From Ancylobacter koreensis (GTDB lineage: Bacteria > Pseudomonadota > Alphaproteobacteria > Rhizobiales > Xanthobacteraceae), in the NCBI RefSeq assembly GCF_023016525.1, contig NZ_JALKCG010000006.1, positions 124,001 through 188,000 of the forward strand: a DNA stretch of 64,000 nucleotides, in the 5' to 3' direction. Shown piece by piece: positions 1 to 64,000 of the stretch (positions are counted from its first letter, which is position 1; each line of letters starts with the position of its first letter). The notes below the pieces were generated by a model that did no database searches, was not told where the DNA came from, and saw only the letters and a program-made list of their open reading frames with translations. The translations under genes were made by a program, and so were the position numbers.

Positions 1-506
1 CAGGTCTTGAAGGCGACACGGGCGCGGCGGTGGATCGGCATCTCGCGAATGGCCGGGAAATGCGGCTTCAGCCGCGCCAGCCACCAGTCGGCGCCGTGCT
101 GCGACACATGGGCGTTGCGCCCGTCCGACAGCAGCAGCTTGGCCGGGCCGGTGTCGATGACGAACAGCGCCTCACGCGCGCTCGCGGCGATGGAGGCGAG
201 CACCGCGTCGATCTCCTCGTCCGGAATGTGCTCCATCACGTCGACATTCACCGCCAGTTCCACCCGCCGGCCCGGCAGGGTGGAAATCTCGGGGATCGCC
301 GGGTCGTAGCGGTGGACGTCCGGTATGCCGGCCTTGGCGGCGATGAGGTAGGCCAGATTGCTCTGGCCGCAGCCGAAATCGATCAGCGAGGCGGGCTTCA
401 GCGCCAGGATGTGCGGCAGCATGTCGGCCAGCGCGTGGCGCGCCGTGGCGCCGTAGCGGTGGCGCGCATGCAGCTTCGCATATTCGTCGACGAGGCTGTG
501 TGCCAT
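1..506 (-). CDS. Class I SAM-dependent methyltransferase (partial)
   Basis: Reads leftward from an ATG at 506 and runs off the window start, so the C-terminus is missing. About 168 residues are visible. The segment LIDFGCGQSNL near residue 40 is the glycine-rich SAM-binding motif I of Rossmann-type methyltransferases, and VNVDVMEHIP further on fits the acidic post-II region. The start lies 2 nt after the stop of the upstream GT8 glycosyltransferase, so the two are almost certainly cotranscribed. The pairing suggests modification of a surface glycan or small metabolite, but the substrate cannot be read from the sequence. Confidence 0.75.
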   Translation of the reverse strand, partial: MAHSLVDEYAKLHARHRYGATARHALADMLPHILALKPASLIDFGCGQSNLAYLIAAKAGIPDVHRYDPAIPEISTLPGRRVELAVNVDVMEHIPDEEIDAVLASIAASAREALFVIDTGPAKLLLSDGRNAHVSQHGADWWLARLKPHFPAIREMPIHRRARVAFKT

Positions 507-508
507 CC

Positions 509-1405
509 CTAGGCTCCGAGAATGCGCCGCTTGAGCTTGGTGAAGAACCGCCGCAGCTTGCGCCCCTTCTTCTCCACCTTGCGCCCGAACTTCGACTTCA
601 GCGGATCGGCCGCGAAGGGGGTGCGGGCGCGATAGGCGAGGAAGAGGTCGCGCGCGGGGTGGTTGCAGTCGGTGTAGTTGGGCTTCACCTGACCGATGAA
701 GTGGACGATGCGCGCAGCCTTCCAGATCGCGGGATCGTCGGTGTAGACGCCCTTCTCCAACCGGCGGTGCAGGTTCCAGCTCTCGTCGAGCGGCAGCCAG
801 TGGCCCTGCAAGGCGCCGTTGAGCGCGTCCTGGTCCATCATCGGCAGGGTCGGGTGATCCTCGATGAAGGCGATGGTGCGCTCGCTGACGCGCTCCGCCC
901 GCCAGCGCTCAAGGTCGATCAGCAGCACGCCGCTGTTGAAGTAGCGCATGTCGTCGGGAAGGCCGATGTCGCGGTTGCGCTTCGCGTGGCGCTCGGGCAC
1001 CTGCCGGGCGATATCGTCCACCGCCGCCAGCGCGAAGCCTTCCATCGGCAGGGTGGCCAGCGGCGCCAGCGGGGCGTTCACCACGGTGTCGCAGTCGATA
1101 TAGAGCAGCCGCCCGGTCGCCTCCGGCAGGCTCAGCGGCATGAGGATGCGCGCATAGGCGGTGCGCGAGAGATGGTGGTTCTCCGGCCGCGCGGCGAAAT
1201 GGCGGGCCATCTCGTCGGTGAGGTCGATGAAGTCGATGTTCGGCAGCCCGTAGCTCGCCCGCAGCCGCGCCTTGTCCGCCTCCGACACGCCGTCGCAATA
1301 GACGTGCACGACGTCGAAATCGCCCGCCGCCCGGTCGGCCAGCGAGGCGAGCAGGATGCCGGTCAGCTCGACATAGGTAGTGTCGGTCGCGGTGGCGACG
1401 ATCAA
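509..1405 (-). CDS. Glycosyltransferase family 8 protein
   Basis: About 298 residues. GT8 enzymes are retaining, metal-dependent sugar transferases, often used in LPS or other surface glycans. Visible hallmarks are the DxD metal/nucleotide-sugar motif (DCD, about residues 104-106), a central FNSGVLLIDLERW segment, MDQDALN, and HFIGQVKPN near the C-terminus, which matches the HxxGxxKPW-like family motif. The C-terminal tail is strongly basic, suggesting contact with the membrane. The start is taken as a TTG that overlaps the stop codon of the preceding regulator (TTGA). No ATG fits, and the reading frame upstream is non-homologous. It is the middle gene of a regulator-GT8-methyltransferase operon. 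Confidence 0.82.
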   Translation of the reverse strand: MIVATATDTTYVELTGILLASLADRAAGDFDVVHVYCDGVSEADKARLRASYGLPNIDFIDLTDEMARHFAARPENHHLSRTAYARILMPLSLPEATGRLLYIDCDTVVNAPLAPLATLPMEGFALAAVDDIARQVPERHAKRNRDIGLPDDMRYFNSGVLLIDLERWRAERVSERTIAFIEDHPTLPMMDQDALNGALQGHWLPLDESWNLHRRLEKGVYTDDPAIWKAARIVHFIGQVKPNYTDCNHPARDLFLAYRARTPFAADPLKSKFGRKVEKKGRKLRRFFTKLKRRILGA

Positions 1406-1878
1406 GGCACGTCCCCTTCCATCGGCACCACGGCGGCGTCCTTGCTCTGCGTGAGCGTCAGCGCCGTCTTCACGTTGCGCACATTGGGCGCGCCGGTCAG
1501 CTCCAGCACGAAATTCTGGAAGGTGCGCAGGTCCGGGGCGACGCAGAGCAGGATGAAGTCGGTCTCGCCAGAGAGCATCCAGCAGGAGCGCACCAGCGGC
1601 CAGCGCTCCACCTGCGCGGCAAAGGCCGAGAGGTCCGCCTCGGCCTGACTGACGAGATGCACCATGGCGAAGGCCATCAGGTCGAAGCCGAGCTTCTTCT
1701 CGTCGAGCAGGGCGCGGTAGCCCTTGATGATGCCCTCCTCTTCCAGCGCGCGCACGCGGCGCAGGCACGGAGGGGCGGAAATGCCGACGCGCTGGGACAG
1801 TTCGACATTGGTGATGCGGCCATCGCCCTGAAGCTCGCGCAGTATGTTCCAGTCGATCGCGTCGATACGGCGGGCCAC
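1402..1878 (-). CDS. Lrp/AsnC family transcriptional regulator
   Basis: 158 residues from a GTG at 1878, the usual Lrp length. A GGAG sequence lies upstream of this GTG. An ATG at 1968 would add 30 non-conserved residues. The N-terminal winged helix-turn-helix begins IDAIDWNILRELQGDGRITN and is followed by the RAM/AsnC ligand-binding domain, with the typical segment CWMLSGETDFILLC. Lrp proteins form octamers that respond to amino acids. The gene overlaps the downstream glycosyltransferase by 4 nt and is divergent from trxB. The palindrome at 1974-1994 between them is a plausible autoregulatory site. Confidence 0.85.
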   Translation of the reverse strand: MARRIDAIDWNILRELQGDGRITNVELSQRVGISAPPCLRRVRALEEEGIIKGYRALLDEKKLGFDLMAFAMVHLVSQAEADLSAFAAQVERWPLVRSCWMLSGETDFILLCVAPDLRTFQNFVLELTGAPNVRNVKTALTLTQSKDAAVVPMEGDVP

Positions 1879-1973
1879 GCGGGCGTCTCCGGTTGCGGCG
1901 GCCGGGGCACGGCACGCCTCCGGCCGCGACGATAGCGAAGCGGCCGGCGAGAAATATGACGTGAGCAATTATC

Positions 1974-1994
1974 TTGCGCGCCTGTCCCGCGCAA
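1974..1994. promoter_or_regulatory. Palindrome in the lrp-trxB divergent region
   Basis: Perfect inverted repeat TTGCGCG-N7-CGCGCAA, located between the Lrp gene start (1878) and the trxB start (2175). Two 7-bp arms 14 bp apart centre to centre fit a dimeric HTH protein. Assignment to the neighbouring Lrp-type regulator is inference from position only. Confidence 0.4.
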
Positions 1995-2174
1995 TCTTCC
2001 TTCTGGAAAACTAAGGGATAGACGCGCCCGTCCTTGCGGCGGGTTCGGCGAGCCCCTACATTTTCGCATGGCTTCCGCAGCCGCGCCGTGCGACAGATGC
2101 ATGGGCGCTCCGGGCAGCCGGAACGCATTCCCGTCCGGGCGAGATCCGCCTCGCCGCAACTGAGCGAGCCTTCC

Positions 2175-3158
2175 ATGTCGCCGGCCTCTTCCGCCAGCCT
2201 GTCCCACCACGTCAAGGTGCTGATCGTCGGTTCCGGCCCCGCCGGCTACACCGCCGCGGTCTATGCCGCGCGCGCCATGCTGGAGCCGGTGCTGATCCAG
2301 GGCATCCAGCCCGGCGGCCAGCTCACCATCACCACCGACGTCGAGAACTACCCAGGCTTCGCCGACCCGATCCAGGGTCCGTGGCTGATGGAGCAGATGC
2401 AGACGCAGGCCGAGAAGATGGGCACGCGCATCGTCAACGATCTGGTGACGAAGCTCGACCTCTCCAGCCGCCCGTTCCGCGCCGAGACCGATTCCGGCAC
2501 GGTGTGGATCGCCGAGACCGTCATCCTCGCCACCGGCGCGCAGGCGCGCTGGCTGGAGATCGATTCCGAGCAGGCCTTCCGGGGCCACGGCGTTTCCGCC
2601 TGCGCCACCTGCGACGGCTTCTTCTACCGGGGCAAGGAAGTGATCGTGGTCGGCGGCGGCAACACCGCCGTCGAGGAGGCGCTGTTCCTCACCAATTTCG
2701 CCTCCAAGGTCACGGTCGTGCACCGCCGCGACAGCTTCCGCGCCGAGCGCATCCTGCAGGAGCGCCTCTTCGCCCACCCCAAGGTCGAGGTGGTGTGGAA
2801 TGCCGCCCTGCACGAGGTGAAGGGCGAGAAGGAGCCGCCCCACGTCACCGGCGTGGTGCTGAAGGACGTCGTGACGGGCGCCTATTCGGAGCGCAGGGCG
2901 GACGGCGTGTTCATCGCCATCGGCCACGCTCCGGCGACCGACCTCGTCGCCGGCCAGCTCAAGCTGAAGCCGAGCGGCTATGTGTGGACGGCCTCGCACT
3001 CTACGCAAACCTCGATCGAGGGCGTTTTCGCCGCCGGCGACGTCGCCGACGACACGTTCCGCCAGGCGGTGACAGCCGCCGGCTTAGGCTGCATGGCGGC
3101 GCTGGAGGCCGAGCGCTTCCTCGCCGCCCGCGAGCCGCTCGCCCACGCCGCAGAATGA
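2175..3158 (+). CDS. trxB: Thioredoxin-disulfide reductase
   Basis: 327 residues, full family length. The enzyme moves electrons from NADPH through FAD and a redox disulfide to thioredoxin. Visible features are the FAD-binding GSGPAG (about residues 19-24), the active-site CATC (143-146), the NADPH-binding GGGNTA (160-165) and the second FAD motif FAAGDVADD near the C-terminus. The ATG at 2175 begins a short Ser-rich lead before the conserved core. The gene overlaps or abuts the LysR gene downstream, an arrangement also found in other rhizobia. Confidence 0.95.
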   Translation: MSPASSASLSHHVKVLIVGSGPAGYTAAVYAARAMLEPVLIQGIQPGGQLTITTDVENYPGFADPIQGPWLMEQMQTQAEKMGTRIVNDLVTKLDLSSRPFRAETDSGTVWIAETVILATGAQARWLEIDSEQAFRGHGVSACATCDGFFYRGKEVIVVGGGNTAVEEALFLTNFASKVTVVHRRDSFRAERILQERLFAHPKVEVVWNAALHEVKGEKEPPHVTGVVLKDVVTGAYSERRADGVFIAIGHAPATDLVAGQLKLKPSGYVWTASHSTQTSIEGVFAAGDVADDTFRQAVTAAGLGCMAALEAERFLAAREPLAHAAE

Positions 3159-3178
3159 TGGCCAGGGGGGCCGACCGC

Positions 3179-4102
3179 ATGGACAACAAGGCCAACCGGG
3201 CCCGCGACATGGACTGGGACAAGCTCAAGGTGTTCCACGTCGCGGCGGAAGCCGGCTCCTTCACCCATGCGGGCGAGGCGCTCGGCCTCTCGCAGTCGGC
3301 GGTGAGCCGGCAGGTCTCGGCGCTGGAGCAGGAACTCAACATCCCGCTGTTCCACCGCCATGCGCGCGGGCTGATCCTGACCGAACAGGGCGACCTGCTG
3401 TACCGCACCGCGCACGAAGTCTTCATGAAGCTGGAAGCGGCGCGCGCCAAGCTGACCGACTCGCGCGAGAAGCCGAACGGCGAGCTGCGCGTGACCACCA
3501 CCATGGGGCTGGGCACCCACTGGCTGACCGCCCGCATCGGCGAGTTCCTCGAACTCTATCCCGATATCCGCATCACGCTGATCCTCACCGACGACGAGCT
3601 CGACCTCGCCATGCGCGAGGCCGACGTCGCCATCCGCCTGCGCCAGCCGGTGCAGCCGGACCTGATCCAGCGCAAGCTGTTCACCGTGCATTTCCACGCC
3701 TTCGCCTCGGCCGAGTATCTCAAGCGCAACGGCCATCCGCGCACGCTGGACGAGCTTGAGAAGCACCGCATCATCCTGCTCGGCGGCCCGATCCCGTCCT
3801 ATTTCCAGGGCCTGAACTGGCTGGAGCGGGCGGGGCTGGAGGACGGGCAGGAATCGCGCGTGCCCGCCCTCTCCGTCAACAATGTGCTGGGCCTGAAGCG
3901 CGCGGTGGAGCGCGGTGTCGGCGTCGGCATCGTGCCGGACTACCTGCTGGAGGATTCGGCGACGCTGGTGCAGCTCTTCCCCGAGCGCGAGACGCCGACG
4001 CTGGAAGCCTATTTCGTCTACCCCCAGGAGATGCGCTCGGTGGCGCGCATCCAGGTCTTCCGCGACTTCCTCGTCGCCAAGGCGCAGCGCTGGAGCTTCT
4101 GA
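3179..4102 (+). CDS. lsrB: LysR-family redox/virulence regulator LsrB (VtlR)
   Basis: 307 residues from the ATG at 3179, which has an AGGGGG ribosome site. Two ATGs at 3155 and 3158 overlap the trxB stop and are alternatives. The N-terminal HTH (MDWDKLKVFHVAAEAGSFTH, then LSQSAVSRQVSALEQ) is followed by a LysR effector domain. I recognise it as the LsrB/VtlR type from the HTH, the segment LFHRHARGLILTEQG and its position directly after trxB. In Sinorhizobium LsrB links redox state to LPS and glutathione functions. In Brucella VtlR activates a small RNA. The short gap to trxB implies cotranscription. Confidence 0.85.
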   Translation: MDNKANRARDMDWDKLKVFHVAAEAGSFTHAGEALGLSQSAVSRQVSALEQELNIPLFHRHARGLILTEQGDLLYRTAHEVFMKLEAARAKLTDSREKPNGELRVTTTMGLGTHWLTARIGEFLELYPDIRITLILTDDELDLAMREADVAIRLRQPVQPDLIQRKLFTVHFHAFASAEYLKRNGHPRTLDELEKHRIILLGGPIPSYFQGLNWLERAGLEDGQESRVPALSVNNVLGLKRAVERGVGVGIVPDYLLEDSATLVQLFPERETPTLEAYFVYPQEMRSVARIQVFRDFLVAKAQRWSF

Positions 4103-4105
4103 GCC

Positions 4106-4630
4106 TCAGCGCGGCGGCAGGGCGGCAGCGACTTCGCGCGTCACATAGGCGCCGGCATGGCGCCAGCCCTCGTCATTGTCGCCGCGAAAGCTCAGCAGCC
4201 GCTCCATCACCAGCTTGCCCGAGCCGGCCTCCAGCACCGCCACCCGCATGGACATGACCAGCGTGCTCATCTTGTGCACGCTGCCGACCAGCACATAGGC
4301 CGCACCCGCAGCGCCCGCCCGGCGGCGCAGTTCATCCACCCCTTCCGCATCGAGCCGGCAGGCGCCCGCGCAGGTGAGCGCCAGGCTGCCGAGATCCTCG
4401 CCCTCGATACCCGAGCGCAGTTCCCGCGTGAGGGCGAGCCGGCGCGTCTCGTGTTCGGCGCCCTGATCGCGGGCCTCGCCCGAGGAATCGGTGAAGCCGA
4501 TATCGGCGATGGCGACCTGCACCGCGCCCTGCGCCTCGGTAGCGGAGGCCGGCAGGGCGGCGCAAAGGCACAACGCGGCGCCGCCGAGCCACGGCGCGAG
4601 GCGAAGGCCGGACATGGCATCGAGAGACAT
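4106..4630 (-). CDS. DUF2380 domain-containing secreted protein
   Basis: 174 residues. A hydrophobic N-terminal stretch ending in a cleavage-like ASA (about residue 30) indicates export. The mature part carries VQVAIADIGFTDSSGE, two cysteines in TCAGACRLD and YVLVGSVHKMSTLVMSMRVAVLE, which resemble DUF2380 proteins common in Rhizobiales. That region has the character of a TolB-like or lipoprotein-type nucleotide-free alpha/beta fold. Function is unknown. It is convergent with lsrB, with 3 nt between the stops. Confidence 0.7.
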   Translation of the reverse strand: MSLDAMSGLRLAPWLGGAALCLCAALPASATEAQGAVQVAIADIGFTDSSGEARDQGAEHETRRLALTRELRSGIEGEDLGSLALTCAGACRLDAEGVDELRRRAGAAGAAYVLVGSVHKMSTLVMSMRVAVLEAGSGKLVMERLLSFRGDNDEGWRHAGAYVTREVAAALPPR

Positions 4631-4789
4631 GGCGGTTCCCTCCGGCGATTCCCAACGGCGATGGCCGCTCCGAGGCGACCCTGGGGACAGGATCGCGCAA
4701 CTCCGCCGTGACCGCCAGCCCCGGCCCTACGCGCCGCCGCTCAATTCGCGGGCAATGACAGCCGCACAACAGGCCGGATGCAAAAGCGC

Positions 4790-4808
4790 ATGCCTGCCAT
4801 GCAGGCAT
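4790..4808. promoter_or_regulatory. Perfect inverted repeat upstream of a candidate sRNA promoter
   Basis: ATGCCTGC-CAT-GCAGGCAT, an 8-bp perfect inverted repeat with a 3-nt spacer. It ends 6 bp before a possible -35 box (TTGCAG, 4815-4820) with a CATATG -10 candidate 17 bp further on (4838-4843). Position and symmetry fit an operator or activator site for the transcript that follows. Confidence 0.4.
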
Positions 4809-4844
4809 ACATTATTGCAGACTGCCCTGTGTTTGATCATATGT

Positions 4845-4951
4845 GGGGAGACGCCGATGCGACATCGCTTCGGCTGTTCCCCTCTGGAAGGTTCGCTGCT
4901 CCGGCAGCGAAAACTTTTGCCGGGCTCCTCTGGAGTCCGGCTTTTTCTTTT
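4845..4951 (+). ncRNA. Candidate trans-acting small RNA
   Basis: About 107 nt with no supportable ORF and three consecutive hairpins. Hairpin 1 spans 4845-4882, with outer stem GGGGA/TCCCC and inner stem GCCGA/TCGGC. Hairpin 2 spans 4894-4909 (CGCTGC-TCCG-GCAGCG). Hairpin 3 at 4919-4941 is an intrinsic terminator followed by a T-run. A short AAAACTTTT single-stranded segment sits before the terminator. A plausible promoter is at 4815-4843. It lies in the 372-bp gap between two minus-strand genes, so the plus-strand terminator serves neither of them. No known RNA family was recognised; the sRNA call is inference from structure. Confidence 0.45.
4919..4951 (+). terminator. Rho-independent terminator
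   Basis: Ten-base-pair stem GCCGGGCTCC/GGAGTCCGGC (one G-T pair), loop TCT, followed by TTTTTCTTTT. It reads on the plus strand with no annotated plus-strand gene before it, which is the main argument for the small RNA at 4845-4951. Confidence 0.8.
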
Positions 4952-5002
4952 CGGGGCCTTCTCAGGGGCCGCGCGCAGCGCCCCCCTCGCTTCGGCCTGC
5001 CC

Positions 5003-5995
5003 TCACATGAACAGCTTCTCGGCCGTCATCCCCTTGTAGAGGCCGGCCACCTGCTCACCATAGCCGTTGTAGATCAGCGTCGGGCGCCGCTCGCCGGTGC
5101 CGATGTCGCGCTCGGTCGCCTGGCTCCAGCGCGGATGCGGGACGCCCGGGTTCACATTGGCCCAGAAGCCGTATTCGCGCCCCTGCACCTGTTCCCACAG
5201 GCCGACCGGCCGCTCGGCGACGAAGGAGATGCGCACGATCGACTTCACCGACTTGAAGCCGTATTTCCACGGCACGGCGAGGCGCAGCGGGGCGCCGAAC
5301 TGGTTGGGCGCCGGCTTGCCATAGATGCCGGTGACGAGGAGCGGCAGCTCGTTGGTCGCCTCCTCGATGGTCAGGCTGTCGATGTAGGGCCAGGGATAGA
5401 TGAAGCGGCGCTGGCCGAGCGCCACGTCCGGCTTCACGAAGGTCTCGAAACGAACGAACTTCGCGCCCGACATGGGCTTGGCCCAGGCGACGAAATCCTT
5501 CAGCGGGAAGCCGGTCCACGGCACCGCCATCGACCACGCCTCGACGCAGCGGTGGCGGTAGAGCCGCTCCTCAAGCGGCATGGCGCGGATGAGGTCGTCG
5601 ATGCCGACCTCGCGCGGGTTCTCCACCAGCCCGTCGATCTTCACCGTCCACGGCCGGCGCGGCATCCGGGCCGCGACATCGGCGATCTGGTAGTAGGAAC
5701 GGTCGGAGCCGAACTCGTAGAAATTGTTGTAGTTGCCGGAAATGTCCTCCGGCGTCACCGGCCGGTCCAGCGTATAGGCATCGTTGCGCCTGGCGGGGTA
5801 GAGGTCGCGCGTGGGGTCGTTGGCCGGGTCGCCCGGCTCGGGAGCGGCTTCCGCGAAGGGCGCGAGCCCCGCCCCAAGGCCGATGCCCAGCAGCCCGACG
5901 CCGGCGCCGAGAAGGCCGCGACGGGAGAGATAGGCGGATTCGGGCGTGGCGGCGCTCTCAGGGATTTCCCAGGAACGACGGCGGCGGATCAGCAT
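5003..5995 (-). CDS. msrP: Protein-methionine-sulfoxide reductase catalytic subunit MsrP
   Basis: 330 residues from the ATG at 5995, which has a GAGGAGG ribosome site; an ATG 36 nt upstream lacks one. A twin-arginine signal (YLSRRGLLGAG, about residues 22-32) directs Tat export with folded molybdopterin cofactor. YRHRCVEAWSMAVPW carries the molybdenum-ligating cysteine (C150). MsrP repairs methionine sulfoxides in periplasmic proteins using electrons from the heme membrane protein MsrQ. No msrQ (YedZ) gene is adjacent, unlike the usual msrPQ operon, so the partner would have to be encoded elsewhere. Confidence 0.92.
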   Translation of the reverse strand: MLIRRRRSWEIPESAATPESAYLSRRGLLGAGVGLLGIGLGAGLAPFAEAAPEPGDPANDPTRDLYPARRNDAYTLDRPVTPEDISGNYNNFYEFGSDRSYYQIADVAARMPRRPWTVKIDGLVENPREVGIDDLIRAMPLEERLYRHRCVEAWSMAVPWTGFPLKDFVAWAKPMSGAKFVRFETFVKPDVALGQRRFIYPWPYIDSLTIEEATNELPLLVTGIYGKPAPNQFGAPLRLAVPWKYGFKSVKSIVRISFVAERPVGLWEQVQGREYGFWANVNPGVPHPRWSQATERDIGTGERRPTLIYNGYGEQVAGLYKGMTAEKLFM

Positions 5996-6178
5996 GGCGG
6001 CCTCCTCGGTGGTGCTGCCGACTCTACGCACCCCGGAGGCGGTTTATTACGGGCGGCATTTCAACTTGTCGTGCAAACCCGCAAAAAAGCCCGGCGGTTG
6101 GCCGCCGGGCTTGCATTCTTCACCGTTAGCGAGCCGACGCGGCAGCTCGCCCGCCGGTAATCCTCACTTGTGTAATCG

Positions 6179-6670
6179 TCACTTCGAAGTCAGGCGCAGA
6201 TCGCCGACGCCGAGCGCGACGTTCACGCCGGTCTGTCCCTCGACGCTGACCGGCTGCAGGGCGATGGTCTTGTTGGAACCGCCGACCAGCACGTTGCCGC
6301 CGACGCCGACGCCCAGCGCCACCGAGCCGGACACGCCGACATAGGTGCCGTCGAGGTCGGTCTTGCGCACGCCGCGCGACGGCGCCAGCACGGTCCACAG
6401 CAGGATGTTGCGGCCGGTCACGCCGAGGTCGAGGCCCCAGCGGCGGATGCTGCCCTCATAGGAGAACTTCTTGCCGCCGACGGTGGTGAAGGTGCAGTCG
6501 AGCGTGCGCTTCGAGCCGATGATGAAGCTCACCGACTTGGAGCCCTTGCAGGCGAGCGAACCGGCCTCGACCCGCTTGGTCTGGGCGGAGGCGGGCGCAG
6601 CCGCGAGGGTCGCGGTGCCGGCGACGAGCGCGGCGGCCAGCAGCCCGCGCGACAGAACGGAACGGAACAT
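6179..6670 (-). CDS. DUF992 domain-containing secreted protein
   Basis: 163 residues with a clear signal peptide ending APASAQ (about residue 30). The mature chain has the family pattern: VEAGSLACKGSKSVSFIIGS, paired cysteines (SLAC and LDCTF), FSYEGSIRRWGLDLGVTG, then the glycine- and valine-rich GNVLVGGSNKTIALQPVSVEGQTG. DUF992 proteins are abundant in Rhizobiales and of unknown function, probably periplasmic or outer-membrane-associated beta proteins. An AGGAG ribosome site precedes the start. Confidence 0.85.
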   Translation of the reverse strand: MFRSVLSRGLLAAALVAGTATLAAAPASAQTKRVEAGSLACKGSKSVSFIIGSKRTLDCTFTTVGGKKFSYEGSIRRWGLDLGVTGRNILLWTVLAPSRGVRKTDLDGTYVGVSGSVALGVGVGGNVLVGGSNKTIALQPVSVEGQTGVNVALGVGDLRLTSK

Positions 6671-6779
6671 GGAAATCTCCTGACGATGACGCGCATCCGG
6701 CTCAAGGGAACCGGCGCCCCCGCCATTGCGGCGCTTGCCGGCCGGGGCGCGCCTCCCGGCCGGTCAATACTCTTCTACC

Positions 6780-8018
<1,239 letters not shown>

Positions 8019-8129
8019 CTAGTCGAGCCCTTGCGCCCCGGCAAGCGATTCCCTACGTGCGGCGCGCCCCGGCAGTGCGTTATCCTGCCGCTGCTCATCC
8101 TCGTCGCCTGCCCGAGCCGGAGACCTCGC

Positions 8130-8771
8130 ATGCTCAAGATCTACGCCATGCAGAGCTCCGGCAACTGCTACAAGGTGCGGTTGCTGCTGTCCAAGCTCGG
8201 CGTGCCGTTCGAGCTGATCGACGTCGACCTGCTGCGTGGCGAGAACCGCACGCCCGATTTCCTGATGAAGAACCCGGAAGGGCGCGTGCCGCTGCTGGAG
8301 CTGCCCGGCGGACGCTATCTCCCGGAATCCAACGCCATCCTGTTCTATCTCGCCGAGGGCACGCACCTTTTGCCCGGCGCGCCGCTGGAGCGGGCCGAGG
8401 TGCTGCGCTGGATGTTCTTCGAGCAGCACAGCCATGAGCCGAACATCGGCGCGGCGCGCTTCTGGCTCAAGCTGGTGCGCGGCGGACGCGAACTGCGCAC
8501 CCACGACATCGACCGCTGGATGGAAGAGGGCTACGCCGCGCTCGGCGTCATGGAGCGCCATCTCGCGCGCCGGCCCTTCTTCGTCGATGGCGGGCTGACC
8601 ATCGCCGACATCGCCCTCTACGCCCACACCCATGCGGCGGCCGAGGGCGATTTCGATCTCGGCGGCTTTCCCTCGGTGCGGGCGTGGCTCGCGCGGGTGG
8701 CGGCTCTGCCCGGCCATGTCGGCATGGACTGGCGTCCGGAGCCGCGCAACCAATTGGTTAACATGGCTTAA
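8130..8771 (+). CDS. Glutathione S-transferase family protein
   Basis: 213 residues. The thioredoxin-like N-terminal domain contains YAMQSSGNCYKVRLLLSKLG, the glutathione-contact segment GRVPLLELPGG and LPESNAILFYLAE. The all-helical C-terminal domain ends with IADIALYAHTHAA, the N-capping box of GSTs. The start ATG at 8130 follows GGAGA. Substrate is unknown. The gene is divergent from the aminotransferase. Confidence 0.88.
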   Translation: MLKIYAMQSSGNCYKVRLLLSKLGVPFELIDVDLLRGENRTPDFLMKNPEGRVPLLELPGGRYLPESNAILFYLAEGTHLLPGAPLERAEVLRWMFFEQHSHEPNIGAARFWLKLVRGGRELRTHDIDRWMEEGYAALGVMERHLARRPFFVDGGLTIADIALYAHTHAAAEGDFDLGGFPSVRAWLARVAALPGHVGMDWRPEPRNQLVNMA

Positions 8772-8902
8772 CGACTTGCCGCGAAATGGCCTCGAAATGG
8801 CGCCGGCTTACCCCAAGTCGCGCCGAAGCGGAGCCCCGTTCGCAGTCGAGATTACCTCTCGTTGGAGGGACTGGATGCCCACCTGACCGGAGGATGTTCA
8901 CC

Positions 8903-9247
8903 ATGCAGCAGCCGTCAGACGCTCAGACGTTTCCCCGCCAGACCCCGGCTCACCCGCTCACGGTCACGGCCCGGCACACCGCCGGCCGGCGCCTGCGCCG
9001 GGCGTTGATGGAAGCGGGCGTCGTGCTCTCCCTTACCTTCGCCATCGTCGCCGTGCTCTGCATGTTCGGCCTGCAGCGCGCCTCGGCGCTGGAGCTTGGC
9101 CCCGCCGCCGCCTCGGACGGCCGGCTGGCCGCCGGCGCCGTGCTGCTGGCCGCCTTCGTCGGGCTGTGCGGCCTGACCACCTTCATGCTGCGCCAGACCC
9201 TGCAGCCGGCCCGCGCCTCGCGGGCGCCCCGCCGCCGGCAGGGTTGA
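8903..9247 (+). CDS. Small two-helix membrane protein
   Basis: 114 residues from the ATG at 8903, with GGAGG 9 nt upstream. An ATG at 8894 is too close to that site. A Pro/Thr-rich N-terminus and a basic stretch (RRLRRAL) precede two hydrophobic helices (about residues 32-54 and 68-91). The tail is very basic and Ala/Arg-rich. I recognise no family. A protein with this layout would sit in the inner membrane with both ends in the cytoplasm. Confidence 0.55.
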   Translation: MQQPSDAQTFPRQTPAHPLTVTARHTAGRRLRRALMEAGVVLSLTFAIVAVLCMFGLQRASALELGPAAASDGRLAAGAVLLAAFVGLCGLTTFMLRQTLQPARASRAPRRRQG

Positions 9248-9280
9248 CCGTCCGCCTGACCCTCCGTCACGCCCTTGTCA

Positions 9281-9302
9281 CCCCGCGCGAGTTGGCGCGG
9301 GG
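9281..9302. repeat. GC-rich intergenic hairpin
   Basis: CCCCGCGC-N6-GCGCGGGG, an 8-bp perfect stem between a small membrane protein gene and the PQQ-type dehydrogenase. No T-run follows, so it is not a classical terminator. It resembles the palindromic intergenic repeats of rhizobial genomes. Confidence 0.35.
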
Positions 9303-9354
9303 GCCAAGGTGCTCTAACCATGCGCTCCGTCGCCCCGAAGCACGGAGCCCTCTC

Positions 9355-10521
9355 TTGCGCGCCCTCCGCCACAGAGCCTTCCGCCGCCTGCTTCCCCTCG
9401 CCGTCCTCGCGGGCCTGATGTCGTTCGCGGCCGCTCAGGAGCCCGAGCGGGTCGATTCGTCGGCCGGACCGCTGGAGATCGAGACGGTCGCCACGGGCCT
9501 TGCCAGCCCGTGGGGCCTCGCCTTCCTGCCGGACGGGCGCATGCTGGTGACGGAGCGGACGGGGCGGCTGCGCATCGTCTCGCGCTCCGGCACCGTGTCG
9601 GCGCCGGTGGCGGGCGTGCCGCCGGTCTTCGCGCGCGGACAGGGCGGGCTGCTCGACGTGGCGCTGGCGCCTGATTTCGGCGATAGCCGGCTGATCTATC
9701 TCTCCTATGCCGAGCCGCGCGAGGGCGCTTCCGGCACCAGCGTGGCCCGCGCGAAGCTGGTCGAGGAGGGCGGCGACGCCCGGCTGGAAGGGCTGGAAGT
9801 GATCTTCCGCCAGTCGCCGGCCGCCGCCGGCGGCAGCCATTATGGCTCGCGCCTCGTCTTCGCGCGCGACGGCACGCTCTTCGTCACGCTGGGCGACCGC
9901 TACGCGCTGCGCGATCAGGCGCAGCAGCTTTCCAGCCATATCGGCAAGATCGTGCGCATCGCGCCGGACGGCTCGGTGCCGCAGGACAACCCGTTCCGCT
10001 CCCGCAACGGCGCCCGGCCGGAAATCTGGAGCTACGGCCACCGCAACGTGCAGGGCGCCGCGCTCGATCCCGTCACCGGCCAGCTCTGGACCATCGAGCA
10101 CGGCGCGCGCGGCGGCGACGAGCTGAACCGTCCGCAGGCCGGCAGGAATTACGGCTGGCCCGTTATCACCTATGGCCGCGACTACAGCGGCGCCGCCATC
10201 GGCGAGGGCACGGCGAAGGAGGGCATGGAACAGCCGGTGAAATACTGGGACCCGTCCTTCGCGCCCTCGGGCCTTGCCTTCTACACCGGCAGCCTCATCC
10301 CCGCCTGGAAGGACGACCTGTTCACCGGCGGGCTCTCCGGCCAGCGGCTGGTGCGGCTGCGCCTCGACGCGGCGCGCGAGCGCGTCGTCGACGAGGAGGT
10401 GCTGCTCGCCGGGCGCGGCCAGCGCATCCGCGATGTGCGGCAGGGACCGGAAGGCGCGCTGTGGCTGCTGACCGACGACCCCTCGGACGGACGGCTGCTG
10501 CGCCTCGGCCCCGCCGGTTGA
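9355..10521 (+). CDS. PQQ-dependent sugar dehydrogenase (soluble glucose dehydrogenase-like)
   Basis: 388 residues from a TTG at 9355, preceded by GGAG at 7 nt. This choice keeps an intact signal peptide (basic start, hydrophobic core, AAAQE cleavage). The first in-frame ATG (9418) would cut it away. The mature protein is a six-bladed beta-propeller of the GSDH/Yli type: ATGLASPWGLAFLPDGRMLVTER, GGLLDVALAPDF, GGSHYGSRLVFARDGTLFVTLGDR with the conserved active-site histidine, and HRNVQGAALDP. Such enzymes oxidise aldose sugars in the periplasm. Binding of PQQ here is inferred from family. Confidence 0.85.
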   Translation: MRALRHRAFRRLLPLAVLAGLMSFAAAQEPERVDSSAGPLEIETVATGLASPWGLAFLPDGRMLVTERTGRLRIVSRSGTVSAPVAGVPPVFARGQGGLLDVALAPDFGDSRLIYLSYAEPREGASGTSVARAKLVEEGGDARLEGLEVIFRQSPAAAGGSHYGSRLVFARDGTLFVTLGDRYALRDQAQQLSSHIGKIVRIAPDGSVPQDNPFRSRNGARPEIWSYGHRNVQGAALDPVTGQLWTIEHGARGGDELNRPQAGRNYGWPVITYGRDYSGAAIGEGTAKEGMEQPVKYWDPSFAPSGLAFYTGSLIPAWKDDLFTGGLSGQRLVRLRLDAARERVVDEEVLLAGRGQRIRDVRQGPEGALWLLTDDPSDGRLLRLGPAG

Positions 10522-10525
10522 AGCC

Positions 10526-10879
10526 CTACCACTTCTGGAAGATGAAGAACGCGCCGAGCGCGATGAAGCCGAAGCCGATCAGGTGGTTCCAGTGGAACGG
10601 CTCCTTCAGCCACAGCACCGAAAAGCCGGCAAACACCACCAGTGTGATGACCTCCTGAATGGTCTTCAGCTCCACCGTGGAATAGACCGCCGAACCGTAG
10701 CGGTTGGCCGGCACGGCGAGGCAATACTCGAAGAAGGCGATGCCCCAGCTCGCCAGGATGGCGATCAGCAGCGGCGCCGACTTGTGCTTGAGGTGGCCGT
10801 ACCAGGCGAAGGTCATGAAGACGTTCGAGGCGAACAGCAGCAGGATCGGGGTCAGTGCCGGGGGAATGAGGCCGGTCAT
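10526..10879 (-). CDS. DUF486 family small membrane protein (DMT superfamily)
   Basis: 117 residues with four predicted transmembrane helices, beginning MTGLIPPALTPILLLFASNVFM. The motifs TFAWYGHLKHK, AFFEYCLAVPANR and GFGFIALGAFFIFQKW are characteristic of DUF486, a half-size member of the drug/metabolite transporter superfamily that probably dimerises. Substrate is unknown. It ends 4 nt from the convergent dehydrogenase and follows the SemiSWEET gene by 37 nt, so the two small membrane proteins probably share a transcript. Confidence 0.85.
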   Translation of the reverse strand: MTGLIPPALTPILLLFASNVFMTFAWYGHLKHKSAPLLIAILASWGIAFFEYCLAVPANRYGSAVYSTVELKTIQEVITLVVFAGFSVLWLKEPFHWNHLIGFGFIALGAFFIFQKW

Positions 10880-10916
10880 CGCGTTTCCATCGCCAGAGTG
10901 CGGGTGCCCTGCCCGT

Positions 10917-11183
10917 TCAGCCGTAGCGTAGCTTCAGCGACAGGATGCCGAGAAGCAGCAGAAGCGTCACGGCATTGGCCATGATGACCGGAATCGAGCC
11001 GATCAGCACGCCATAGACCAGCCATAGCGCCACCCCGGCCGCGAAGGCGAGATAGGCGACGAGCGAAAGGTCGCGCGTCTCGCGGGTGCGCAGGATCTTC
11101 AGCGCCTGCGGCAGCCAGCACAGCGTCGTCAGCAGCGCGGCGACGCCGCCGATCAGTTCGGTGGAAAGGGAAGAGCCGACCAT
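10917..11183 (-). CDS. SemiSWEET sugar transporter
   Basis: 88 residues from the ATG at 11183, exactly the size of SemiSWEETs, which work as dimers of three-helix units. The PQ-loop signature appears as TTLCWLPQALKILRTRETRDLSL, and three hydrophobic helices follow the order helix, PQ motif, helix, helix. These proteins pass sugars such as sucrose or glucose down a gradient. A longer reading from 11264 would add 27 charged residues without homology. Confidence 0.87.
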   Translation of the reverse strand: MVGSSLSTELIGGVAALLTTLCWLPQALKILRTRETRDLSLVAYLAFAAGVALWLVYGVLIGSIPVIMANAVTLLLLLGILSLKLRYG

Positions 11184-11284
11184 CGCATCCGCCTCGCGCG
11201 CCCGGTGGACACGTCTCGGGCCACGTTCGGCCTTGGCGTTCTCACGCAGCCCGATTCCTGTCAATCAGGCGGCGGGCCGGCCGC

Positions 11285-11968
11285 TCACAGCTCCGCCCAG
11301 TGGCGCAGCAGGTTGTGATAGACATTGGCGAGCGAGAGCACCGCCGGATCGTCGTCCGGCAGCCGGGTGCGGGTGCTTATGATGGCGCGGTCGAGGTCGT
11401 ACAGCATGGCCCGCCGCTCCTGATCCTTGATCATCGACTGCGACCAGAAGAACGATCCCCAGCGGCTGCCGCGGGTGATCTCGTTGACGCTGTGCAGGCT
11501 GGAGGCGGGATAGACCACGGCGTGGCCGGCCGGCAGCTTCACCTCATGCGTGCCGTAGGTGTCCTCGATGACGAGTTCGCCGCCGTCATAGTCTTCCGGC
11601 TCGGTGAGGAAGATGGTGGTCGAGACGTCGGCCCGCATGCGGATGCCGGCGCCGGGCACGGTGCGGATCGAGCCGTCGACATGAGCGCCAAACTTCATGC
11701 CGACATCGTAGCGGTTGAACATGGGCGGCAGCACGCGCAGCGGCATCACCGCCGAATTGAACACCGGGCTGCGCCCGAGCGCGCGCAGCACGAGGTCGCC
11801 CAGTTCGGCCGCCTCCTGCGAGTCCACCGGGATCTGCAGGTTGAGCTTGGATTTCGCCGCCTGCTGGCCCGCCGTCACACGCCCGTCGACCCAGGGCGAG
11901 CCCTCCAGCACGCGCCGGCAATGAGCGACTTCCTCGCGGGTGAGGATATCGGGAATCTGGATCAGCAT
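11285..11968 (-). CDS. piuC: Fe(II)/2-oxoglutarate-dependent PKHD-type hydroxylase PiuC
   Basis: 227 residues. The double-stranded beta-helix core shows the iron triad: H96 and D98 in GAHVDG and H159 in SSLHSVNEI, with a downstream arginine for 2-oxoglutarate in TRGSRW. It is of the PiuC/YbiX family, whose genes accompany catecholate siderophore receptors and are repressed by iron in Pseudomonas. The substrate has not been established. It lies 98 nt downstream of the TonB receptor on the same strand, separated by a terminator hairpin (12001-12037). Confidence 0.9.
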
Positions 11969-12000
11969 GGCGCGGCTCCACCGTCGACAAGGGCGAACGA

Positions 12001-12037
12001 AAAGAGGGGGAAAGCCGGATCGCCCGGCCTTCCCCCA
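12001..12037 (-). terminator. Terminator or attenuator between the TonB receptor and piuC
   Basis: On the minus strand a 12-bp hairpin (GGGGGAAGGCCGG paired with CCGGCTTTCCCCC, one mismatch) is followed by CTCTTTTCG. It lies after the receptor stop and before piuC, so it should lower piuC expression relative to the receptor. Confidence 0.65.
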
Positions 12038-12066
12038 GATGGACGGTCAGTCCGAAGACGGCGCGA

Positions 12067-14403
12067 TCAGAAGGTCGCGCCGATGGTCAGGGTGAAGGTG
12101 CGGCCGGAGGCCGGCACCGCGCGGTTGCCCCAGCCCGCAGCGTAGTTCAGCTCGTCGGTCAGGTTGTAGCCGTTCAGCGCGATCCGGTAGTTCTCGTACT
12201 TGTACGAGAGCAGCGCATCGAGCGAGAAGGTGTCGGGGATGATCGCCGTGTTGGCGCTGTTGGTGTAGTACTGGTCGGCATAGGTGATGCCGGCGCCCAC
12301 CAGCAGCTGGCCCGGCAGCGTCGTCCACAGGCCCTTGGTCAGGTCGTAGGTCGTCCACAGGGTGAAGTTGTTCGGCGACACGAAGGGCACCTCGTTGCCG
12401 ACATAGCTGTCCGTGGTCGAGGTCAGGATCTCGCTGTCGTAATAGGCGTAGGCCGCCTGGATCGTCCACGCGTCGGTGATGTTGCCGGTCATGCCGAGCT
12501 CGACGCCCTGCACGCGCTGCTTCTCGCCGGTCTCCACCGTGTCGAACGTCACCGGGTCGACGTAGTAGGCGTTGCTCTTTTCGACGCGGAACAGCGAGCC
12601 GGTGAAGCCGAGGCGGCCGCCGAGCGTGGAGATCTTGAAGCCGGCCTCGTAGGTCTCGTTCTCTTCCGGCTCCAGATTGTTCTGGGTGGGGTTCACGACC
12701 GTGATGTCGTTGGTCGGGAACATGCCCTGCGGCGAATAGGAGCGCGCCCAGGAGACGTAGTAGGTCTGCTCGGCGGTCGGCTCCCAGATCACGCTGGCCT
12801 TGGGGCTCCAGAACTGGGTCGTGCTGTCGGCATTGACCCACTGCGACGGGACGCCCACGATCGGGCAGGTGGTGCTGCCGCCATTGACGCACAGATAGCT
12901 GTAGTCGGCGCTGTAGCTGTCGTAGCGGATGCCGCCCAGGATCGAGAGCTGGTCGGTCAGCCACACGCGGTCGCTGGCGAACAGGCCGACATCGGTGGCG
13001 GTCGAGTTGCGCTGGCCGTTATTGCCGAGCGGATTCTCGTAGAGGAAATAGCCGGTGGTGTTCTCGTAGATCGGGTTCCAGATCGTCGAGGTGCCCTTGG
13101 AGCCGTTCACCGAGACCAGCGTGCGCTCGTCATTGACGAAGTACATATCGAGGCCGGCGATCACCTCGTGGCGCAGGAAGCCGGTGTTGAACTTCGCGAT
13201 GGCCGTAGTGATGTTCTGGCCCGACCAGCTTTCCTGGATGAAGCCGGGATTGCCGCCGCCGAAGCTGATCGCCGGGTTCAGCCCGTCGAAGAACTGGCCG
13301 GTGCAGCTGGCCTCGTAGCCCGCCTCGCCGCTCAACCCCGTCGTCGTCGCTCCGCAGCCCGGCACCGTGGTCGCGAAGTTCCGGGTGTAGTAGCCGACGC
13401 GCGAATCGTTGGTCACCGTCAGCCAGTCGTTCACCTCGCGCTTGAAGTTGGCGGTGAACATGTTGGCCTCGGTGTCGTCGTGATCGGTCACCTTGCCGTA
13501 GAAGGTCGAGCGCGGCACGCCCCATTCCGTCACCGGCTTGCCGACCGAACCGAAGCGCGCCACGTCGCTGTAGCCGGGCGTCACCACCGGCACGCCGTAA
13601 TCCGGGGTGCGGCTGCCGTTCTGGTAGAGATAGTTGAGGTGAAGGGTCTGGTCGGTGCCGAGGCCGAAGCCGAGGTCGGCCATCAGGCCGTAGCGGTTCG
13701 ATTCCACGTGGTCGCGGTCGGCCACGTCCTGCTCGTTGACCATGCCGACGATGCGGAAGGCGGTGGTGGCGTCGAGCTGCTTGTTGAGGTCGATGACGCC
13801 GCGATAGAGCGGGCCGGAACCGAACTGGCCCTCGAAATCATACTTGTCGCCGAGATGGGCCTGCTTGAGCGTGGAGTTGATCACGCCGCCCGTGGTGCCG
13901 GCGCCGAAGCTCTCCGAGGAAGGGCCCTTGAGCACCTCGACGCTCTCATACGCGAAGCTGTCGCGGACATAGACGCCGAAGTCGCGCAGGCCGTTGATGT
14001 AGACGTCGCCCTTGGACTGGAAGCCGCGGATGCGGAACTGGTCGCCGTTCATGCCGCCGCCGCCCTCGCCGATGCCGACGGTGACGCCGGGAACGTTGCG
14101 CAGCGCCTGTTCGAGCGTGGTGACGCCCTGCTGCTGCATGGTCTCTTGCGTGATGACCTGAACGACCTGCGGGGTGTCCTGCACCGTGCCGGGCAGACGC
14201 GAGATGCCGGTGGTGGCCTCCAGCGTATTGGCCGGCGAGCCTTCGCCTTCCACCGTCACGGTCGGCAGCTCTTCTTCCGTCGCAGCCGTGCTCGCCTGCT
14301 GCGCGGAAGCCGCGAAGATCGGCAGCGCCGACATGGTGACGGCAAGGCCGGCGGTGAGGGCCGCATTCGGCGCAGTATCCCGTAGCGTCTTCAATGTCTT
14401 CAT
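12067..14403 (-). CDS. piuA: TonB-dependent siderophore receptor (PiuA/Fiu type)
   Basis: 778 residues from the ATG at 14403; an ATG 63 nt upstream is less likely. A signal peptide ends ASAQQ (about residue 35). A TonB box-like stretch ELPTVTVEGEG follows. The plug domain contains TTLEQALRNVPGVTVGIGEGG, FRIRGF and VEVLKGPSSESFGAGTTGGVIN. The 22-strand barrel ends in the aromatic TFTLTIGATF. PiuA/Fiu proteins take up catecholate-iron complexes. The neighbours piuC and a Sel1 protein match the Pseudomonas piu cluster. The AT-rich upstream region with direct repeats suggests iron control. Confidence 0.92.
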   Translation of the reverse strand: MKTLKTLRDTAPNAALTAGLAVTMSALPIFAASAQQASTAATEEELPTVTVEGEGSPANTLEATTGISRLPGTVQDTPQVVQVITQETMQQQGVTTLEQALRNVPGVTVGIGEGGGGMNGDQFRIRGFQSKGDVYINGLRDFGVYVRDSFAYESVEVLKGPSSESFGAGTTGGVINSTLKQAHLGDKYDFEGQFGSGPLYRGVIDLNKQLDATTAFRIVGMVNEQDVADRDHVESNRYGLMADLGFGLGTDQTLHLNYLYQNGSRTPDYGVPVVTPGYSDVARFGSVGKPVTEWGVPRSTFYGKVTDHDDTEANMFTANFKREVNDWLTVTNDSRVGYYTRNFATTVPGCGATTTGLSGEAGYEASCTGQFFDGLNPAISFGGGNPGFIQESWSGQNITTAIAKFNTGFLRHEVIAGLDMYFVNDERTLVSVNGSKGTSTIWNPIYENTTGYFLYENPLGNNGQRNSTATDVGLFASDRVWLTDQLSILGGIRYDSYSADYSYLCVNGGSTTCPIVGVPSQWVNADSTTQFWSPKASVIWEPTAEQTYYVSWARSYSPQGMFPTNDITVVNPTQNNLEPEENETYEAGFKISTLGGRLGFTGSLFRVEKSNAYYVDPVTFDTVETGEKQRVQGVELGMTGNITDAWTIQAAYAYYDSEILTSTTDSYVGNEVPFVSPNNFTLWTTYDLTKGLWTTLPGQLLVGAGITYADQYYTNSANTAIIPDTFSLDALLSYKYENYRIALNGYNLTDELNYAAGWGNRAVPASGRTFTLTIGATF

Positions 14404-14509
14404 TGGACACAAACCCCTTATGAATTGCTTGATTTGGCTATTAGACGTGATTCCAAGCCGTTTCAAACATTATGTTTTTTATCTGTTCCAACATCGACTT
14501 CTTACATCG

Positions 14510-14542
14510 ATTCAAATCTCTAGTTTTAAATTATTCAAATCT
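14510..14542. promoter_or_regulatory. Direct repeats in the AT-rich piuA/sel1 divergent promoter
   Basis: The 10-mer ATTCAAATCT occurs twice (14510-14519 and 14533-14542), 23 bp apart. The whole 14404-14550 stretch is strikingly AT-rich in a GC-rich genome. GTTTTA...TAAAAC arms flank the second copy. The segment TTTAAATTATTCAAA loosely recalls rhizobial Irr/ICE boxes, but the match is partial, so the regulator is not assigned. Confidence 0.45.
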
Positions 14543-14660
14543 AAAACGTGAGCGGGCGCCTTGCCGTTTCTCTACGTCAGACCTTATGTGACGAAAGGAT
14601 TTCGGGCGACGTCCGTGCGTCACGCGCGGCCTGCCCGGCAGCGACGAAAACGGCAAAGTC

Positions 14661-15659
14661 ATGCGCGACGAGTGGATTTCCTTTACCGAGCTCCAGCGAA
14701 TGGGGCCGGAACTGTTGCGCGAACGCATCAGTGAGCAGCCCGGACAGGCCGCCCGCTGGGTGGAGGCGGCGGCACTCAACGGGCTGGTCAACGCGCAGAT
14801 CGCCTGGGGGCAGATGCTGGTCGACGGCCACGGCGTGGCGCGCGACCCGCAGGCGGGCCTGCGCTGGTTCCGCGTCGCCGCCGAGGCCGGCAGCGCGGAG
14901 GGCATCAACATGGTCGGCCGCTGCCACGAGCTCGGCTGGGGCGTGCCCGCCGACCCGAGGGCGGCCGCCTGCTACTACCGACAGGCCGCCGAGGCCGGGC
15001 ACGGCTGGGCGCAGTTCAACCTCGCCACCCTGCTGCTGCACGGCAGCGGCGTCGCGCCCGACCGGCGCGAGGCGCTCGCATGGTACGCGCGCGCGGCCCG
15101 GCGCGGCGACGCCCGGGCAAAGGCGATGTCGATGATCGGGCGCTATCTCGAACTGGGCTGGGACCGCGCTGCCCGTCCGGCGGCGGCGCTGCGCTGGTAT
15201 GCGCGCGGGGCGGCCGGCGACGATTATCGAGGCCTGTTCGACCATGCCCGCCTGACGCTGGAATTGACCGGCGACGTCGGAAGGGCGCGCGAGGGGTTCG
15301 CCCGTGCCATCGAACGCGGCGTGCCCGCCTTCTGCCGCCACGTCGCCGAGGCGCTGCGCGCCGCGCCGCAGCCTGAGCTGCGCCGGCTGGCCCTACACGC
15401 GCTCGAACGCGCGGCGGAGACCGGGGAACCGGCCGATCTGCGCCGCTACGCCGGCGCGCTTGCCGAAGGCCTCGGCGGCACGCCCGATCCGCAGACGGCG
15501 GCGCGCCTTTTCGCCCGGGCGCGGGAGGCCGAGCAGGCCGGGCTCGCCGTCCCTCGCGAGGACCTCGCTTCGCGCCCGCCGGCAGGGCCGCGCACACGGC
15601 TCGCCGCGCTGGTCCGGCAGATGAAGGCAGCGCTGACGCTTCGCCACAATCCGCGGTGA
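14661..15659 (+). CDS. Sel1-repeat (tetratricopeptide-like) protein
   Basis: 332 residues without a signal peptide. Sel1 repeats of about 36 residues are visible from residue 40: WGQMLVDGHGVARDPQAGLRWFRVAAEAG, then MVGRCHELGWGVPADPRAAACYYRQAAEAG, LATLLLHGSGVAPDRREALAWYARAARRG and a fourth. The C-terminus turns into less regular helices and a basic tail. Such solenoids scaffold protein contacts. A Sel1 gene is also part of the Pseudomonas piuA-piuC neighbourhood. Here it is divergent from piuA, sharing the AT-rich promoter, so a role in iron uptake is inferred from context. Confidence 0.87.
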   Translation: MRDEWISFTELQRMGPELLRERISEQPGQAARWVEAAALNGLVNAQIAWGQMLVDGHGVARDPQAGLRWFRVAAEAGSAEGINMVGRCHELGWGVPADPRAAACYYRQAAEAGHGWAQFNLATLLLHGSGVAPDRREALAWYARAARRGDARAKAMSMIGRYLELGWDRAARPAAALRWYARGAAGDDYRGLFDHARLTLELTGDVGRAREGFARAIERGVPAFCRHVAEALRAAPQPELRRLALHALERAAETGEPADLRRYAGALAEGLGGTPDPQTAARLFARAREAEQAGLAVPREDLASRPPAGPRTRLAALVRQMKAALTLRHNPR

Positions 15660-15874
15660 GCGTTCAACATCTCGTGTACAACCGGCGACGCCCTACCCTT
15701 CCGAGTACCGACGATGGAACCGCATGGTACCGAAAAGCGGCGCAAATACTGTTATACCAACAAAATCGCAGCATTTCCCACGGTCTGCTTCTGAAACCCT
15801 GAGTAAGCCCTCCGCTTTAATCCTCCGGGCGGCGGACAATCGGGCCTGCACGCCCTCAAACGGAGAGCGTTGCA

Positions 15875-17227
15875 ATGTTGAAAGTCGAAAAGAACATACG
15901 AGGATTGGCCCTGATAGGCACAAGCGTGCTGGCGGTCTCGCTGCTGCTCGCGGCGACAGCGGATGCCGGGCCCGGCGGCCGCGGCGGGCCCGGCGGCTTC
16001 GGCGGTGGCGGTGTCGGTCGCAGCAGCGGCGGCCTCGGGGGTCTCGGCGGTGCGGTCGGCGGCGGCGGCCGCTCGGTCGGCGGTGCCGTGTCGGGCGTTG
16101 GCCGTTCGGTCGGCGGGGCGGTCTCAGGTCTCGGCCGTGCCACCGGCGGCGCGGTGTCGGGCGTGGGTAATTCGCTTGGCGGCGTCGGCTCGGCCTCCGG
16201 CGTAGGCAGCGCTGCCTCAGGCATCGGCGGCGCCGTCTCGGGCGTCGGCAGCGCGGTGTCGAGTGTCGGGGACGCGGTGGGCAGCATCGGCGACGCGGCG
16301 GGCGGCGGCGTGACCGGTGCCACCTCCGGCCTCGGCTCGGCTGTCGGCTCGGCGCTGGGCGGCGTCGGCGACACCATCACGCGTGACACGGCGCGCGGTG
16401 ACTCCACCACCTCCGCTACGGGCCGCGCGCCGGTCTCCGCCAATGTGGTCGGCGTGCAGGTCGACCTGCTGCGTCGCCGCGCGCCGCTCGCCTTCGGCCG
16501 CGCCCCCAGCGGCAACGTCGCCGACGTCAATGCGCAGCTCCTCGGCGAGCGCGGCGTCACGGCGGACGCCACGGTCGGTTCGACGCGCTCCCGCGCGGTC
16601 GGGGCCGATGCCCGGCTCGGGATCGGCGGCGCGCGCGGCGTGGCGACCAATGTGGATGCCACCGTCGGGGATCGCCGTCCGGCCTCGCGCAGCCTCGCCA
16701 ACGCCAATGTCGGGGTGCGGACCCTTGGCGCGCGCGGCGTCGCGGCGGATGTCGACGCCACCGTGGCGGGCCGCAGTCCGGCTTCCAGCAGCGTGGCTGA
16801 CGCGAATGTCGGCATCTCGGCCTTCGGTCCGCGCGGCGTGAACAGCCAGACAAGCGCCGTGGTCGGCGGCTCGCAGGCGGCCGACATTGACAGCACCACC
16901 ACCATCGGCGGCCCGAGGGGCGCCCGGGCGAGCGCGAGCGTCGACGTCGGCGGCTCCAGCACGGCGGCGGTCGGTGTCGGTATCGGCATCGGCGGCGGCG
17001 GCACCGGCACGCCCGGCGGCCCGGGTACGCCCGGCGGGCCCGGCACCCCCGGTGGTCCCGGCGTGGGCCCCGGCACGACGCCCGGCACTGCGGCCGGTGC
17101 ACCCGCGCGCAGCCCCGCCTCCAGCGACATGGCGGCCAAGAAGATGCGCTGCACGGGCGTGCTGTCCGATGTGCGCTCCTACGATGCCGGCCTCGTCGCG
17201 CTGTGCCGCGACCTCGTGGGCGGCTGA
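15875..17227 (+). CDS. Secreted glycine-rich repeat protein of unknown function
   Basis: 450 residues with a CGGAGAG ribosome site. A signal peptide ends ATADAG (about residue 31). Four zones follow. The first is a GPGG-rich start. The second (about 50-170) has 11-residue Gly/Ser/Val repeats of the type GRSVGGAVSGV. The third has two 33-residue tandem repeats starting ARGVAxxVDATV (coded by 16631-16729 and 16730-16828), with degenerate copies on either side. The fourth is a short collagen-like GTPGGP run. It ends in a non-repetitive, two-cysteine tail (MRCTGVLSDVRSYDAGLVALCRDL). The composition suggests an extended surface or extracellular protein; no family was recognised. Confidence 0.8.
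   Translation: MLKVEKNIRGLALIGTSVLAVSLLLAATADAGPGGRGGPGGFGGGGVGRSSGGLGGLGGAVGGGGRSVGGAVSGVGRSVGGAVSGLGRATGGAVSGVGNSLGGVGSASGVGSAASGIGGAVSGVGSAVSSVGDAVGSIGDAAGGGVTGATSGLGSAVGSALGGVGDTITRDTARGDSTTSATGRAPVSANVVGVQVDLLRRRAPLAFGRAPSGNVADVNAQLLGERGVTADATVGSTRSRAVGADARLGIGGARGVATNVDATVGDRRPASRSLANANVGVRTLGARGVAADVDATVAGRSPASSSVADANVGISAFGPRGVNSQTSAVVGGSQAADIDSTTTIGGPRGARASASVDVGGSSTAAVGVGIGIGGGGTGTPGGPGTPGGPGTPGGPGVGPGTTPGTAAGAPARSPASSDMAAKKMRCTGVLSDVRSYDAGLVALCRDLVGG
16631..16828 (+). repeat. 99-bp tandem repeat inside the glycine-rich gene
   Basis: Two adjacent 99-bp units (16631-16729, 16730-16828) encode 33-residue copies beginning ARGVAT/ARGVAA and ending ANVGVRTLG/ANVGISAFG. Less similar copies precede and follow. 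The unit length preserves the reading frame. Confidence 0.75.
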
Positions 17228-17245
17228 GCATGTCCAAGCTGAACG

Positions 17246-17278
17246 TGCCGTCCCGGCCCCGCGCCGGGACGGCATTTT
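17246..17278 (+). terminator. Rho-independent terminator of the glycine-rich gene
   Basis: Perfect 12-bp stem TGCCGTCCCGGC/GCCGGGACGGCA with loop CCCGC, then TTTT. It starts 18 nt after the stop codon at 17227. Confidence 0.85.
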
Positions 17279-17395
17279 CACGACCTGACCTGCTGCGCCT
17301 TCACTTCCCCAAAGGAACGTCTTCGCATCGTATGAATTGCAGGGAATGATCCCCGCCGCGCCGCCGATTCCGGCTGCACGATTCGCACGGTCCCG

Positions 17396-18307
17396 ATGCG
17401 CCATCTCCTCGTCCTGCTGAACGCCCGCGCCGGCACGCTCCTCGACCGCGACGCGGAGGAGGTGCGCTCCCTTGTCGAGCAGGCGCTGGAAGGCGCCGGC
17501 CGCACGGTCGAGGTGCATCTGCTGGGCGGCAAGAACCTCGTGCGCGCCATCCGCGAGTCCGGGCGCGGCGACCACGACACGGTGATCGTGGGCGGCGGCG
17601 ACGGCAGCGTGAGCCTGGCGGCGCGCAGCCTCGAAGGCACCGGCAAGACGCTCGGCATCCTGCCGCTCGGCACGCTCAACCTGCTGGCCCGCGACCTCGG
17701 CATGCCCACCGACATCGAGGCGGCGCTCGCGGCCCTCGACGCGGCGCAGCCCCGCGCCATCGACCTCGCCGCGCTGAACGGGCGCCCGTTCCACACCATT
17801 TCCGGCATGGGCTTCTTCAGCCAGATGGCGCGCGCCCGCGAGACGGCACGGCAATGGAAGCTATGGCGCTTCCTCGCCGTCGCCATAGCCGCCATCTATG
17901 CGCTGCGGCGCAGCGGGCGCTTCGACCTCGACGTTACGGTGGACGGCACCGAGCACCGCTTCAGCGCCTTCGCCGCGCTGCTGTCGGTCAACCGCTTCAG
18001 CGGTCCCGGCTGGCGGCGCGGCCGGCTCGACGAAGGCGTGCTGGAACTCCACGTCGCCGAGGACCGCGGCGCCCTCGCTTTGCTCAAGGCCGGCGCCGAC
18101 ATGGTGACGGACAGCTGGCGCGGCAATCCCGGCATCGTCAGCCTCACCGGCCGGCACATCGTGCTGCGCCGGCCGAACCGCAACCGCGTCTGGGTGTCGA
18201 CCGATGGCGAGCTCGGCCGCGAGAACGTGCCGCTCGACTACCGCATCATGCCCGGCGCCCTGAAGGTGCTGGTGCCGCCGGCGCCGGACGAATCGGATTC
18301 CGAGTGA
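17396..18307 (+). CDS. Diacylglycerol/lipid kinase family protein (YegS-like)
   Basis: 303 residues, typical for bacterial DAGK-catalytic-domain proteins that phosphorylate lipids or long-chain bases. The N-terminal half has LLNARAGTLL and the nucleotide-binding VIVGGGDGSVSLAARSL, followed by LGILPLGTLNLLARDLGMP, the hallmark GTxNxxAR motif. The C-terminal beta-sandwich domain includes STDGELG, a position used in metal or lipid binding. It has no membrane helix. It is convergent with the SIMPL gene, 7 nt apart. Confidence 0.88.
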   Translation: MRHLLVLLNARAGTLLDRDAEEVRSLVEQALEGAGRTVEVHLLGGKNLVRAIRESGRGDHDTVIVGGGDGSVSLAARSLEGTGKTLGILPLGTLNLLARDLGMPTDIEAALAALDAAQPRAIDLAALNGRPFHTISGMGFFSQMARARETARQWKLWRFLAVAIAAIYALRRSGRFDLDVTVDGTEHRFSAFAALLSVNRFSGPGWRRGRLDEGVLELHVAEDRGALALLKAGADMVTDSWRGNPGIVSLTGRHIVLRRPNRNRVWVSTDGELGRENVPLDYRIMPGALKVLVPPAPDESDSE

Positions 18308-18314
18308 GGGCGCC

Positions 18315-19040
18315 TCAGCGCGGCTCGATCTCGTAGGTGATGGTGACCCCGGCGCGCAGCGTCGTCTCGCCCGCCTCCACCGGCACCGAATCCGCCTTCA
18401 TCAGCGCCGGCGCCGCCGCGAACTGGCGCACCATCGGGCGCGCGCCGCCATCGGCGGCGATGGACACGACGCGCACCAGCCGCACCCCGCTCGCCTCGGC
18501 GATGATCTCGGCCTGGTGGCGGGCATCCTTCACCGCCGCGACGCGCGCCTCGTCCTCCAGCTTGCCGGGCTCGGCGATGTCGAAGGCGATGCCGCCGATC
18601 TGGTTGGCGCCCTTTGTGACGAGCTGGTCGAGCAGGTCGCCGAGCTTCGACAGGTCGCGCACCCGCACGGTGACGCCGTTGCTCACCTGGTAGCCGACGA
18701 TGCGCGGGGCGTCGTTGCTGTCCTTCTTGGGCGGCGCGTAGCTCGGCTGCACCGAGAAGCCCGAGGTCGAGATGTCGCGCGGTTCGATGCCGGCCGCCTT
18801 GATCGCCTCGATCACCGCCGCCACCGCCGACGAATTGGCGTCCAGCGCCTCGCGCGCGGTCTTGCCCTCGCTCACCACGCCGGAGGAGAGCGTCGCGGTA
18901 TCCGGCACGGCGCTCGCCGTCCCCTCCCCGCTCACGGTGAGCGTGGTGCGCCGGGCGCCGGCCGAAATCTCCTGCGCGGCGAGCGGCGACAGGCCGGCCA
19001 CCAGCACGGCGGCGCACAGGGAGGCACGGATGAGCTTCAT
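18315..19040 (-). CDS. SIMPL domain (DUF541, YggE-like) periplasmic protein
   Basis: 241 residues with a signal peptide ending LAAQE (about residue 23). The SIMPL domain shows TLTVSGEGTASAVPDTATLSSGV at its start, then AGIEPRDISTSGFSVQPSY and the closing GVTITYEIEPR. Family members such as YggE lower oxidative stress in E. coli and form oligomeric periplasmic assemblies; the molecular role is unclear. Confidence 0.87.
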   Translation of the reverse strand: MKLIRASLCAAVLVAGLSPLAAQEISAGARRTTLTVSGEGTASAVPDTATLSSGVVSEGKTAREALDANSSAVAAVIEAIKAAGIEPRDISTSGFSVQPSYAPPKKDSNDAPRIVGYQVSNGVTVRVRDLSKLGDLLDQLVTKGANQIGGIAFDIAEPGKLEDEARVAAVKDARHQAEIIAEASGVRLVRVVSIAADGGARPMVRQFAAAPALMKADSVPVEAGETTLRAGVTITYEIEPR

Positions 19041-19315
19041 GATCTAACTTCCTCGAACCAGCCGGATGACGAAACGGCAGCCCCGACACCACTTCGGGAA
19101 GGCGGCGGCATTGCGGCGGGCCCGCCTTCACGGCGCAGCTCTACCTGGAAATGGCCGGCAAAGGAGACCCCGCGCGCGCCTTGCGCGCTTCCCGCGCACC
19201 CGTTTCCGCGCGGGTCGCGACGGCGACAGGTGGATGACCTTCGCCTCCCGGTTGGCGTCGTGCCACGCATTTGCTAGCTTCCGCCGCCCGCCGCCGCCCC
19301 AGCGCGCGCCGGAAC
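19041..19315. other. Intergenic region before the tRNA gene
   Basis: About 275 bp upstream of both the SIMPL gene (minus) and the tRNA (plus). I see no gene, strong palindrome or tRNA fragment here. Confidence 0.5.
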
Positions 19316-19391
19316 GGGCCTGTAGCTCAATGGTTAGAGCCGACCGCTCATAACGGTCTGGTTGCAGGTTCGAGTCCTGCCGGGCCCACCA
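19316..19391 (+). tRNA. tRNA with anticodon CAT (most likely tRNA-Ile2, modified CAU)
   Basis: 76 nt including an encoded CCA. Acceptor arms GGGCCTG and CGGGCCC pair (one T-G). The D arm contains AGCTCAATGGTTAGAGC. The anticodon arm is GACCG-CTCATAA-CGGTC with CAT in the loop. The T arm reads GCAGG-TTCGAGT-CCTGC. The variable segment TGGTT and the acceptor type match bacterial isoleucine tRNAs in which C34 is changed to lysidine, rather than initiator or elongator methionine tRNAs. That distinction is by recalled similarity. Confidence 0.9.
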
Positions 19392-19450
19392 AATCCGCCG
19401 ACCGGCAGGCCGGCCAAATGCCGGATATCGGGTCGACAAGGGAGGCTGCG

Positions 19451-19741
19451 ATGCGTGCCCTTTTCCTCGCGGTGCTTTTCGCGGCGGCTCTTCCGCTCGC
19501 CGCGCAGGCGCAGCCGCAGCCCGATTCGCTCGTCACGCGCTGCGCGGACCTTCGGGCGCTGGTGCAGCGCGAGGGCGCAGCCGTCATCAGCACGGGGCCG
19601 AACCTCTACGACCGCTATGTCACCAATGCCGGCGCCTGCATGTCGCAGCGTTCCGAGCCGGCCTGGGTCCCGTCGGCCGACGTGAAGCAGTGCCTCGTCG
19701 GCCAGCGCTGCCGCGAGCGGCGCTACAAATACCGCAACTGA
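19451..19741 (+). CDS. Small secreted hypothetical protein
   Basis: 96 residues. The start ATG at 19451 follows GGGAGG. A strong signal peptide ends LAAQAQ (about residue 20). The mature 75 residues hold four cysteines (RCADL, GACMS, KQCLVGQRCR), likely two disulfides, and a basic end. No family recognised. It begins 60 nt after the tRNA gene and may be read through from it. Confidence 0.65.
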   Translation: MRALFLAVLFAAALPLAAQAQPQPDSLVTRCADLRALVQREGAAVISTGPNLYDRYVTNAGACMSQRSEPAWVPSADVKQCLVGQRCRERRYKYRN

Positions 19742-19763
19742 GGAAGCGCGGGCGGGCTGCGCC

Positions 19764-20387
19764 TCAGCCGGGCGGCATCATCGGCCCGCCGATCCCTTCC
19801 GCCCGCTGGAAGGCCGGACGCGCCTTGAGCCGTGCGAGATAGGCGGGAAGCGCGGGATGCGCGCCGAGGAGGCCGGTGCGTTCGGCCACCTCGATCAGGT
19901 AGCACATCTGGATGTCGGCCAGCGTGAGTTCCTCGCCCATCAGATAGGGGCGCCCGGCGAGCCGGCCGGAAATATGGTCGAGCGTCGCCTCCAGCGTCGG
20001 CGCGACGAAGGCCCTGAGCGCGTCGGTCATGCCGCCGGTGATGGCGCCGATGCGCATGGTCATGATCGGGAAGGCCGCCGTGCTCTCGGCATAGTGCAGC
20101 CACTCCTCATGGCGCCAATGCTCGGCGCTGCCGGGCGGCGGCGCGAGGCGGCCCTCGCCGTAGCGGTCGTTGATGTAGGTGAGGATGACGGCGGATTCGG
20201 CGAGCACGAGGTCGCCGTCCTGGATCACCGGCGCCTTGCCGAGCGGGTGGATCGCCCGCAGCGCCGGCGGCGCCTTGAAGCGCGCATCGCGCTCATGGCG
20301 GACGAGATCATAGGGCAGGCCAAGCTCCTCCATCAGCCAGATGAGGCGCGTCGAGCGCGAGAAAGCCAGATGGTGCAGCGTGATCAC
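19764..20387 (-). CDS. Glutathione S-transferase family protein
   Basis: 207 residues from a GTG at 20387, preceded by AAGGGGGA. The N-terminal thioredoxin fold reads ITLHHLAFSRSTRLIWLMEELGLPYDL, then PLGKAPVIQDGDLVLAESAVILTYI with the glutathione-binding cis-proline and ES pair. The C-terminal helical domain has LTLADIQMCYLIEVAE. It resembles the beta/other bacterial GSTs; the substrate is unknown. Confidence 0.88.
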   Translation of the reverse strand: MITLHHLAFSRSTRLIWLMEELGLPYDLVRHERDARFKAPPALRAIHPLGKAPVIQDGDLVLAESAVILTYINDRYGEGRLAPPPGSAEHWRHEEWLHYAESTAAFPIMTMRIGAITGGMTDALRAFVAPTLEATLDHISGRLAGRPYLMGEELTLADIQMCYLIEVAERTGLLGAHPALPAYLARLKARPAFQRAEGIGGPMMPPG

Positions 20388-20402
20388 GGCGCGTCCCCCT
20401 TG

Positions 20403-20445
20403 GCGCCGGTTCCGGCGCGTCTCCCCCTCGCGCCGGTTCCGGCGC
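20403..20445. repeat. Two identical 16-bp palindromes, 27-bp spacing
   Basis: GCGCCGGTTCCGGCGC occurs at 20403-20418 and again at 20430-20445. Each copy is a perfect palindrome around TT. The sequence between them (GTCTCCCCCTC) also partly repeats the flank before the first copy. They lie upstream of the GST start, before ilvD. Confidence 0.6.
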
Positions 20446-20591
20446 ATGCCCTGTCCGGCAGCAGAGGACGTCCGCGCGCGATTGGCAAGCGGGCGCGCCG
20501 CCGGCACGCCGGCACCGCCGTGCGGGCGCGAAACGGTTGCGCGGGAAGGATGTGAGGCGCATAAGCGCGGCAAAGAGTTTGGAGGAATTCC

Positions 20592-22424
20592 ATGCCCGCC
20601 TATCGCTCCCGCACCACGACCCACGGCCGCAACATGGCCGGCGCGCGCGGCCTCTGGCGCGCCACCGGCATGAAGGACGGCGATTTCGGCAAGCCGATCA
20701 TCGCCGTGGTCAACTCCTTCACCCAGTTCGTGCCCGGCCATGTCCATTTGAAGGACCTCGGCCAGCTCGTGGCGCGCGAGATCGAGGCGGCGGGCGGCGT
20801 CGCCAAGGAATTCAACACCATCGCGGTGGATGACGGCATCGCCATGGGCCATGACGGCATGCTCTATTCGCTGCCCTCGCGCGAGCTGATCGCCGACAGC
20901 GTCGAATACATGGTCAATGCGCACTGCGCCGACGCCATGGTCTGCATCTCCAATTGCGACAAGATCACCCCCGGCATGCTGATGGCGTCGCTGCGCCTCA
21001 ACATCCCGACCGTCTTCGTCTCGGGCGGCCCGATGGAGGCCGGCAAGGTGGTGCTGGGCGGCAAGACCCGCGCGCTCGACCTCGTCGACGCCATGGTCGC
21101 CGCCGCCGACGACCGCGTGTCGGAAGAGGACGTGCAGGTGATCGAGCGCTCGGCCTGCCCGACTTGCGGCTCCTGCTCAGGCATGTTCACCGCCAATTCG
21201 ATGAACTGCCTGACCGAGGCGCTTGGCCTGGCTTTGCCCGGCAACGGCTCGACGCTGGCGACCCATGCCGACCGCAAGCGGCTGTTCGTCGAGGCGGGCC
21301 ATGCCATCGTCGATCTCGCGCGCCGCTACTACGAGCAGGAAGATGCCAGCGTCCTGCCGCGCTCGGTGGCGAGCTTCGCCGCCTTCGAGAACGCGATGAC
21401 GCTCGACATCGCCATGGGCGGCTCGACCAACACGGTGCTGCACCTGCTGGCCGCCGCGCATGAGGGCGAGGTGCCCTTCACCATGGCCGACATCGACCGG
21501 CTGTCGCGCCGCGTGCCGGTGCTGTGCAAGGTGGCGCCCGCCGTCGCCGATGTGCATGTCGAGGACGTGCACCATGCCGGCGGCATCATGGGCATTCTCG
21601 GCGAGCTCGACCGCGCCGGGCTGCTCGACACCTCCGTCAGCACCATCCACGCCCCGACGCTGGCCGCCGCGCTGGAGCACTGGGACGTGAAGCGCAATGC
21701 GAGCGAGGCGGTGCACGAGTTCTTCCGCGCCGCGCCGGGCGGCGTGCCGACGCAGGTCGCCTTCAGCCAGTCCGCCCGCTACGACGACGTCGATCTCGAC
21801 CGCGAGAAGGGCGTGATCCGCGACTATGAGCACGCCTTCTCGCGCGACGGCGGCCTCGCCGTGCTCTACGGCAACCTCGCCGAGGACGGCTGCATCGTGA
21901 AGACGGCGGGCGTCGACGAGAGCATCCTCAAGTTCACCGGCACCGCCGTGGTGTTCGAGAGCCAGGACGACGCGGTGTCGGGCATCCTCGGCAACCGGGT
22001 GCAGCCGGGCCAGATCGTGCTCATCCGCTATGAGGGGCCGCGCGGCGGGCCGGGCATGCAGGAAATGCTGTACCCGACCAGCTACCTCAAATCGAAGGGC
22101 CTCGGAAAGGCCTGCGCGCTGATCACTGACGGGCGCTTCTCCGGCGGTTCCTCGGGCCTGTCCATCGGCCATGTCTCGCCGGAAGCGGCCGAGGGCGGCA
22201 CGATCGGGCTGGTGCGCGAGGGCGACACGATCGAGATCGACATCCCCAACCGGCGCATCCATCTCGCGGTGGACGATGCCGAGCTGGCCGCCCGCCGCGA
22301 GGAGCAGCAGGCGCACGGCTTCAAGCCGGCCGCGCCGCGCAAGCGCAACGTGACGACGGCGCTCAAGGCCTATGCCGCGCTCGCCACCAGCGCCGCCAAG
22401 GGCGCGGTGCGGCAGGTGCCGTAA
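20592..22424 (+). CDS. ilvD: Dihydroxy-acid dehydratase
   Basis: 610 residues with a GGAGG ribosome site. It converts 2,3-dihydroxy-isovalerate or -methylvalerate to the 2-oxo acids in valine, leucine and isoleucine synthesis, using an iron-sulfur cluster. Signatures are [15 protein letters not shown] (cluster cysteine), [25 protein letters not shown] (second cluster cysteine) and [22 protein letters not shown] near the C-terminus. The length suits the long E. coli IlvD type. It stands alone in a terminator-bounded unit. Confidence 0.96.
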
Positions 22425-22453
22425 CCCGCCGGAGCCGAGAGCCAGAGACCGGG

Positions 22454-22484
22454 AAGGCGGGGCCGCAAGCCTCGCCTTTTCATT
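22454..22484 (+). terminator. Rho-independent terminator after ilvD
   Basis: Stem AAGGCGGGG/CCTCGCCTT (9 bp with one G-T), loop of 7 nt, then TTTT. It starts 30 nt after the ilvD stop. Confidence 0.75.
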
Positions 22485-22512
22485 TCACCGGATGACGACG
22501 CAGGAGGCCCGC

Positions 22513-22818
22513 ATGGCCGACGACAACGACGCCTATGTCTATGACGAAGCCACCGGCGAGTGGCGCCCGGCCTCGGAAATGCTGGCCGCGCGCGCTGGCG
22601 TCGTCGAGGTGCGCGACGCCTCCGGCAACCTGCTGGCCGACGGGGATTCCGTCGTGCTCATCAAGGACCTGAAGGTCAAGGGCGCCGGCCAGACGCTGAA
22701 GCAGGGCACGGTCATCAAGACCATTCGCCTGACCGACGATCCGGACGAGATCGACTGCCGCTACGAGGGCATAAAGGGCCTCGTCCTGCGCACCGAATTC
22801 GTGCGCAAGCGCGGCTAG
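22513..22818 (+). CDS. YjdM/PhnA-domain protein (C-terminal domain only)
   Basis: 101 residues from the ATG at 22513, with an AGGAGG site 5 nt upstream. The core DASGNLLADGDSVVLIKDLKVKGAGQTLKQGTVIKTIRLTDD is the SH3-like PhnA/YjdM C-terminal domain. The N-terminal zinc ribbon of E. coli YjdM is absent and replaced by an acidic lead (ADDNDAYVYDEATGEW). The name comes from alkylphosphonate loci, but YjdM has no proven phosphonate role. Confidence 0.83.
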   Translation: MADDNDAYVYDEATGEWRPASEMLAARAGVVEVRDASGNLLADGDSVVLIKDLKVKGAGQTLKQGTVIKTIRLTDDPDEIDCRYEGIKGLVLRTEFVRKRG

Positions 22819-22938
22819 AAAGCGCAGCCGGGCGCGGCGGAATTCCGCCCGCGCCGCCGGGCGGGCGTCTCGGCGGCGGGCCGGTTCCATGGTAACGTCG
22901 GGTGGACCCGCGCCGGGTCTTCAATCCGCGAGTTCACC

Positions 22939-23235
22939 ATGAAGAAGCTCGTCCTGGCCTTCGCCTTCTGCGCCCTTCCCCTCGCCGCCTCCTCCGGCGC
23001 GCGGGCGGACAAGATCGACCTCTCGACCACCACGTGTGCCCAGTTCCTCGAAAGCGACAAGACCGAGATCATGCTGACGCTGGCCTGGCTCGACGCCTAC
23101 TACAAGGACGTCGACGCGCCGCCGGTGATCGACACCGACAAGTTCGTGGAGAACGCCGGCAAGCTCGGCGAATACTGCGCCGCCAACCCGTCCATCGGCC
23201 TCATCACCGCGACGGACGAGCTGTTCGGCGAGTAA
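22939..23235 (+). CDS. HdeA/HdeB family periplasmic acid-stress chaperone
   Basis: 98 residues. A signal peptide ends SGARAD (about residue 24). The mature part has TTCAQFLESDKTEIMLTLAWLDAYY and a second cysteine in LGEYCAANP, the disulfide pair of HdeA/HdeB. In enterobacteria these proteins unfold at low pH and hold other periplasmic proteins soluble. Rhizobiales carry many paralogues whose function is less tested. Confidence 0.87.
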   Translation: MKKLVLAFAFCALPLAASSGARADKIDLSTTTCAQFLESDKTEIMLTLAWLDAYYKDVDAPPVIDTDKFVENAGKLGEYCAANPSIGLITATDELFGE

Positions 23236-23281
23236 GCCGCTTCCGGCAGATTTCCGCACCTGAGCACCGGCCGCGACAAAG

Positions 23282-23326
23282 CACTACCGAAGTAGTATCC
23301 ATACTATTTTGCTTCCCTGCGGTAGT
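23282..23326. promoter_or_regulatory. Nested inverted repeats upstream of a small secreted protein gene
   Basis: Two symmetric elements in an AT-rich gap: an outer pair ACTACCG...CGGTAGT (23283-23289 and 23320-23326) and an inner TAGTAT-CC-ATACTA (23293-23306). They lie 85-128 bp before the ATG at 23411. They may be an operator, or the terminator-like end of the preceding unit, though no T-run follows. Confidence 0.4.
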
Positions 23327-23410
23327 AAAATATTCGCGGCCGGATAGTCGTTCTTCGGAACAATCAACGGGATCATGGATTAACTCCGCATCAACAGGAG
23401 GAGAGATCCT

Positions 23411-23761
23411 ATGATCAACGCCAAGATGACCTCGGCTGCCGCCCTGGCGGCCCTTCTCGCCCTCGGCGCGCCGGCCTTCGCCCAGTCCAGCGGCGGCATG
23501 GGCGGCGCTTCGTCGAACAGCGCGGCCGATTCCGACAGCGGCCGGACCAACACGCCCGGCGGCCTCGGCAGCTCGGAGAGCCGCTCCACCGATCCGGGTT
23601 CGGCCAATACCCGCTCGATGGGTTCCGGCATGAGCATGCCGGACAACGATCCGTCCGAGGGCCGCAATACCACCACCTCTGACCCGAGCGCGCCGACCAG
23701 TCCCGAGAACCGCAAGAGCAGCTCGGATCGCGACTGCACCAACGGCCAGGTGGCGTGCTGA
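23411..23761 (+). CDS. Secreted Ser/Gly/Asn-rich low-complexity protein
   Basis: 116 residues, preceded by AGGAGGAGAG. A signal peptide ends APAFAQS (about residue 25). The rest is polar and low complexity (Ser, Gly, Asn, Thr, Asp, Pro), with no predicted fold. A single pair of cysteines lies in the last 10 residues (DRDCTNGQVAC), which could form a disulfide at the tip. No family recognised. It ends in a good terminator, so it is monocistronic. Confidence 0.7.
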   Translation: MINAKMTSAAALAALLALGAPAFAQSSGGMGGASSNSAADSDSGRTNTPGGLGSSESRSTDPGSANTRSMGSGMSMPDNDPSEGRNTTTSDPSAPTSPENRKSSSDRDCTNGQVAC

Positions 23762-23785
23762 TCCACGCGCCGTCCGTTGCGACGA

Positions 23786-23812
23786 GGGCCGTCCTTCGGG
23801 GCGGCCCTTTTT
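23786..23812 (+). terminator. Rho-independent terminator
   Basis: GGGCCGTCC/GGCGGCCC stem of 9 bp (one T-G), tetraloop TTCG, followed by TTTTT. It closes the unit of the secreted Ser/Gly/Asn-rich protein. Confidence 0.85.
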
Positions 23813-23920
23813 CGTGGCGCGCGGGCCACGGCTGCAGGCACGCGCTCGGGGCTCGGTTGCGAACAAAACGCGAAACGTGCTCTCTGGACGGGTGATCCGC
23901 GCCCAGGGATTCGTCCGCCC

Positions 23921-25993
23921 ATGCAGCCCGCCGCCTATCTCGACAAGCTGAACCCGCAGCAGCGGCGGGCGGTCGAGCATGGCGTGAGCGGTCCGGGCGA
24001 CATCGCCGCGGGGCCGCTGCTCGTCATAGCCGGCGCCGGCTCGGGCAAGACCGACACGCTGGCGCACCGCGTCGCCCACCTCATTGTCAACGGCGCCGAC
24101 CCGCGCCGCATCCTTTTGCTGACTTTCTCGCGCCGCGCCGCCGCCGAGATGACGCGCCGCGTCGAGCGCATCGCCGTGCAGGTGATGGGGCCGCAGGCGC
24201 GCCCGCTCATCGAGGGGCTGACCTGGGCCGGTACCTTCCACGGCGTCGGCGCGCGGCTGCTGCGCGACCATGCGCTGGAGATCGGCCTTGATCCGAACTT
24301 CACCATCCACGATCGCGAGGACAGCGCCGACCTGATGAACCTCGTGCGGCACGAGCTCGGCCTGTCGAAGACGGAGAAGCGCTTCCCCACCAAGGGTACG
24401 CTGATCGCGATCTATTCGCGGGCGGTGAATGCCGAGCAGCCGCTCGAAGAGGTGATCGGCCGCGCCTTCCCGTGGTGCGCGGGGTGGAGCGCCGAGCTGA
24501 AGGCGATCTTCTCGGCTTATGTCGAGGCCAAGCAGCGCCAGAACGTGCTCGATTACGATGACCTGCTGCTCTACTGGGCGCAGATGGCGGGCGAACCCGC
24601 GCTCGCGGCCGGCCTCTCCGCCCGCTTCGACCATGTGCTGATCGACGAATATCAGGACACCAACAAGCTGCAGGCGACCATCCTGCTGGGCCTCAAGCCC
24701 GACGGGCGTGGCCTCACCGTGGTCGGCGACGACGCGCAGTCGATCTATTCGTTCCGTGCCGCCAATGTGCGCAATATCCTCGATTTTCCCGGCCATTTCA
24801 GCCCGCGTGCCGACACCGTGATGCTGGAGCAGAACTACCGCTCCACCCAGCCCATCCTCGCCGCCGCCAATGCGGTGATCGACTTCGCCAGCGAGCGCTA
24901 CGCCAAGAACCTGTGGTCCGAACGCACCTCCGCCGAGCGCCCCGTGCTGATGAGCGTGCGCGACGAGATCGAGCAGGCGAACTTCGTCGCCACCCGCGTG
25001 CTGGAGAACCGCGAGGACGGCATCGCCCTCAAGTCGCAAGCCGTGCTGTTCCGCGCCGCCCATCACAGCGGGCCGCTGGAGGTCGAGCTGACCCGCCGCA
25101 ACATTCCCTTCGTGAAGTTCGGCGGGCTGAAATTCCTCGATTCTGCGCATGTGAAGGACGTGCTGGGCGTGCTGCGCTTCGTGGAGAACCCGCGCGACCG
25201 CGTGGCGGGCTTCCGCGCGCTGCGCCTGCTCTCCGGCCTCGGCCCCGCCACCGCCGGGCGCATCCTCGACGAGGTGGGCACGCACGGCACGCTGCTGCCG
25301 GCGCTGGAGGCGGTGACGCCCCCGCCCCGCGCGCAGGAGGAATGGCCGGCCTTCCTCGCGCTGGCGCGCGAGCTGAAAGCGCACGGCCCCGGCTGGCCCG
25401 GCGAGCTCGACCTCGTGCGGCAATGGTACGAGCCGCATCTGGAGCGGATCCACGAGGACGCGCCGAGCCGGCTCGCCGACCTCGTGCAGCTCGCGCAGAT
25501 CGCCGCCGGTTATCCCTCGCGCGAGCGCTTTCTGACCGAGCTGACGCTGGACCCGCCCGACGCCACCAGCGCCGAGGCCGGCCCGCCCCATCTCGACGAG
25601 GACTATCTCATCCTTTCCACCATCCATTCCGCCAAGGGGCAGGAATGGAAGTCGGTCTTCGTGCTGAACGCGGTCGACGGCTGCATCCCGATCGACCTTG
25701 GCGCGGGCACGCGCGAGGAGATCGAGGAGGAGCGCCGCCTGCTCTATGTCGCCATGACGCGCGCGAAGGACAGCCTGCACCTCATGCTGCCACAGCGCTT
25801 CTTCGTGCACGGTCAGGCCGCGCGCGGGGACCGGCACGTCTACGCGGCGCGCACCCGCTTCATCCCGCCGATCATCCTCTCCCGCTTCAGCGCCGGCGCG
25901 TGGCCGCCGGCGCAGGCCGAGGCGCCCGGCAGCCGCGCCGAGCCGGCGGTGCGCATCGACATCGGCGCGCGCATGCGTTCCATGTGGAAGTGA
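23921..25993 (+). CDS. ATP-dependent DNA helicase, UvrD/PcrA (Rep-like) family
   Basis: 690 residues, superfamily 1A. Motifs in order are LNPQQRRAVEHG (Q motif), AGAGSGKTDTLAHRV (Walker A), LLLTFSRRAAAEMTRRV (Ia), DYDDLLLYW, VLIDEYQDTN (Walker B), VVGDDAQSIYSFRAA (III), LEQNYRST (IV), TIHSAKGQEWKSVFVLN (V) and EERRLLYVAMTRAKDSLHLM (VI). A 3'-5' translocase role in repair or replication restart is inferred. It is shorter than canonical UvrD and lacks its long C-terminal tail, so the name uvrD is not given. Confidence 0.92.
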   Translation: MQPAAYLDKLNPQQRRAVEHGVSGPGDIAAGPLLVIAGAGSGKTDTLAHRVAHLIVNGADPRRILLLTFSRRAAAEMTRRVERIAVQVMGPQARPLIEGLTWAGTFHGVGARLLRDHALEIGLDPNFTIHDREDSADLMNLVRHELGLSKTEKRFPTKGTLIAIYSRAVNAEQPLEEVIGRAFPWCAGWSAELKAIFSAYVEAKQRQNVLDYDDLLLYWAQMAGEPALAAGLSARFDHVLIDEYQDTNKLQATILLGLKPDGRGLTVVGDDAQSIYSFRAANVRNILDFPGHFSPRADTVMLEQNYRSTQPILAAANAVIDFASERYAKNLWSERTSAERPVLMSVRDEIEQANFVATRVLENREDGIALKSQAVLFRAAHHSGPLEVELTRRNIPFVKFGGLKFLDSAHVKDVLGVLRFVENPRDRVAGFRALRLLSGLGPATAGRILDEVGTHGTLLPALEAVTPPPRAQEEWPAFLALARELKAHGPGWPGELDLVRQWYEPHLERIHEDAPSRLADLVQLAQIAAGYPSRERFLTELTLDPPDATSAEAGPPHLDEDYLILSTIHSAKGQEWKSVFVLNAVDGCIPIDLGAGTREEIEEERRLLYVAMTRAKDSLHLMLPQRFFVHGQAARGDRHVYAARTRFIPPIILSRFSAGAWPPAQAEAPGSRAEPAVRIDIGARMRSMWK

Positions 25994-26008
25994 GGCACGC
26001 CCTTCCGC

Positions 26009-26236
26009 TCAGCGGATGCGCACGCCCGGCCCGTGCTCGCCGGGCGGCAGCAACATGATTCCCGCTTCCTGCAGGGTCTGGACGAGCATGGATTCCGTGC
26101 CACGATGCAGCACGTGGCGGTGCCGCTCGAAATCACGGACGGTGCTGCGGGAAATGCCGGCGCGTTCGGCGAGATGCTCCTGTGTCCAGTTGAGCAGCCC
26201 GCGTGCGGCGCGGCATTGTTCGGGCGCCAATTCCAT
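26009..26236 (-). CDS. Small XRE-family HTH regulator
   Basis: 75 residues from the ATG at 26236. It is almost entirely one helix-turn-helix: CRAARGLLNWTQEHLAERAGISRSTVRDFERHRH. The pattern matches the short Cro/C1-type regulators widespread in alphaproteobacteria. It reads away from the pha operon and shares the gap 26237-26332 with it, so it may regulate that operon or itself; this is inference from position. Confidence 0.8.
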   Translation of the reverse strand: MELAPEQCRAARGLLNWTQEHLAERAGISRSTVRDFERHRHVLHRGTESMLVQTLQEAGIMLLPPGEHGPGVRIR

Positions 26237-26332
26237 CGCTTTCGCCTTGCGTGAAGACGGCCAAATCAACCATAATGGGCGACATCTCGCAAGACTCTGA
26301 GGAAATCGCCCGCAGGGAGGCTCCCGCTACCT

Positions 26333-29242
26333 ATGTCGAATGGCACGCTCCTCCTCGTCGCGCTGGCCCTGCCCTTCCTGGGCAGCATCGCCGCGGGGTT
26401 CCTGCCGACGCACGCGCGCAACGCGGCGGCGGTTCTGGCCGGGAGCGTGGCGGTCGCAGGGGCCGGCATCGTGGTGTTTCTCTATGCCGGCATCGCCGAT
26501 GGCGAGCCGGTGCGGCTGTGGCTGCCGTGGCTGCCCATGCTCGGGCTGGATTTCACCCTGCGGCTTGACGGCCTCGCCTGGCTGTTCGCCATCCTCATCT
26601 TCGGCATCGGCGCGCTCGTCGTGCTCTATGCGCGCTACTACATGTCGCGCGAAGACCCGGTGCCGCGCTTCTTCTCCTTCCTGCTCGCCTTCATGGGCTC
26701 GATGATCGGCATCGTGGCCTCGGGCAATCTGGTGCAGCTCGTCTTCTTCTGGGAGCTGACGAGCCTGTTCTCCTTCCTGCTCATCGGCTACTGGCACCAC
26801 TCGGCCACGGCGCGCGACGGCGCGCGCATGGCGCTCACCGTCACCGGCATGGGCGGGCTGTGCCTGCTGATCGGGGTGCTGCTGATCGGGCGCATCGTCG
26901 GCAGCTACGACGTCGACCAGGTGCTGGAGGCGCGCGACCTCATCGTCGACAGCAGCCTCTACGAGCCGGCGCTGGTGCTGATCCTTCTCGGCGCCTTCAC
27001 CAAGAGCGCGCAGTTCCCCTTCCATTTCTGGCTGCCGCACGCCATGGCGGCGCCGACTCCGGTCTCGGCCTATCTGCACTCCGCCACCATGGTGAAGGCG
27101 GGCATCTTCCTGCTGATGCGGCTGTGGCCGGTGATGGCGGGCACCGATGCCTGGTTCTACCTCGTCGTCCCGGCGGGGCTGGTGACGCTGCTCATCGGCG
27201 CCTTCATCGCCATCTTCCAGCAGGACCTGAAGGGGCTGCTCGCTTATTCCACCATCAGCCATCTCGGGCTGATCACGCTGCTGCTGGGCCTCGGCAGCCC
27301 GCTGGCGGCGGTGGCGGCGGTCTTCCACACGCTGAACCACGCCATCTTCAAGGCCTCGCTCTTCATGGCCGCCGGCATCATCGACCATGAGACCGGCACG
27401 CGCGACCTGCGCAAGCTGAGCGGGCTCTACCGCTACATGCCCTTCACCGCGACGCTGGCCATGGTCGCCGCCGCCGCCATGGCCGGCGTGCCGCTGCTGA
27501 ACGGCTTCATCTCCAAGGAGATGTTCTTCGCCGAGGCGGTGGCCGAGCATACCGGCTCGCTGCTCGACGACAGCCTGCCCTACTGGGCGACGCTGGCGGG
27601 CGTGTTCAGCGTCACCTATTCGCTGCGCTTCATCCTCGGCGTGTTCTTCGGTCCGCCCCCGGTCGGCCTCGCCCACCGCCCGCACGAGCCGGCGCACTGG
27701 ATGCGCTTCCCCATCGAGCTGCTGGTGCTGATCTGCCTGATGATCGGCATCGTGCCCAGCCTCACCGTCGGCCCGGTGCTGGCGACGGCGGTGAGCGGGC
27801 TGCTCGAATCCGCCCCGCCCTATTACAGCCTCGCGCTCTGGCACGGCTTTACCCTGCCGCTGCTGATGAGCTTCATCGCGCTGGCCGGCGGCGTGCTGCT
27901 CTACGTCGCGCTGCGCCGCTATCTCGAAAGCGGAATCGAGGGGCCGCCGCTGCTGCGCGACTTCAAGGGCCAGCGCATCTTCGAGAAGCTGCTGGTAACG
28001 ATCTCCTGGCAATGGGCGCGCGCCGCCGAGGCCGCGCTCGGCACCCGCCATCTCCAGCCGCAGATGCGCATCGTGGTGGCGCTGGCGGTGGCGGCGGCGC
28101 TCTCGCCCTTCATCGTCAACGGAGCGGTGGGCGCGGGGGGGCTGCCCGGCTCGCCGGTGGCGCCGGCCTTCGCGCTCCTGTGGGCGGTGGGCATCGCCTG
28201 CGCGCTCAGCGCAGCCTATCAGGCCAAGTACCACCGCTTCGCCGCGCTGGTGCTGGTCGGCGGCGCCGGCCTCGTCACCTGCGTCACCTTCATCTGGCTC
28301 TCCGCGCCGGACCTCGCCGTCACCCAGCTCCTCGTCGAGATCGTCACCACGGTGCTGCTGCTGCTCGGCCTGCGCTGGCTGCCCAAGCGGATCGAGAACG
28401 TCTATCCCTCGCGCCCGCCGCTGAAGGTGCTGGTGCGGCGCTGCATCGACCTTTCCATTTCCTGCTCGCTCGGCGGGCTGATGGCCTTCCTCGCCTATTG
28501 CCTGATGACCCGCCCGGTGCCCGACACGGTCTCGCGCTTCTTCGTCGAGCGCGCCTATACGGAAGGCGGCGGGCGCAACATCGTCAACGTCATCCTCGTC
28601 GACTTCCGCGGCTTCGACACCATGGGCGAGATCGTGGTGCTGTGCCTTGCCGCGCTCACCATCTTCGCCCTGCTGCGCCGCTTCCGCCCCGCGCCGGAGA
28701 GCATCGCCGCGCCCGAGCAGCAGCGGGTGCAGAACGCCTATGACGAGGCCGAGCCCGACCGATCGCCCGGCGACACCGTGACGGACTACATGCTGATCCC
28801 GCGCCTGATCATGAACTGGCTGTTCCCGGTCATCGCGGTGTTCGCGGTCTATCTCTTCATCCGCGGGCACGATCTGCCGGGCGGCGGCTTCGCAGCGGGC
28901 ATCACGCTTTCCATCGCCTTCGTGGTGCAGTACATGGCGAGCGGCACGCGCTGGGTGGAGGACCATCTGCGCGTGCTGCCGCTGCGCTGGATGGGCATCG
29001 GCGTGCTCACTTCGGCGGCCACCGGGGCCGGCTCGTGGTGGTTCGGCTATCCGTTCCTCACCTCGCATTTCCAGTATCTGGACATCCCCTTCATCGGGAA
29101 GGTGCCGGCGGCCTCGGCGCTGCTGTTCGACCTCGGCGTGTTCTTCCTCGTGGTCGGCGCCACCGTGCTGATCCTCATCGCGCTCGCCCACCAGTCGCTG
29201 CGCAGCTCGCGCGCCGCGCAGGCCGCGGAGGGAGGCGACTGA
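26333..29242 (+). CDS. phaA: Na+(K+)/H+ antiporter subunit A/B fusion, PhaA
   Basis: 969 residues. The first ~800 form MrpA, a proton-channel subunit homologous to complex I NuoL: many helices, with SAQFPFHFWLPHAMAAPTPVSAYLHSATMVKAGIFLL as the antiporter core and STISHLGLITLLLGLG after it. The last ~150 residues are MrpB (IRGHDLPGGGFAAGITLSIAFVVQYMASG). Such fusions are typical of rhizobial PhaA and of group 2 Mrp operons. The complex expels Na+ or K+ for protons in alkaline or salt conditions. It overlaps phaC by one base. Confidence 0.94.
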   Translation: MSNGTLLLVALALPFLGSIAAGFLPTHARNAAAVLAGSVAVAGAGIVVFLYAGIADGEPVRLWLPWLPMLGLDFTLRLDGLAWLFAILIFGIGALVVLYARYYMSREDPVPRFFSFLLAFMGSMIGIVASGNLVQLVFFWELTSLFSFLLIGYWHHSATARDGARMALTVTGMGGLCLLIGVLLIGRIVGSYDVDQVLEARDLIVDSSLYEPALVLILLGAFTKSAQFPFHFWLPHAMAAPTPVSAYLHSATMVKAGIFLLMRLWPVMAGTDAWFYLVVPAGLVTLLIGAFIAIFQQDLKGLLAYSTISHLGLITLLLGLGSPLAAVAAVFHTLNHAIFKASLFMAAGIIDHETGTRDLRKLSGLYRYMPFTATLAMVAAAAMAGVPLLNGFISKEMFFAEAVAEHTGSLLDDSLPYWATLAGVFSVTYSLRFILGVFFGPPPVGLAHRPHEPAHWMRFPIELLVLICLMIGIVPSLTVGPVLATAVSGLLESAPPYYSLALWHGFTLPLLMSFIALAGGVLLYVALRRYLESGIEGPPLLRDFKGQRIFEKLLVTISWQWARAAEAALGTRHLQPQMRIVVALAVAAALSPFIVNGAVGAGGLPGSPVAPAFALLWAVGIACALSAAYQAKYHRFAALVLVGGAGLVTCVTFIWLSAPDLAVTQLLVEIVTTVLLLLGLRWLPKRIENVYPSRPPLKVLVRRCIDLSISCSLGGLMAFLAYCLMTRPVPDTVSRFFVERAYTEGGGRNIVNVILVDFRGFDTMGEIVVLCLAALTIFALLRRFRPAPESIAAPEQQRVQNAYDEAEPDRSPGDTVTDYMLIPRLIMNWLFPVIAVFAVYLFIRGHDLPGGGFAAGITLSIAFVVQYMASGTRWVEDHLRVLPLRWMGIGVLTSAATGAGSWWFGYPFLTSHFQYLDIPFIGKVPAASALLFDLGVFFLVVGATVLILIALAHQSLRSSRAAQAAEGGD

Positions 29243-29592
29243 TGGAGATCATCCTCTCGATCGGCATCGGCGTCTTCGCCGCCTCGGGCGTGTGGCTCAT
29301 CCTGCGCCCGCGCACCTATCAGGTGATCATCGGCCTCTCTCTCATCTCCTACGCGGTCAACCTGTTCATCTTCGCCATGGCGGGCGGCGGGCTGCGCGTC
29401 GACGCGCCGCCGATCATCGCCTCCGGCACGGCGGGCGACCCTTCCGCCCTTGCCGACCCCATCCCGCAGGCGCTGGTGCTGACCGCCATCGTCATTGGCT
29501 TCGCGATGACGGCGCTGTTCCTCGTCGTGCTGCTCGCCGCGCGCGGGCGCACCGGCACCGACCATGTCGACGGGCGGGAGCCTGAGCGATGA
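29242..29592 (+). CDS. phaC: Na+/H+ antiporter subunit C
   Basis: 116 residues, homologous to complex I NuoK. There are three membrane helices: GIGVFAASGVWLILRPRTYQVIIGLSLISYAVNLFIFAM, then DPIPQALVLTAIVIGFAMTALFLVVLLA. The glutamate seen in many homologues is not present in helix 2. The start overlaps the phaA stop (TGATG) and the stop overlaps phaD, showing tight translational coupling. Confidence 0.93.
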   Translation: MEIILSIGIGVFAASGVWLILRPRTYQVIIGLSLISYAVNLFIFAMAGGGLRVDAPPIIASGTAGDPSALADPIPQALVLTAIVIGFAMTALFLVVLLAARGRTGTDHVDGREPER

Positions 29593-31253
29593 CCGGAACG
29601 ACGACCCCGTTGGTCGAGCATCTCGCAATCCTGCCGGTGCTGCTGCCGCTGGCGGTCGGCGCCTTCATGCTGCTGTTCGACGAGCGTCGGCGCCTGTTCA
29701 AGATGGTGCTGAGCCTCGCCACCGTGCTGGCGCTGCTTATCATCGCGATCACGCTGATCGTGATGGTGAACATGCCCTCGGGCGACCGCTGGTCCACCAT
29801 CTTCGTCTACCCGCTCGGCAACTGGCCGCCGCCCTTCGGCATCGTGCTGGTGGTGGACCGGCTGGCGGCGATGATGCTGCTGCTGACGGCGCTGCTCGGC
29901 AGCGCGACGCTGCTCTTCGCCCTGGCGCGCTGGCACAAGGCGGGGCCGCGCTTCTACACGCTGTTCCTGCTGCTGCTGACCGGGCTGAACGGCGCCTTCC
30001 TCACCGGCGACCTGTTCAACCTGTTCGTGTTCTTCGAGATCCTGCTGGCCGCCTCCTACGGGCTGGTGCTGCACGGCTCGGGCACGGCGCGGGTGCGCGC
30101 GGGGCTGCACTACATCCCGATCAATCTCGTCGCCTCCTCGCTCTTCCTCATCGGCGTGGCGGTGATCTACGGCGTCACCGGCACGCTCAACATGGCGGAC
30201 CTGAGCCGCATCGTGCCGACGCTGGACGGGCAGGCGCGGGTGCTGATGGAGGCGGGCGCGGCGGTGCTCGGCATCGCCTTCCTGGTGAAGGCCGGCATGT
30301 GGCCGCTCAGCTTCTGGCTGCCGACCACCTATGCCGCCGCCTGCGCGCCCATCGCGGCCATGTTCGCCATCATGACCAAGGTCGGCGTCTATGTGATCCT
30401 GCGCCTGTTCCTGCTGTGCTTCGGCGACGAGGCGGGCGCGTCGGAGGAATTCGGCGCGCTCTGGCTCTATTATGGCGGCATGGCCACCATCGCCTTCGGC
30501 GCCATCGGCGTGCTGGCCTCGCAGTCCATGCAGCGGCTGGGCGGCTATGCGGTGCTGGTGTCGTCCGGCACGCTGCTCGCCGCGATCGGCACCGGAAACA
30601 GCGCGGTGATCTCCGGCGCGCTCTACTACATGGCGACCTCGACGCTGGCGATCAGCGCCTATTTCCTCCTCGTCGAGCTGATCGAGCGCGGCCAGGCGGC
30701 CGGTGCCGACGTGCTCGCCGTGACGCTGGAGATCTTCGGCGATCCGGAGGAGGACATCGAGGACGAGGACGAGGAGGTCGGCGTCGCCATTCCCGCCACC
30801 ATCGCCGTGCTGGGCGGCGCCTTCGTCGCCTGCACCGCGCTGCTGGCCGGCCTGCCGCCGCTCTCCGGCTTCATCGCCAAATTCGCCATGCTCTCCGCCC
30901 TCATCAACGAGGCCGGCGACATCCCCGCCTCGCACTGGGCCTTCGTGGTGCTGCTGATGCTCTCGGGCCTCGGCACGCTCATCGCCATGACGCGCAACGG
31001 CATCCGCACGTTGTGGGTGCCGGCGGAAAACGAGATTCCGCGCGTGCGCGCCATCGAGGCGATCCCGGTCGCCGGGCTGCTCTTCCTGTGCGCGGCGATG
31101 ACGGTCGCGGGCGGGCCGACCATGCGCTACATGGAGGCCACCGCGCAGATCCTCTACTGGCCGCGCGAATATGCCCGCGAGGTGCTCGGAAGCGGGCCGA
31201 CCTCGCCCGGCCGTTCCCAGACCACCCATCCGATAACGGGAGGCACGCCGTGA
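29589..31253 (+). CDS. phaD: Na+/H+ antiporter subunit D
   Basis: 554 residues, NuoM/N-like. The core reads LTGDLFNLFVFFEILLAASYGLVL, FLVKAGMWPLSFWLPTTYAAACAPIAAMFAIMTKVGVYVILRLF and the late GLPPLSGFIAKFAMLSALI. Between two helices (about residues 380-400) there is an unusually acidic loop, DPEEDIEDEDEEVG, probably cytoplasmic. Fourth of the coupled operon: its start overlaps phaC by 4 nt and its stop overlaps phaE (GTGA). Confidence 0.94.
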   Translation: MTGTTTPLVEHLAILPVLLPLAVGAFMLLFDERRRLFKMVLSLATVLALLIIAITLIVMVNMPSGDRWSTIFVYPLGNWPPPFGIVLVVDRLAAMMLLLTALLGSATLLFALARWHKAGPRFYTLFLLLLTGLNGAFLTGDLFNLFVFFEILLAASYGLVLHGSGTARVRAGLHYIPINLVASSLFLIGVAVIYGVTGTLNMADLSRIVPTLDGQARVLMEAGAAVLGIAFLVKAGMWPLSFWLPTTYAAACAPIAAMFAIMTKVGVYVILRLFLLCFGDEAGASEEFGALWLYYGGMATIAFGAIGVLASQSMQRLGGYAVLVSSGTLLAAIGTGNSAVISGALYYMATSTLAISAYFLLVELIERGQAAGADVLAVTLEIFGDPEEDIEDEDEEVGVAIPATIAVLGGAFVACTALLAGLPPLSGFIAKFAMLSALINEAGDIPASHWAFVVLLMLSGLGTLIAMTRNGIRTLWVPAENEIPRVRAIEAIPVAGLLFLCAAMTVAGGPTMRYMEATAQILYWPREYAREVLGSGPTSPGRSQTTHPITGGTP

Positions 31254-31747
31254 GCCTCCTGCGCAGGATACTGCCTCATCCCCTGCTCTTCCTCGCTTTG
31301 CTCGCCATGTGGCTGCTGCTGATGCAGAGCCTCTCGCCGGGCCAGCTGCTGCTGGGCTCCCTCGTCGCGTTCGGCGGCTGCTGGGTGATGGTGGCGCTCG
31401 ATCCGCCGCCGGTGCGGATGCGGCGCCCGCAGGCGGCGATCCGGCTCGCCGGCCGGGTGTTCGTCGACGTATTCCGCTCGAATGTCGCGGTGGGGCGCAT
31501 CATCCTGGGCGATGCCGAGCGGCGCACCCATTCCGGCTTCATGAGCCTGCGGCTCGACCTCACCAGCAGCTACGGCCTCGCCATCCTCGCCGTGGTGCTC
31601 ACCTGCACGCCGGGCACGCAATGGGTGCATTACGACCCCGCGCGGCGCGTCCTGATGCTGCATGTGCTCGACCTCGTGGACGAGAAGGAATGGGTGCGCA
31701 TCATCAAGCAGCGATACGAGGCCCTGCTGATGGAGATCTTCGAATGA
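31250..31747 (+). CDS. phaE: Na+/H+ antiporter subunit E
   Basis: 165 residues from a GTG at 31250 that overlaps the phaD stop, with a GGGAGG site. Two N-terminal helices (RILPHPLLFLALLAMWLLLMQSLSPGQLLLGSLVAFGGCW) are followed by the soluble MrpE domain (SGFMSLRLDLTSSYGLAILAVVLTCTPGTQWVHYD, with the VLTCTPGT family motif). No complex I counterpart exists for this subunit. Confidence 0.92.
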   Translation: MSLLRRILPHPLLFLALLAMWLLLMQSLSPGQLLLGSLVAFGGCWVMVALDPPPVRMRRPQAAIRLAGRVFVDVFRSNVAVGRIILGDAERRTHSGFMSLRLDLTSSYGLAILAVVLTCTPGTQWVHYDPARRVLMLHVLDLVDEKEWVRIIKQRYEALLMEIFE

Positions 31748-32028
31748 ACGCGGCAGCGATCCTCGGCTGGTCGATCACGCTGGCGCAGGTTCTGCTGGTG
31801 CTGGCCATGGCCTGCGCAGCGATGCGCTTCATCCGCGGCCCGCGCGCGCAGGACCGCATCATCGGCCTCGACACCTTCTACGTGAACGCCATGCTCGTGC
31901 TGCTCACGCTCGGCATACGCAGCGGCGCGACGCTCTATTTCGAGGCGGCGCTGGTCATCGGCATGCTCGGCTTCGTCGGCACGGTGGCGCTGTCGAAATT
32001 CCTCATGCGCGGCGAGGTGATCGAATGA
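31744..32028 (+). CDS. phaF: Na+/H+ antiporter subunit F
   Basis: 94 residues with three helices, overlapping the phaE stop by 4 nt. The family motif FIRGPRAQDRIIGLDTFYVNAMLVLLTLGIRSG is clear; the aspartate in DRI is conserved in MrpF. It interacts with the MrpB-type half of the antiporter. Confidence 0.92.
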   Translation: MNAAAILGWSITLAQVLLVLAMACAAMRFIRGPRAQDRIIGLDTFYVNAMLVLLTLGIRSGATLYFEAALVIGMLGFVGTVALSKFLMRGEVIE

Positions 32029-32387
32029 GCGCGGCGCCCGACCTGCCGCTCTGGGCGGCGCTCCTCGTCTCCGCCCTCGTCATCGCCGGCGCGCTGGTCA
32101 CGCTGATCGGCTCCATCGGCCTGTGGCGGCTGCCGGACTTCTATTCGCGGCTGCACGCGCCCTCGCTCGGCGCCACGCTCGGCACCGGTGCGATCCTCAT
32201 CGGCTCGATGATCTGCTTTTCCGTGCTGCAGAGCCGGCCTCTGATCCATGAGGTACTCATCGGCCTGTTCGTCACCCTAACCACGCCGGTGACGCTGATG
32301 CTGCTGGCGCGCGCCTCGCTCTACCGCGACCGCGTGGAAGGCAACAGGGCCGCGCCCGAGCACGACCCCGAGCCGACCGAGCTCTGA
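32025..32387 (+). CDS. phaG: Na+/H+ antiporter subunit G
   Basis: 120 residues. Three helices and the MrpG signature GSIGLWRLPDFYSRLHAPSLGATLGTGAILIGSMI. A Glu/Pro-rich hydrophilic tail follows. It is the last gene of the operon and overlaps phaF by 4 nt. All seven Mrp functions are therefore present in six genes (A-B fused). Confidence 0.93.
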   Translation: MSAAPDLPLWAALLVSALVIAGALVTLIGSIGLWRLPDFYSRLHAPSLGATLGTGAILIGSMICFSVLQSRPLIHEVLIGLFVTLTTPVTLMLLARASLYRDRVEGNRAAPEHDPEPTEL

Positions 32388-32422
32388 GGCCCGGCCGGCG
32401 GCGCAGCGTCAGCGGCGCGCAG

Positions 32423-32680
32423 TCATCGACGCGGATCTTCGGATTCCTCGGGCGTGCCGTCGAGCGAGCCGTCCACCGTTCCCAGCGTATCCTTGTGGAA
32501 GCGCCCGCCGTCGCGACGCGTGTCCTTTCCGTCGCTGGGGCGGTTGTCGTTGTCCACCTCGTCGAGCGGCGGGGCGAGCGGATCGCTCACCTTGGTCAGC
32601 CGGTCGTCGAGCACGGCGTCGACATTGGCGGGATCGATGACGACGGGATTCTGGTCGAGCTGGCGGGGATCGCGAACCAT
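32423..32680 (-). CDS. Small acidic hydrophilic hypothetical protein
   Basis: 85 residues from an ATG at 32680 with GGAGG at the right distance. It is highly polar, with many Asp, Arg and Pro and repeats of DP/DG pairs (DPRQLDQNPVVIDPANVDAVLDD, DGKDTRRDGG). No membrane segment or signal. Likely disordered; no family recognised. It lies just after the sigma-54 activator on the same strand, 60 nt away from its stop. Confidence 0.6.
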   Translation of the reverse strand: MVRDPRQLDQNPVVIDPANVDAVLDDRLTKVSDPLAPPLDEVDNDNRPSDGKDTRRDGGRFHKDTLGTVDGSLDGTPEESEDPRR

Positions 32681-32739
32681 GGGGGCCTCCGTTGCATGTG
32701 TGGAGCAACGGATGGGCGGGCTGGCGGGTTCCCTCGCCC

Positions 32740-34596
32740 TCAGGCGTGGAACAGCCGCCGGTAGAGCGTCGAGCGGTTGACGCCCAGCCGGCGCGCGGCC
32801 TGCGAGACATTGCCGCCGCAGGCGTCGAGCGCGCGCCGCATCGCCTCCACCGTCAGCGCGTCGAGCGTGTCGGCTGCCGCCGGTGCGGGCGGCGCAGTCG
32901 GCGCGGCGAGAATGTCGGCCGGCAGCATCTCTTCGCCCACCGGCCGGTAGGGCTCGGCCAGCGCGGCGAGCGCGCGCAGCGTGCCGGCGAGCTGGCGGAA
33001 ATTGCCCGGCCATCCATACGCGGCCAGCCGCCGCTCGCAGCCCTCCGACAGGGTGAGCCGCGTATCGTCGACCAGCCGGCGCCACAGCGCGCGCACGAGG
33101 ACGGCGCGGTCGGCAAGCGCGCGCAGCGGCGGCAGCTCCACCGTGTAATGGGCGATGCGGAAATAGAGGTCCTGCCGGAAGCTGCCGGCCTCCACCAGCG
33201 CGCGCAGATCGCGATGGGTGGCGCAGAGCAAGGCGAAATCCACCTTCACCGGCCGCCCGCCGCCGAGCGGGGCGACCTCCCGCTCCTGCAGCACACGCAG
33301 CAGCCGCGACTGAAGGGCGAGCGGCATGTCGCCGATCTCGTCGAGGAACAGCACGCCGCCATCGGCCTCGCGCAGCAGCCCTTTGCGGCCGTGCCGGCGC
33401 GCGCCGGTGAAGGCGCCGTCCTCATAGCCGAACAGCTCGGATTCGATCAGCGTCTCGGGGATCGAGGCGCAGTTCACGGCGACGAAGGGCCCGCCCGCGC
33501 GGCCGCTCAGCCGGTGTATCTCGCGCGCCGCCAGTTCCTTGCCGGTGCCGGTCTCGCCACGCACCAGCACGGGCACGTCGGCGTCCACCATGCGCACGGC
33601 GCGGCCGATCGCCTCGCGCTCCGGCGCGCCGAGCAGCGGGCCGGTCTCGCGCGGGGCCGGCACCGGGATGGCGGGCCGGACCACGTGGGATGCGCCGGCG
33701 CCGCCATCGAGCCGGACAAAGAGCGGTTGTCCGCCGGCGCCGCGCAGCGCCGCCGTCTCGCCATCTGCGCGCGGCAGGCGCTCCAGCAATTCGCCCGCCC
33801 GCGCCGCGCCGAGCGCCGACCAGTCGGCGCCAACAAGGCCGAGGCCGGTGCGGTTGGCCGCCACCAGCCGCTCGTCCTCGAACACCAGAACGCCCTCGCG
33901 CGCCGTGCCGAGCAGCGCCCGGTCGGCCTGCAGGCGCAGGACGCGGCGCCCGCCAAACCCTTCGTCGAAGAAGCGGTGCTCGATCTGCGCCACCGCCATG
34001 CGCACGAGGCCGAGCGCGTGGCGATGATCGACCGCCGCCGGGCCGGACAGGTCGAGCGCGCCGACGGTGTGGCCATAAGGATCGAGGATCGGCGCCGCCG
34101 AGCAGGAAAGGATGCCGTGCGGGTCGTAATAATGCTCGCCGCCATGCACGGCGATGGGCCGCCCCTCGACCAGCGCGGTGCCCACCGCATTGGTGCCCGT
34201 GGTGCTCTCGCCCCACAGCACGCCGGGGCGCAGCGCCACCTGCGCAGCGCGGGCGGCGAAATCGGCATGGCCGAGTGCGTCGAGGATCAGCCCGTCGGCA
34301 TCGGTGAGGATGACCACGCAGCCGGTCTGCATGGCGTCGGCATAGAGGCTCTCGATCTCCGGCCGGCACAGCCGGCGCAGCCGCTCGTGCCGCTCGGCGA
34401 TAGCGCTGAGCTCATGGGCGGTCAGCGGTTCGAGACGCGGCAGGGCGGCGCTGTCGAGCCCGCGCTCCTGACAGCGCTGCCACGAGCGCAGGATCGGCTC
34501 GGGCACCAGCGCGTCCAGCGGCCGGTCCTGCCGGGCGTGCTGGAAGAACTGCTTTCGCGCGGCGAGCACCGTTCGCGACGAGACCTCCTGGCGCAT
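32740..34596 (-). CDS. Sigma-54-dependent activator, AcoR-like
   Basis: 618 residues from the ATG at 34596 (GGGAGGA site). An N-terminal GAF-like sensory region (about 80-230) precedes the AAA+ domain. That domain has the Walker [16 protein letters not shown], the sigma-54 contact loop [17 protein letters not shown] and the Walker [25 protein letters not shown]-terminal Fis-type HTH ([17 protein letters not shown]) follows. This is the acetoin-catabolism regulator type. It is divergent from an aldehyde dehydrogenase with a -24/-12 promoter, so activation of that gene by an aldehyde-related effector is the likely role. Confidence 0.92.
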
Positions 34597-34611
34597 GCGA
34601 TCCTCCCGGAG

Positions 34612-34670
34612 TGTTGCAAAATGCCACACATGTCGCAGGTCTTGTTGTTATTTCGGACAGTTGTTGCAAA
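34612..34670. promoter_or_regulatory. Candidate upstream activator sites for the AcoR-like protein
   Basis: A cluster of half-sites: TGTTGCA-AAA-TGCCACA-CA-TGTCGCA at 34612-34637, and a second TGTTGCAAA at 34662-34670, exactly 50 bp after the first. Neighbouring half-sites form imperfect inverted repeats. They lie 120-190 bp before the -24/-12 promoter, the usual place for enhancer-binding proteins. Confidence 0.55.
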
Positions 34671-34788
34671 GTTTTCGCGGCGCGTCCATGCGGATCATCA
34701 TCACCCCTTCGGGAGAGATGCTCCGGCGCCAGCAATACCAACATCTTGCCGCCGTGCAGTATCGAATTTGTGCATTGCCGCAAAGGAC

Positions 34789-34804
34789 TGGCACAGGCGC
34801 TGCA
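34789..34804 (+). promoter_or_regulatory. Sigma-54 (-24/-12) promoter of the aldehyde dehydrogenase gene
   Basis: TGGCAC-N5-CTGCA, with the invariant GG (34790-34791) and GC (34802-34803) separated by exactly 10 nt. Only the first T of the TTGC box differs from consensus. It lies 30 nt before the start codon at 34835. Confidence 0.8.
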
Positions 34805-34834
34805 ATTCTCGGACTCCCAGTCTGGGAGGACCCA

Positions 34835-36352
<1,518 letters not shown>

Positions 36353-36368
36353 TCCCACAGCCCGCCTC

Positions 36369-36406
36369 GGCGCCGCCCCGACACTTCCCCGGGGCGGCGC
36401 CTTTTT
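36369..36406 (+). terminator. Rho-independent terminator after the aldehyde dehydrogenase
   Basis: Perfect 11-bp stem GGCGCCGCCCC/GGGGCGGCGCC with an 11-nt loop, followed by TTTTT. It lies between the dehydrogenase and the DUF779 gene, so DUF779 is reached only by read-through or its own promoter. Confidence 0.85.
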
Positions 36407-36422
36407 CTTCGGGGAGAGGTGC

Positions 36423-36863
36423 ATGACCGATACAGCCCTGACAGATACGGCGCTGACGGAGAAGACAGGCGCGAGCGGCGGCGCCAAGGTCGAGCGCGTG
36501 CTGGCGACGCCGGCCGCGCTCGAACTCATCGCCACGCTCACCGCCGAATACGGCCCCGTGCTGTTTCACCAGTCCGGCGGCTGCTGCGACGGCTCCTCGC
36601 CCATGTGCTACCCGCGGGGCGACTACATTGTGGGCGACCGCGACGTGCGGATGGGCGAGATCGGCGGCGCGCCCTTCTACATGAGCCCGTCGCAGTTCGA
36701 ATACTGGCAGCACACCCAGCTCATCATCGACGTGGTGCCGGGGCGCGGGGGCATGTTCAGCCTGGAGAACGGGCGCGACCAGCGCTTCCTCACCCGCTCG
36801 CGCCTGTTCGCCGAGGACGAGCTCGACCGGCTGGTGCCGACCCGCCAGGGTGCGGACGGCTGA
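36423..36863 (+). CDS. DUF779 domain-containing protein
   Basis: 146 residues; a ribosome site GGGGAGAGG precedes the ATG. DUF779 proteins are nearly always next to AldB-type aldehyde dehydrogenases. The core VLFHQSGGCCDGSSPMCYPRGDY has three clustered cysteines (CC and C) and one histidine, which look like a metal or redox site. It continues with PFYMSPSQFEYWQHTQLIIDVVPGRGGMFSLE. Function is unestablished. The N-terminal 20 residues contain a short repeat (TDTAL). Confidence 0.88.
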   Translation: MTDTALTDTALTEKTGASGGAKVERVLATPAALELIATLTAEYGPVLFHQSGGCCDGSSPMCYPRGDYIVGDRDVRMGEIGGAPFYMSPSQFEYWQHTQLIIDVVPGRGGMFSLENGRDQRFLTRSRLFAEDELDRLVPTRQGADG

Positions 36864-36894
36864 GCCCGCCCGCGAGCGCACGGCGCCGCATAAA

Positions 36895-36930
36895 CGAAAA
36901 ACGCCATCCGGCGACGGATGGCGTTTCGTC
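36895..36930 (-). terminator. Bidirectional terminator between DUF779 and a convergent gene
   Basis: Perfect 10-bp stem ACGCCATCCG/CGGATGGCGT with loop GCGA. The minus-strand product ends TTTTTCG, better than the plus-strand GTTTCGTC, so it serves mainly the small secreted protein gene at 36973-37299 and secondarily DUF779. Confidence 0.8.
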
Positions 36931-36972
36931 ATTCCCGGCTGCGCGACCCCGGCCCGAACGGGCCGGAGACCG

Positions 36973-37299
36973 TCACTGGCAGAGCAGGATGTCCTGCTCG
37001 CGGACGAGCCGGTACGTGTCGGAGAGCTTGGCGACGAAGCGGACGTCGCCCCCGCTGTTGAGGCAGTAGTCGACCAGCCGCCCCTCGCCCCAGCTGATGC
37101 GCACCGCGCGCGGATTGTAGCAGAGGTTCTGCAGCTCGATGCGGCCGGGAGAGGCGCTGATCTCGACCACGCAGGTGCGCTCCACCGCGCCCTGCAGATC
37201 GCTGCCGGCCCAGCGAGGCTGCGCGACGGCTACTCCGCCCAGCAGCGTCGCGCCGCAGGCCAGTGCCATTCCACCCGTTAGAATAGTCTTCTTGTCCAT
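36973..37299 (-). CDS. Small secreted hypothetical protein
   Basis: 108 residues with a signal peptide ending GVAVAQP (about residue 27). Four cysteines in the mature part (RTCVVE, NLCYN, DYCLN, LLCQ, the last at the extreme C-terminus) suggest two disulfides. No family recognised. The start region lies in AT-rich DNA with several symmetric elements (see 37300-37591). Confidence 0.65.
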   Translation of the reverse strand: MDKKTILTGGMALACGATLLGGVAVAQPRWAGSDLQGAVERTCVVEISASPGRIELQNLCYNPRAVRISWGEGRLVDYCLNSGGDVRFVAKLSDTYRLVREQDILLCQ

Positions 37300-37591
37300 C
37301 GTACCGACCCCCGTCGAGCGTGGATATGGCAGCAGAATTTACACTTCGTTGCCCTTATGGCAACAAATTTGAAATTATTTTTCGTCTTTTTCGCGCGATA
37401 TTCGAATTTTTCGGTGCCATCCGATATCTTCGCGCGCGGTGTGCACACACCGTCCGGCAGACCGCCTAACGGATTTGCAGCCGCTTGCGATGCTTCTTTT
37501 CGCGTCAGCGGAGAAGGTTTGGGGATCGAGGCCCGTCGCGGGCTGCCAGAGGGCGGCCACAGTCTTCGCGTCGGAAGGTGCGGCTGTGCTC
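37300..37591. other. AT-rich promoter region upstream of the small secreted gene
   Basis: The part near 37330-37440 is much more AT-rich than its surroundings. It contains GTTGCC-CTTAT-GGCAAC (37350-37366) and the palindrome GTGTGCACAC (37439-37448). The remainder to the response-regulator stop at 37592 shows nothing I can support. Confidence 0.4.
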
Positions 37592-38521
37592 TCAGCGGCT
37601 GGTCAACGCCGTCACCGCGAGCGCCGTGGCGGCGGCCCGGTTCTCGACGCCGATCTTCGCGTAGATCTGCTCGAGGTGCTTGTTCACCGTGCGTGGCGAC
37701 AGCCCGAGGATTTCGCCGATGTCGCGATTGGCCTTGCCGCGCGCCAGCCACATCAGCACCTCGGCCTCGCGCACGGTAAGGTTCAGCTTCACCTTGAGCA
37801 CCTGTTCGGGTGGCAGGTGGTCGTCCTCGACGATGCGCAGCAGCAGTTCTTCCGGGCCGATCTGCCCGACATAGGAGAGCCTTAGCCGGCGCGCCGAGCT
37901 GTCGACCGCCAGTTCGATGGCGTCGGGCTGGGCGGCAGCCTCGCCCTTGCGCCCCTCCAGCCAGCGCCGTACCGGCTCCGGGAGCGTCAGGCTGTCGCCC
38001 GGCGGCGAGGCGGTGATCGAGGTCAGCAGGGCGGTCGCCTGCGGGGTCGACCACAGCACCCGTCCCTCGCGCGTCGCCGAGAGCAGGTAGCGCCCGGCCG
38101 CATCGAGCGCCGCGCGGGCGCTGTGGGTCTGGCGCGCATTGGCGAGATGCACGCGGATGCGCGCGATCAGCTCGTCCGGCGAGATCGGCTTGGTCACATA
38201 GTCGACCCCGCCCGCCTCCAGCCCCTTCACGATCTGCTCGGTCTCCGAAAGGCCGGTCATGAAGATGACCGGGACATGGGCGACCGACTTGTTGCGCTTG
38301 AGCTGGCGGCAGGTCTCGAAGCCGTCCATCCCCGGCATAACCGCGTCCATCAGGATGACGTCGGGCGTGATGCGCTCGACCAGCGCCAGCGCATTGGCGC
38401 CCTCGGTGGCGACCAGCACGGTGGCGCCGGCCGCCTCCAGCGCGTCGGTGAGGAGACTGAGGGTCTCGGGCGAATCGTCCACGACGAGGACGATGTCTCG
38501 GCGCTCCACGCTATGCATCAT
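37592..38521 (-). CDS. Response regulator with LuxR/NarL-type DNA-binding domain
   Basis: 309 residues from the ATG at 38521, which overlaps the histidine-kinase stop. The receiver domain has DIVLVVDDSPETLSLL, the phosphoacceptor in DVILMDAVMPGMDGFE (about residue 54) and the lysine in VTKPISPDELIARI. An unrecognised middle segment (about 130-235) follows, then the LuxR HTH LTVREAEVLMWLARGKANRDIGEILGLSPRTVNKHLEQIY. It is the output partner of the NCS1-linked kinase and probably controls the divergent urt-fmd operon. Confidence 0.9.
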   Translation of the reverse strand: MMHSVERRDIVLVVDDSPETLSLLTDALEAAGATVLVATEGANALALVERITPDVILMDAVMPGMDGFETCRQLKRNKSVAHVPVIFMTGLSETEQIVKGLEAGGVDYVTKPISPDELIARIRVHLANARQTHSARAALDAAGRYLLSATREGRVLWSTPQATALLTSITASPPGDSLTLPEPVRRWLEGRKGEAAAQPDAIELAVDSSARRLRLSYVGQIGPEELLLRIVEDDHLPPEQVLKVKLNLTVREAEVLMWLARGKANRDIGEILGLSPRTVNKHLEQIYAKIGVENRAAATALAVTALTSR

Positions 38522-41500
38522 TGCTGCGCAACGCCTCCAGGACGGCCATGTATTGTTTGAGGTCAAACGTTTCCATCAGGTCGCGCATATGCGTGACGAA
38601 CGCCCGGTTGTCGGGAGAGGCGTTCTCGATCTCGCTCAGCTTGGCCTGGATGCCGCGCACATAGCCGATCTCGCCGAGCTTCACGAGATCGTCGATATGC
38701 ACGCCGGAAGGCGCCTGAAGGCTGCCGACCGGCACCACCTCCTGCACCGCGCGGGCGGTGATCTCGGCTTCGCCCACCCATTCGATATCGAGCAGGACGG
38801 CCATCTTCTCCAGCAGCGTGCGCAGATGCACGGGCTTGACCAGATGGTCGTCGTGCTGGGAGAGCCCGTCGCCGTGGATTTCGCCGGCATTGGCGGAGAT
38901 CATGATGATGCGCGGGCGCACACGCCCCTCGTCGCGCAGCAGCCGCACCACCTCCCAGCCGTTCAGACCCGGCATGGAGATGTCAAGCAGCAGCAGGTCC
39001 GGATCCCATTCGCGCACCATGTCGAGCGCCTGCACGCCATCGGCGGCGGCGAGCACGGTGAAGCCGAGCGGCACCAGAAGCTCGTGCATCAGGTCGCGAT
39101 GGGCGGTGTCGTCGTCCGCCACCAGCACGGTGCGGCGCGGGCCGGTATAGCCGGCGATGTGCCGGTGCTGGATCGGGGCAACGCCGGACGGATTCGTCAC
39201 CTCCGACAGCATCAGCTTCACCCGGAAGGCGCTGCCCTCCCCCGGTGTCGAGGAGAGCGAGATTTCCCCGCCCATGATCTCGGTGAGCAGCTTGGTGATG
39301 GTGAGGCCGAGGCCGATGCCGGCGGTGGAATAGGTGCCCGCCCGCTCCCCGCGCTCGAACGGCTCGAAGATGCGCTTGTGGTCGGCGGCGGGAATACCGA
39401 TGCCGCTGTCCTCCACCTCGAACTCGGCGACCTGGTTGCGATAGGCGACGCGCAGCGCCACCCGGCCCCTGGCGGTGAACTTGATGGCGTTGGAGAGCAG
39501 GTTGATGAGGATCTGCCGCAGCCGCTTCTCGTCGGTATAGACCACCGCCGGCAGCCGGTCCGGCCGCACATAGACGAAATCGATGCCCTTGGCGGTCGCC
39601 TGCAGGCGGAACATGTCGACGAGCTGGTCGAGGAAGTCGCCGATGCGCACCTCGTCGCGGTTGAGGTGCAGGCGCCCGGCCTCGATCTTGGAGATGTCGA
39701 GCAGGCCGTCGATCAGGCCGGACAGGTGCTCGGCCGAGCGGCGGACCACCCGGATGGCGTCGCGCCGGTGCGGGGGAATGGCGGTGTCGCGCTCCAGAAG
39801 CTGGGCATAGCCGAGAATCGCGTTGAGCGGCGTGCGCAGCTCGTGGCTGATGCCCACGACGTAGCGGCTCTTGGCGAGGTTGGCGGCCTCGGCGGCTTCC
39901 TTCGCTTTCTGCAGCTTGGCGTCGGTGCGCTTGTGCGCCTCGATCTCGCGCATCAGCAGCGAGGTCTGGCGGTTGCTCTCCTCCTGCGCGACGCTGCGGC
40001 TCTCCTGCGCCAGCACGAACAGCCAGGCCGCGACGCCGGCGATGATCAGCAGGATGAAGTAGAGCGTGAACAGGACGTTGCCGACCGCCTCGCTCTCCGG
40101 CGCCGGCGCGAACGTCGCCTGGAAATAGATCACGCCCAATATGCCGCCGATCACCAGAGCGAGCAGCGACATGACGCCTATGTAATGGCCGAGGCGGGAA
40201 TTGACCTGCGCCACCACCCAGCCCGGCAGGGTCGCCCGCATCGCCGCCAGTATCTGGTCGGGGAAGCGCGCATCTTCCTTGCAGCGGTCGTTGCAGCGCG
40301 CGTCCAGCGAGCAGCACAGCGAACAGATCGGCCCGGCATAGACCGGGCAGTGCGCCATGTCCTCCGGCTCGAACTTGTGCTCGCAGATGCAGCATTTGAT
40401 CGTGTGGCGGGCATCCCAGTTCTTGGCCGTGCGCCGGGCGATGTAGTAGCGGCCGCCGGTGGCGAAGGCGATGCCGGCCGCCGCCACGAAGGAGACGGCG
40501 AGCGCGAGGAACGGCGCGAACACCTTCAGCGTCGGCCCGAAGAAGCCGGCGAAGGCGATGATGCCGACCAGCGTGCCGGCCAGCACCGCGCCGACGCCGA
40601 CCGGATTGATGTCGTAGAGATGCGCCCGCTTGAACTCGATGCCCGGCGGACTCCAGCCCATCGGCTTGTTGACCACGAGGTCGGCCACCAGCGCCGCCAC
40701 CCACGCCACCGCGACGATGGCGTAGAGGCCGAGGATCTGCTCCAGCGCCTTGTAGATGCCGAGCGCCATCAGGGTGAGCGCGATGGTGACGTTGAACACC
40801 AGCCACACGACGCGGCCGGGATGGCTGTGCGTCAGGCGCGAGAAGAAGTTCGACCAGGCGATCGAGCCCGCATAGGAGTTGGTGACGTTGATCTTGAGCT
40901 GGGCGAGGATGACGAAGACGCCGGTGAAGGCGAGCGACAGCTCGGGCGACAGCACCGTCTTGAACGCCACCAGATACATCTGGGTCGGCTCGGTGGCATG
41001 GATCAGCGGCACGCCCTGGGTAAGCGCGAAATAGGCAAGGAAGGAGCCGGCCAGCATCTTGATGCCGCCGGGGATGATCCAGCCCGGCCCGGCGCTGAGC
41101 AGCGCGACCCACCACAGCACGTTGCGGGCGGTCTCGCTGCGCCCCGGCGCCCGGCGCGGCAGGAAGCGCAGGAAGTCGACCTGCTCGCCGATCTGCGCCA
41201 CCAGCGCGAACACCACCGTCGTCGCCGCGCCGAACAGCACGAGGTCGAAGGAGCCGTCGCGCGGGCCGAGCCGCCCGGTAAAGGAGGTCCAGCCGGCCAG
41301 CGGATCGTCGGCCATGGCGAAGATGAAGACGAACGGAATGATGTTCAGCACCAGCCAGAAGGGCTGCGTCCAGAGCTGGAACCGGCTGATGAAGGTGATG
41401 CCGTGCGTGACCAGCGGGATGACCACCAGCGCGCTGATGAAATAGCCCACCATCAGCGGCACGCCGAAGCACATCTCCAGCGCCAGCGCCATGATGGCCG

Positions 41501-41900
41501 CCTCGATGGCGAAGAACAGGTAGGTGAAGGAGGCGTAGATCAGCGAGGTGACGGTGGAGCCGATATAGCCGAAGCCGGCGCCGCGGGTCAGCAGGTCGAT
41601 GTCGACGCCGAACTTGGCGGCGTAGTAGCTGATCGGCAGGCCGGCGGCGAAGATGATGGCGCAGACCACAAGGATGGCGGCCACCGCGTTCTGGAAGCCG
41701 TAGGCGAGCGTGATCGCCCCGCCGATCGCCTCCAGCGCCAGGAAGGAGACGGCGCCGAGCGCGGTGTTGGCCACACGCAGCGCCGACCAGCGGCGCGCGC
41801 TCTTGGCCGTGAAGCGCAGCGCGTAGTCTTCCAGCGTCTCGTTGACGACCCATTGATTGTACCGGCGCCGTACGCGAACGATCTTCTGCTCCGCCGCCAT
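38511..41900 (-). CDS. Hybrid histidine kinase with an N-terminal NCS1-family permease domain
   Basis: 1129 residues from the ATG at 41900; ATGs at 41933 and 41978 are alternatives. Residues ~1-510 are a complete 12-helix NCS1 (cytosine/purine/hydantoin-type) permease, starting VRVRRRYNQWVVNETLEDYALRF. Next comes a cysteine cluster (about 515-560: CCICEHKF, CPVYAGPICSLCCSLDARCNDRC), then two more helices. A HisKA domain with SHELRTPLNAILGYAQLL, an HATPase with DSGIGIPAADHKRIFEPF, and a receiver domain with LLLLDISMPGLNG (phospho-Asp about 973) follow. It senses or transports a small nitrogenous compound; urea, formamide or a related amide is inferred from the divergent operon. Confidence 0.92.
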   Translation of the reverse strand: MAAEQKIVRVRRRYNQWVVNETLEDYALRFTAKSARRWSALRVANTALGAVSFLALEAIGGAITLAYGFQNAVAAILVVCAIIFAAGLPISYYAAKFGVDIDLLTRGAGFGYIGSTVTSLIYASFTYLFFAIEAAIMALALEMCFGVPLMVGYFISALVVIPLVTHGITFISRFQLWTQPFWLVLNIIPFVFIFAMADDPLAGWTSFTGRLGPRDGSFDLVLFGAATTVVFALVAQIGEQVDFLRFLPRRAPGRSETARNVLWWVALLSAGPGWIIPGGIKMLAGSFLAYFALTQGVPLIHATEPTQMYLVAFKTVLSPELSLAFTGVFVILAQLKINVTNSYAGSIAWSNFFSRLTHSHPGRVVWLVFNVTIALTLMALGIYKALEQILGLYAIVAVAWVAALVADLVVNKPMGWSPPGIEFKRAHLYDINPVGVGAVLAGTLVGIIAFAGFFGPTLKVFAPFLALAVSFVAAAGIAFATGGRYYIARRTAKNWDARHTIKCCICEHKFEPEDMAHCPVYAGPICSLCCSLDARCNDRCKEDARFPDQILAAMRATLPGWVVAQVNSRLGHYIGVMSLLALVIGGILGVIYFQATFAPAPESEAVGNVLFTLYFILLIIAGVAAWLFVLAQESRSVAQEESNRQTSLLMREIEAHKRTDAKLQKAKEAAEAANLAKSRYVVGISHELRTPLNAILGYAQLLERDTAIPPHRRDAIRVVRRSAEHLSGLIDGLLDISKIEAGRLHLNRDEVRIGDFLDQLVDMFRLQATAKGIDFVYVRPDRLPAVVYTDEKRLRQILINLLSNAIKFTARGRVALRVAYRNQVAEFEVEDSGIGIPAADHKRIFEPFERGERAGTYSTAGIGLGLTITKLLTEIMGGEISLSSTPGEGSAFRVKLMLSEVTNPSGVAPIQHRHIAGYTGPRRTVLVADDDTAHRDLMHELLVPLGFTVLAAADGVQALDMVREWDPDLLLLDISMPGLNGWEVVRLLRDEGRVRPRIIMISANAGEIHGDGLSQHDDHLVKPVHLRTLLEKMAVLLDIEWVGEAEITARAVQEVVPVGSLQAPSGVHIDDLVKLGEIGYVRGIQAKLSEIENASPDNRAFVTHMRDLMETFDLKQYMAVLEALRSNDA

Positions 41901-42389
41901 AGGGTTCCGCCTCGCCGTATCGACGCCAGACATGCCTGCGCGCTCACCCTCCCCCGGACTTTTGCTTTTCTGCCGCACTGCGCCGAAACCGCCGGAATGC
42001 CGGCCTCACCGGACTGGATCAAGCACGATCCGTTCCAGTTAAGTCGTTATCCCCCGCGTCACGCTGACCTTCCCGTCGCATCTCTGTATCGGCGGCCCGC
42101 ACGACGCGACTGTCAATGATTTATTTTCAAATTAAACACAAACGGAGCACGCCTCTTACCCGTTAACCGTCGCCAGATCATGGAACTTCTTCACGCGCGC
42201 GCGAACAAGTTCACCGGCGAACGCACACGCGCCGCCGAGCTTATGGGAGACACTGTGTCGGAGCGGGGGCGAAACCCCTATACGTCAATCGACGTATTGC
42301 TGCATCGCGTCATCGGCCTCCACGATCCAGCCAATGCAAGCCCACAGATAAGCTTGTTAAGGCCACGTCAAACCCGTGGAGGGGAACTT
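41901..42389. other. Divergent promoter region, kinase versus urt operon
   Basis: 489 bp without a supportable gene. An AT-rich core (TTTATTTTCAAATTAAACAC) lies around 42118-42139. Symmetric elements are GAACTT...AAGTTC (42184-42211 approx.) and ATACGTC-AATC-GACGTAT (42280-42297). No convincing NtrC site or -24/-12 promoter was seen. The symmetric elements are candidates for the response regulator. Confidence 0.5.
42280..42297. promoter_or_regulatory. Palindrome upstream of urtA
   Basis: Perfect inverted repeat ATACGTC-AATC-GACGTAT, 7-bp arms, 92 bp before the urtA start codon. NarL/LuxR-type regulators bind inverted repeats of about this size; assignment to the adjacent response regulator is inference. 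Confidence 0.45.
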
Positions 42390-43670
42390 ATGTCTTCGAA
42401 TAACGACAATTCTTCCAAGTTTTCGAGCACGCGTCGAAAGCTACTGATGGGCATGGCCGCGTTGCCCGCCGCGCCTCTTCTGGCGAATACCGGCCTGTTT
42501 TCGACGCCGGCCTTCGCCCAGGCGCCCGCGACGTCTGCCGTGAACACCACGGGCCTCGCCGTCACCGACACCGAAGTCACCGTCGGCATCCTGCACTCGG
42601 TCACCGGCACGATGGCGATCTCCGAGACCGGCTCGGTGCAGGCCGAGAAGCTCGCCATCGAGCAGATCAACGCCATGGGCGGCGTGCTCGGCCGCAAGAT
42701 CAAGTTCATCCAGGAAGACGGCGCCTCCGATTGGCCGACCTTCGCCGAGAAGGCCAAGAAGCTGCTGGTCAACGACAAGGTCGCCGCCATCATGGGCTGC
42801 TGGACCTCGGCCTCGCGCAAGGCGGTGCTGCCGGTCGTCGAGCAGTATAACGGCATGCTCTACTACCCGACCTTCTATGAAGGCCTCGAGCAGTCCAAGA
42901 ACGTCATCTACACCGGCCAGGAAGCCACCCAGCAGATCCTCGCCGGCCTCGACTGGGTCAACAAGACCAAGGGCGCCAAGAGCTTCTACCTCATCGGCTC
43001 GGACTACATCTGGCCGCGCACCTCGATGAAGATCGCCCGCAAGCACATCGAGAACAAGCTGTCCGGCAAGGTCGTCGGCGAGGATTACTTCCCGCTCGGC
43101 CACACCCAGTTCAACTCGGTGATCAACAAGTTCAAGCTCACCAAGCCGGACGTGATCTACGCCGCGGTCGTCGGCGGCTCGAACGTCGCCTTCTACAAGC
43201 AGCTCAAGGCGGCCGGCATCGACCTCTCCAAGCAGACCCTGCTCACCATCTCGGTGACCGAGGACGAGATCGACGGCATCGGCGGCGAGAACTTCGTCAA
43301 CGCCTATAGCTGCATGAAGTACTTCCAGTCGCTGGACAACCCGAACAACAAGGACTTCGTCGCCGCCTTCAAGAAGATGTGGGGCGAGAAGACCGTGATC
43401 GGTGACGTCACCCAGGCTGCCTATCTCGGCCCGTGGCTGTGGAAAATGACCGTCGAGAAGGCCGGCTCCTTCGACGTCGACAAGATCGCCGAGGCCTCGC
43501 CCGGCATCGAGTTCACCAAGGCGCCGGAAGGCTACGTCAAGATCCACCCGAACCATCACCTGTGGTCGAAGACCCGCGTCGGCCAGGCGCAGGCCGACGG
43601 CCAGTTCAAGGTGGTGTTCGAGACCCCCGAGCTGATCGAGCCGGATCCGTTCCCGAAGGGCTACCAGTGA
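42390..43670 (+). CDS. urtA: Urea/amide ABC transporter substrate-binding protein
   Basis: 426 residues, with a GGAGGGG site. A Tat-like signal peptide (TRRKLLMGMAALPAAPLL) ends AFAQAP (about residue 45). The mature protein is a type I periplasmic binding protein of the Leu/Ile/Val family: VTVGILHSVTGTMAISETGSVQ, then AIMGCWTSASRKAVLPVVEQYNGMLYYPTFYEG and LKLTKPDVIYAAVVGGSN. The sequence is UrtA-like. The same transporter family serves short-chain amides (FmdDEF in methylotrophs), and formamidase is in this operon, so urea and formamide are both possible cargo. Confidence 0.92.
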   Translation: MSSNNDNSSKFSSTRRKLLMGMAALPAAPLLANTGLFSTPAFAQAPATSAVNTTGLAVTDTEVTVGILHSVTGTMAISETGSVQAEKLAIEQINAMGGVLGRKIKFIQEDGASDWPTFAEKAKKLLVNDKVAAIMGCWTSASRKAVLPVVEQYNGMLYYPTFYEGLEQSKNVIYTGQEATQQILAGLDWVNKTKGAKSFYLIGSDYIWPRTSMKIARKHIENKLSGKVVGEDYFPLGHTQFNSVINKFKLTKPDVIYAAVVGGSNVAFYKQLKAAGIDLSKQTLLTISVTEDEIDGIGGENFVNAYSCMKYFQSLDNPNNKDFVAAFKKMWGEKTVIGDVTQAAYLGPWLWKMTVEKAGSFDVDKIAEASPGIEFTKAPEGYVKIHPNHHLWSKTRVGQAQADGQFKVVFETPELIEPDPFPKGYQ

Positions 43671-43686
43671 TCGCCTGAAGCTCCCA

Positions 43687-43712
43687 CCCGGAGAGGGTTC
43701 GCCCTCTCCGGG
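43687..43712 (+). terminator. Stem-loop between urtA and urtB
   Basis: Perfect 11-bp stem CCCGGAGAGGG/CCCTCTCCGGG with TTCG tetraloop, only a weak T-run behind it (GGCTCTTTCC). It would stabilise the urtA message and partly terminate, giving more binding protein than permease, as in many ABC operons. Confidence 0.7.
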
Positions 43713-43767
43713 GCTCTTTCCGTTGACGGGGACCGCGCCGCACGCGCGCACGCCGGGGGATTCCTGA

Positions 43768-44694
43768 ATGTTTTCCGACTATTCGCTGGCCGAGCTCGGC
43801 TCGATCTTCATCATGCAAGGCTTCGCCGGCCTTATCCTGTTCTCGGTCTTCGTGCTCATGGCGCTGGGCCTGGCCATCATCTTCGGCCAGATGGGCGTCA
43901 TCAACATGGCGCATGGCGAGTTCATGATCCTCGGCGCCTATGTCACCTATTTCACCTCACAGCTTTTTCTTCATTACATTCCCTCTCTGTTCGGCATCTA
44001 CTTCTTCATTGCGATGATATTGGCCTTCTTCGCCTCCGGCGCGCTCGGAATGGCGGTGGAATGGCTGATGATCCGGCGCCTCTACAAGCGCCCGCTCGAC
44101 ACGCTGCTCGCCACCTGGGGCCTCAGCCTCATCCTCCAGCAGGTCTACCGCTCCGTTTTCGGCCCCCGCGAGGTCGGCGTCGAGCTGCCGAACTGGATGA
44201 TGGGCTCGCTGCCCGTGACCGAGGTGGTGGAGGTGCAGATCAACGGCCTGTTCGTCATGGGCCTGACCATCGCCATCACCATCGCCGTCGCCCTGCTGAT
44301 GTACAAATCGGCCTGGGGCAAGCAGGTGCGCGCCGTGGTGCAGAACCGCGTCATGGCGGGCGCCGTCGGCATCAACACCGAGAAGATCGACCGCTACACC
44401 TTCGGCCTCGGCTGCGGCATCGCCGGCGTTGCCGGCTCGGCCTTCACCATGATCGGCTCGACCGGCCCGACCTCCGGCCAGCTCTACATCGTCGACACCT
44501 TCCTGGTCGTCGTCTTCGGCGGCGCGCAGAGCCTGCTCGGCACCATCGCCTCCGCCTTCACCATCTCGCAGGCCCAGTCGACCATGGAGTTCTTCCTCTC
44601 CGGCTCGATGGCCAAGGTCCTCACGCTGCTCGGCGTGGTCATCATCCTGATGCTGCGGCCCCAGGGCCTGTTCGTCATCAAGGTCCGTCGCTGA
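43768..44694 (+). CDS. urtB: Urea/amide ABC transporter permease
   Basis: 308 residues with about eight membrane helices (LivH type). Signatures include FGQMGVINMAHGEFMILGAYVTY and the EAA-like loop NRVMAGAVGINTEKIDRYTFGLGCGIAGVAGSAF. It forms the channel with UrtC, second gene of the transport set. UrtB proteins of many bacteria have an added N-terminal periplasmic domain; this one lacks it. Confidence 0.92.
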   Translation: MFSDYSLAELGSIFIMQGFAGLILFSVFVLMALGLAIIFGQMGVINMAHGEFMILGAYVTYFTSQLFLHYIPSLFGIYFFIAMILAFFASGALGMAVEWLMIRRLYKRPLDTLLATWGLSLILQQVYRSVFGPREVGVELPNWMMGSLPVTEVVEVQINGLFVMGLTIAITIAVALLMYKSAWGKQVRAVVQNRVMAGAVGINTEKIDRYTFGLGCGIAGVAGSAFTMIGSTGPTSGQLYIVDTFLVVVFGGAQSLLGTIASAFTISQAQSTMEFFLSGSMAKVLTLLGVVIILMLRPQGLFVIKVRR

Positions 44695-44704
44695 GGAGGC
44701 GCAT

Positions 44705-45865
44705 ATGAGCAAAGCATCAGGCCGCACCTTCTTCCTGCGACCGCAGGACATCATCGGCATCGTCGTCCTCGCCTTCATCCTGGTCGTCGTCCTGCCGCTG
44801 ACGCTGGACAATTTCCGCCTCCAGTTCGTCGGCAAGTACCTCACCTACGCCTTCGTGGCGCTCGGCCTCGTGCTCTGCTGGGGCTATGCCGGCATTCTCT
44901 CGCTCGGCCAGGGCGTGTTCTTCGGCCTCGGCGGCTACTGCATGGCGATGTTCCTCAAGCTGGAAGCCTCCAGCCCGGCGAACACCAAGATCCAGACCAC
45001 GCCCGGCATTCCGGACTTCATGGACTGGAACCAGATCACCGAGCTGCCCTGGTTCTGGGAACCGTTCAAGAGCTTCGGCTTCACCACCGTCGCGGTGGTG
45101 CTGGTGCCCGCCTTCTTCGCCCTCGTGCTCGGCTACGCCATGTTCAAGCGGCGCGTGGGCGGCGTGTACTTCGCCATCATCACCCAGGCGCTCGCCGCGA
45201 TCATGACCATCCTGATCATCGGCCAGCAGGGCTATACCGGCGGCATCAACGGCATCACGGACCTGCGGACCCTGCACGGCTGGGACATCCGCACCGACAG
45301 CGCCAAGACGATCCTCTACTTCGTCTGCGTGGCGCTGCTGATCGCCTGCATCCTGCTCGCCTTCTACGTGAAGTCCTCCAAGCTCGGCCGCATCCTCGTC
45401 GCCATGCGCGACAAGGAGGACCGCGTCCGCTTCTCCGGCTACGACGTCTCCAGCTTCAAGATCTTCGTGTTCTGCCTGGCGGCGTCGCTGTCGGCCATCG
45501 GCGGGGCGATGTTCACCTTGCAGGTCGGCTTCATGTCGCCGTCCTTCGTCGGCATCGTGCCCTCGATCGAGATGGTCATCTACACCGCCGTCGGCGGGCG
45601 CCTGTCCATCCTCGGCGCCATCTACGGCACGCTCGTCGTCAACTGGGCCAAGACGTCCTTCTCGGAAAGCTTCCCCGAGCTGTGGCTGTTCGGCCTCGGC
45701 GGCCTGTTCATCGCCGTGGTGCTCATCTTCCCGAACGGCATTGCCGGCCTCTGGCAGACCTACATCGCCCCCCATCTCGGCCCGCTCTTCGGCGGTGTCG
45801 CGAAGCGCAAGGCGACGCCCCCCGCCCCGCCGTCCCCCGGGACGGCCCCCGCCGCGGCCGAGTGA
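44705..45865 (+). CDS. urtC: Urea/amide ABC transporter permease
   Basis: 386 residues, LivM type, about ten helices: LTYAFVALGLVLCWGYAGILSLGQGVFFGLGGYCMAMFL near the N-terminus, and the loop MRDKEDRVRFSGYDVSSFKIFVFCLAASL. The C-terminus is a Pro/Ala-rich tail. It starts 11 nt after urtB and pairs with it in the membrane. Confidence 0.92.
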   Translation: MSKASGRTFFLRPQDIIGIVVLAFILVVVLPLTLDNFRLQFVGKYLTYAFVALGLVLCWGYAGILSLGQGVFFGLGGYCMAMFLKLEASSPANTKIQTTPGIPDFMDWNQITELPWFWEPFKSFGFTTVAVVLVPAFFALVLGYAMFKRRVGGVYFAIITQALAAIMTILIIGQQGYTGGINGITDLRTLHGWDIRTDSAKTILYFVCVALLIACILLAFYVKSSKLGRILVAMRDKEDRVRFSGYDVSSFKIFVFCLAASLSAIGGAMFTLQVGFMSPSFVGIVPSIEMVIYTAVGGRLSILGAIYGTLVVNWAKTSFSESFPELWLFGLGGLFIAVVLIFPNGIAGLWQTYIAPHLGPLFGGVAKRKATPPAPPSPGTAPAAAE

Positions 45866-45877
45866 GGAGCCGGTGCC

Positions 45878-46645
45878 ATGAACGCGCAAGTCATCACCGA
45901 CACCATGAACAAGGACTTCGTCCTCGCGGTGGAAGGGCTCACCGTCTCCTTCGACGGCTTCAAGGCGGTCAACGACCTTTCCTTCTATGTCGACGAGAAC
46001 GAGATCCGCGTGATCATCGGCCCCAACGGGGCTGGCAAGACGACGGTGCTCGACCTCATCTGCGGCCGCACCAAGGCCACCACAGGCTCGATCCGCTTCA
46101 AGGAGCGCGAGCTGACCAAGATGAAGGAGCACGAGATCGTCCGGGCGGGCGTGGGGCGCAAGTTCCAGAACCCCTCGATCTACGAGGACCTCACCGTCTT
46201 CGAGAATCTCGAAATCTCCTATCCCAAGGGCCGCTCGGTCGCCGGGGCGCTGACCTTCCGCCGCGACGCCGCAGTGAAGGAGCGGGTGCAGGAGATCGCC
46301 GAGACGATCTTCCTCGCCGACCAGCTCGACCAGCGCGCCGAATATCTCTCGCACGGCCAGAAGCAGTGGCTGGAGATCGGCATGCTGCTGATCCAGGACC
46401 CCGAGCTTCTCATGCTCGACGAGCCGGTGGCCGGCATGAGCGTGTCCGAGCGCAAGAAAACGGCGGAGCTGCTGAACACCATCATCAAGAACCGCTCGGT
46501 GATCGTAATCGAGCACGACATGAAGTTCGTCGAGGACATCGCCCACAAGGTGACGGTGCTGCACCAGGGCAAGATTCTCTCGGAAGGCTCGATGGCCAAG
46601 GTCCAGGCGGACCCGAAGGTCATCGAAGTCTATCTCGGCCACTGA
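45878..46645 (+). CDS. urtD: Urea/amide ABC transporter ATP-binding protein
   Basis: 255 residues (LivG type). Walker A GPNGAGKTTVLDLICG, Q-loop GRKFQNPSIYEDLTVFEN, the signature YLSHGQKQWLEIGMLL (LSHGQ instead of LSGGQ, as in UrtD), Walker B PELLMLDEPVAGMS and the H-loop EHDMKFV are all present. Fourth gene of the transport set, 13 nt after urtC. Confidence 0.93.
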   Translation: MNAQVITDTMNKDFVLAVEGLTVSFDGFKAVNDLSFYVDENEIRVIIGPNGAGKTTVLDLICGRTKATTGSIRFKERELTKMKEHEIVRAGVGRKFQNPSIYEDLTVFENLEISYPKGRSVAGALTFRRDAAVKERVQEIAETIFLADQLDQRAEYLSHGQKQWLEIGMLLIQDPELLMLDEPVAGMSVSERKKTAELLNTIIKNRSVIVIEHDMKFVEDIAHKVTVLHQGKILSEGSMAKVQADPKVIEVYLGH

Positions 46646-46655
46646 GGGGCGGATC

Positions 46656-47345
46656 ATGCTGAACGTTTCACACCTGCACGTCTCCTACGGCGAGAGCGAG
46701 GTGCTGCACGGCCTCGACTTCAAGGTCGCACCCAACGAGATCATCGCCATCATGGGCCGCAACGGCATGGGCAAGACCACGCTCATGAAGTCGCTCATGG
46801 GCATCGTGCCGACCAAGAGCGGCACGGTGACGGTGGGCGACACCGACATCACGAAGCTCAAGAGCTATGAGCGCGTGGCCAACGGCGTCGCCTATGTGCC
46901 GCAGGGCCGCATGATCTTCTCCACCATGACGGTTCAGGAGAACATCGAGACCGGGCTCATCCCGCGCGGCGAGAGCAAGGTGCCGCCGGATATCTACGAG
47001 CTGTTCCCGGTGCTGCTGGAAATGAAGGGCCGGCGCGGCGGCAACCTCTCCGGCGGCCAGCAGCAGCAGCTCGCCATCGCCCGGGCGCTCGCCACCGCGC
47101 CGAAGGTGCTGCTGCTCGACGAGCCGACCGAGGGCATCCAGCCCTCCATCATCCGCGAGATGGCGCGCACGCTGAAGCGCATCCGCGACGAGCGCGGGCT
47201 CTCCATCGTCGTCTCCGAGCAGGTGCTGTCCTTCGCCCTCGACATCGCCGACCGCGTCCTCGTCATCGAGAACGGCGAGATCGTCCACGAAGACAAGCGC
47301 GCCGACGTCGACGAGGCGAAGGTCGCGCGATTCCTGTCGGTCTGA
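46656..47345 (+). CDS. urtE: Urea/amide ABC transporter ATP-binding protein
   Basis: 229 residues (LivF type). Walker A GRNGMGKTTLMKSLMG, signature GNLSGGQQQQLAIARALA, Walker B PKVLLLDEPTEGIQPSI. With UrtD it forms the ATPase pair. It starts 11 nt after urtD, and the formamidase gene follows within 50 nt. Confidence 0.93.
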   Translation: MLNVSHLHVSYGESEVLHGLDFKVAPNEIIAIMGRNGMGKTTLMKSLMGIVPTKSGTVTVGDTDITKLKSYERVANGVAYVPQGRMIFSTMTVQENIETGLIPRGESKVPPDIYELFPVLLEMKGRRGGNLSGGQQQQLAIARALATAPKVLLLDEPTEGIQPSIIREMARTLKRIRDERGLSIVVSEQVLSFALDIADRVLVIENGEIVHEDKRADVDEAKVARFLSV

Positions 47346-47393
47346 GGCCCGCGCCCGACCGTTCTGCCAGCTTGCCCAAGGGGAGTGAGAAGC

Positions 47394-48623
47394 ATGACCG
47401 AAACACTGATCAAGATCGACCTGAACCAGTCGGCCTACGACAACGACATGGTTCACAACCGCTGGCACCCGGACATTCCGATGGTGGCCTGGGTGAAGCC
47501 CGGCGACGACTTCATCGTCGAGACCTATGACTGGACCGGCGGCTTCATCAAGAACAACGAGTCGGCCGACGACGTGCGCGACATCGACCTGTCGATCGTG
47601 CACTTCCTGTCCGGTCCCATCGGCGTGAAGGGCGCCGAGCCGGGCGACCTGCTGGTGGTGGACCTGCTCGACATCGGCGCCATGCCCGACAGCCAGTGGG
47701 GCTTCAACGGCTTCTTCTCGAAGAAGAATGGCGGCGGCTTCCTGACCGACCACTTCCCGCTGGCGCAGAAGTCCATCTGGGACTTCAAGGGCATGTACAC
47801 CTCCTCGCGCCATGTGCCGGGCGTGAACTTCGCCGGCCTCATCCATCCCGGCCTGATCGGCTGCCTGCCCGATCCGAAGCTGCTGGAGACATGGAACACC
47901 CGCGAGCAGGGGCTGATCGACACCAACCCGACCCGCGTGCCCCCGCTGGCCGCCCCGCCCTTCGCGGCGACCGCCCATATGGGCCGGCTGACCGGCGACG
48001 CGAAGGCGGCCGCCGCGGCCACCGGCGCGCGCACTGTTCCCCCGCGCGAGCATGGCGGCAACTGCGACATCAAGGACCTGTCGCGCGGCTCCAAGATCTA
48101 CTTCCCCGTCTATGTCGAAGGCGGCGGCCTCTCCATGGGCGACCTGCACTTCAGCCAGGGCGATGGCGAGATCACCTTCTGCGGCGCCATCGAGATGGCC
48201 GGCTGGGTGCACCTCAAGGTCGAGGTGCTGAAGGGCGGCATGGCCAAGTACGGGATCAAGAACCCGATCTTCAAGCCCTCGCCGGTGACGCCGAACTACA
48301 AGGACTACCTGATCTTCGAGGGCATCTCGGTCGACGAGCAGGGCGGCCAGCACTATCTCGACGTGCACATCGCCTATCGCCAGGCCTGCCTCAACGCCAT
48401 CGAGTACCTGAAGAAGTTCGGCTACTCGGGCGCGCAGGCCTATTCGATCCTCGGCACCGCGCCGGTGCAGGGCCATATTTCGGGCGTCGTCGACATCCCG
48501 AACGCCTGCGCCACGCTGTGGCTGCCGACCGAGATCTTCGATTTCGACATCAACCCGACCGCCGCCGGCCCGACCAAGTTCCTCGACGGCTCCGTCGACA
48601 TGCCGCTTTCACCGGACCTTTGA
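47394..48623 (+). CDS. fmdA: Formamidase
   Basis: 409 residues from an ATG with an AAGGGGAG site. It hydrolyses formamide to formate and ammonia (FmdA/AmdA acetamidase-formamidase family). Characteristic stretches are NRWHPDIPMVAWVKPGDDFIVETYDWTGG, GPIGVKGAEPGDLLVVDLLDIG, HPGLIGCLPDPKLL, PREHGGNCDIKDLSRGSKIYFPVYVEGGGLSMGDLHFSQGDGEI and the C-terminal CATLWLPTEIFDFD. Transport and hydrolysis are thus encoded together, pointing to amide use as nitrogen source. No urease gene appears in the window. Confidence 0.95.
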   Translation: MTETLIKIDLNQSAYDNDMVHNRWHPDIPMVAWVKPGDDFIVETYDWTGGFIKNNESADDVRDIDLSIVHFLSGPIGVKGAEPGDLLVVDLLDIGAMPDSQWGFNGFFSKKNGGGFLTDHFPLAQKSIWDFKGMYTSSRHVPGVNFAGLIHPGLIGCLPDPKLLETWNTREQGLIDTNPTRVPPLAAPPFAATAHMGRLTGDAKAAAAATGARTVPPREHGGNCDIKDLSRGSKIYFPVYVEGGGLSMGDLHFSQGDGEITFCGAIEMAGWVHLKVEVLKGGMAKYGIKNPIFKPSPVTPNYKDYLIFEGISVDEQGGQHYLDVHIAYRQACLNAIEYLKKFGYSGAQAYSILGTAPVQGHISGVVDIPNACATLWLPTEIFDFDINPTAAGPTKFLDGSVDMPLSPDL

Positions 48624-48646
48624 CCCCCGCTTAGTCCGGTGCATGC

Positions 48647-48802
48647 GGGGCGGTGCAGAGCGCCGCCCCGCCCCTCCTTGCCCAAATCCTGGGGCGGCGC
48701 GGAGCGTCGCCCCTCCCGTCCTTGACCAAATCCCGGGGTGACGCCCAAGGCGTCGCCCCGCCCCGAATTCGCAGAGAACGGGGCGGCGCCGAGTGCCGCC
48801 CC
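48647..48802. repeat. Four tandem hairpins with 44-bp period between fmdA and fmdB
   Basis: Hairpins start at 48647, 48691, 48735 and 48780. Each has two 10-nt arms that pair completely; loops are 3, 3, 5 and 3 nt. The arms differ from unit to unit, yet the changes keep pairing through G-T or compensatory pairs. The linkers after units 1 and 2 share CCTTGCCCAAATCC / CCTTGACCAAATCC. Location: after the fmdA stop and before fmdB. This could be a stabilising or processing element in the polycistronic RNA; function is unknown. Confidence 0.85.
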
Positions 48803-48834
48803 GTCCTTCGAGGAAACGCCCAGGGAACAGGCTC

Positions 48835-49191
48835 ATGCCCGTCTATGAATATCAGTGCGACAGCTGCGGTGACTTCACCGAGATGCGGCCGATGAGCGAG
48901 TATCAGGCCCCGCAGCCCTGCCCGGACTGCGGCGCGATGGCCCCCCGCGTGATGCTGACCGCGCCGCATTTCAGCGGCATCTCCCGCGAGAGCCTGATCG
49001 CCCATTCCACCAATGAACGCGCTTCCAACGCGCCGATGACGACCGGCGAATTCGCCGCGAAGAAGCACCCGTCGAGCTGCTCCTGCTGCTCGGGCGGCAT
49101 GAAGAGCCGCACGAAAAAGTCGAAGACCGCGACGGCGGCGAGCGGCGCCAAGAGCTTCCCCACCGCGCGGCCCTGGATGATCAGCCACTGA
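48835..49191 (+). CDS. fmdB: FmdB family zinc-ribbon regulatory protein
   Basis: 118 residues. The N-terminal zinc ribbon has C8-x2-C11 (YQCDSCGDF) and C29-x2-C32 (PCPDCGAM). A later CSCC cluster (SSCSCCSGG) may be a second metal or redox site, followed by a Lys/Ser-rich tail. FmdB was named as a putative regulator of formamidase in Methylophilus. It is separated from fmdA by the hairpin array. Confidence 0.88.
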   Translation: MPVYEYQCDSCGDFTEMRPMSEYQAPQPCPDCGAMAPRVMLTAPHFSGISRESLIAHSTNERASNAPMTTGEFAAKKHPSSCSCCSGGMKSRTKKSKTATAASGAKSFPTARPWMISH

Positions 49192-49203
49192 CGAGAGGTC
49201 GTT

Positions 49204-49235
49204 ATCCCGGACGCTCCGCAAGCGCGATCCGGGAT
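49204..49235. repeat. Rhizobial-type palindromic intergenic element
   Basis: ATCCCGGA...TCCGGGAT with internal CGCT/AGCG pairing, in the gap fmdB-ggt. A related imperfect GAGAGC...GCTCTC palindrome follows to about 49275. This sequence type is a common dispersed palindrome of alphaproteobacterial genomes, here in degenerate form. Confidence 0.6.
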
Positions 49236-49312
49236 CGTGTAAACATTGGAGAGCGATTCCGGCTCTCGCTGCGCCTCGGCCGAGATGACGCCAAGGCCCG
49301 GCGCTAGAACTC

Positions 49313-51076
49313 TCACTCCCCGATCGCCATGCCTTCGCGGCGCGGATCGGCGGCGCCGACGAGCCGCCCCTCGCCGATGGAGACGGCCTGCACGCCGGAG
49401 GTCATCGGCAGCGTCTTCACGTCGAAACCGAACGCCTTGAGCGCCGGCATCATCGCCTCGGCGGGCGTGCCCTGCTCGATCTCCAGCGCCTTGAAGCGCG
49501 CCAGCACGTTCGGCGCCGCGATGGCTTTGTCGAGCGGCATCCCCCAATCGATATGGGCGATCAGCGTCTTGGCGACGTAGCCGATGATCTGGCTGCCGCC
49601 GGGCGAGCCGAGCGCCAGCACCGGCCGCCCCGCCTTCATCACGATGGTCGGCGCCATGGAGGAGCGCGGGCGCTTGCCCGGCTCGACGCGGTTGGCCACC
49701 GGCACGCCGTCACGGTGCGAGCGGAAGGAGAAGTCGGTCAGCTCGTTGTTGAGCAGGAAGCCGCCCACCATGAGGCGCGAGCCGAAGGCCGCCTCGATGG
49801 TCGAGGTCATGGAGGCGACGTTGCCGCGCGCGTCGACGATGGTGATCTGCGTCGTCGACGGCAGTTCCGGCGCCTGGCCGTCCGCCCGCGGCGGCGCCGC
49901 CATGGCGTGGTCCCAGCGCGGCGCGCCGGCCGCCACCTCGGGCAGCGCGCTCTCACGCACCAGCAGGGCGGCGCGGCCGGCGAGATAGTTCCGCGCCAGC
50001 AGGCCGCGCGTCGGCATCGGCACGAAATCGTCGTCCGCCATGTAGCGTTCGCGGTCGGCGAAGGCGAGACGCGAGGCGTCGGCGATCAGCCGCCAGGAAT
50101 CCGGCGTGTCGCCCTTCGCCTTCAGGTCGTAGAAGTCCAGCACGCCGAGGATCTGGCCGAGGGTCAGCGCCCCGGAACTGGGCGGGCCCATGCCGCATAT
50201 GTCGAGCGCGCGATAGCTCGCGCAGACCGGCGCCCGCTCGACCACCCGGTATTCGCGCAGGTCGCCCGCCGACAGCAGCCCCGGATTGGCGGCGCCGCGC
50301 ACCGTCCGCACGATATCGCGGGCCAGCGTACCGCTGTAGAAAGCATCCGCGCCACCGTCGCGCAGCAGGCGCAGCGTGCGCGCATAGGCCGGGTTCTTCA
50401 GCCGCGCGCCCTCCTTCAGCGGCGCGCCGCCGGGGAGGAAATAGGCGCGCGCCGCGCCATCGCGCGCCAGCGTCTCCTTCTCCGCCTCGATCAGGCCGGC
50501 AAGGCGCGGCGAGACCGTAAAACCCTTGTCCGCGAGGCGCAGCGCCGGGCGGAACAGCCTCGCCCAGGCAAGCCGACCGTAGCGGCGATGGACAGTCTCC
50601 AGAAGGCGCGGCGTGCCGGGCGTGCCGACCGAGCGCCCGCCGACCACCGCGTCGAGGAAGGCGAGCGGCTCGCCGGCCGCGTCCTGGAACAGCGTCGGTG
50701 TCGCCGCACGGGGCGCGGTCTCTCGCCCGTCGAACGTGGTGAGCGTCTTCGTCTTCGCGTCCCAGTAGACGAGGAAGCCGCCGCCGCCGAGGCCGGAGGA
50801 CTGCGGCTCGACGAGGCCAAGCACGAGCTGGGTCGCCACCAGCGCGTCGATGGCGCTGCCGCCGGCGCGCAGCATGGCGGCGCCCGCCTCGGCGGCGAGC
50901 GGATTGGCCGCCGTGACCATCCAGCGGCGCCCGGTCGCCACTTTCTGCCCCGCCGCCAGCGCGCTGGCCTGCTCCGGCGCGCGGGCGTCGGACGCCTGCT
51001 GCGCCTGTGACGGTATGGCGAAGAGGAGTGTCGCCAGCGCCAGCGCGGCACCGCGCCGTGACCATCCGCTCCGCAT
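49313..51076 (-). CDS. ggt: Gamma-glutamyltransferase
   Basis: 587 residues from the ATG at 51076 (AAGGAGG site). A signal peptide ends SQAQQ (about residue 27). The precursor self-cleaves before the nucleophile Thr, seen in LPSTTQITIVDARGNVASMTST. Other markers are QSSGLGGGGFLVYWDAKTKTLTTFDGRE, CGMGPPSSGALTLGQ and the substrate loop PRSSMAPTIVMKAGRPVLALGSPGGSQII. It hydrolyses or transfers the gamma-glutamyl group of glutathione in the periplasm. The HFS-like position after TT is QIT, a tolerated variation. Confidence 0.93.
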   Translation of the reverse strand: MRSGWSRRGAALALATLLFAIPSQAQQASDARAPEQASALAAGQKVATGRRWMVTAANPLAAEAGAAMLRAGGSAIDALVATQLVLGLVEPQSSGLGGGGFLVYWDAKTKTLTTFDGRETAPRAATPTLFQDAAGEPLAFLDAVVGGRSVGTPGTPRLLETVHRRYGRLAWARLFRPALRLADKGFTVSPRLAGLIEAEKETLARDGAARAYFLPGGAPLKEGARLKNPAYARTLRLLRDGGADAFYSGTLARDIVRTVRGAANPGLLSAGDLREYRVVERAPVCASYRALDICGMGPPSSGALTLGQILGVLDFYDLKAKGDTPDSWRLIADASRLAFADRERYMADDDFVPMPTRGLLARNYLAGRAALLVRESALPEVAAGAPRWDHAMAAPPRADGQAPELPSTTQITIVDARGNVASMTSTIEAAFGSRLMVGGFLLNNELTDFSFRSHRDGVPVANRVEPGKRPRSSMAPTIVMKAGRPVLALGSPGGSQIIGYVAKTLIAHIDWGMPLDKAIAAPNVLARFKALEIEQGTPAEAMMPALKAFGFDVKTLPMTSGVQAVSIGEGRLVGAADPRREGMAIGE

Positions 51077-51164
51077 CGCTGCCTCCTTTGTGGGCGTGCA
51101 CCAAAGATTGCTCATCGTAACGCGAAGTGAACGCCGAATCCCGCCTGCGGTAGGTGACGGGCGG

Positions 51165-51192
51165 GTGACGCCGACGCGAATCGGGCTAAGCT
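51165..51192 (+). promoter_or_regulatory. Possible promoter of the short ORF transcript
   Basis: GTGACG (51165-51170), 16-bp spacer, TAAGCT (51187-51192), 35 bp before the GTG at 51228. It is a weak match to sigma-70 consensus, listed because the downstream transcript is closed by its own terminator. Confidence 0.3.
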
Positions 51193-51227
51193 GCAATGGT
51201 CGTCAACAATTGAAAGGAGGTGATCCA

Positions 51228-51305
51228 GTGTCTGATCGTCTTGATCTGCGGTCGTCGGTATCCGTGACCTGGACGCTTGCCTCTTGCGAGGTCCGTGCCG
51301 CGTGA
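51228..51305 (+). CDS. 25-residue leader-like peptide behind an extreme Shine-Dalgarno
   Basis: GTG start at 51228, stop at 51303-51305; the peptide begins MSDRLDLRSSVSV and ends TWTLASCEVRAA. The sequence before it, GAAAGGAGGTGATCCAG (51212-51228), is fully complementary to about 17 nt of the bacterial 16S 3' end. The complementarity runs into the first base of the start codon, unlike an ordinary ribosome site. Downstream are a hairpin (51319-51335) and a terminator (51363-51397). The peptide resembles no protein I know. Function may be in translation, in holding ribosomes or as a leader; this is inference. Confidence 0.55.
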   Translation: MSDRLDLRSSVSVTWTLASCEVRAA

Positions 51306-51318
51306 TGCGACACTTCGC

Positions 51319-51335
51319 GCCGCCTTTTCGGCGGC
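51319..51335 (+). promoter_or_regulatory. Hairpin after the short ORF
   Basis: GCCGCC-TTTTC-GGCGGC, 14 nt after the short ORF stop and before the terminator; a possible regulatory partner stem in the same transcript. Confidence 0.55.
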
Positions 51336-51362
51336 TACCGGGCCGGACCGCGGTCTGACATG

Positions 51363-51397
51363 GGAGGGGCTGCCCGCGAGGGCAGCCCCTCTTTCTT
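51363..51397 (+). terminator. Rho-independent terminator of the short ORF transcript
   Basis: Stem of 11-12 bp (AGGGGCTGCCC/GGGCAGCCCCT) with GCGA tetraloop, then TTTCTT. It ends 7 nt before the YaiI start, so it could either terminate the small transcript or attenuate yaiI. Confidence 0.85.
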
Positions 51398-51403
51398 GAG
51401 CGG

Positions 51404-51901
51404 ATGCCCGGCAACTCAGGTTCTACTTTGACGAAGCCTATTCTGATCTACATCGACGCCGACGCCTGTCCGGTGAAGGACGAGACCTACAAGGTCGCCG
51501 CCCGCCACGGCATCAAGGTGTTTCTCGTCGCCAACGCCTACATTGCCGTGCCGCGCGATGTCGAGGTCGAGCGGGTCGTCGTGCCGGCGGGGCTCGATGT
51601 CGCCGACGACTGGATCGCCGAGCGCGTCCAGGAGGGCGACCTCGTGATCACCGCCGACGTGCCGCTCGCCGCGCGCGTGGTGGCGAAGGGCGCCGAGGCC
51701 ATCGGCCCGAACGGAAAACCCTTCACCGCCGCTTCCATCGGCATGCAGCTCGCCACCCGCAACCTGATGGCGGACCTGCGCGAGGCGGGCGAGATCACGC
51801 GCGGCCCCCGCCCCTTTTCCGCCCGCGACCGCTCCGAATTCCTGCAGTCGCTGGAGCGCGCCGTACAAAGGCTGAAACGGAAAGGCTTCCTCGCGGGTTG
51901 A
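51404..51901 (+). CDS. YaiI/YqxD family protein (DUF188)
   Basis: 165 residues from the ATG at 51404; a TTG at 51428 would give a start closer to the conserved [24 protein letters not shown]. The family is PIN-like, with the acidic cluster DADACPV and [15 protein letters not shown]. Its nuclease activity is predicted, not shown. The start lies just behind the terminator hairpin, suggesting transcription by read-through from the short ORF transcript. Confidence 0.85.
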
Positions 51902-51932
51902 GGCACGACACACGCGCACCGAGGAGACCCCG

Positions 51933-52682
51933 ATGCTGCAAGCCTGCCTGAACGGATCGCGAGCCAAGGACTTCCACTCTTTCACCCCGCTGACCCCGGC
52001 GGAACTGGCGGCGGATGCCGCCGCCGTCGTGGCGGCCGGCGCCGGGGAGTTGCATCTGCACCCGCGCGACGCTGACGGCGCCGAAACGCTCGCCGCCGGG
52101 GAGGTCGCCGCCGCGCTGGAGGCGATCCGCGCCCGCGTGCCCGGCACGCCCATCGGCCTGTCCACCCATGCCGGGATCGCCGGCGACCGTCTGGACTCGG
52201 TGCGAAGCTGGAAGGTCGTGCCCGACTACGTCTCGGTGAACCTGATCGAGGACGACGCGCCGCAGATGATCGAGCTCGCCATGTCGCGTGGCATCGGCGT
52301 CGAGGCGGGGCTGTGGTCGGTGGCCGACGCCGAGCGCTTCGTGAAGCTGCCGCAGGCGCGGCAGGCGCTGCGCATTCTCATCGAGATCAATGAGCAGGAT
52401 ATCGGCGAAGGGCTGGAAGTCGCCGCCCGTATCCGCAAGGTGCTCGCCGCCGCCAGTCTCGACGTGCCGGTGCTGGAGCATGGCCTCGACGCCACCGTCT
52501 GGCCGCTCTACCGCGACGCGCTGCTGCGCGGCCTCGACGGGCGCATCGGGCTGGAGGACGGCAAACTCCTGCCCGGCGGCGAAGAGGCGGCCGACAATGC
52601 CGCGCTCATCAAGGCCGCGCTGCTGCTGGCCCGCATGCCGCCGAACCTGCCGCCGGAAGCGGCGCCATCTATCGCGGGGTGA
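51933..52682 (+). CDS. BKACE family protein (3-keto-5-aminohexanoate cleavage enzyme type)
   Basis: 249 residues, shorter than the typical 270-310. The TIM-barrel DUF849 shows ELHLHPRDADGAETL with the two metal-binding histidines (HLHPRD), TPIGLSTHAGI and YVSVNLIEDDAP. BKACE enzymes condense beta-keto acids with acetyl-CoA and split them. The exact substrate is not predictable. It follows YaiI by 31 nt, probably in one unit. Confidence 0.85.
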   Translation: MLQACLNGSRAKDFHSFTPLTPAELAADAAAVVAAGAGELHLHPRDADGAETLAAGEVAAALEAIRARVPGTPIGLSTHAGIAGDRLDSVRSWKVVPDYVSVNLIEDDAPQMIELAMSRGIGVEAGLWSVADAERFVKLPQARQALRILIEINEQDIGEGLEVAARIRKVLAAASLDVPVLEHGLDATVWPLYRDALLRGLDGRIGLEDGKLLPGGEEAADNAALIKAALLLARMPPNLPPEAAPSIAG

Positions 52683-52692
52683 GGACCAGGAA

Positions 52693-52716
52693 GCGGGGCG
52701 CGCGAACGCGCCCCGC
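52693..52716. repeat. Hairpin between convergent BKACE gene and the short peptide gene
   Basis: Perfect 10-bp stem GCGGGGCGCG/CGCGCCCCGC with CGAA loop, 11 nt after the BKACE stop and 17 nt beyond the stop of the minus-strand peptide gene. No T-run; may stabilise either 3' end. Confidence 0.45.
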
Positions 52717-52732
52717 CAAACTGCCTGAACAA

Positions 52733-52840
52733 TCAAGCAAGCAATGCGTAGAGCTTTAGCACAAGGTCGAGCAGTTCATTCAGCAAGCTGAGCAACTCGA
52801 CCAAATGCATAAGCCCACGCCACGCGAACAGCGTGGTCAT
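52733..52840 (-). CDS. 35-residue leucine-rich amphipathic peptide
   Basis: ATG at 52840 preceded by AGGAG at 8 nt. The peptide begins MTTLFAWRGLMHLVELLSLL and ends LKLYALLA, with 13 leucines in its length. Acidic residues recur every 3-4 positions with no prolines, predicting one long amphipathic helix; it could be a membrane peptide or a leucine-zipper unit. Codons (TTG, CTA, GTC mix) and GC content are lower than in neighbours. It is not an overlap of a known gene. Upstream symmetric elements lie at 52867-52885 and 52918-52934. Type I toxin or regulatory peptide are options. Confidence 0.5.
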   Translation of the reverse strand: MTTLFAWRGLMHLVELLSLLNELLDLVLKLYALLA

Positions 52841-52866
52841 AGGTTCTGCTCCTAATGATCGGGAAG

Positions 52867-52885
52867 AACGCTCAGCGCGAGCGTT
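52867..52885. promoter_or_regulatory. Inverted repeat upstream of the 35-residue peptide gene
   Basis: AACGCTC-AGCGC-GAGCGTT, perfect 7-bp arms, 26-45 nt before the ATG at 52840. A second inverted repeat GAGTCG-N5-CGACTC lies at 52918-52934. They may be an operator or a 5' UTR structure for the peptide gene. Confidence 0.4.
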
Positions 52886-53069
52886 AAACGCGTATGATAA
52901 CGACGGAGCGCCCGCCGGAGTCGAGCGCCGACTCAGCAGCGTAATTATCGTTAAGCGGCGGAAAAATGTCCAGTATTTTCATGCGTAATCACGCTTACTC
53001 AGCGAGTTTACGTTAGTGGCAAGGCAGACGCTCCCGAGCACTTTTCCAGAAAGGTCGCCAAACGGCACG

Positions 53070-53702
53070 TTACCGCCTCGCCGTCGGGATCATCGCGCCA
53101 ACCTCGCGATCGCCTTCGCGCGGGCTGGCGCGCAGTCCGGCGGCCACGCCCTCGCGGTCGGCTTCGGGCCGGTTCTGGCTCATCTTGCGCTTGCCTTCGA
53201 GCCGGGCGATCGGCAGCCGCACGCCGACGATCCCCTTCAATTGCGCCCGCACGAACGCCTCCGGTGCGTCGGCGACCGACCACGGCTCGGCGCGCGGGCG
53301 CTCGTGAAGATCGGTCAGCCGCGTCACGATCTCACGAAGGTGGTCCTCGTCCTCGAAGAACTCGGGCCATCCATAGGCGTGCACCGCCGCGTAGTTCCAG
53401 GTCGGCACGACCTTGCCGTGCTCCTGCTTCGAGGCGTACCACGAGGGAGAGATGTAGGCCTCGGGGCCCGGAAAGATCACCAGCGCCTCGGCCAGCGGAG
53501 GCGCCTTCCATTGCGGGTTGGCCTTGGCGACATGCCCATAAAGCACGCCGTTCGCCCCCTCGGTGTCGTCGAGAAAGAGCGGCAGCGGCGTGGCGAGCAG
53601 CCCCTCGGCGGTGGCGGTGACAAGCGTCGCCAGCCGCGTCTCGCGCATCATCGCGTGCAGCGTGGCAGGATCGTCCTCGCGAAAGGCCGGCGGCGTGTAC
53701 AT
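53070..53702 (-). CDS. FMN-binding negative transcriptional regulator family protein (PaiB-like)
   Basis: 210 residues. It starts MYTPPAFREDDPATLHAMMRET, typical of the PaiB family, which has a split-barrel flavin-binding fold. Other stretches are LFLDDTEGANGVLYGHVAKANPQWK, WYASKQEHGKVVPTWNYAAVHAYG and the C-terminal GIVGVRLPIARLEGKRKMSQNRPEADR. The Bacillus PaiB affects sporulation and degradative enzymes; here the role is unknown. Confidence 0.9.
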   Translation of the reverse strand: MYTPPAFREDDPATLHAMMRETRLATLVTATAEGLLATPLPLFLDDTEGANGVLYGHVAKANPQWKAPPLAEALVIFPGPEAYISPSWYASKQEHGKVVPTWNYAAVHAYGWPEFFEDEDHLREIVTRLTDLHERPRAEPWSVADAPEAFVRAQLKGIVGVRLPIARLEGKRKMSQNRPEADREGVAAGLRASPREGDREVGAMIPTARR

Positions 53703-53773
53703 GGCGGACCAAAAAGCGTTAGCGGGCGGAGCTGCGCGATTATAGCCCCGCGCCCGCGAGGTGCCACCGCCGC

Positions 53774-54067
53774 CTATTTCATCTCCACCTCGACGAAGCT
53801 CATCGGCGCTTCGCCGGCGTTGCGCACGTCATGGCGGATGCCGGCCGGGCGCGAATAGGCGCCGCCGGCGCTCATGCGCACCTGCGTCACCGTCCCGTCG
53901 ACGTCGACCTCCATCAGCCCGTCGGTGACGAAGACGATGACATAGTCCATTGCGTGCTCGTGCCAGCCGGTCGTCGCTCCCGGCGCGAAGTCCCAGCGGG
54001 TGATCCGCACCCGGTCGTCATCGGCCAGTTGGGTCGGCACGGCCGGTATCGTGCAGGCGAAGGCCAT
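53774..54067 (-). CDS. Small cupin-domain protein
   Basis: 97 residues forming one cupin barrel: PGATTGWHEHAMDYVIVFVTDG carries the first motif's metal-binding histidines, and YSRPAGIRHDVRNAG the second (with one histidine). It is likely a metal-binding small-molecule sensor or isomerase of unknown substrate. It follows ppc by 6 nt on the same strand and is probably cotranscribed. Confidence 0.8.
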   Translation of the reverse strand: MAFACTIPAVPTQLADDDRVRITRWDFAPGATTGWHEHAMDYVIVFVTDGLMEVDVDGTVTQVRMSAGGAYSRPAGIRHDVRNAGEAPMSFVEVEMK

Positions 54068-54073
54068 TCGTCC

Positions 54074-56866
<2,793 letters not shown>

Positions 56867-57262
56867 GGCGATACTCCTTAAGGCTAAGCCGAACTTAGCA
56901 ATTAGCATGCCGCCGATGACACCCTCGCGAGGCTGCCCGTCCCCATCTCGCGCAGCCGTAAAGGCCGCCAACGGGCGCCCGGTGCCACCCCCCGATACCC
57001 GCCGCGGCAAGCGGGCACCGAAGCTTGCGCGGGGATTGCGTCCCCCATGCCACAGCCGGTGATTTTCTCGGCAATTGCCCCAGAGCCGCCGCGATTCTGA
57101 ACGAAACCCCCGCCAGCATGAACGGGTCGATCAGGAAAGATTCAGGGTTACCCGTTTATAACCATGATCGTGAAGACGGCGTCGCCAGCGTGCGGCGCCG
57201 GAAGAGAAACGGCCGCGAGGCCGGTATCGCTTAAGCGTATGCGTAACAGGAAGGACCTTGAA
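56867..57262. other. Divergent gap between ppc and a small ORF
   Basis: 396 bp without a recognisable gene. One element is GGTTA-N8-TAACC at 57146-57163, near a TTATAA-like -10. Nothing else is supportable. Confidence 0.4.
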
Positions 57263-57448
57263 ATGCCCCCCGTCATGAACCGCAACGAGGTTCAGACCCC
57301 CGCTGCCCTGCCGTCTGCCAAGACCCCCTTCGATCAGCCGGCCACCATTGCCGCCGTGCGCCCCGCCGTTCCCGGCGAGCGCAAGGTGGAGAACGTGAAC
57401 GCTCCGGTCGGCTCCATAGCCGCCATCGAATCGCGTCTCGGCTTCTGA
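57263..57448 (+). CDS. Small hypothetical protein (61 residues)
   Basis: ATG at 57263 with AGGAAGGA 8 nt upstream; 61 residues, starting MPPVMNRNEVQTPAALPSAK. It is Pro/Ala/Val-rich and polar, with no helix, signal or known motif. It might be disordered. Codon usage matches the genome. No family recognised. Confidence 0.5.
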   Translation: MPPVMNRNEVQTPAALPSAKTPFDQPATIAAVRPAVPGERKVENVNAPVGSIAAIESRLGF

Positions 57449-57795
57449 CGGACGCCCCGCCCGCCGGTTCTTCCGACGGCAGGGGACGGATGTGCCGCGC
57501 GCGACGCCACCCGGCGCCGCGCTGTCGCGGAAGGTGCGAGTCCGCCCTTTGGCGGTATTCCGGCGCGCCACCGGCGCCGTTTCGCGGGAAAGACGGCTTC
57601 CTCACGTGGAAGTGCGCGACCCCGGAATATCTTCCCGATGCTGGCCGTGCGCGGCTTTCGCCCCGCGTTTGCTCCCCTCGCGCTCCCCTTCCCGCACGCG
57701 CGTGTCGCCCGCGGGGGGTGGCATTCCGGCGCGGTCTCCCCCATATGGATGACGTTGCGGCATGTGCCGCGTGCGTTCACTGGAGAGGCATTCCC
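57449..57795. other. Gap before the Tim44-like gene
   Basis: 347 bp. GC-rich, with weak self-complementary stretches near 57475 and 57710-57745, but no gene, promoter or terminator I can defend. Confidence 0.4.
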
Positions 57796-58794
57796 TTGCG
57801 ATCCCTGCGTCTGCGTCCCGCCGCCATGCGCCTCGCGCTCGGCGCCCTTCTCGTCGCCGCCGGCGTCTTCGTCGCCAGCGACTTCGCCGAGGCCCGCGCC
57901 GGCCGCAGCATGAGCATCGGCAGCCGTGGCTCCCGCACCTGGTCGACCCCGGCGCCCACGCCGACGGCGCCCTCCGCCCAGACCATGCAGCGTTCGGCGA
58001 CGCCCCAGGCCCAGCCCGGCGCCTCGAATCTCGGCGCGGCGACGGCGGCCCGTCCCGGCGGCTTCTTCAACCGTGGCGGCTTCATGGGCGGGCTGATGGG
58101 CGGCCTGCTCGGCGCCGGCCTTTTCGGCCTGCTGATGGGTTCGGGCTTCTTCTCCGGCCTCGGCAGCCTCTCCGGCATTCTCGGCCTGCTGCTTCAGGTC
58201 GCGCTCATCTTCATCGTGGTGCGCCTCGTCATGGGGTGGATGCGCTCGCGCAACCAGCCCTCCTATGCCGGCGGTGCGCGGCCTGAGCCGATGGCCCGCG
58301 AGGCGCTGAACGGCGCCAGCGCGCCGATGGGCGGCTCCAGTGCCGGCGCGGCGCCGCGCGCCGGCTTCGGCACCGGCCCGCGCGGCCGGCCGATCCAGCT
58401 TCAGGGTAGCGATTTCGACAGCTTCGAGCGGCTGCTCGGCGAGGTGCAGGGCGCCTATAGCCGTGGCGACCGTGCCGCGCTCGCCGGTCTCGCCACGCCC
58501 GAAATGGCCGGCTACCTCGCCGAGGAACTCGACGAACTCGACCGCGACGGGCTGGAGAACCGGCTCGGCGACGTCAAGCTGCTGCAAGGCGACCTCTCGG
58601 AAGCCTGGGCGGAGGACGGCAGCGAATACGCCACCGTCGCCATGCGCTACGAGCTGACCGACGTGACCGTCGAGAAGGCCACCGGCCGCGTGGTGCAGGG
58701 CGACCCGCAGCGCAAGGAACAGGCGGTGGAGTTCTGGACCTTCGTGCGCAACCCGCGCGGCGAATGGAAGCTCAGCGCCATCCAGCAGGGCTGA
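57796..58794 (+). CDS. Tim44-like domain protein
   Basis: 332 residues from TTG at 57796, which has a GGAGAGG site 7 nt away; the ATG at 57826 lacks one. A signal or anchor (LGALLVAAGVFVASDFAEA) comes first. Next is a Pro/Thr/Gln-rich linker, then a glycine-rich helix (GGFMGGLMGGLLGAGLFGLLMGSGFF) and a second helix. The C-terminal Tim44/MRPL45 domain (about 185-330) includes YSRGDRAALAGLATPEMAGYL and VEFWTFVRNPRGEWKLSAIQQ. It is an alphaproteobacterial relative of the mitochondrial import protein, with unknown partner in bacteria. Confidence 0.87.
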   Translation: MRSLRLRPAAMRLALGALLVAAGVFVASDFAEARAGRSMSIGSRGSRTWSTPAPTPTAPSAQTMQRSATPQAQPGASNLGAATAARPGGFFNRGGFMGGLMGGLLGAGLFGLLMGSGFFSGLGSLSGILGLLLQVALIFIVVRLVMGWMRSRNQPSYAGGARPEPMAREALNGASAPMGGSSAGAAPRAGFGTGPRGRPIQLQGSDFDSFERLLGEVQGAYSRGDRAALAGLATPEMAGYLAEELDELDRDGLENRLGDVKLLQGDLSEAWAEDGSEYATVAMRYELTDVTVEKATGRVVQGDPQRKEQAVEFWTFVRNPRGEWKLSAIQQG

Positions 58795-58818
58795 ACGGCG
58801 TCTTCTTCCAGAGATCGG

Positions 58819-58844
58819 AAAGGGCGGCGCAAGCCGCCCTTTTT
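58819..58844. terminator. Bidirectional terminator
   Basis: AAAGGGCGGC-GCAA-GCCGCCCTTTTT, a stem of 8-10 bp. It serves the Tim44-like gene (plus) and the DUF805 gene (minus), which converge on it. Confidence 0.85.
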
Positions 58845-58849
58845 GCTGG

Positions 58850-59239
58850 TCAGGGCGCCAGCGGGTCCGGGCCGAAGCGGTTCGGGCCCGGCGTGCCCTT
58901 CACCATGAACCAGAAGAAGACGACCAGCGCGCCGATGCCGGTGATGCCGATCAGCAGCCACCAGCCGGTGCGGTCCATATCGTGGAAGCGGCGCGCCGCC
59001 AGCGCAATGGAGGGAATGATCAGCGCCAGCCCGACCAGCGTGGTGATGGGCGTGAAGGCGGTCATCTCGCCATAATGCACCAGCGCATAGGTGCCGAAGA
59101 TCGCCGTGTCGATGACGCTGGTGGCGATGTTCACGAGGATCGAGAACACCACCCACCACCAGTATTCCGAACGCGGCGCACGGCCGGTGAAGGTCGAATA
59201 ATTACCGAGAACGCTGGAAACAGCCTGCGTGAAGGTCAT
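58850..59239 (-). CDS. DUF805 membrane protein
   Basis: 129 residues from the ATG at 59239 (AGGGGGA site). DUF805 pattern is visible: FTGRAPRSEYWWWVVFSIL, ALAARRFHDMDRTGWWLLIGI and FWFMVKGTPGPNRFGPDP. It has four membrane helices. The family occurs in many bacteria; its function is unknown. Confidence 0.92.
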   Translation of the reverse strand: MTFTQAVSSVLGNYSTFTGRAPRSEYWWWVVFSILVNIATSVIDTAIFGTYALVHYGEMTAFTPITTLVGLALIIPSIALAARRFHDMDRTGWWLLIGITGIGALVVFFWFMVKGTPGPNRFGPDPLAP

Positions 59240-59352
59240 CGCATCCCCCTGCCGTGACCCGCAACGCACGACATGCCGCGCGCGATCCGGCATCGCGCAG
59301 GGGAAGCTTTCTGCCGCTCGACGTCAATGCGGGACCACGCGGATAGCTGGAG

Positions 59353-61935
<2,583 letters not shown>

Positions 61936-62288
61936 GGCGCGAATATGGGGTCGGATTCGGCCGCTGCAAAGGCGGATCGTCCCCGCGCGAAGGCAAGCGG
62001 CAGAGGGAGCCCATGCCGATCCACCCGCACGGCGGAGGTCAGAGCGCAGCCGCCATCGACGGCCAACATGAAGGCAACGCCAACATAACGACTAAATTTT
62101 GACCACCGTGACCCATCTCTGCGCGCCAATGCGGAAGGTTGGCTCTCCCATCATGTGAAGAGATCGTTGTTTTACAAATGGTTGCGTCGTGGAAGCCGTT
62201 GGCATGGGCGATGCATACACCAATGCATACAACGAACGTTGCGCGGTTCGCTGCCGCGCCTGCCCCTCACCGCCGCAGCGGAGCCGCC
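61936..62288. other. Divergent gap between uvrB and the isochorismatase-type gene
   Basis: 353 bp. AT-rich patches at 62085-62105 and 62160-62180; the repeated ATGCATACA at 62211-62231 is the only clear element. Confidence 0.4.
62211..62231. promoter_or_regulatory. Direct repeats upstream of the isochorismatase-type gene
   Basis: ATGCATACA at 62211-62219 and 62223-62231, 12 bp apart, in an otherwise GC-rich context and 58 bp before the start codon. Each contains the palindrome ATGCAT. This type of TxTAC-like half-site is common for GntR regulators (family knowledge); no regulator is encoded in view. Confidence 0.45.
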
Positions 62289-62987
62289 ATGCCCGACACT
62301 CTTCTCGCCGCCGAGCCGGCGCCCCTCGCCTTCGATCCGGCGCGCGCGGCGCTGGTTATCATCGACATGCAGCGCGATTTCCTCGAACCCGGCGGCTTCG
62401 GCGAGACGCTCGGCAACGACGTCTCGCTGCTGCAGGCGGCCGTCGGCCCCTGCCAGCGCGCGCTGGCGGCGGCGCGGGCGACCGGCATGCTGGTCATCCA
62501 TACTCGCGAGGGCCACCGCCCCGACATGGCCGACGCGCCGCCGGCCAAGGTGGAGCGCGGCGCGCCCACCGCGCGCATCGGCTGCGCCGGGCCGATGGGT
62601 CGCATCCTCATCCGTGGCGAGGCCGGGCACGACATCATCCCGGAGCTCTATCCCGCCGCCGGCGAGGTGGTCCTCGACAAGCCCGGCAAGGGCGCCTTCT
62701 ACCAGACCGACCTCGAACTCATCCTGAAGAATCGCGGCATCGACACGCTGCTGGTGGCCGGCGTCACCACCGAGGTGTGCGTGCACACCACCATCCGCGA
62801 GGGCAATGACCGTGGCTATCGCTGCGTCGCGCTCGCCGATTGCTGCGCCTCCTACTTCCCGGATTTCCACCGCGTCGGCCTCGACATGATCAAGGCGCAG
62901 GGCGGGATCTTCGGCTGGGTCTCCGACTCGGCGGCGCTGGTCGCCGCCCTCGGCAACAAGACTGCGGCGCGCTCCAGCGCCGCCTGA
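62289..62987 (+). CDS. Isochorismatase-fold cysteine hydrolase (biuret/ureide amidohydrolase type)
   Basis: 232 residues from the ATG at 62289. The catalytic triad is visible as D26 (VIIDMQRDF), K134 (KPGKGAFYQTDL) and C164 (TTEVCVHTTIREGNDRGY). The GVTTEVCVHTTIREGNDRGYR stretch, the length and the partner permease suggest an amidase acting on biuret, ureidoacrylate or a like compound, rather than a true isochorismatase. The start is 64 nt upstream of the permease gene's stretch. Substrate remains to be shown. Confidence 0.85.
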   Translation: MPDTLLAAEPAPLAFDPARAALVIIDMQRDFLEPGGFGETLGNDVSLLQAAVGPCQRALAAARATGMLVIHTREGHRPDMADAPPAKVERGAPTARIGCAGPMGRILIRGEAGHDIIPELYPAAGEVVLDKPGKGAFYQTDLELILKNRGIDTLLVAGVTTEVCVHTTIREGNDRGYRCVALADCCASYFPDFHRVGLDMIKAQGGIFGWVSDSAALVAALGNKTAARSSAA

Positions 62988-63051
62988 CGCCGCTCCCGGC
63001 GCCCCGCGTGAGCCTGTCACCCGTCATTTGTCCTTCGAGGGATTGCCAGAA

Positions 63052-64000
63052 ATGTCCGCGACCGAAATGACCCCGATCTCACCCGCCCGCATGGGCACGC
63101 GGCCGACGCTGTGGACGCCGGGCGACTGGAACGCCCTGTTCGGCTTCGGCACGAACATCCTCGTCAACATGCTGGTGCTCACCGGCCTGCTGCAATTCGT
63201 GCTGAAGATGCCGCCGGAAATCGTCTTCGGCCGCATCCTGCCGGCGGTCGGGCTGATGATGTTCCTCTCGACCGCCTATTACGCCTTCCTCGGCTACCAG
63301 CTCGCGAAGAAGACCGGCCGCGACGACGTGTGCGCCCTGCCTTCGGGCATCAGCGTGCCGCACATGTTCGTCGTCACCTTCGTCATCATGCTGCCCATCG
63401 GCGCCGCCACCGGCGACCCGGTGCAGGGCTGGGAGGCCGGCCTCGTCTGGGTGTTCTTCCAGAGCTTCATCCTGATGATCGGCGGCTTCGTGGCGCCGTG
63501 GATCCGCAAGATCACCCCGCGCGCGGCGCTGCTCGGCACGCTGGCGGGCGTCTCCATCGCCTTCATCGCGATGCGCCCGGCCTTCGAGATCTTCTCGACC
63601 CCGGTCATCGGCCTCGTCTGCTTCGCCATCATCATGGTGAGCTGGTTCGGCGGGGTGAAATATCCCAAGGGCATTCCCGCCGGCCTCGTCGCCATCGCGG
63701 TCGGCATGATCATCGCCTGGGGCTCGACCCTGTTCGGCCTGAATTATGGCGGCATGAGCGTCGCCAAGGTCGGCGACGCCTTCGCCAATTTCGGCTTCTC
63801 GGTGCCGCTGCCGGCCTTCGACCACGTGTTCCACGGCTTCAAGTATCTCGGCATCATCCTCGTCACCGCCATCCCCTTCGGCATCTACGATCTGGTCGAG
63901 GCGATGGACAATGTGGAAAGCGCCGAGGCAGCGGGCGACCACTATCCCACCACCCGCGTGCTCACCGCCGATGGCGTGGTCAGCCTCATCGGCTGCCTGA
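63052..64000 (+). CDS. NCS2-type (xanthine/uracil permease family) transporter, partial
   Basis: The first 316 residues, with the gene running off the window's right end. ATG at 63052 (GAGGGA site), 64 nt after the hydrolase stop. A soluble lead (MSATEMTPISPARMGTRPTLWTPGDWNALFGF) is followed by at least seven helices, e.g. NILVNMLVLTGLLQFVLKMPPEIVFGRILPAVGLMMFLSTAYYAFLGYQ, then DVCALPSGISVPHMFVVTFVIMLP and the later AIPFGIYDLVEAMDNVESAEAAGD, an NCS2-like segment with the conserved acidic pair. It probably imports the substrate of the amidohydrolase. Confidence 0.85.
   Translation, partial: MSATEMTPISPARMGTRPTLWTPGDWNALFGFGTNILVNMLVLTGLLQFVLKMPPEIVFGRILPAVGLMMFLSTAYYAFLGYQLAKKTGRDDVCALPSGISVPHMFVVTFVIMLPIGAATGDPVQGWEAGLVWVFFQSFILMIGGFVAPWIRKITPRAALLGTLAGVSIAFIAMRPAFEIFSTPVIGLVCFAIIMVSWFGGVKYPKGIPAGLVAIAVGMIIAWGSTLFGLNYGGMSVAKVGDAFANFGFSVPLPAFDHVFHGFKYLGIILVTAIPFGIYDLVEAMDNVESAEAAGDHYPTTRVLTADGVVSLIGCL

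Follow-up and report, generated by a model that had tools for sequence, protein, structure and literature searches.

Type I toxin mRNAs combine a short open reading frame (ORF), a strong Shine–Dalgarno (SD) sequence and a structured transcript, and dual-function or attenuator RNAs such as rnTrpL of Sinorhizobium meliloti are short transcripts with a micro-ORF, rnTrpL itself being leaderless and part of the trp attenuator. A further class consists of predicted non-coding RNAs that proved to be translated. For Caulobacter, Schrader 2014 reports that most of its non-coding RNAs derive from intergenic regions in which ribosome profiling detects no translation, that two earlier predicted ones are in fact translated, and that 75.4% of starts are without an SD (PMC4117421). 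A Ribo-seq study of S. meliloti puts the translation efficiency of some annotated small RNAs (sRNAs) at 1 or higher and places 33% of its 54 newly found small ORFs on annotated sRNAs (PMC10117765).

The closest described relative of the RNA presented here is CC2171, a Caulobacter sRNA catalogued as Rfam family RF01867. In the literature that we searched on CC2171/RF01867, only two sources were found to concern the RNA, and neither these nor the other texts contained a statement about an ORF in CC2171. The first is a Mesorhizobium sRNA list, which records MH_s33, the family member in Mesorhizobium huakuii, with a product of 215 nt (PMC5596092); the second is the Rfam 15 paper, one table of which credits RF01867 with one additional covarying pair (PMC11701678). 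The ORF of CC2171 may already be recorded in the dataset of Schrader 2014.

Here we analyse a locus in a 64,000-nt stretch of Ancylobacter koreensis DNA (hereafter, the window). Its RNA shares with type I toxin mRNAs the short ORF, strong SD and structured transcript, whereas its peptide is unconserved between families and, by eye, has no hydrophobic membrane helix. Like rnTrpL, it is a short transcript with a micro-ORF, but it has a maximal SD and no neighbour conserved throughout.

A terminated micro-ORF unit upstream of yaiI

The unit sits between a minus-strand gamma-glutamyltranspeptidase gene and plus-strand yaiI, identified as DUF188 (E 4.5e-48), and all its features lie on the plus strand. 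Upstream, a promoter-like stretch read by eye (51165–51192) comprises GTGACG (51165–51170), a 16-nt spacer and TAAGCT (51187–51192), with a CcrM-type GANTC site, GAATC, between the two hexamers at 51178–51182. A sigma-70 consensus scan of the locus passed no promoter; we infer a transcription start at about 51198–51200. The leader motif CAACAA (51204–51209), recurring in relatives as CAAC(A), corresponds to the first positions of the RF01867 model in the cmscan alignment. It is followed by the extended SD GAAAGGAGGTGATCCAG (51212–51228), 17 nt perfectly complementary to the 16S rRNA 3′ end, the last G of which is the first base of a GTG start (51228–51230). The micro-ORF thus opened runs to a TGA stop (51228–51305) and encodes 25 residues (VSDRLDLRSSVSVTWTLASCEVRAA), for which a Pfam search returned no match.

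After a further 58 nt comes an intrinsic terminator, GAGGGGCTGCCC-GCGA-GGGCAGCCCCTC followed by TTTCTT (51364–51397), with its stem at 51364–51375/51380–51391 and a T-rich tail at 51392–51397; a consensus scan reported the inner part, 51378–51391. The predicted transcript is about 200 nt long, compared with the roughly 180 nt of a first-pass annotation made from the letters of the window, and the region 51195–51400 folds better than shuffled sequences (z −3.96). That annotation had described a 17-nt SD complementary to the 16S tail and overlapping a GTG, as well as a 25-residue frame followed by a strong terminator before yaiI, and both descriptions were confirmed at these coordinates.

A divergent homologue of RF01867 in Alphaproteobacteria

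At the Rfam gathering score, cmscan of the window yielded only a tRNA. At an E-value threshold it reported RF01867 at 51204–51389 with 70.6 bits (E 1e-14), a significant match to the full length of the model (positions 1–159) that lies 4.4 bits below the gathering score of 75 bits and so outside formal membership. Judged by sequence, the window RNA is a divergent homologue of a catalogued family, just outside it by Rfam's own rule, a relationship that the first-pass annotation had not recognised. The two share the 5′ SD/GUGUC block and the terminator. In one search all 11 loci matched RF01867, 5 of them above the cut-off; homologues ranged from 91.5 to 28 bits, and two with the layout of the window copy scored 88.6 (L010) and 91.5 bits (L103). 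Among 14 named control genomes, only Caulobacter vibrioides matched, above the cut-off.

Across 289 genomes of the class, RF01867 matched at E ≤ 0.001 in 66 genomes (73 places), with 10 genomes above the cut-off. The gathering score therefore seems strict, and most matches under it still carry the SD and ORF. A relaxed pattern found the RNA in 63 of the same 289 genomes, 13 of them outside the 66, which gives 79 by either route. The 271-nt region was matched in all 24 other genomes of the genus; 23 of these have AGGAGGTGATCCA / AGGAGGTGATCCAGTG exactly, and the 24th (L056) has one base changed. Within the order, exact AAAGGAGGTGATCCANTG occurred in 87 of 297 genomes, at one place per genome, and the reversed control occurred in none. 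In a sample of the phylum the exact 20-mer was present in 24 of 249 genomes, all among the 88 alphaproteobacterial ones and none among the 161 others. The first-pass annotation had named lack of conservation of the ORF or SD in relatives as the observation that would undo its reading; conservation was looked for and found across Alphaproteobacteria.

Contigs of named genomes gave at least 118 stretches. Among the 80 titles listed, most are alphaproteobacterial (Hyphomicrobiales, Rhodobacterales, Caulobacterales, Rhodospirillales and others), four read only 'Proteobacteria' or 'Pseudomonadota', and two bear other labels, L135 that of a gammaproteobacterial metagenome-assembled genome and L112 that of SAR92. 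In L112 the ORF behind the exact 20-mer has 44 codons and contains a GGPDGTRTRDL-type stretch, which we take to be typical of translated antisense tRNA, and this locus is probably unrelated to the RF01867-like RNA. No match was found in 50,697 phage records, on which ground a phage origin was rejected, and three were found in 72,556 plasmid records: the large plasmids NZ_CP086109.1 and NZ_CP086114.1 (Skermanella), with two places each, and NZ_CP090580.1 (Methylobacterium radiotolerans). The best plasmid match has no annotated gene under it in a gene table known to be incomplete. Six genomes (G329, G350, G452, G524, G544 and G550) have two or three RF01867 matches each; in G329 two matches carry the SD and a short ORF (one is L261), and the second or third matches fetched from G350, G524, G544 and G550 show no SD and are probably false.

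The SD core, start codon and ORF size are conserved

The 73 model matches from the 289 class genomes, which were selected by RF01867 itself, provide a fair set for asking what the family retains. In the 30 best, which include the window copy, the SD core and an ATG or GTG start codon stand at the same spacing in all 30; GAAAGGAGGTG is present in all but one, which has GGAAGGAGGTG. Codon 2 is Ser in 29, with a variable third base. Exact AAAGGAGGTGATCCA is found in 14, and the letters after GAAAGGAGGTG vary in 15 (GTCCA, ATCCG, ATCGA and ATCTC, for example). Of the 43 weaker matches, some of which start with TTG, 33 keep 11 or more of the 12 SD letters, bringing the SD core to 63 of 73. Among the remaining ten, L262 and L281 have 10 SD letters and look like true members, and eight show no SD and are probably false.

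ORF length was counted in the 63 matches, leaving out the ten with fewer than 11 of 12 SD letters, L262 and L281 included. All 63 have an ORF of 14–36 codons, as against a mean of 22.0 and a maximum of 34 in shuffled sequences and 16 and 20 in frames +1 and +2; for 14–27 codons the figures are 52 of 63, a shuffled mean of 15.2 with a maximum of 26, and 10 in each of the other frames. The 30 best alone all have 18–26 codons. These sequences are related, so the counts are not independent trials, although the peptides span quite different sequences. In a separate set of 181 unique sequences, whose selection by a pattern that includes the SD and RTG makes it no proof of SD conservation, 176 have an ORF of 14–27 codons; a further 30 relaxed-pattern loci, several shared with other sets, have 14–27 codons in 24 cases and 16–35 in all 30. 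We take this regularity to reflect selection that keeps a translated ORF within a limited size. By sequence, the family appears to be built around a translation start, a feature that is new within the literature searched, and the micro-ORF is probably translated.

Individual lineages vary this plan. L086, L092, L120 and seven other Bradyrhizobium-type sequences have a 14-codon ORF ending in CHLAGIAR. In L105, L133 and L145, the first two of which are Azospirillum records, the SD/start block opens an ORF of 57–59 residues with a signal-peptide-like start, followed in L105 by a terminator-like hairpin; the long ORF of this type is possibly an sRNA ORF that has grown into a secreted small protein.

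Long-range pairing between the ORF and the 3′ half in relatives

Because alignment with MAFFT and folding with RNAalifold gave no useful consensus for the whole HC/DR group of sequences, pairing was assessed by partner-swapping tests. Helix H1 pairs codons 3–5 with a strand adjoining the terminator. In the HC/DR group its mean energy is −9.55 with real partners, −8.49 after swaps within the group, −6.07 with a shuffled 3′ strand and −3.94 with partners from other groups; in a second (MSSE-type) group the values are −8.9 for real partners, −7.27 for swaps within the group and −5.24 for partners from other groups. H1 is weak in the Rhodobacterales and Devosia groups, in which exchanging partners inside the group gives pairing that is equally good or better, and was not found by this test in the Bradyrhizobium group. 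H1 is the outer helix of the Rfam structure (CAUUGUC/GACAAUG); in the window copy, four of its positions are marked as non-standard pairs in the RF01867 alignment, and window-type sequences average −7.25 against −9.55 for the whole HC/DR group.

A second helix, H2, emerged from the 51 of 90 HC/DR sequences that contain the H1 words CATTG and CAATG, reduced to 40 representatives among which the window's genus is absent. The 16 nt after the H1 5′ strand (about codons 5–10) were paired with the 18 nt before the H1 3′ strand. Mean duplex energy was −14.26, compared with −11.03 for permuted partners (s.d. 0.39, z −8.4, 0 of 5,000 permutations), with compensating pairs that include CCGCUU/AAGCGG, CCGCAG/CUGCGG, CUGCGG/CCGCAG, CCGUCA/UGACGG and CUACGG/CCGUGG. 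A control on the middle region gave z +2.2. In a second control, the 32 nt that come next were paired with the 3′ strand of the test and gave z −3.0; the limits of H2 are therefore approximate, and the helix may extend or overlap. Where the relatives show this long-range helix Rfam draws a local hairpin, and the local partner at that place was unsupported by the permutation test (z +1.5). H2 covaries strongly in one large clade; it is absent from Rfam's structure and new within the literature searched. The proposed window counterparts are GCGGUC (51248–51253), inside the micro-ORF at the position of the covarying strand in relatives, and GACCGC (51346–51351). There H2 lies outside the minimum-energy fold (−99.4 versus −96.6 kcal/mol with H2 enforced, P about 0.08).

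In some lineages a piece of the 16S tail also recurs inside the RNA, where it could act as an anti-SD. UCACCUC is present in 10 of 10 Bradyrhizobium sequences, CCTCC in 23 of 34 from Rhodobacterales (expected 10.0) and CACCTC in 4 of 5 from Devosia (expected 0.2). In the Bradyrhizobium type, UCACCUC can fold onto the SD, and the pairing probability of the start codon in the predicted ensemble is 1.0. These copies suggest that SD loading itself can be gated in such lineages; a universal SD-sequestering anti-SD found little support, the signal being strong only in these three. For the window's group, enrichment was confined to CTGGA words (75 of 90, expected 16.2), and because CTGGA encodes a recurrent Trp, peptide and RNA are indistinguishable as its cause.

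A fold that translating ribosomes may open

In one large clade, codons near the start of the ORF pair with bases just upstream of the terminator, forming a long-range stem that an initiating ribosome must unzip. We tentatively favour, at slightly less than an even chance, a stand-alone regulatory RNA in which ribosomes open the fold as they translate the micro-ORF. The molecule would be a free-standing, terminator-ended RNA of about 200 nt, with a maximal ribosome-docking site at its 5′ end and the micro-ORF in its first third. The SD would load a 30S subunit, initiation and the first codons would unzip the H1/H2 stem, and the ORF would end soon after. With a ribosome loaded, the 3′ half would be released, to pair with other bases, to bind protein or to take on another stability; with none, the RNA would close. 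From the sequence we infer translation, the conformational switch, its presence in the window's genus and any target in trans. As a hypothesis, a ribosome-sensing role fits this anatomy. Against this reading stand the low predicted probability of H2 and the non-standard H1 positions in the window copy, the failure of H1 to appear in the Bradyrhizobium group and its weakness in the Rhodobacterales and Devosia groups, and the silent excess in HC/DR ORFs described below, which would fit a role for the peptide. Further points against it are the ten of 73 model matches without an 11-of-12 SD core, the recurrence of yaiI downstream in several families and the finding of Schrader 2014 that most of its Caulobacter non-coding RNAs derive from intergenic regions without translation by ribosome profiling (PMC4117421).

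In one elaboration, near-perfect complementarity to the 16S tail would let the RNA gauge how many 30S subunits are free, with a single round of translation of the 14–36-codon ORF unzipping the ORF/3′ stem and exposing a regulatory 3′ half, and with Rhodobacterales, Bradyrhizobium and Devosia having gained an internal 16S-tail copy (CACCUCCU, UCACCUC and CACCUCC) that competes with the ribosome for the SD. That all these steps hold jointly, making RF01867 and its homologues switches that act in trans, would be a conjunction that we consider unlikely.

A different sRNA would fit equally well, one that acts by base pairing or protein binding and on which the SD and short ORF serve just to hold a ribosome at the 5′ end against decay, with no switch: the SD core, the start and the size of the ORF are conserved, the peptide is mostly free, and a terminator is usually present. 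Protection of this kind does not call for covariation of early codons with the pre-terminator strand, although the fold of the free RNA could make use of it, and we think it unlikely to be the explanation.

Selection on the peptide

We next consider whether the peptide could be the active product, the RNA being a small mRNA or a dual-function RNA. Silent changes were counted over single-base codon changes in 60 tree orders. In the window's genus 12.0 of 29.0 changes were silent against 8.6 expected (P 0.15); in the other 25-codon HC/DR ORFs 11.0 of 21.0 were silent against 5.9 (P 0.018), and the two pooled gave 22.6 of 49.7 against 14.4 (P 0.015). Rhodobacterales showed no silent excess (24.7 of 100.2 against 31.8, P 0.95), and the remaining groups had at most 7 usable codon changes each. 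Judged by eye, the peptides differ almost completely between families. On these sequence counts, purifying selection on the peptide was undetected in Rhodobacterales and appears weak to moderate in the window's wider group, and the act of translating the ORF may matter more than the peptide.

A peptide product would account for the limited ORF length, the excellent initiation signal, a codon 2 that is mostly Ser with a variable third base, the silent excess in 25-codon HC/DR ORFs outside the genus and the 57–59-residue Azospirillum versions with their signal-peptide-like start. It sits poorly with peptides that are almost wholly different between families, with the lack of a silent excess in Rhodobacterales and of a clear one in the window's genus, and with conserved sequence that in part tracks RNA pairing. 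We judge it quite unlikely.

The match to the 16S rRNA tail

No 16S 3′ end was found in the A. koreensis assembly with the patterns used, and the tail was therefore read in one genome of the same genus (G304). Its antisense is TAGAAAGGAGGTGATCCAGCCGCAGG, which matches the SD over 17 nt and stops exactly after CCAG. In agreement with the first-pass annotation, which had noted that the complementarity breaks there, no homology runs on into the 16S gene, and a 16S pseudogene is ruled out. The sequence AAAGGAGGTGATCC occurs once in the window and in none of 100 shuffles, AAAGGAGGTGATCCA with at most one mismatch once in the assembly, and the 11-mer AAAGGAGGTGA once in the whole 4.06-Mb assembly; the complement at 51212–51228 is the longest there. 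Four single-contig relatives of the same genus contain AAAGGAGGTGA twice each. In G304 one copy is the 16S gene and the other the RF01867-like RNA, and in the remaining three one of the two copies is the RF01867-like RNA.

A match of this length, drawn mostly unpaired at the 5′ end of the Rfam structure, could make the RNA a ribosome decoy: by forming a 17-nt duplex with the 16S tail it would titrate free 30S subunits or park them, and the ORF would be incidental. A decoy, however, needs neither the start codon, nor the Ser codon, nor the limited ORF length that the family conserves, and the variation beyond GAAAGGAGGTG in 15 of the 30 best loci means that the full 17 nt is not required. We regard a decoy as decidedly unlikely.

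Genomic setting and promoters

Neighbours were compared in 191 loci with at least 900 nt downstream, 29 of them window-type and 162 others. Every one of the 29 window-type loci is followed by yaiI in the same orientation. Among the 162 others the gene recurs in 11: L056, which belongs to the same genus, L022 and L108, where it is reversed, and eight from other groups on the same strand; no yaiI was found within the stretch searched in 151 of the 191. Other neighbours, with ORFs called mechanically, recur only in lineage-sized clusters, the largest of 36 loci. Of 181 sequences, 150 have a terminator-like hairpin, compared with 45 of 450 random windows; among the 30 relaxed-pattern loci, 21 have one. 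Since yaiI follows in only 11 of 162 loci outside the window type, the RNA is not a general yaiI leader, and its scarcity there, together with the usual terminator, makes a stand-alone RNA more likely than a leader, although in this genus the RNA may still act locally on yaiI.

These data bear on the proposal of the first-pass annotation that the RNA senses ribosomes or attenuates: a dedicated, terminated and conserved RNA with an extreme ribosome site and a micro-ORF stands, and attenuation of the neighbour as a general rule does not, with yaiI in 11 of 162 other loci and a terminator in between. A leader peptide or attenuator acting on the gene that follows, in the window yaiI, is favoured by the same-strand yaiI of every window-type locus and of 9 more among the 191, some from other families; the 151 loci without it, the two reversed cases, the merely lineage-sized clusters of other neighbours and the intervening terminator argue against one, and we hold it to be very unlikely. 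A general attenuator of yaiI, which would have the same downstream gene throughout the family, was rejected (yaiI in 40 of 191, two reversed). That the locus is a 16S rRNA fragment or a chance match has next to no probability: its 17 nt are identical to the 16S antisense, but the identity ends at CCAG, a different continuation is conserved across the class, and neither the 100 shuffles nor the reversed pattern in 297 genomes gave a match.

GANTC lies at −60 to −15 in each of the 24 distinct upstream sequences of the window type, against 3.9 in shuffles, and in 30 of 64 of the remaining HC/DR group (9.8 in shuffles), or 54 of 88 pooled; it is present in 12 of 32 and 5 of 10 sequences of two other groups, 1 of 33 from Rhodobacterales and 0 of 5 of the Devosia type. 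For Caulobacter, Zhou 2015 reports activation at 40–60 min of those cell-cycle-regulated promoters that have GANTC between −10 and −35 (PMC4287350). The CcrM GANTC site in the promoter may tie the RNA to the cell cycle in many Hyphomicrobiales, which we offer as a lead only. Rhodobacterales-type loci (L062, L070, L118 and L152, for example) have a CAAAATCTGTG-like stretch upstream of the SD, often an imperfect palindrome; unlike the GANTC promoters of other groups, it may be a regulator site.

Implications

A widespread RNA catalogued as a plain sRNA seems to have at its core a ribosome-binding site, one that in the window's assembly makes the longest match to the 16S tail. The covarying helix H2 offers a better structure for part of the RF01867 family. 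If translation is what operates the RNA, cells would have in it a compact, natural means of gauging initiation capacity, and the start codon, SD and H2 would be clear handles on the role of CC2171.
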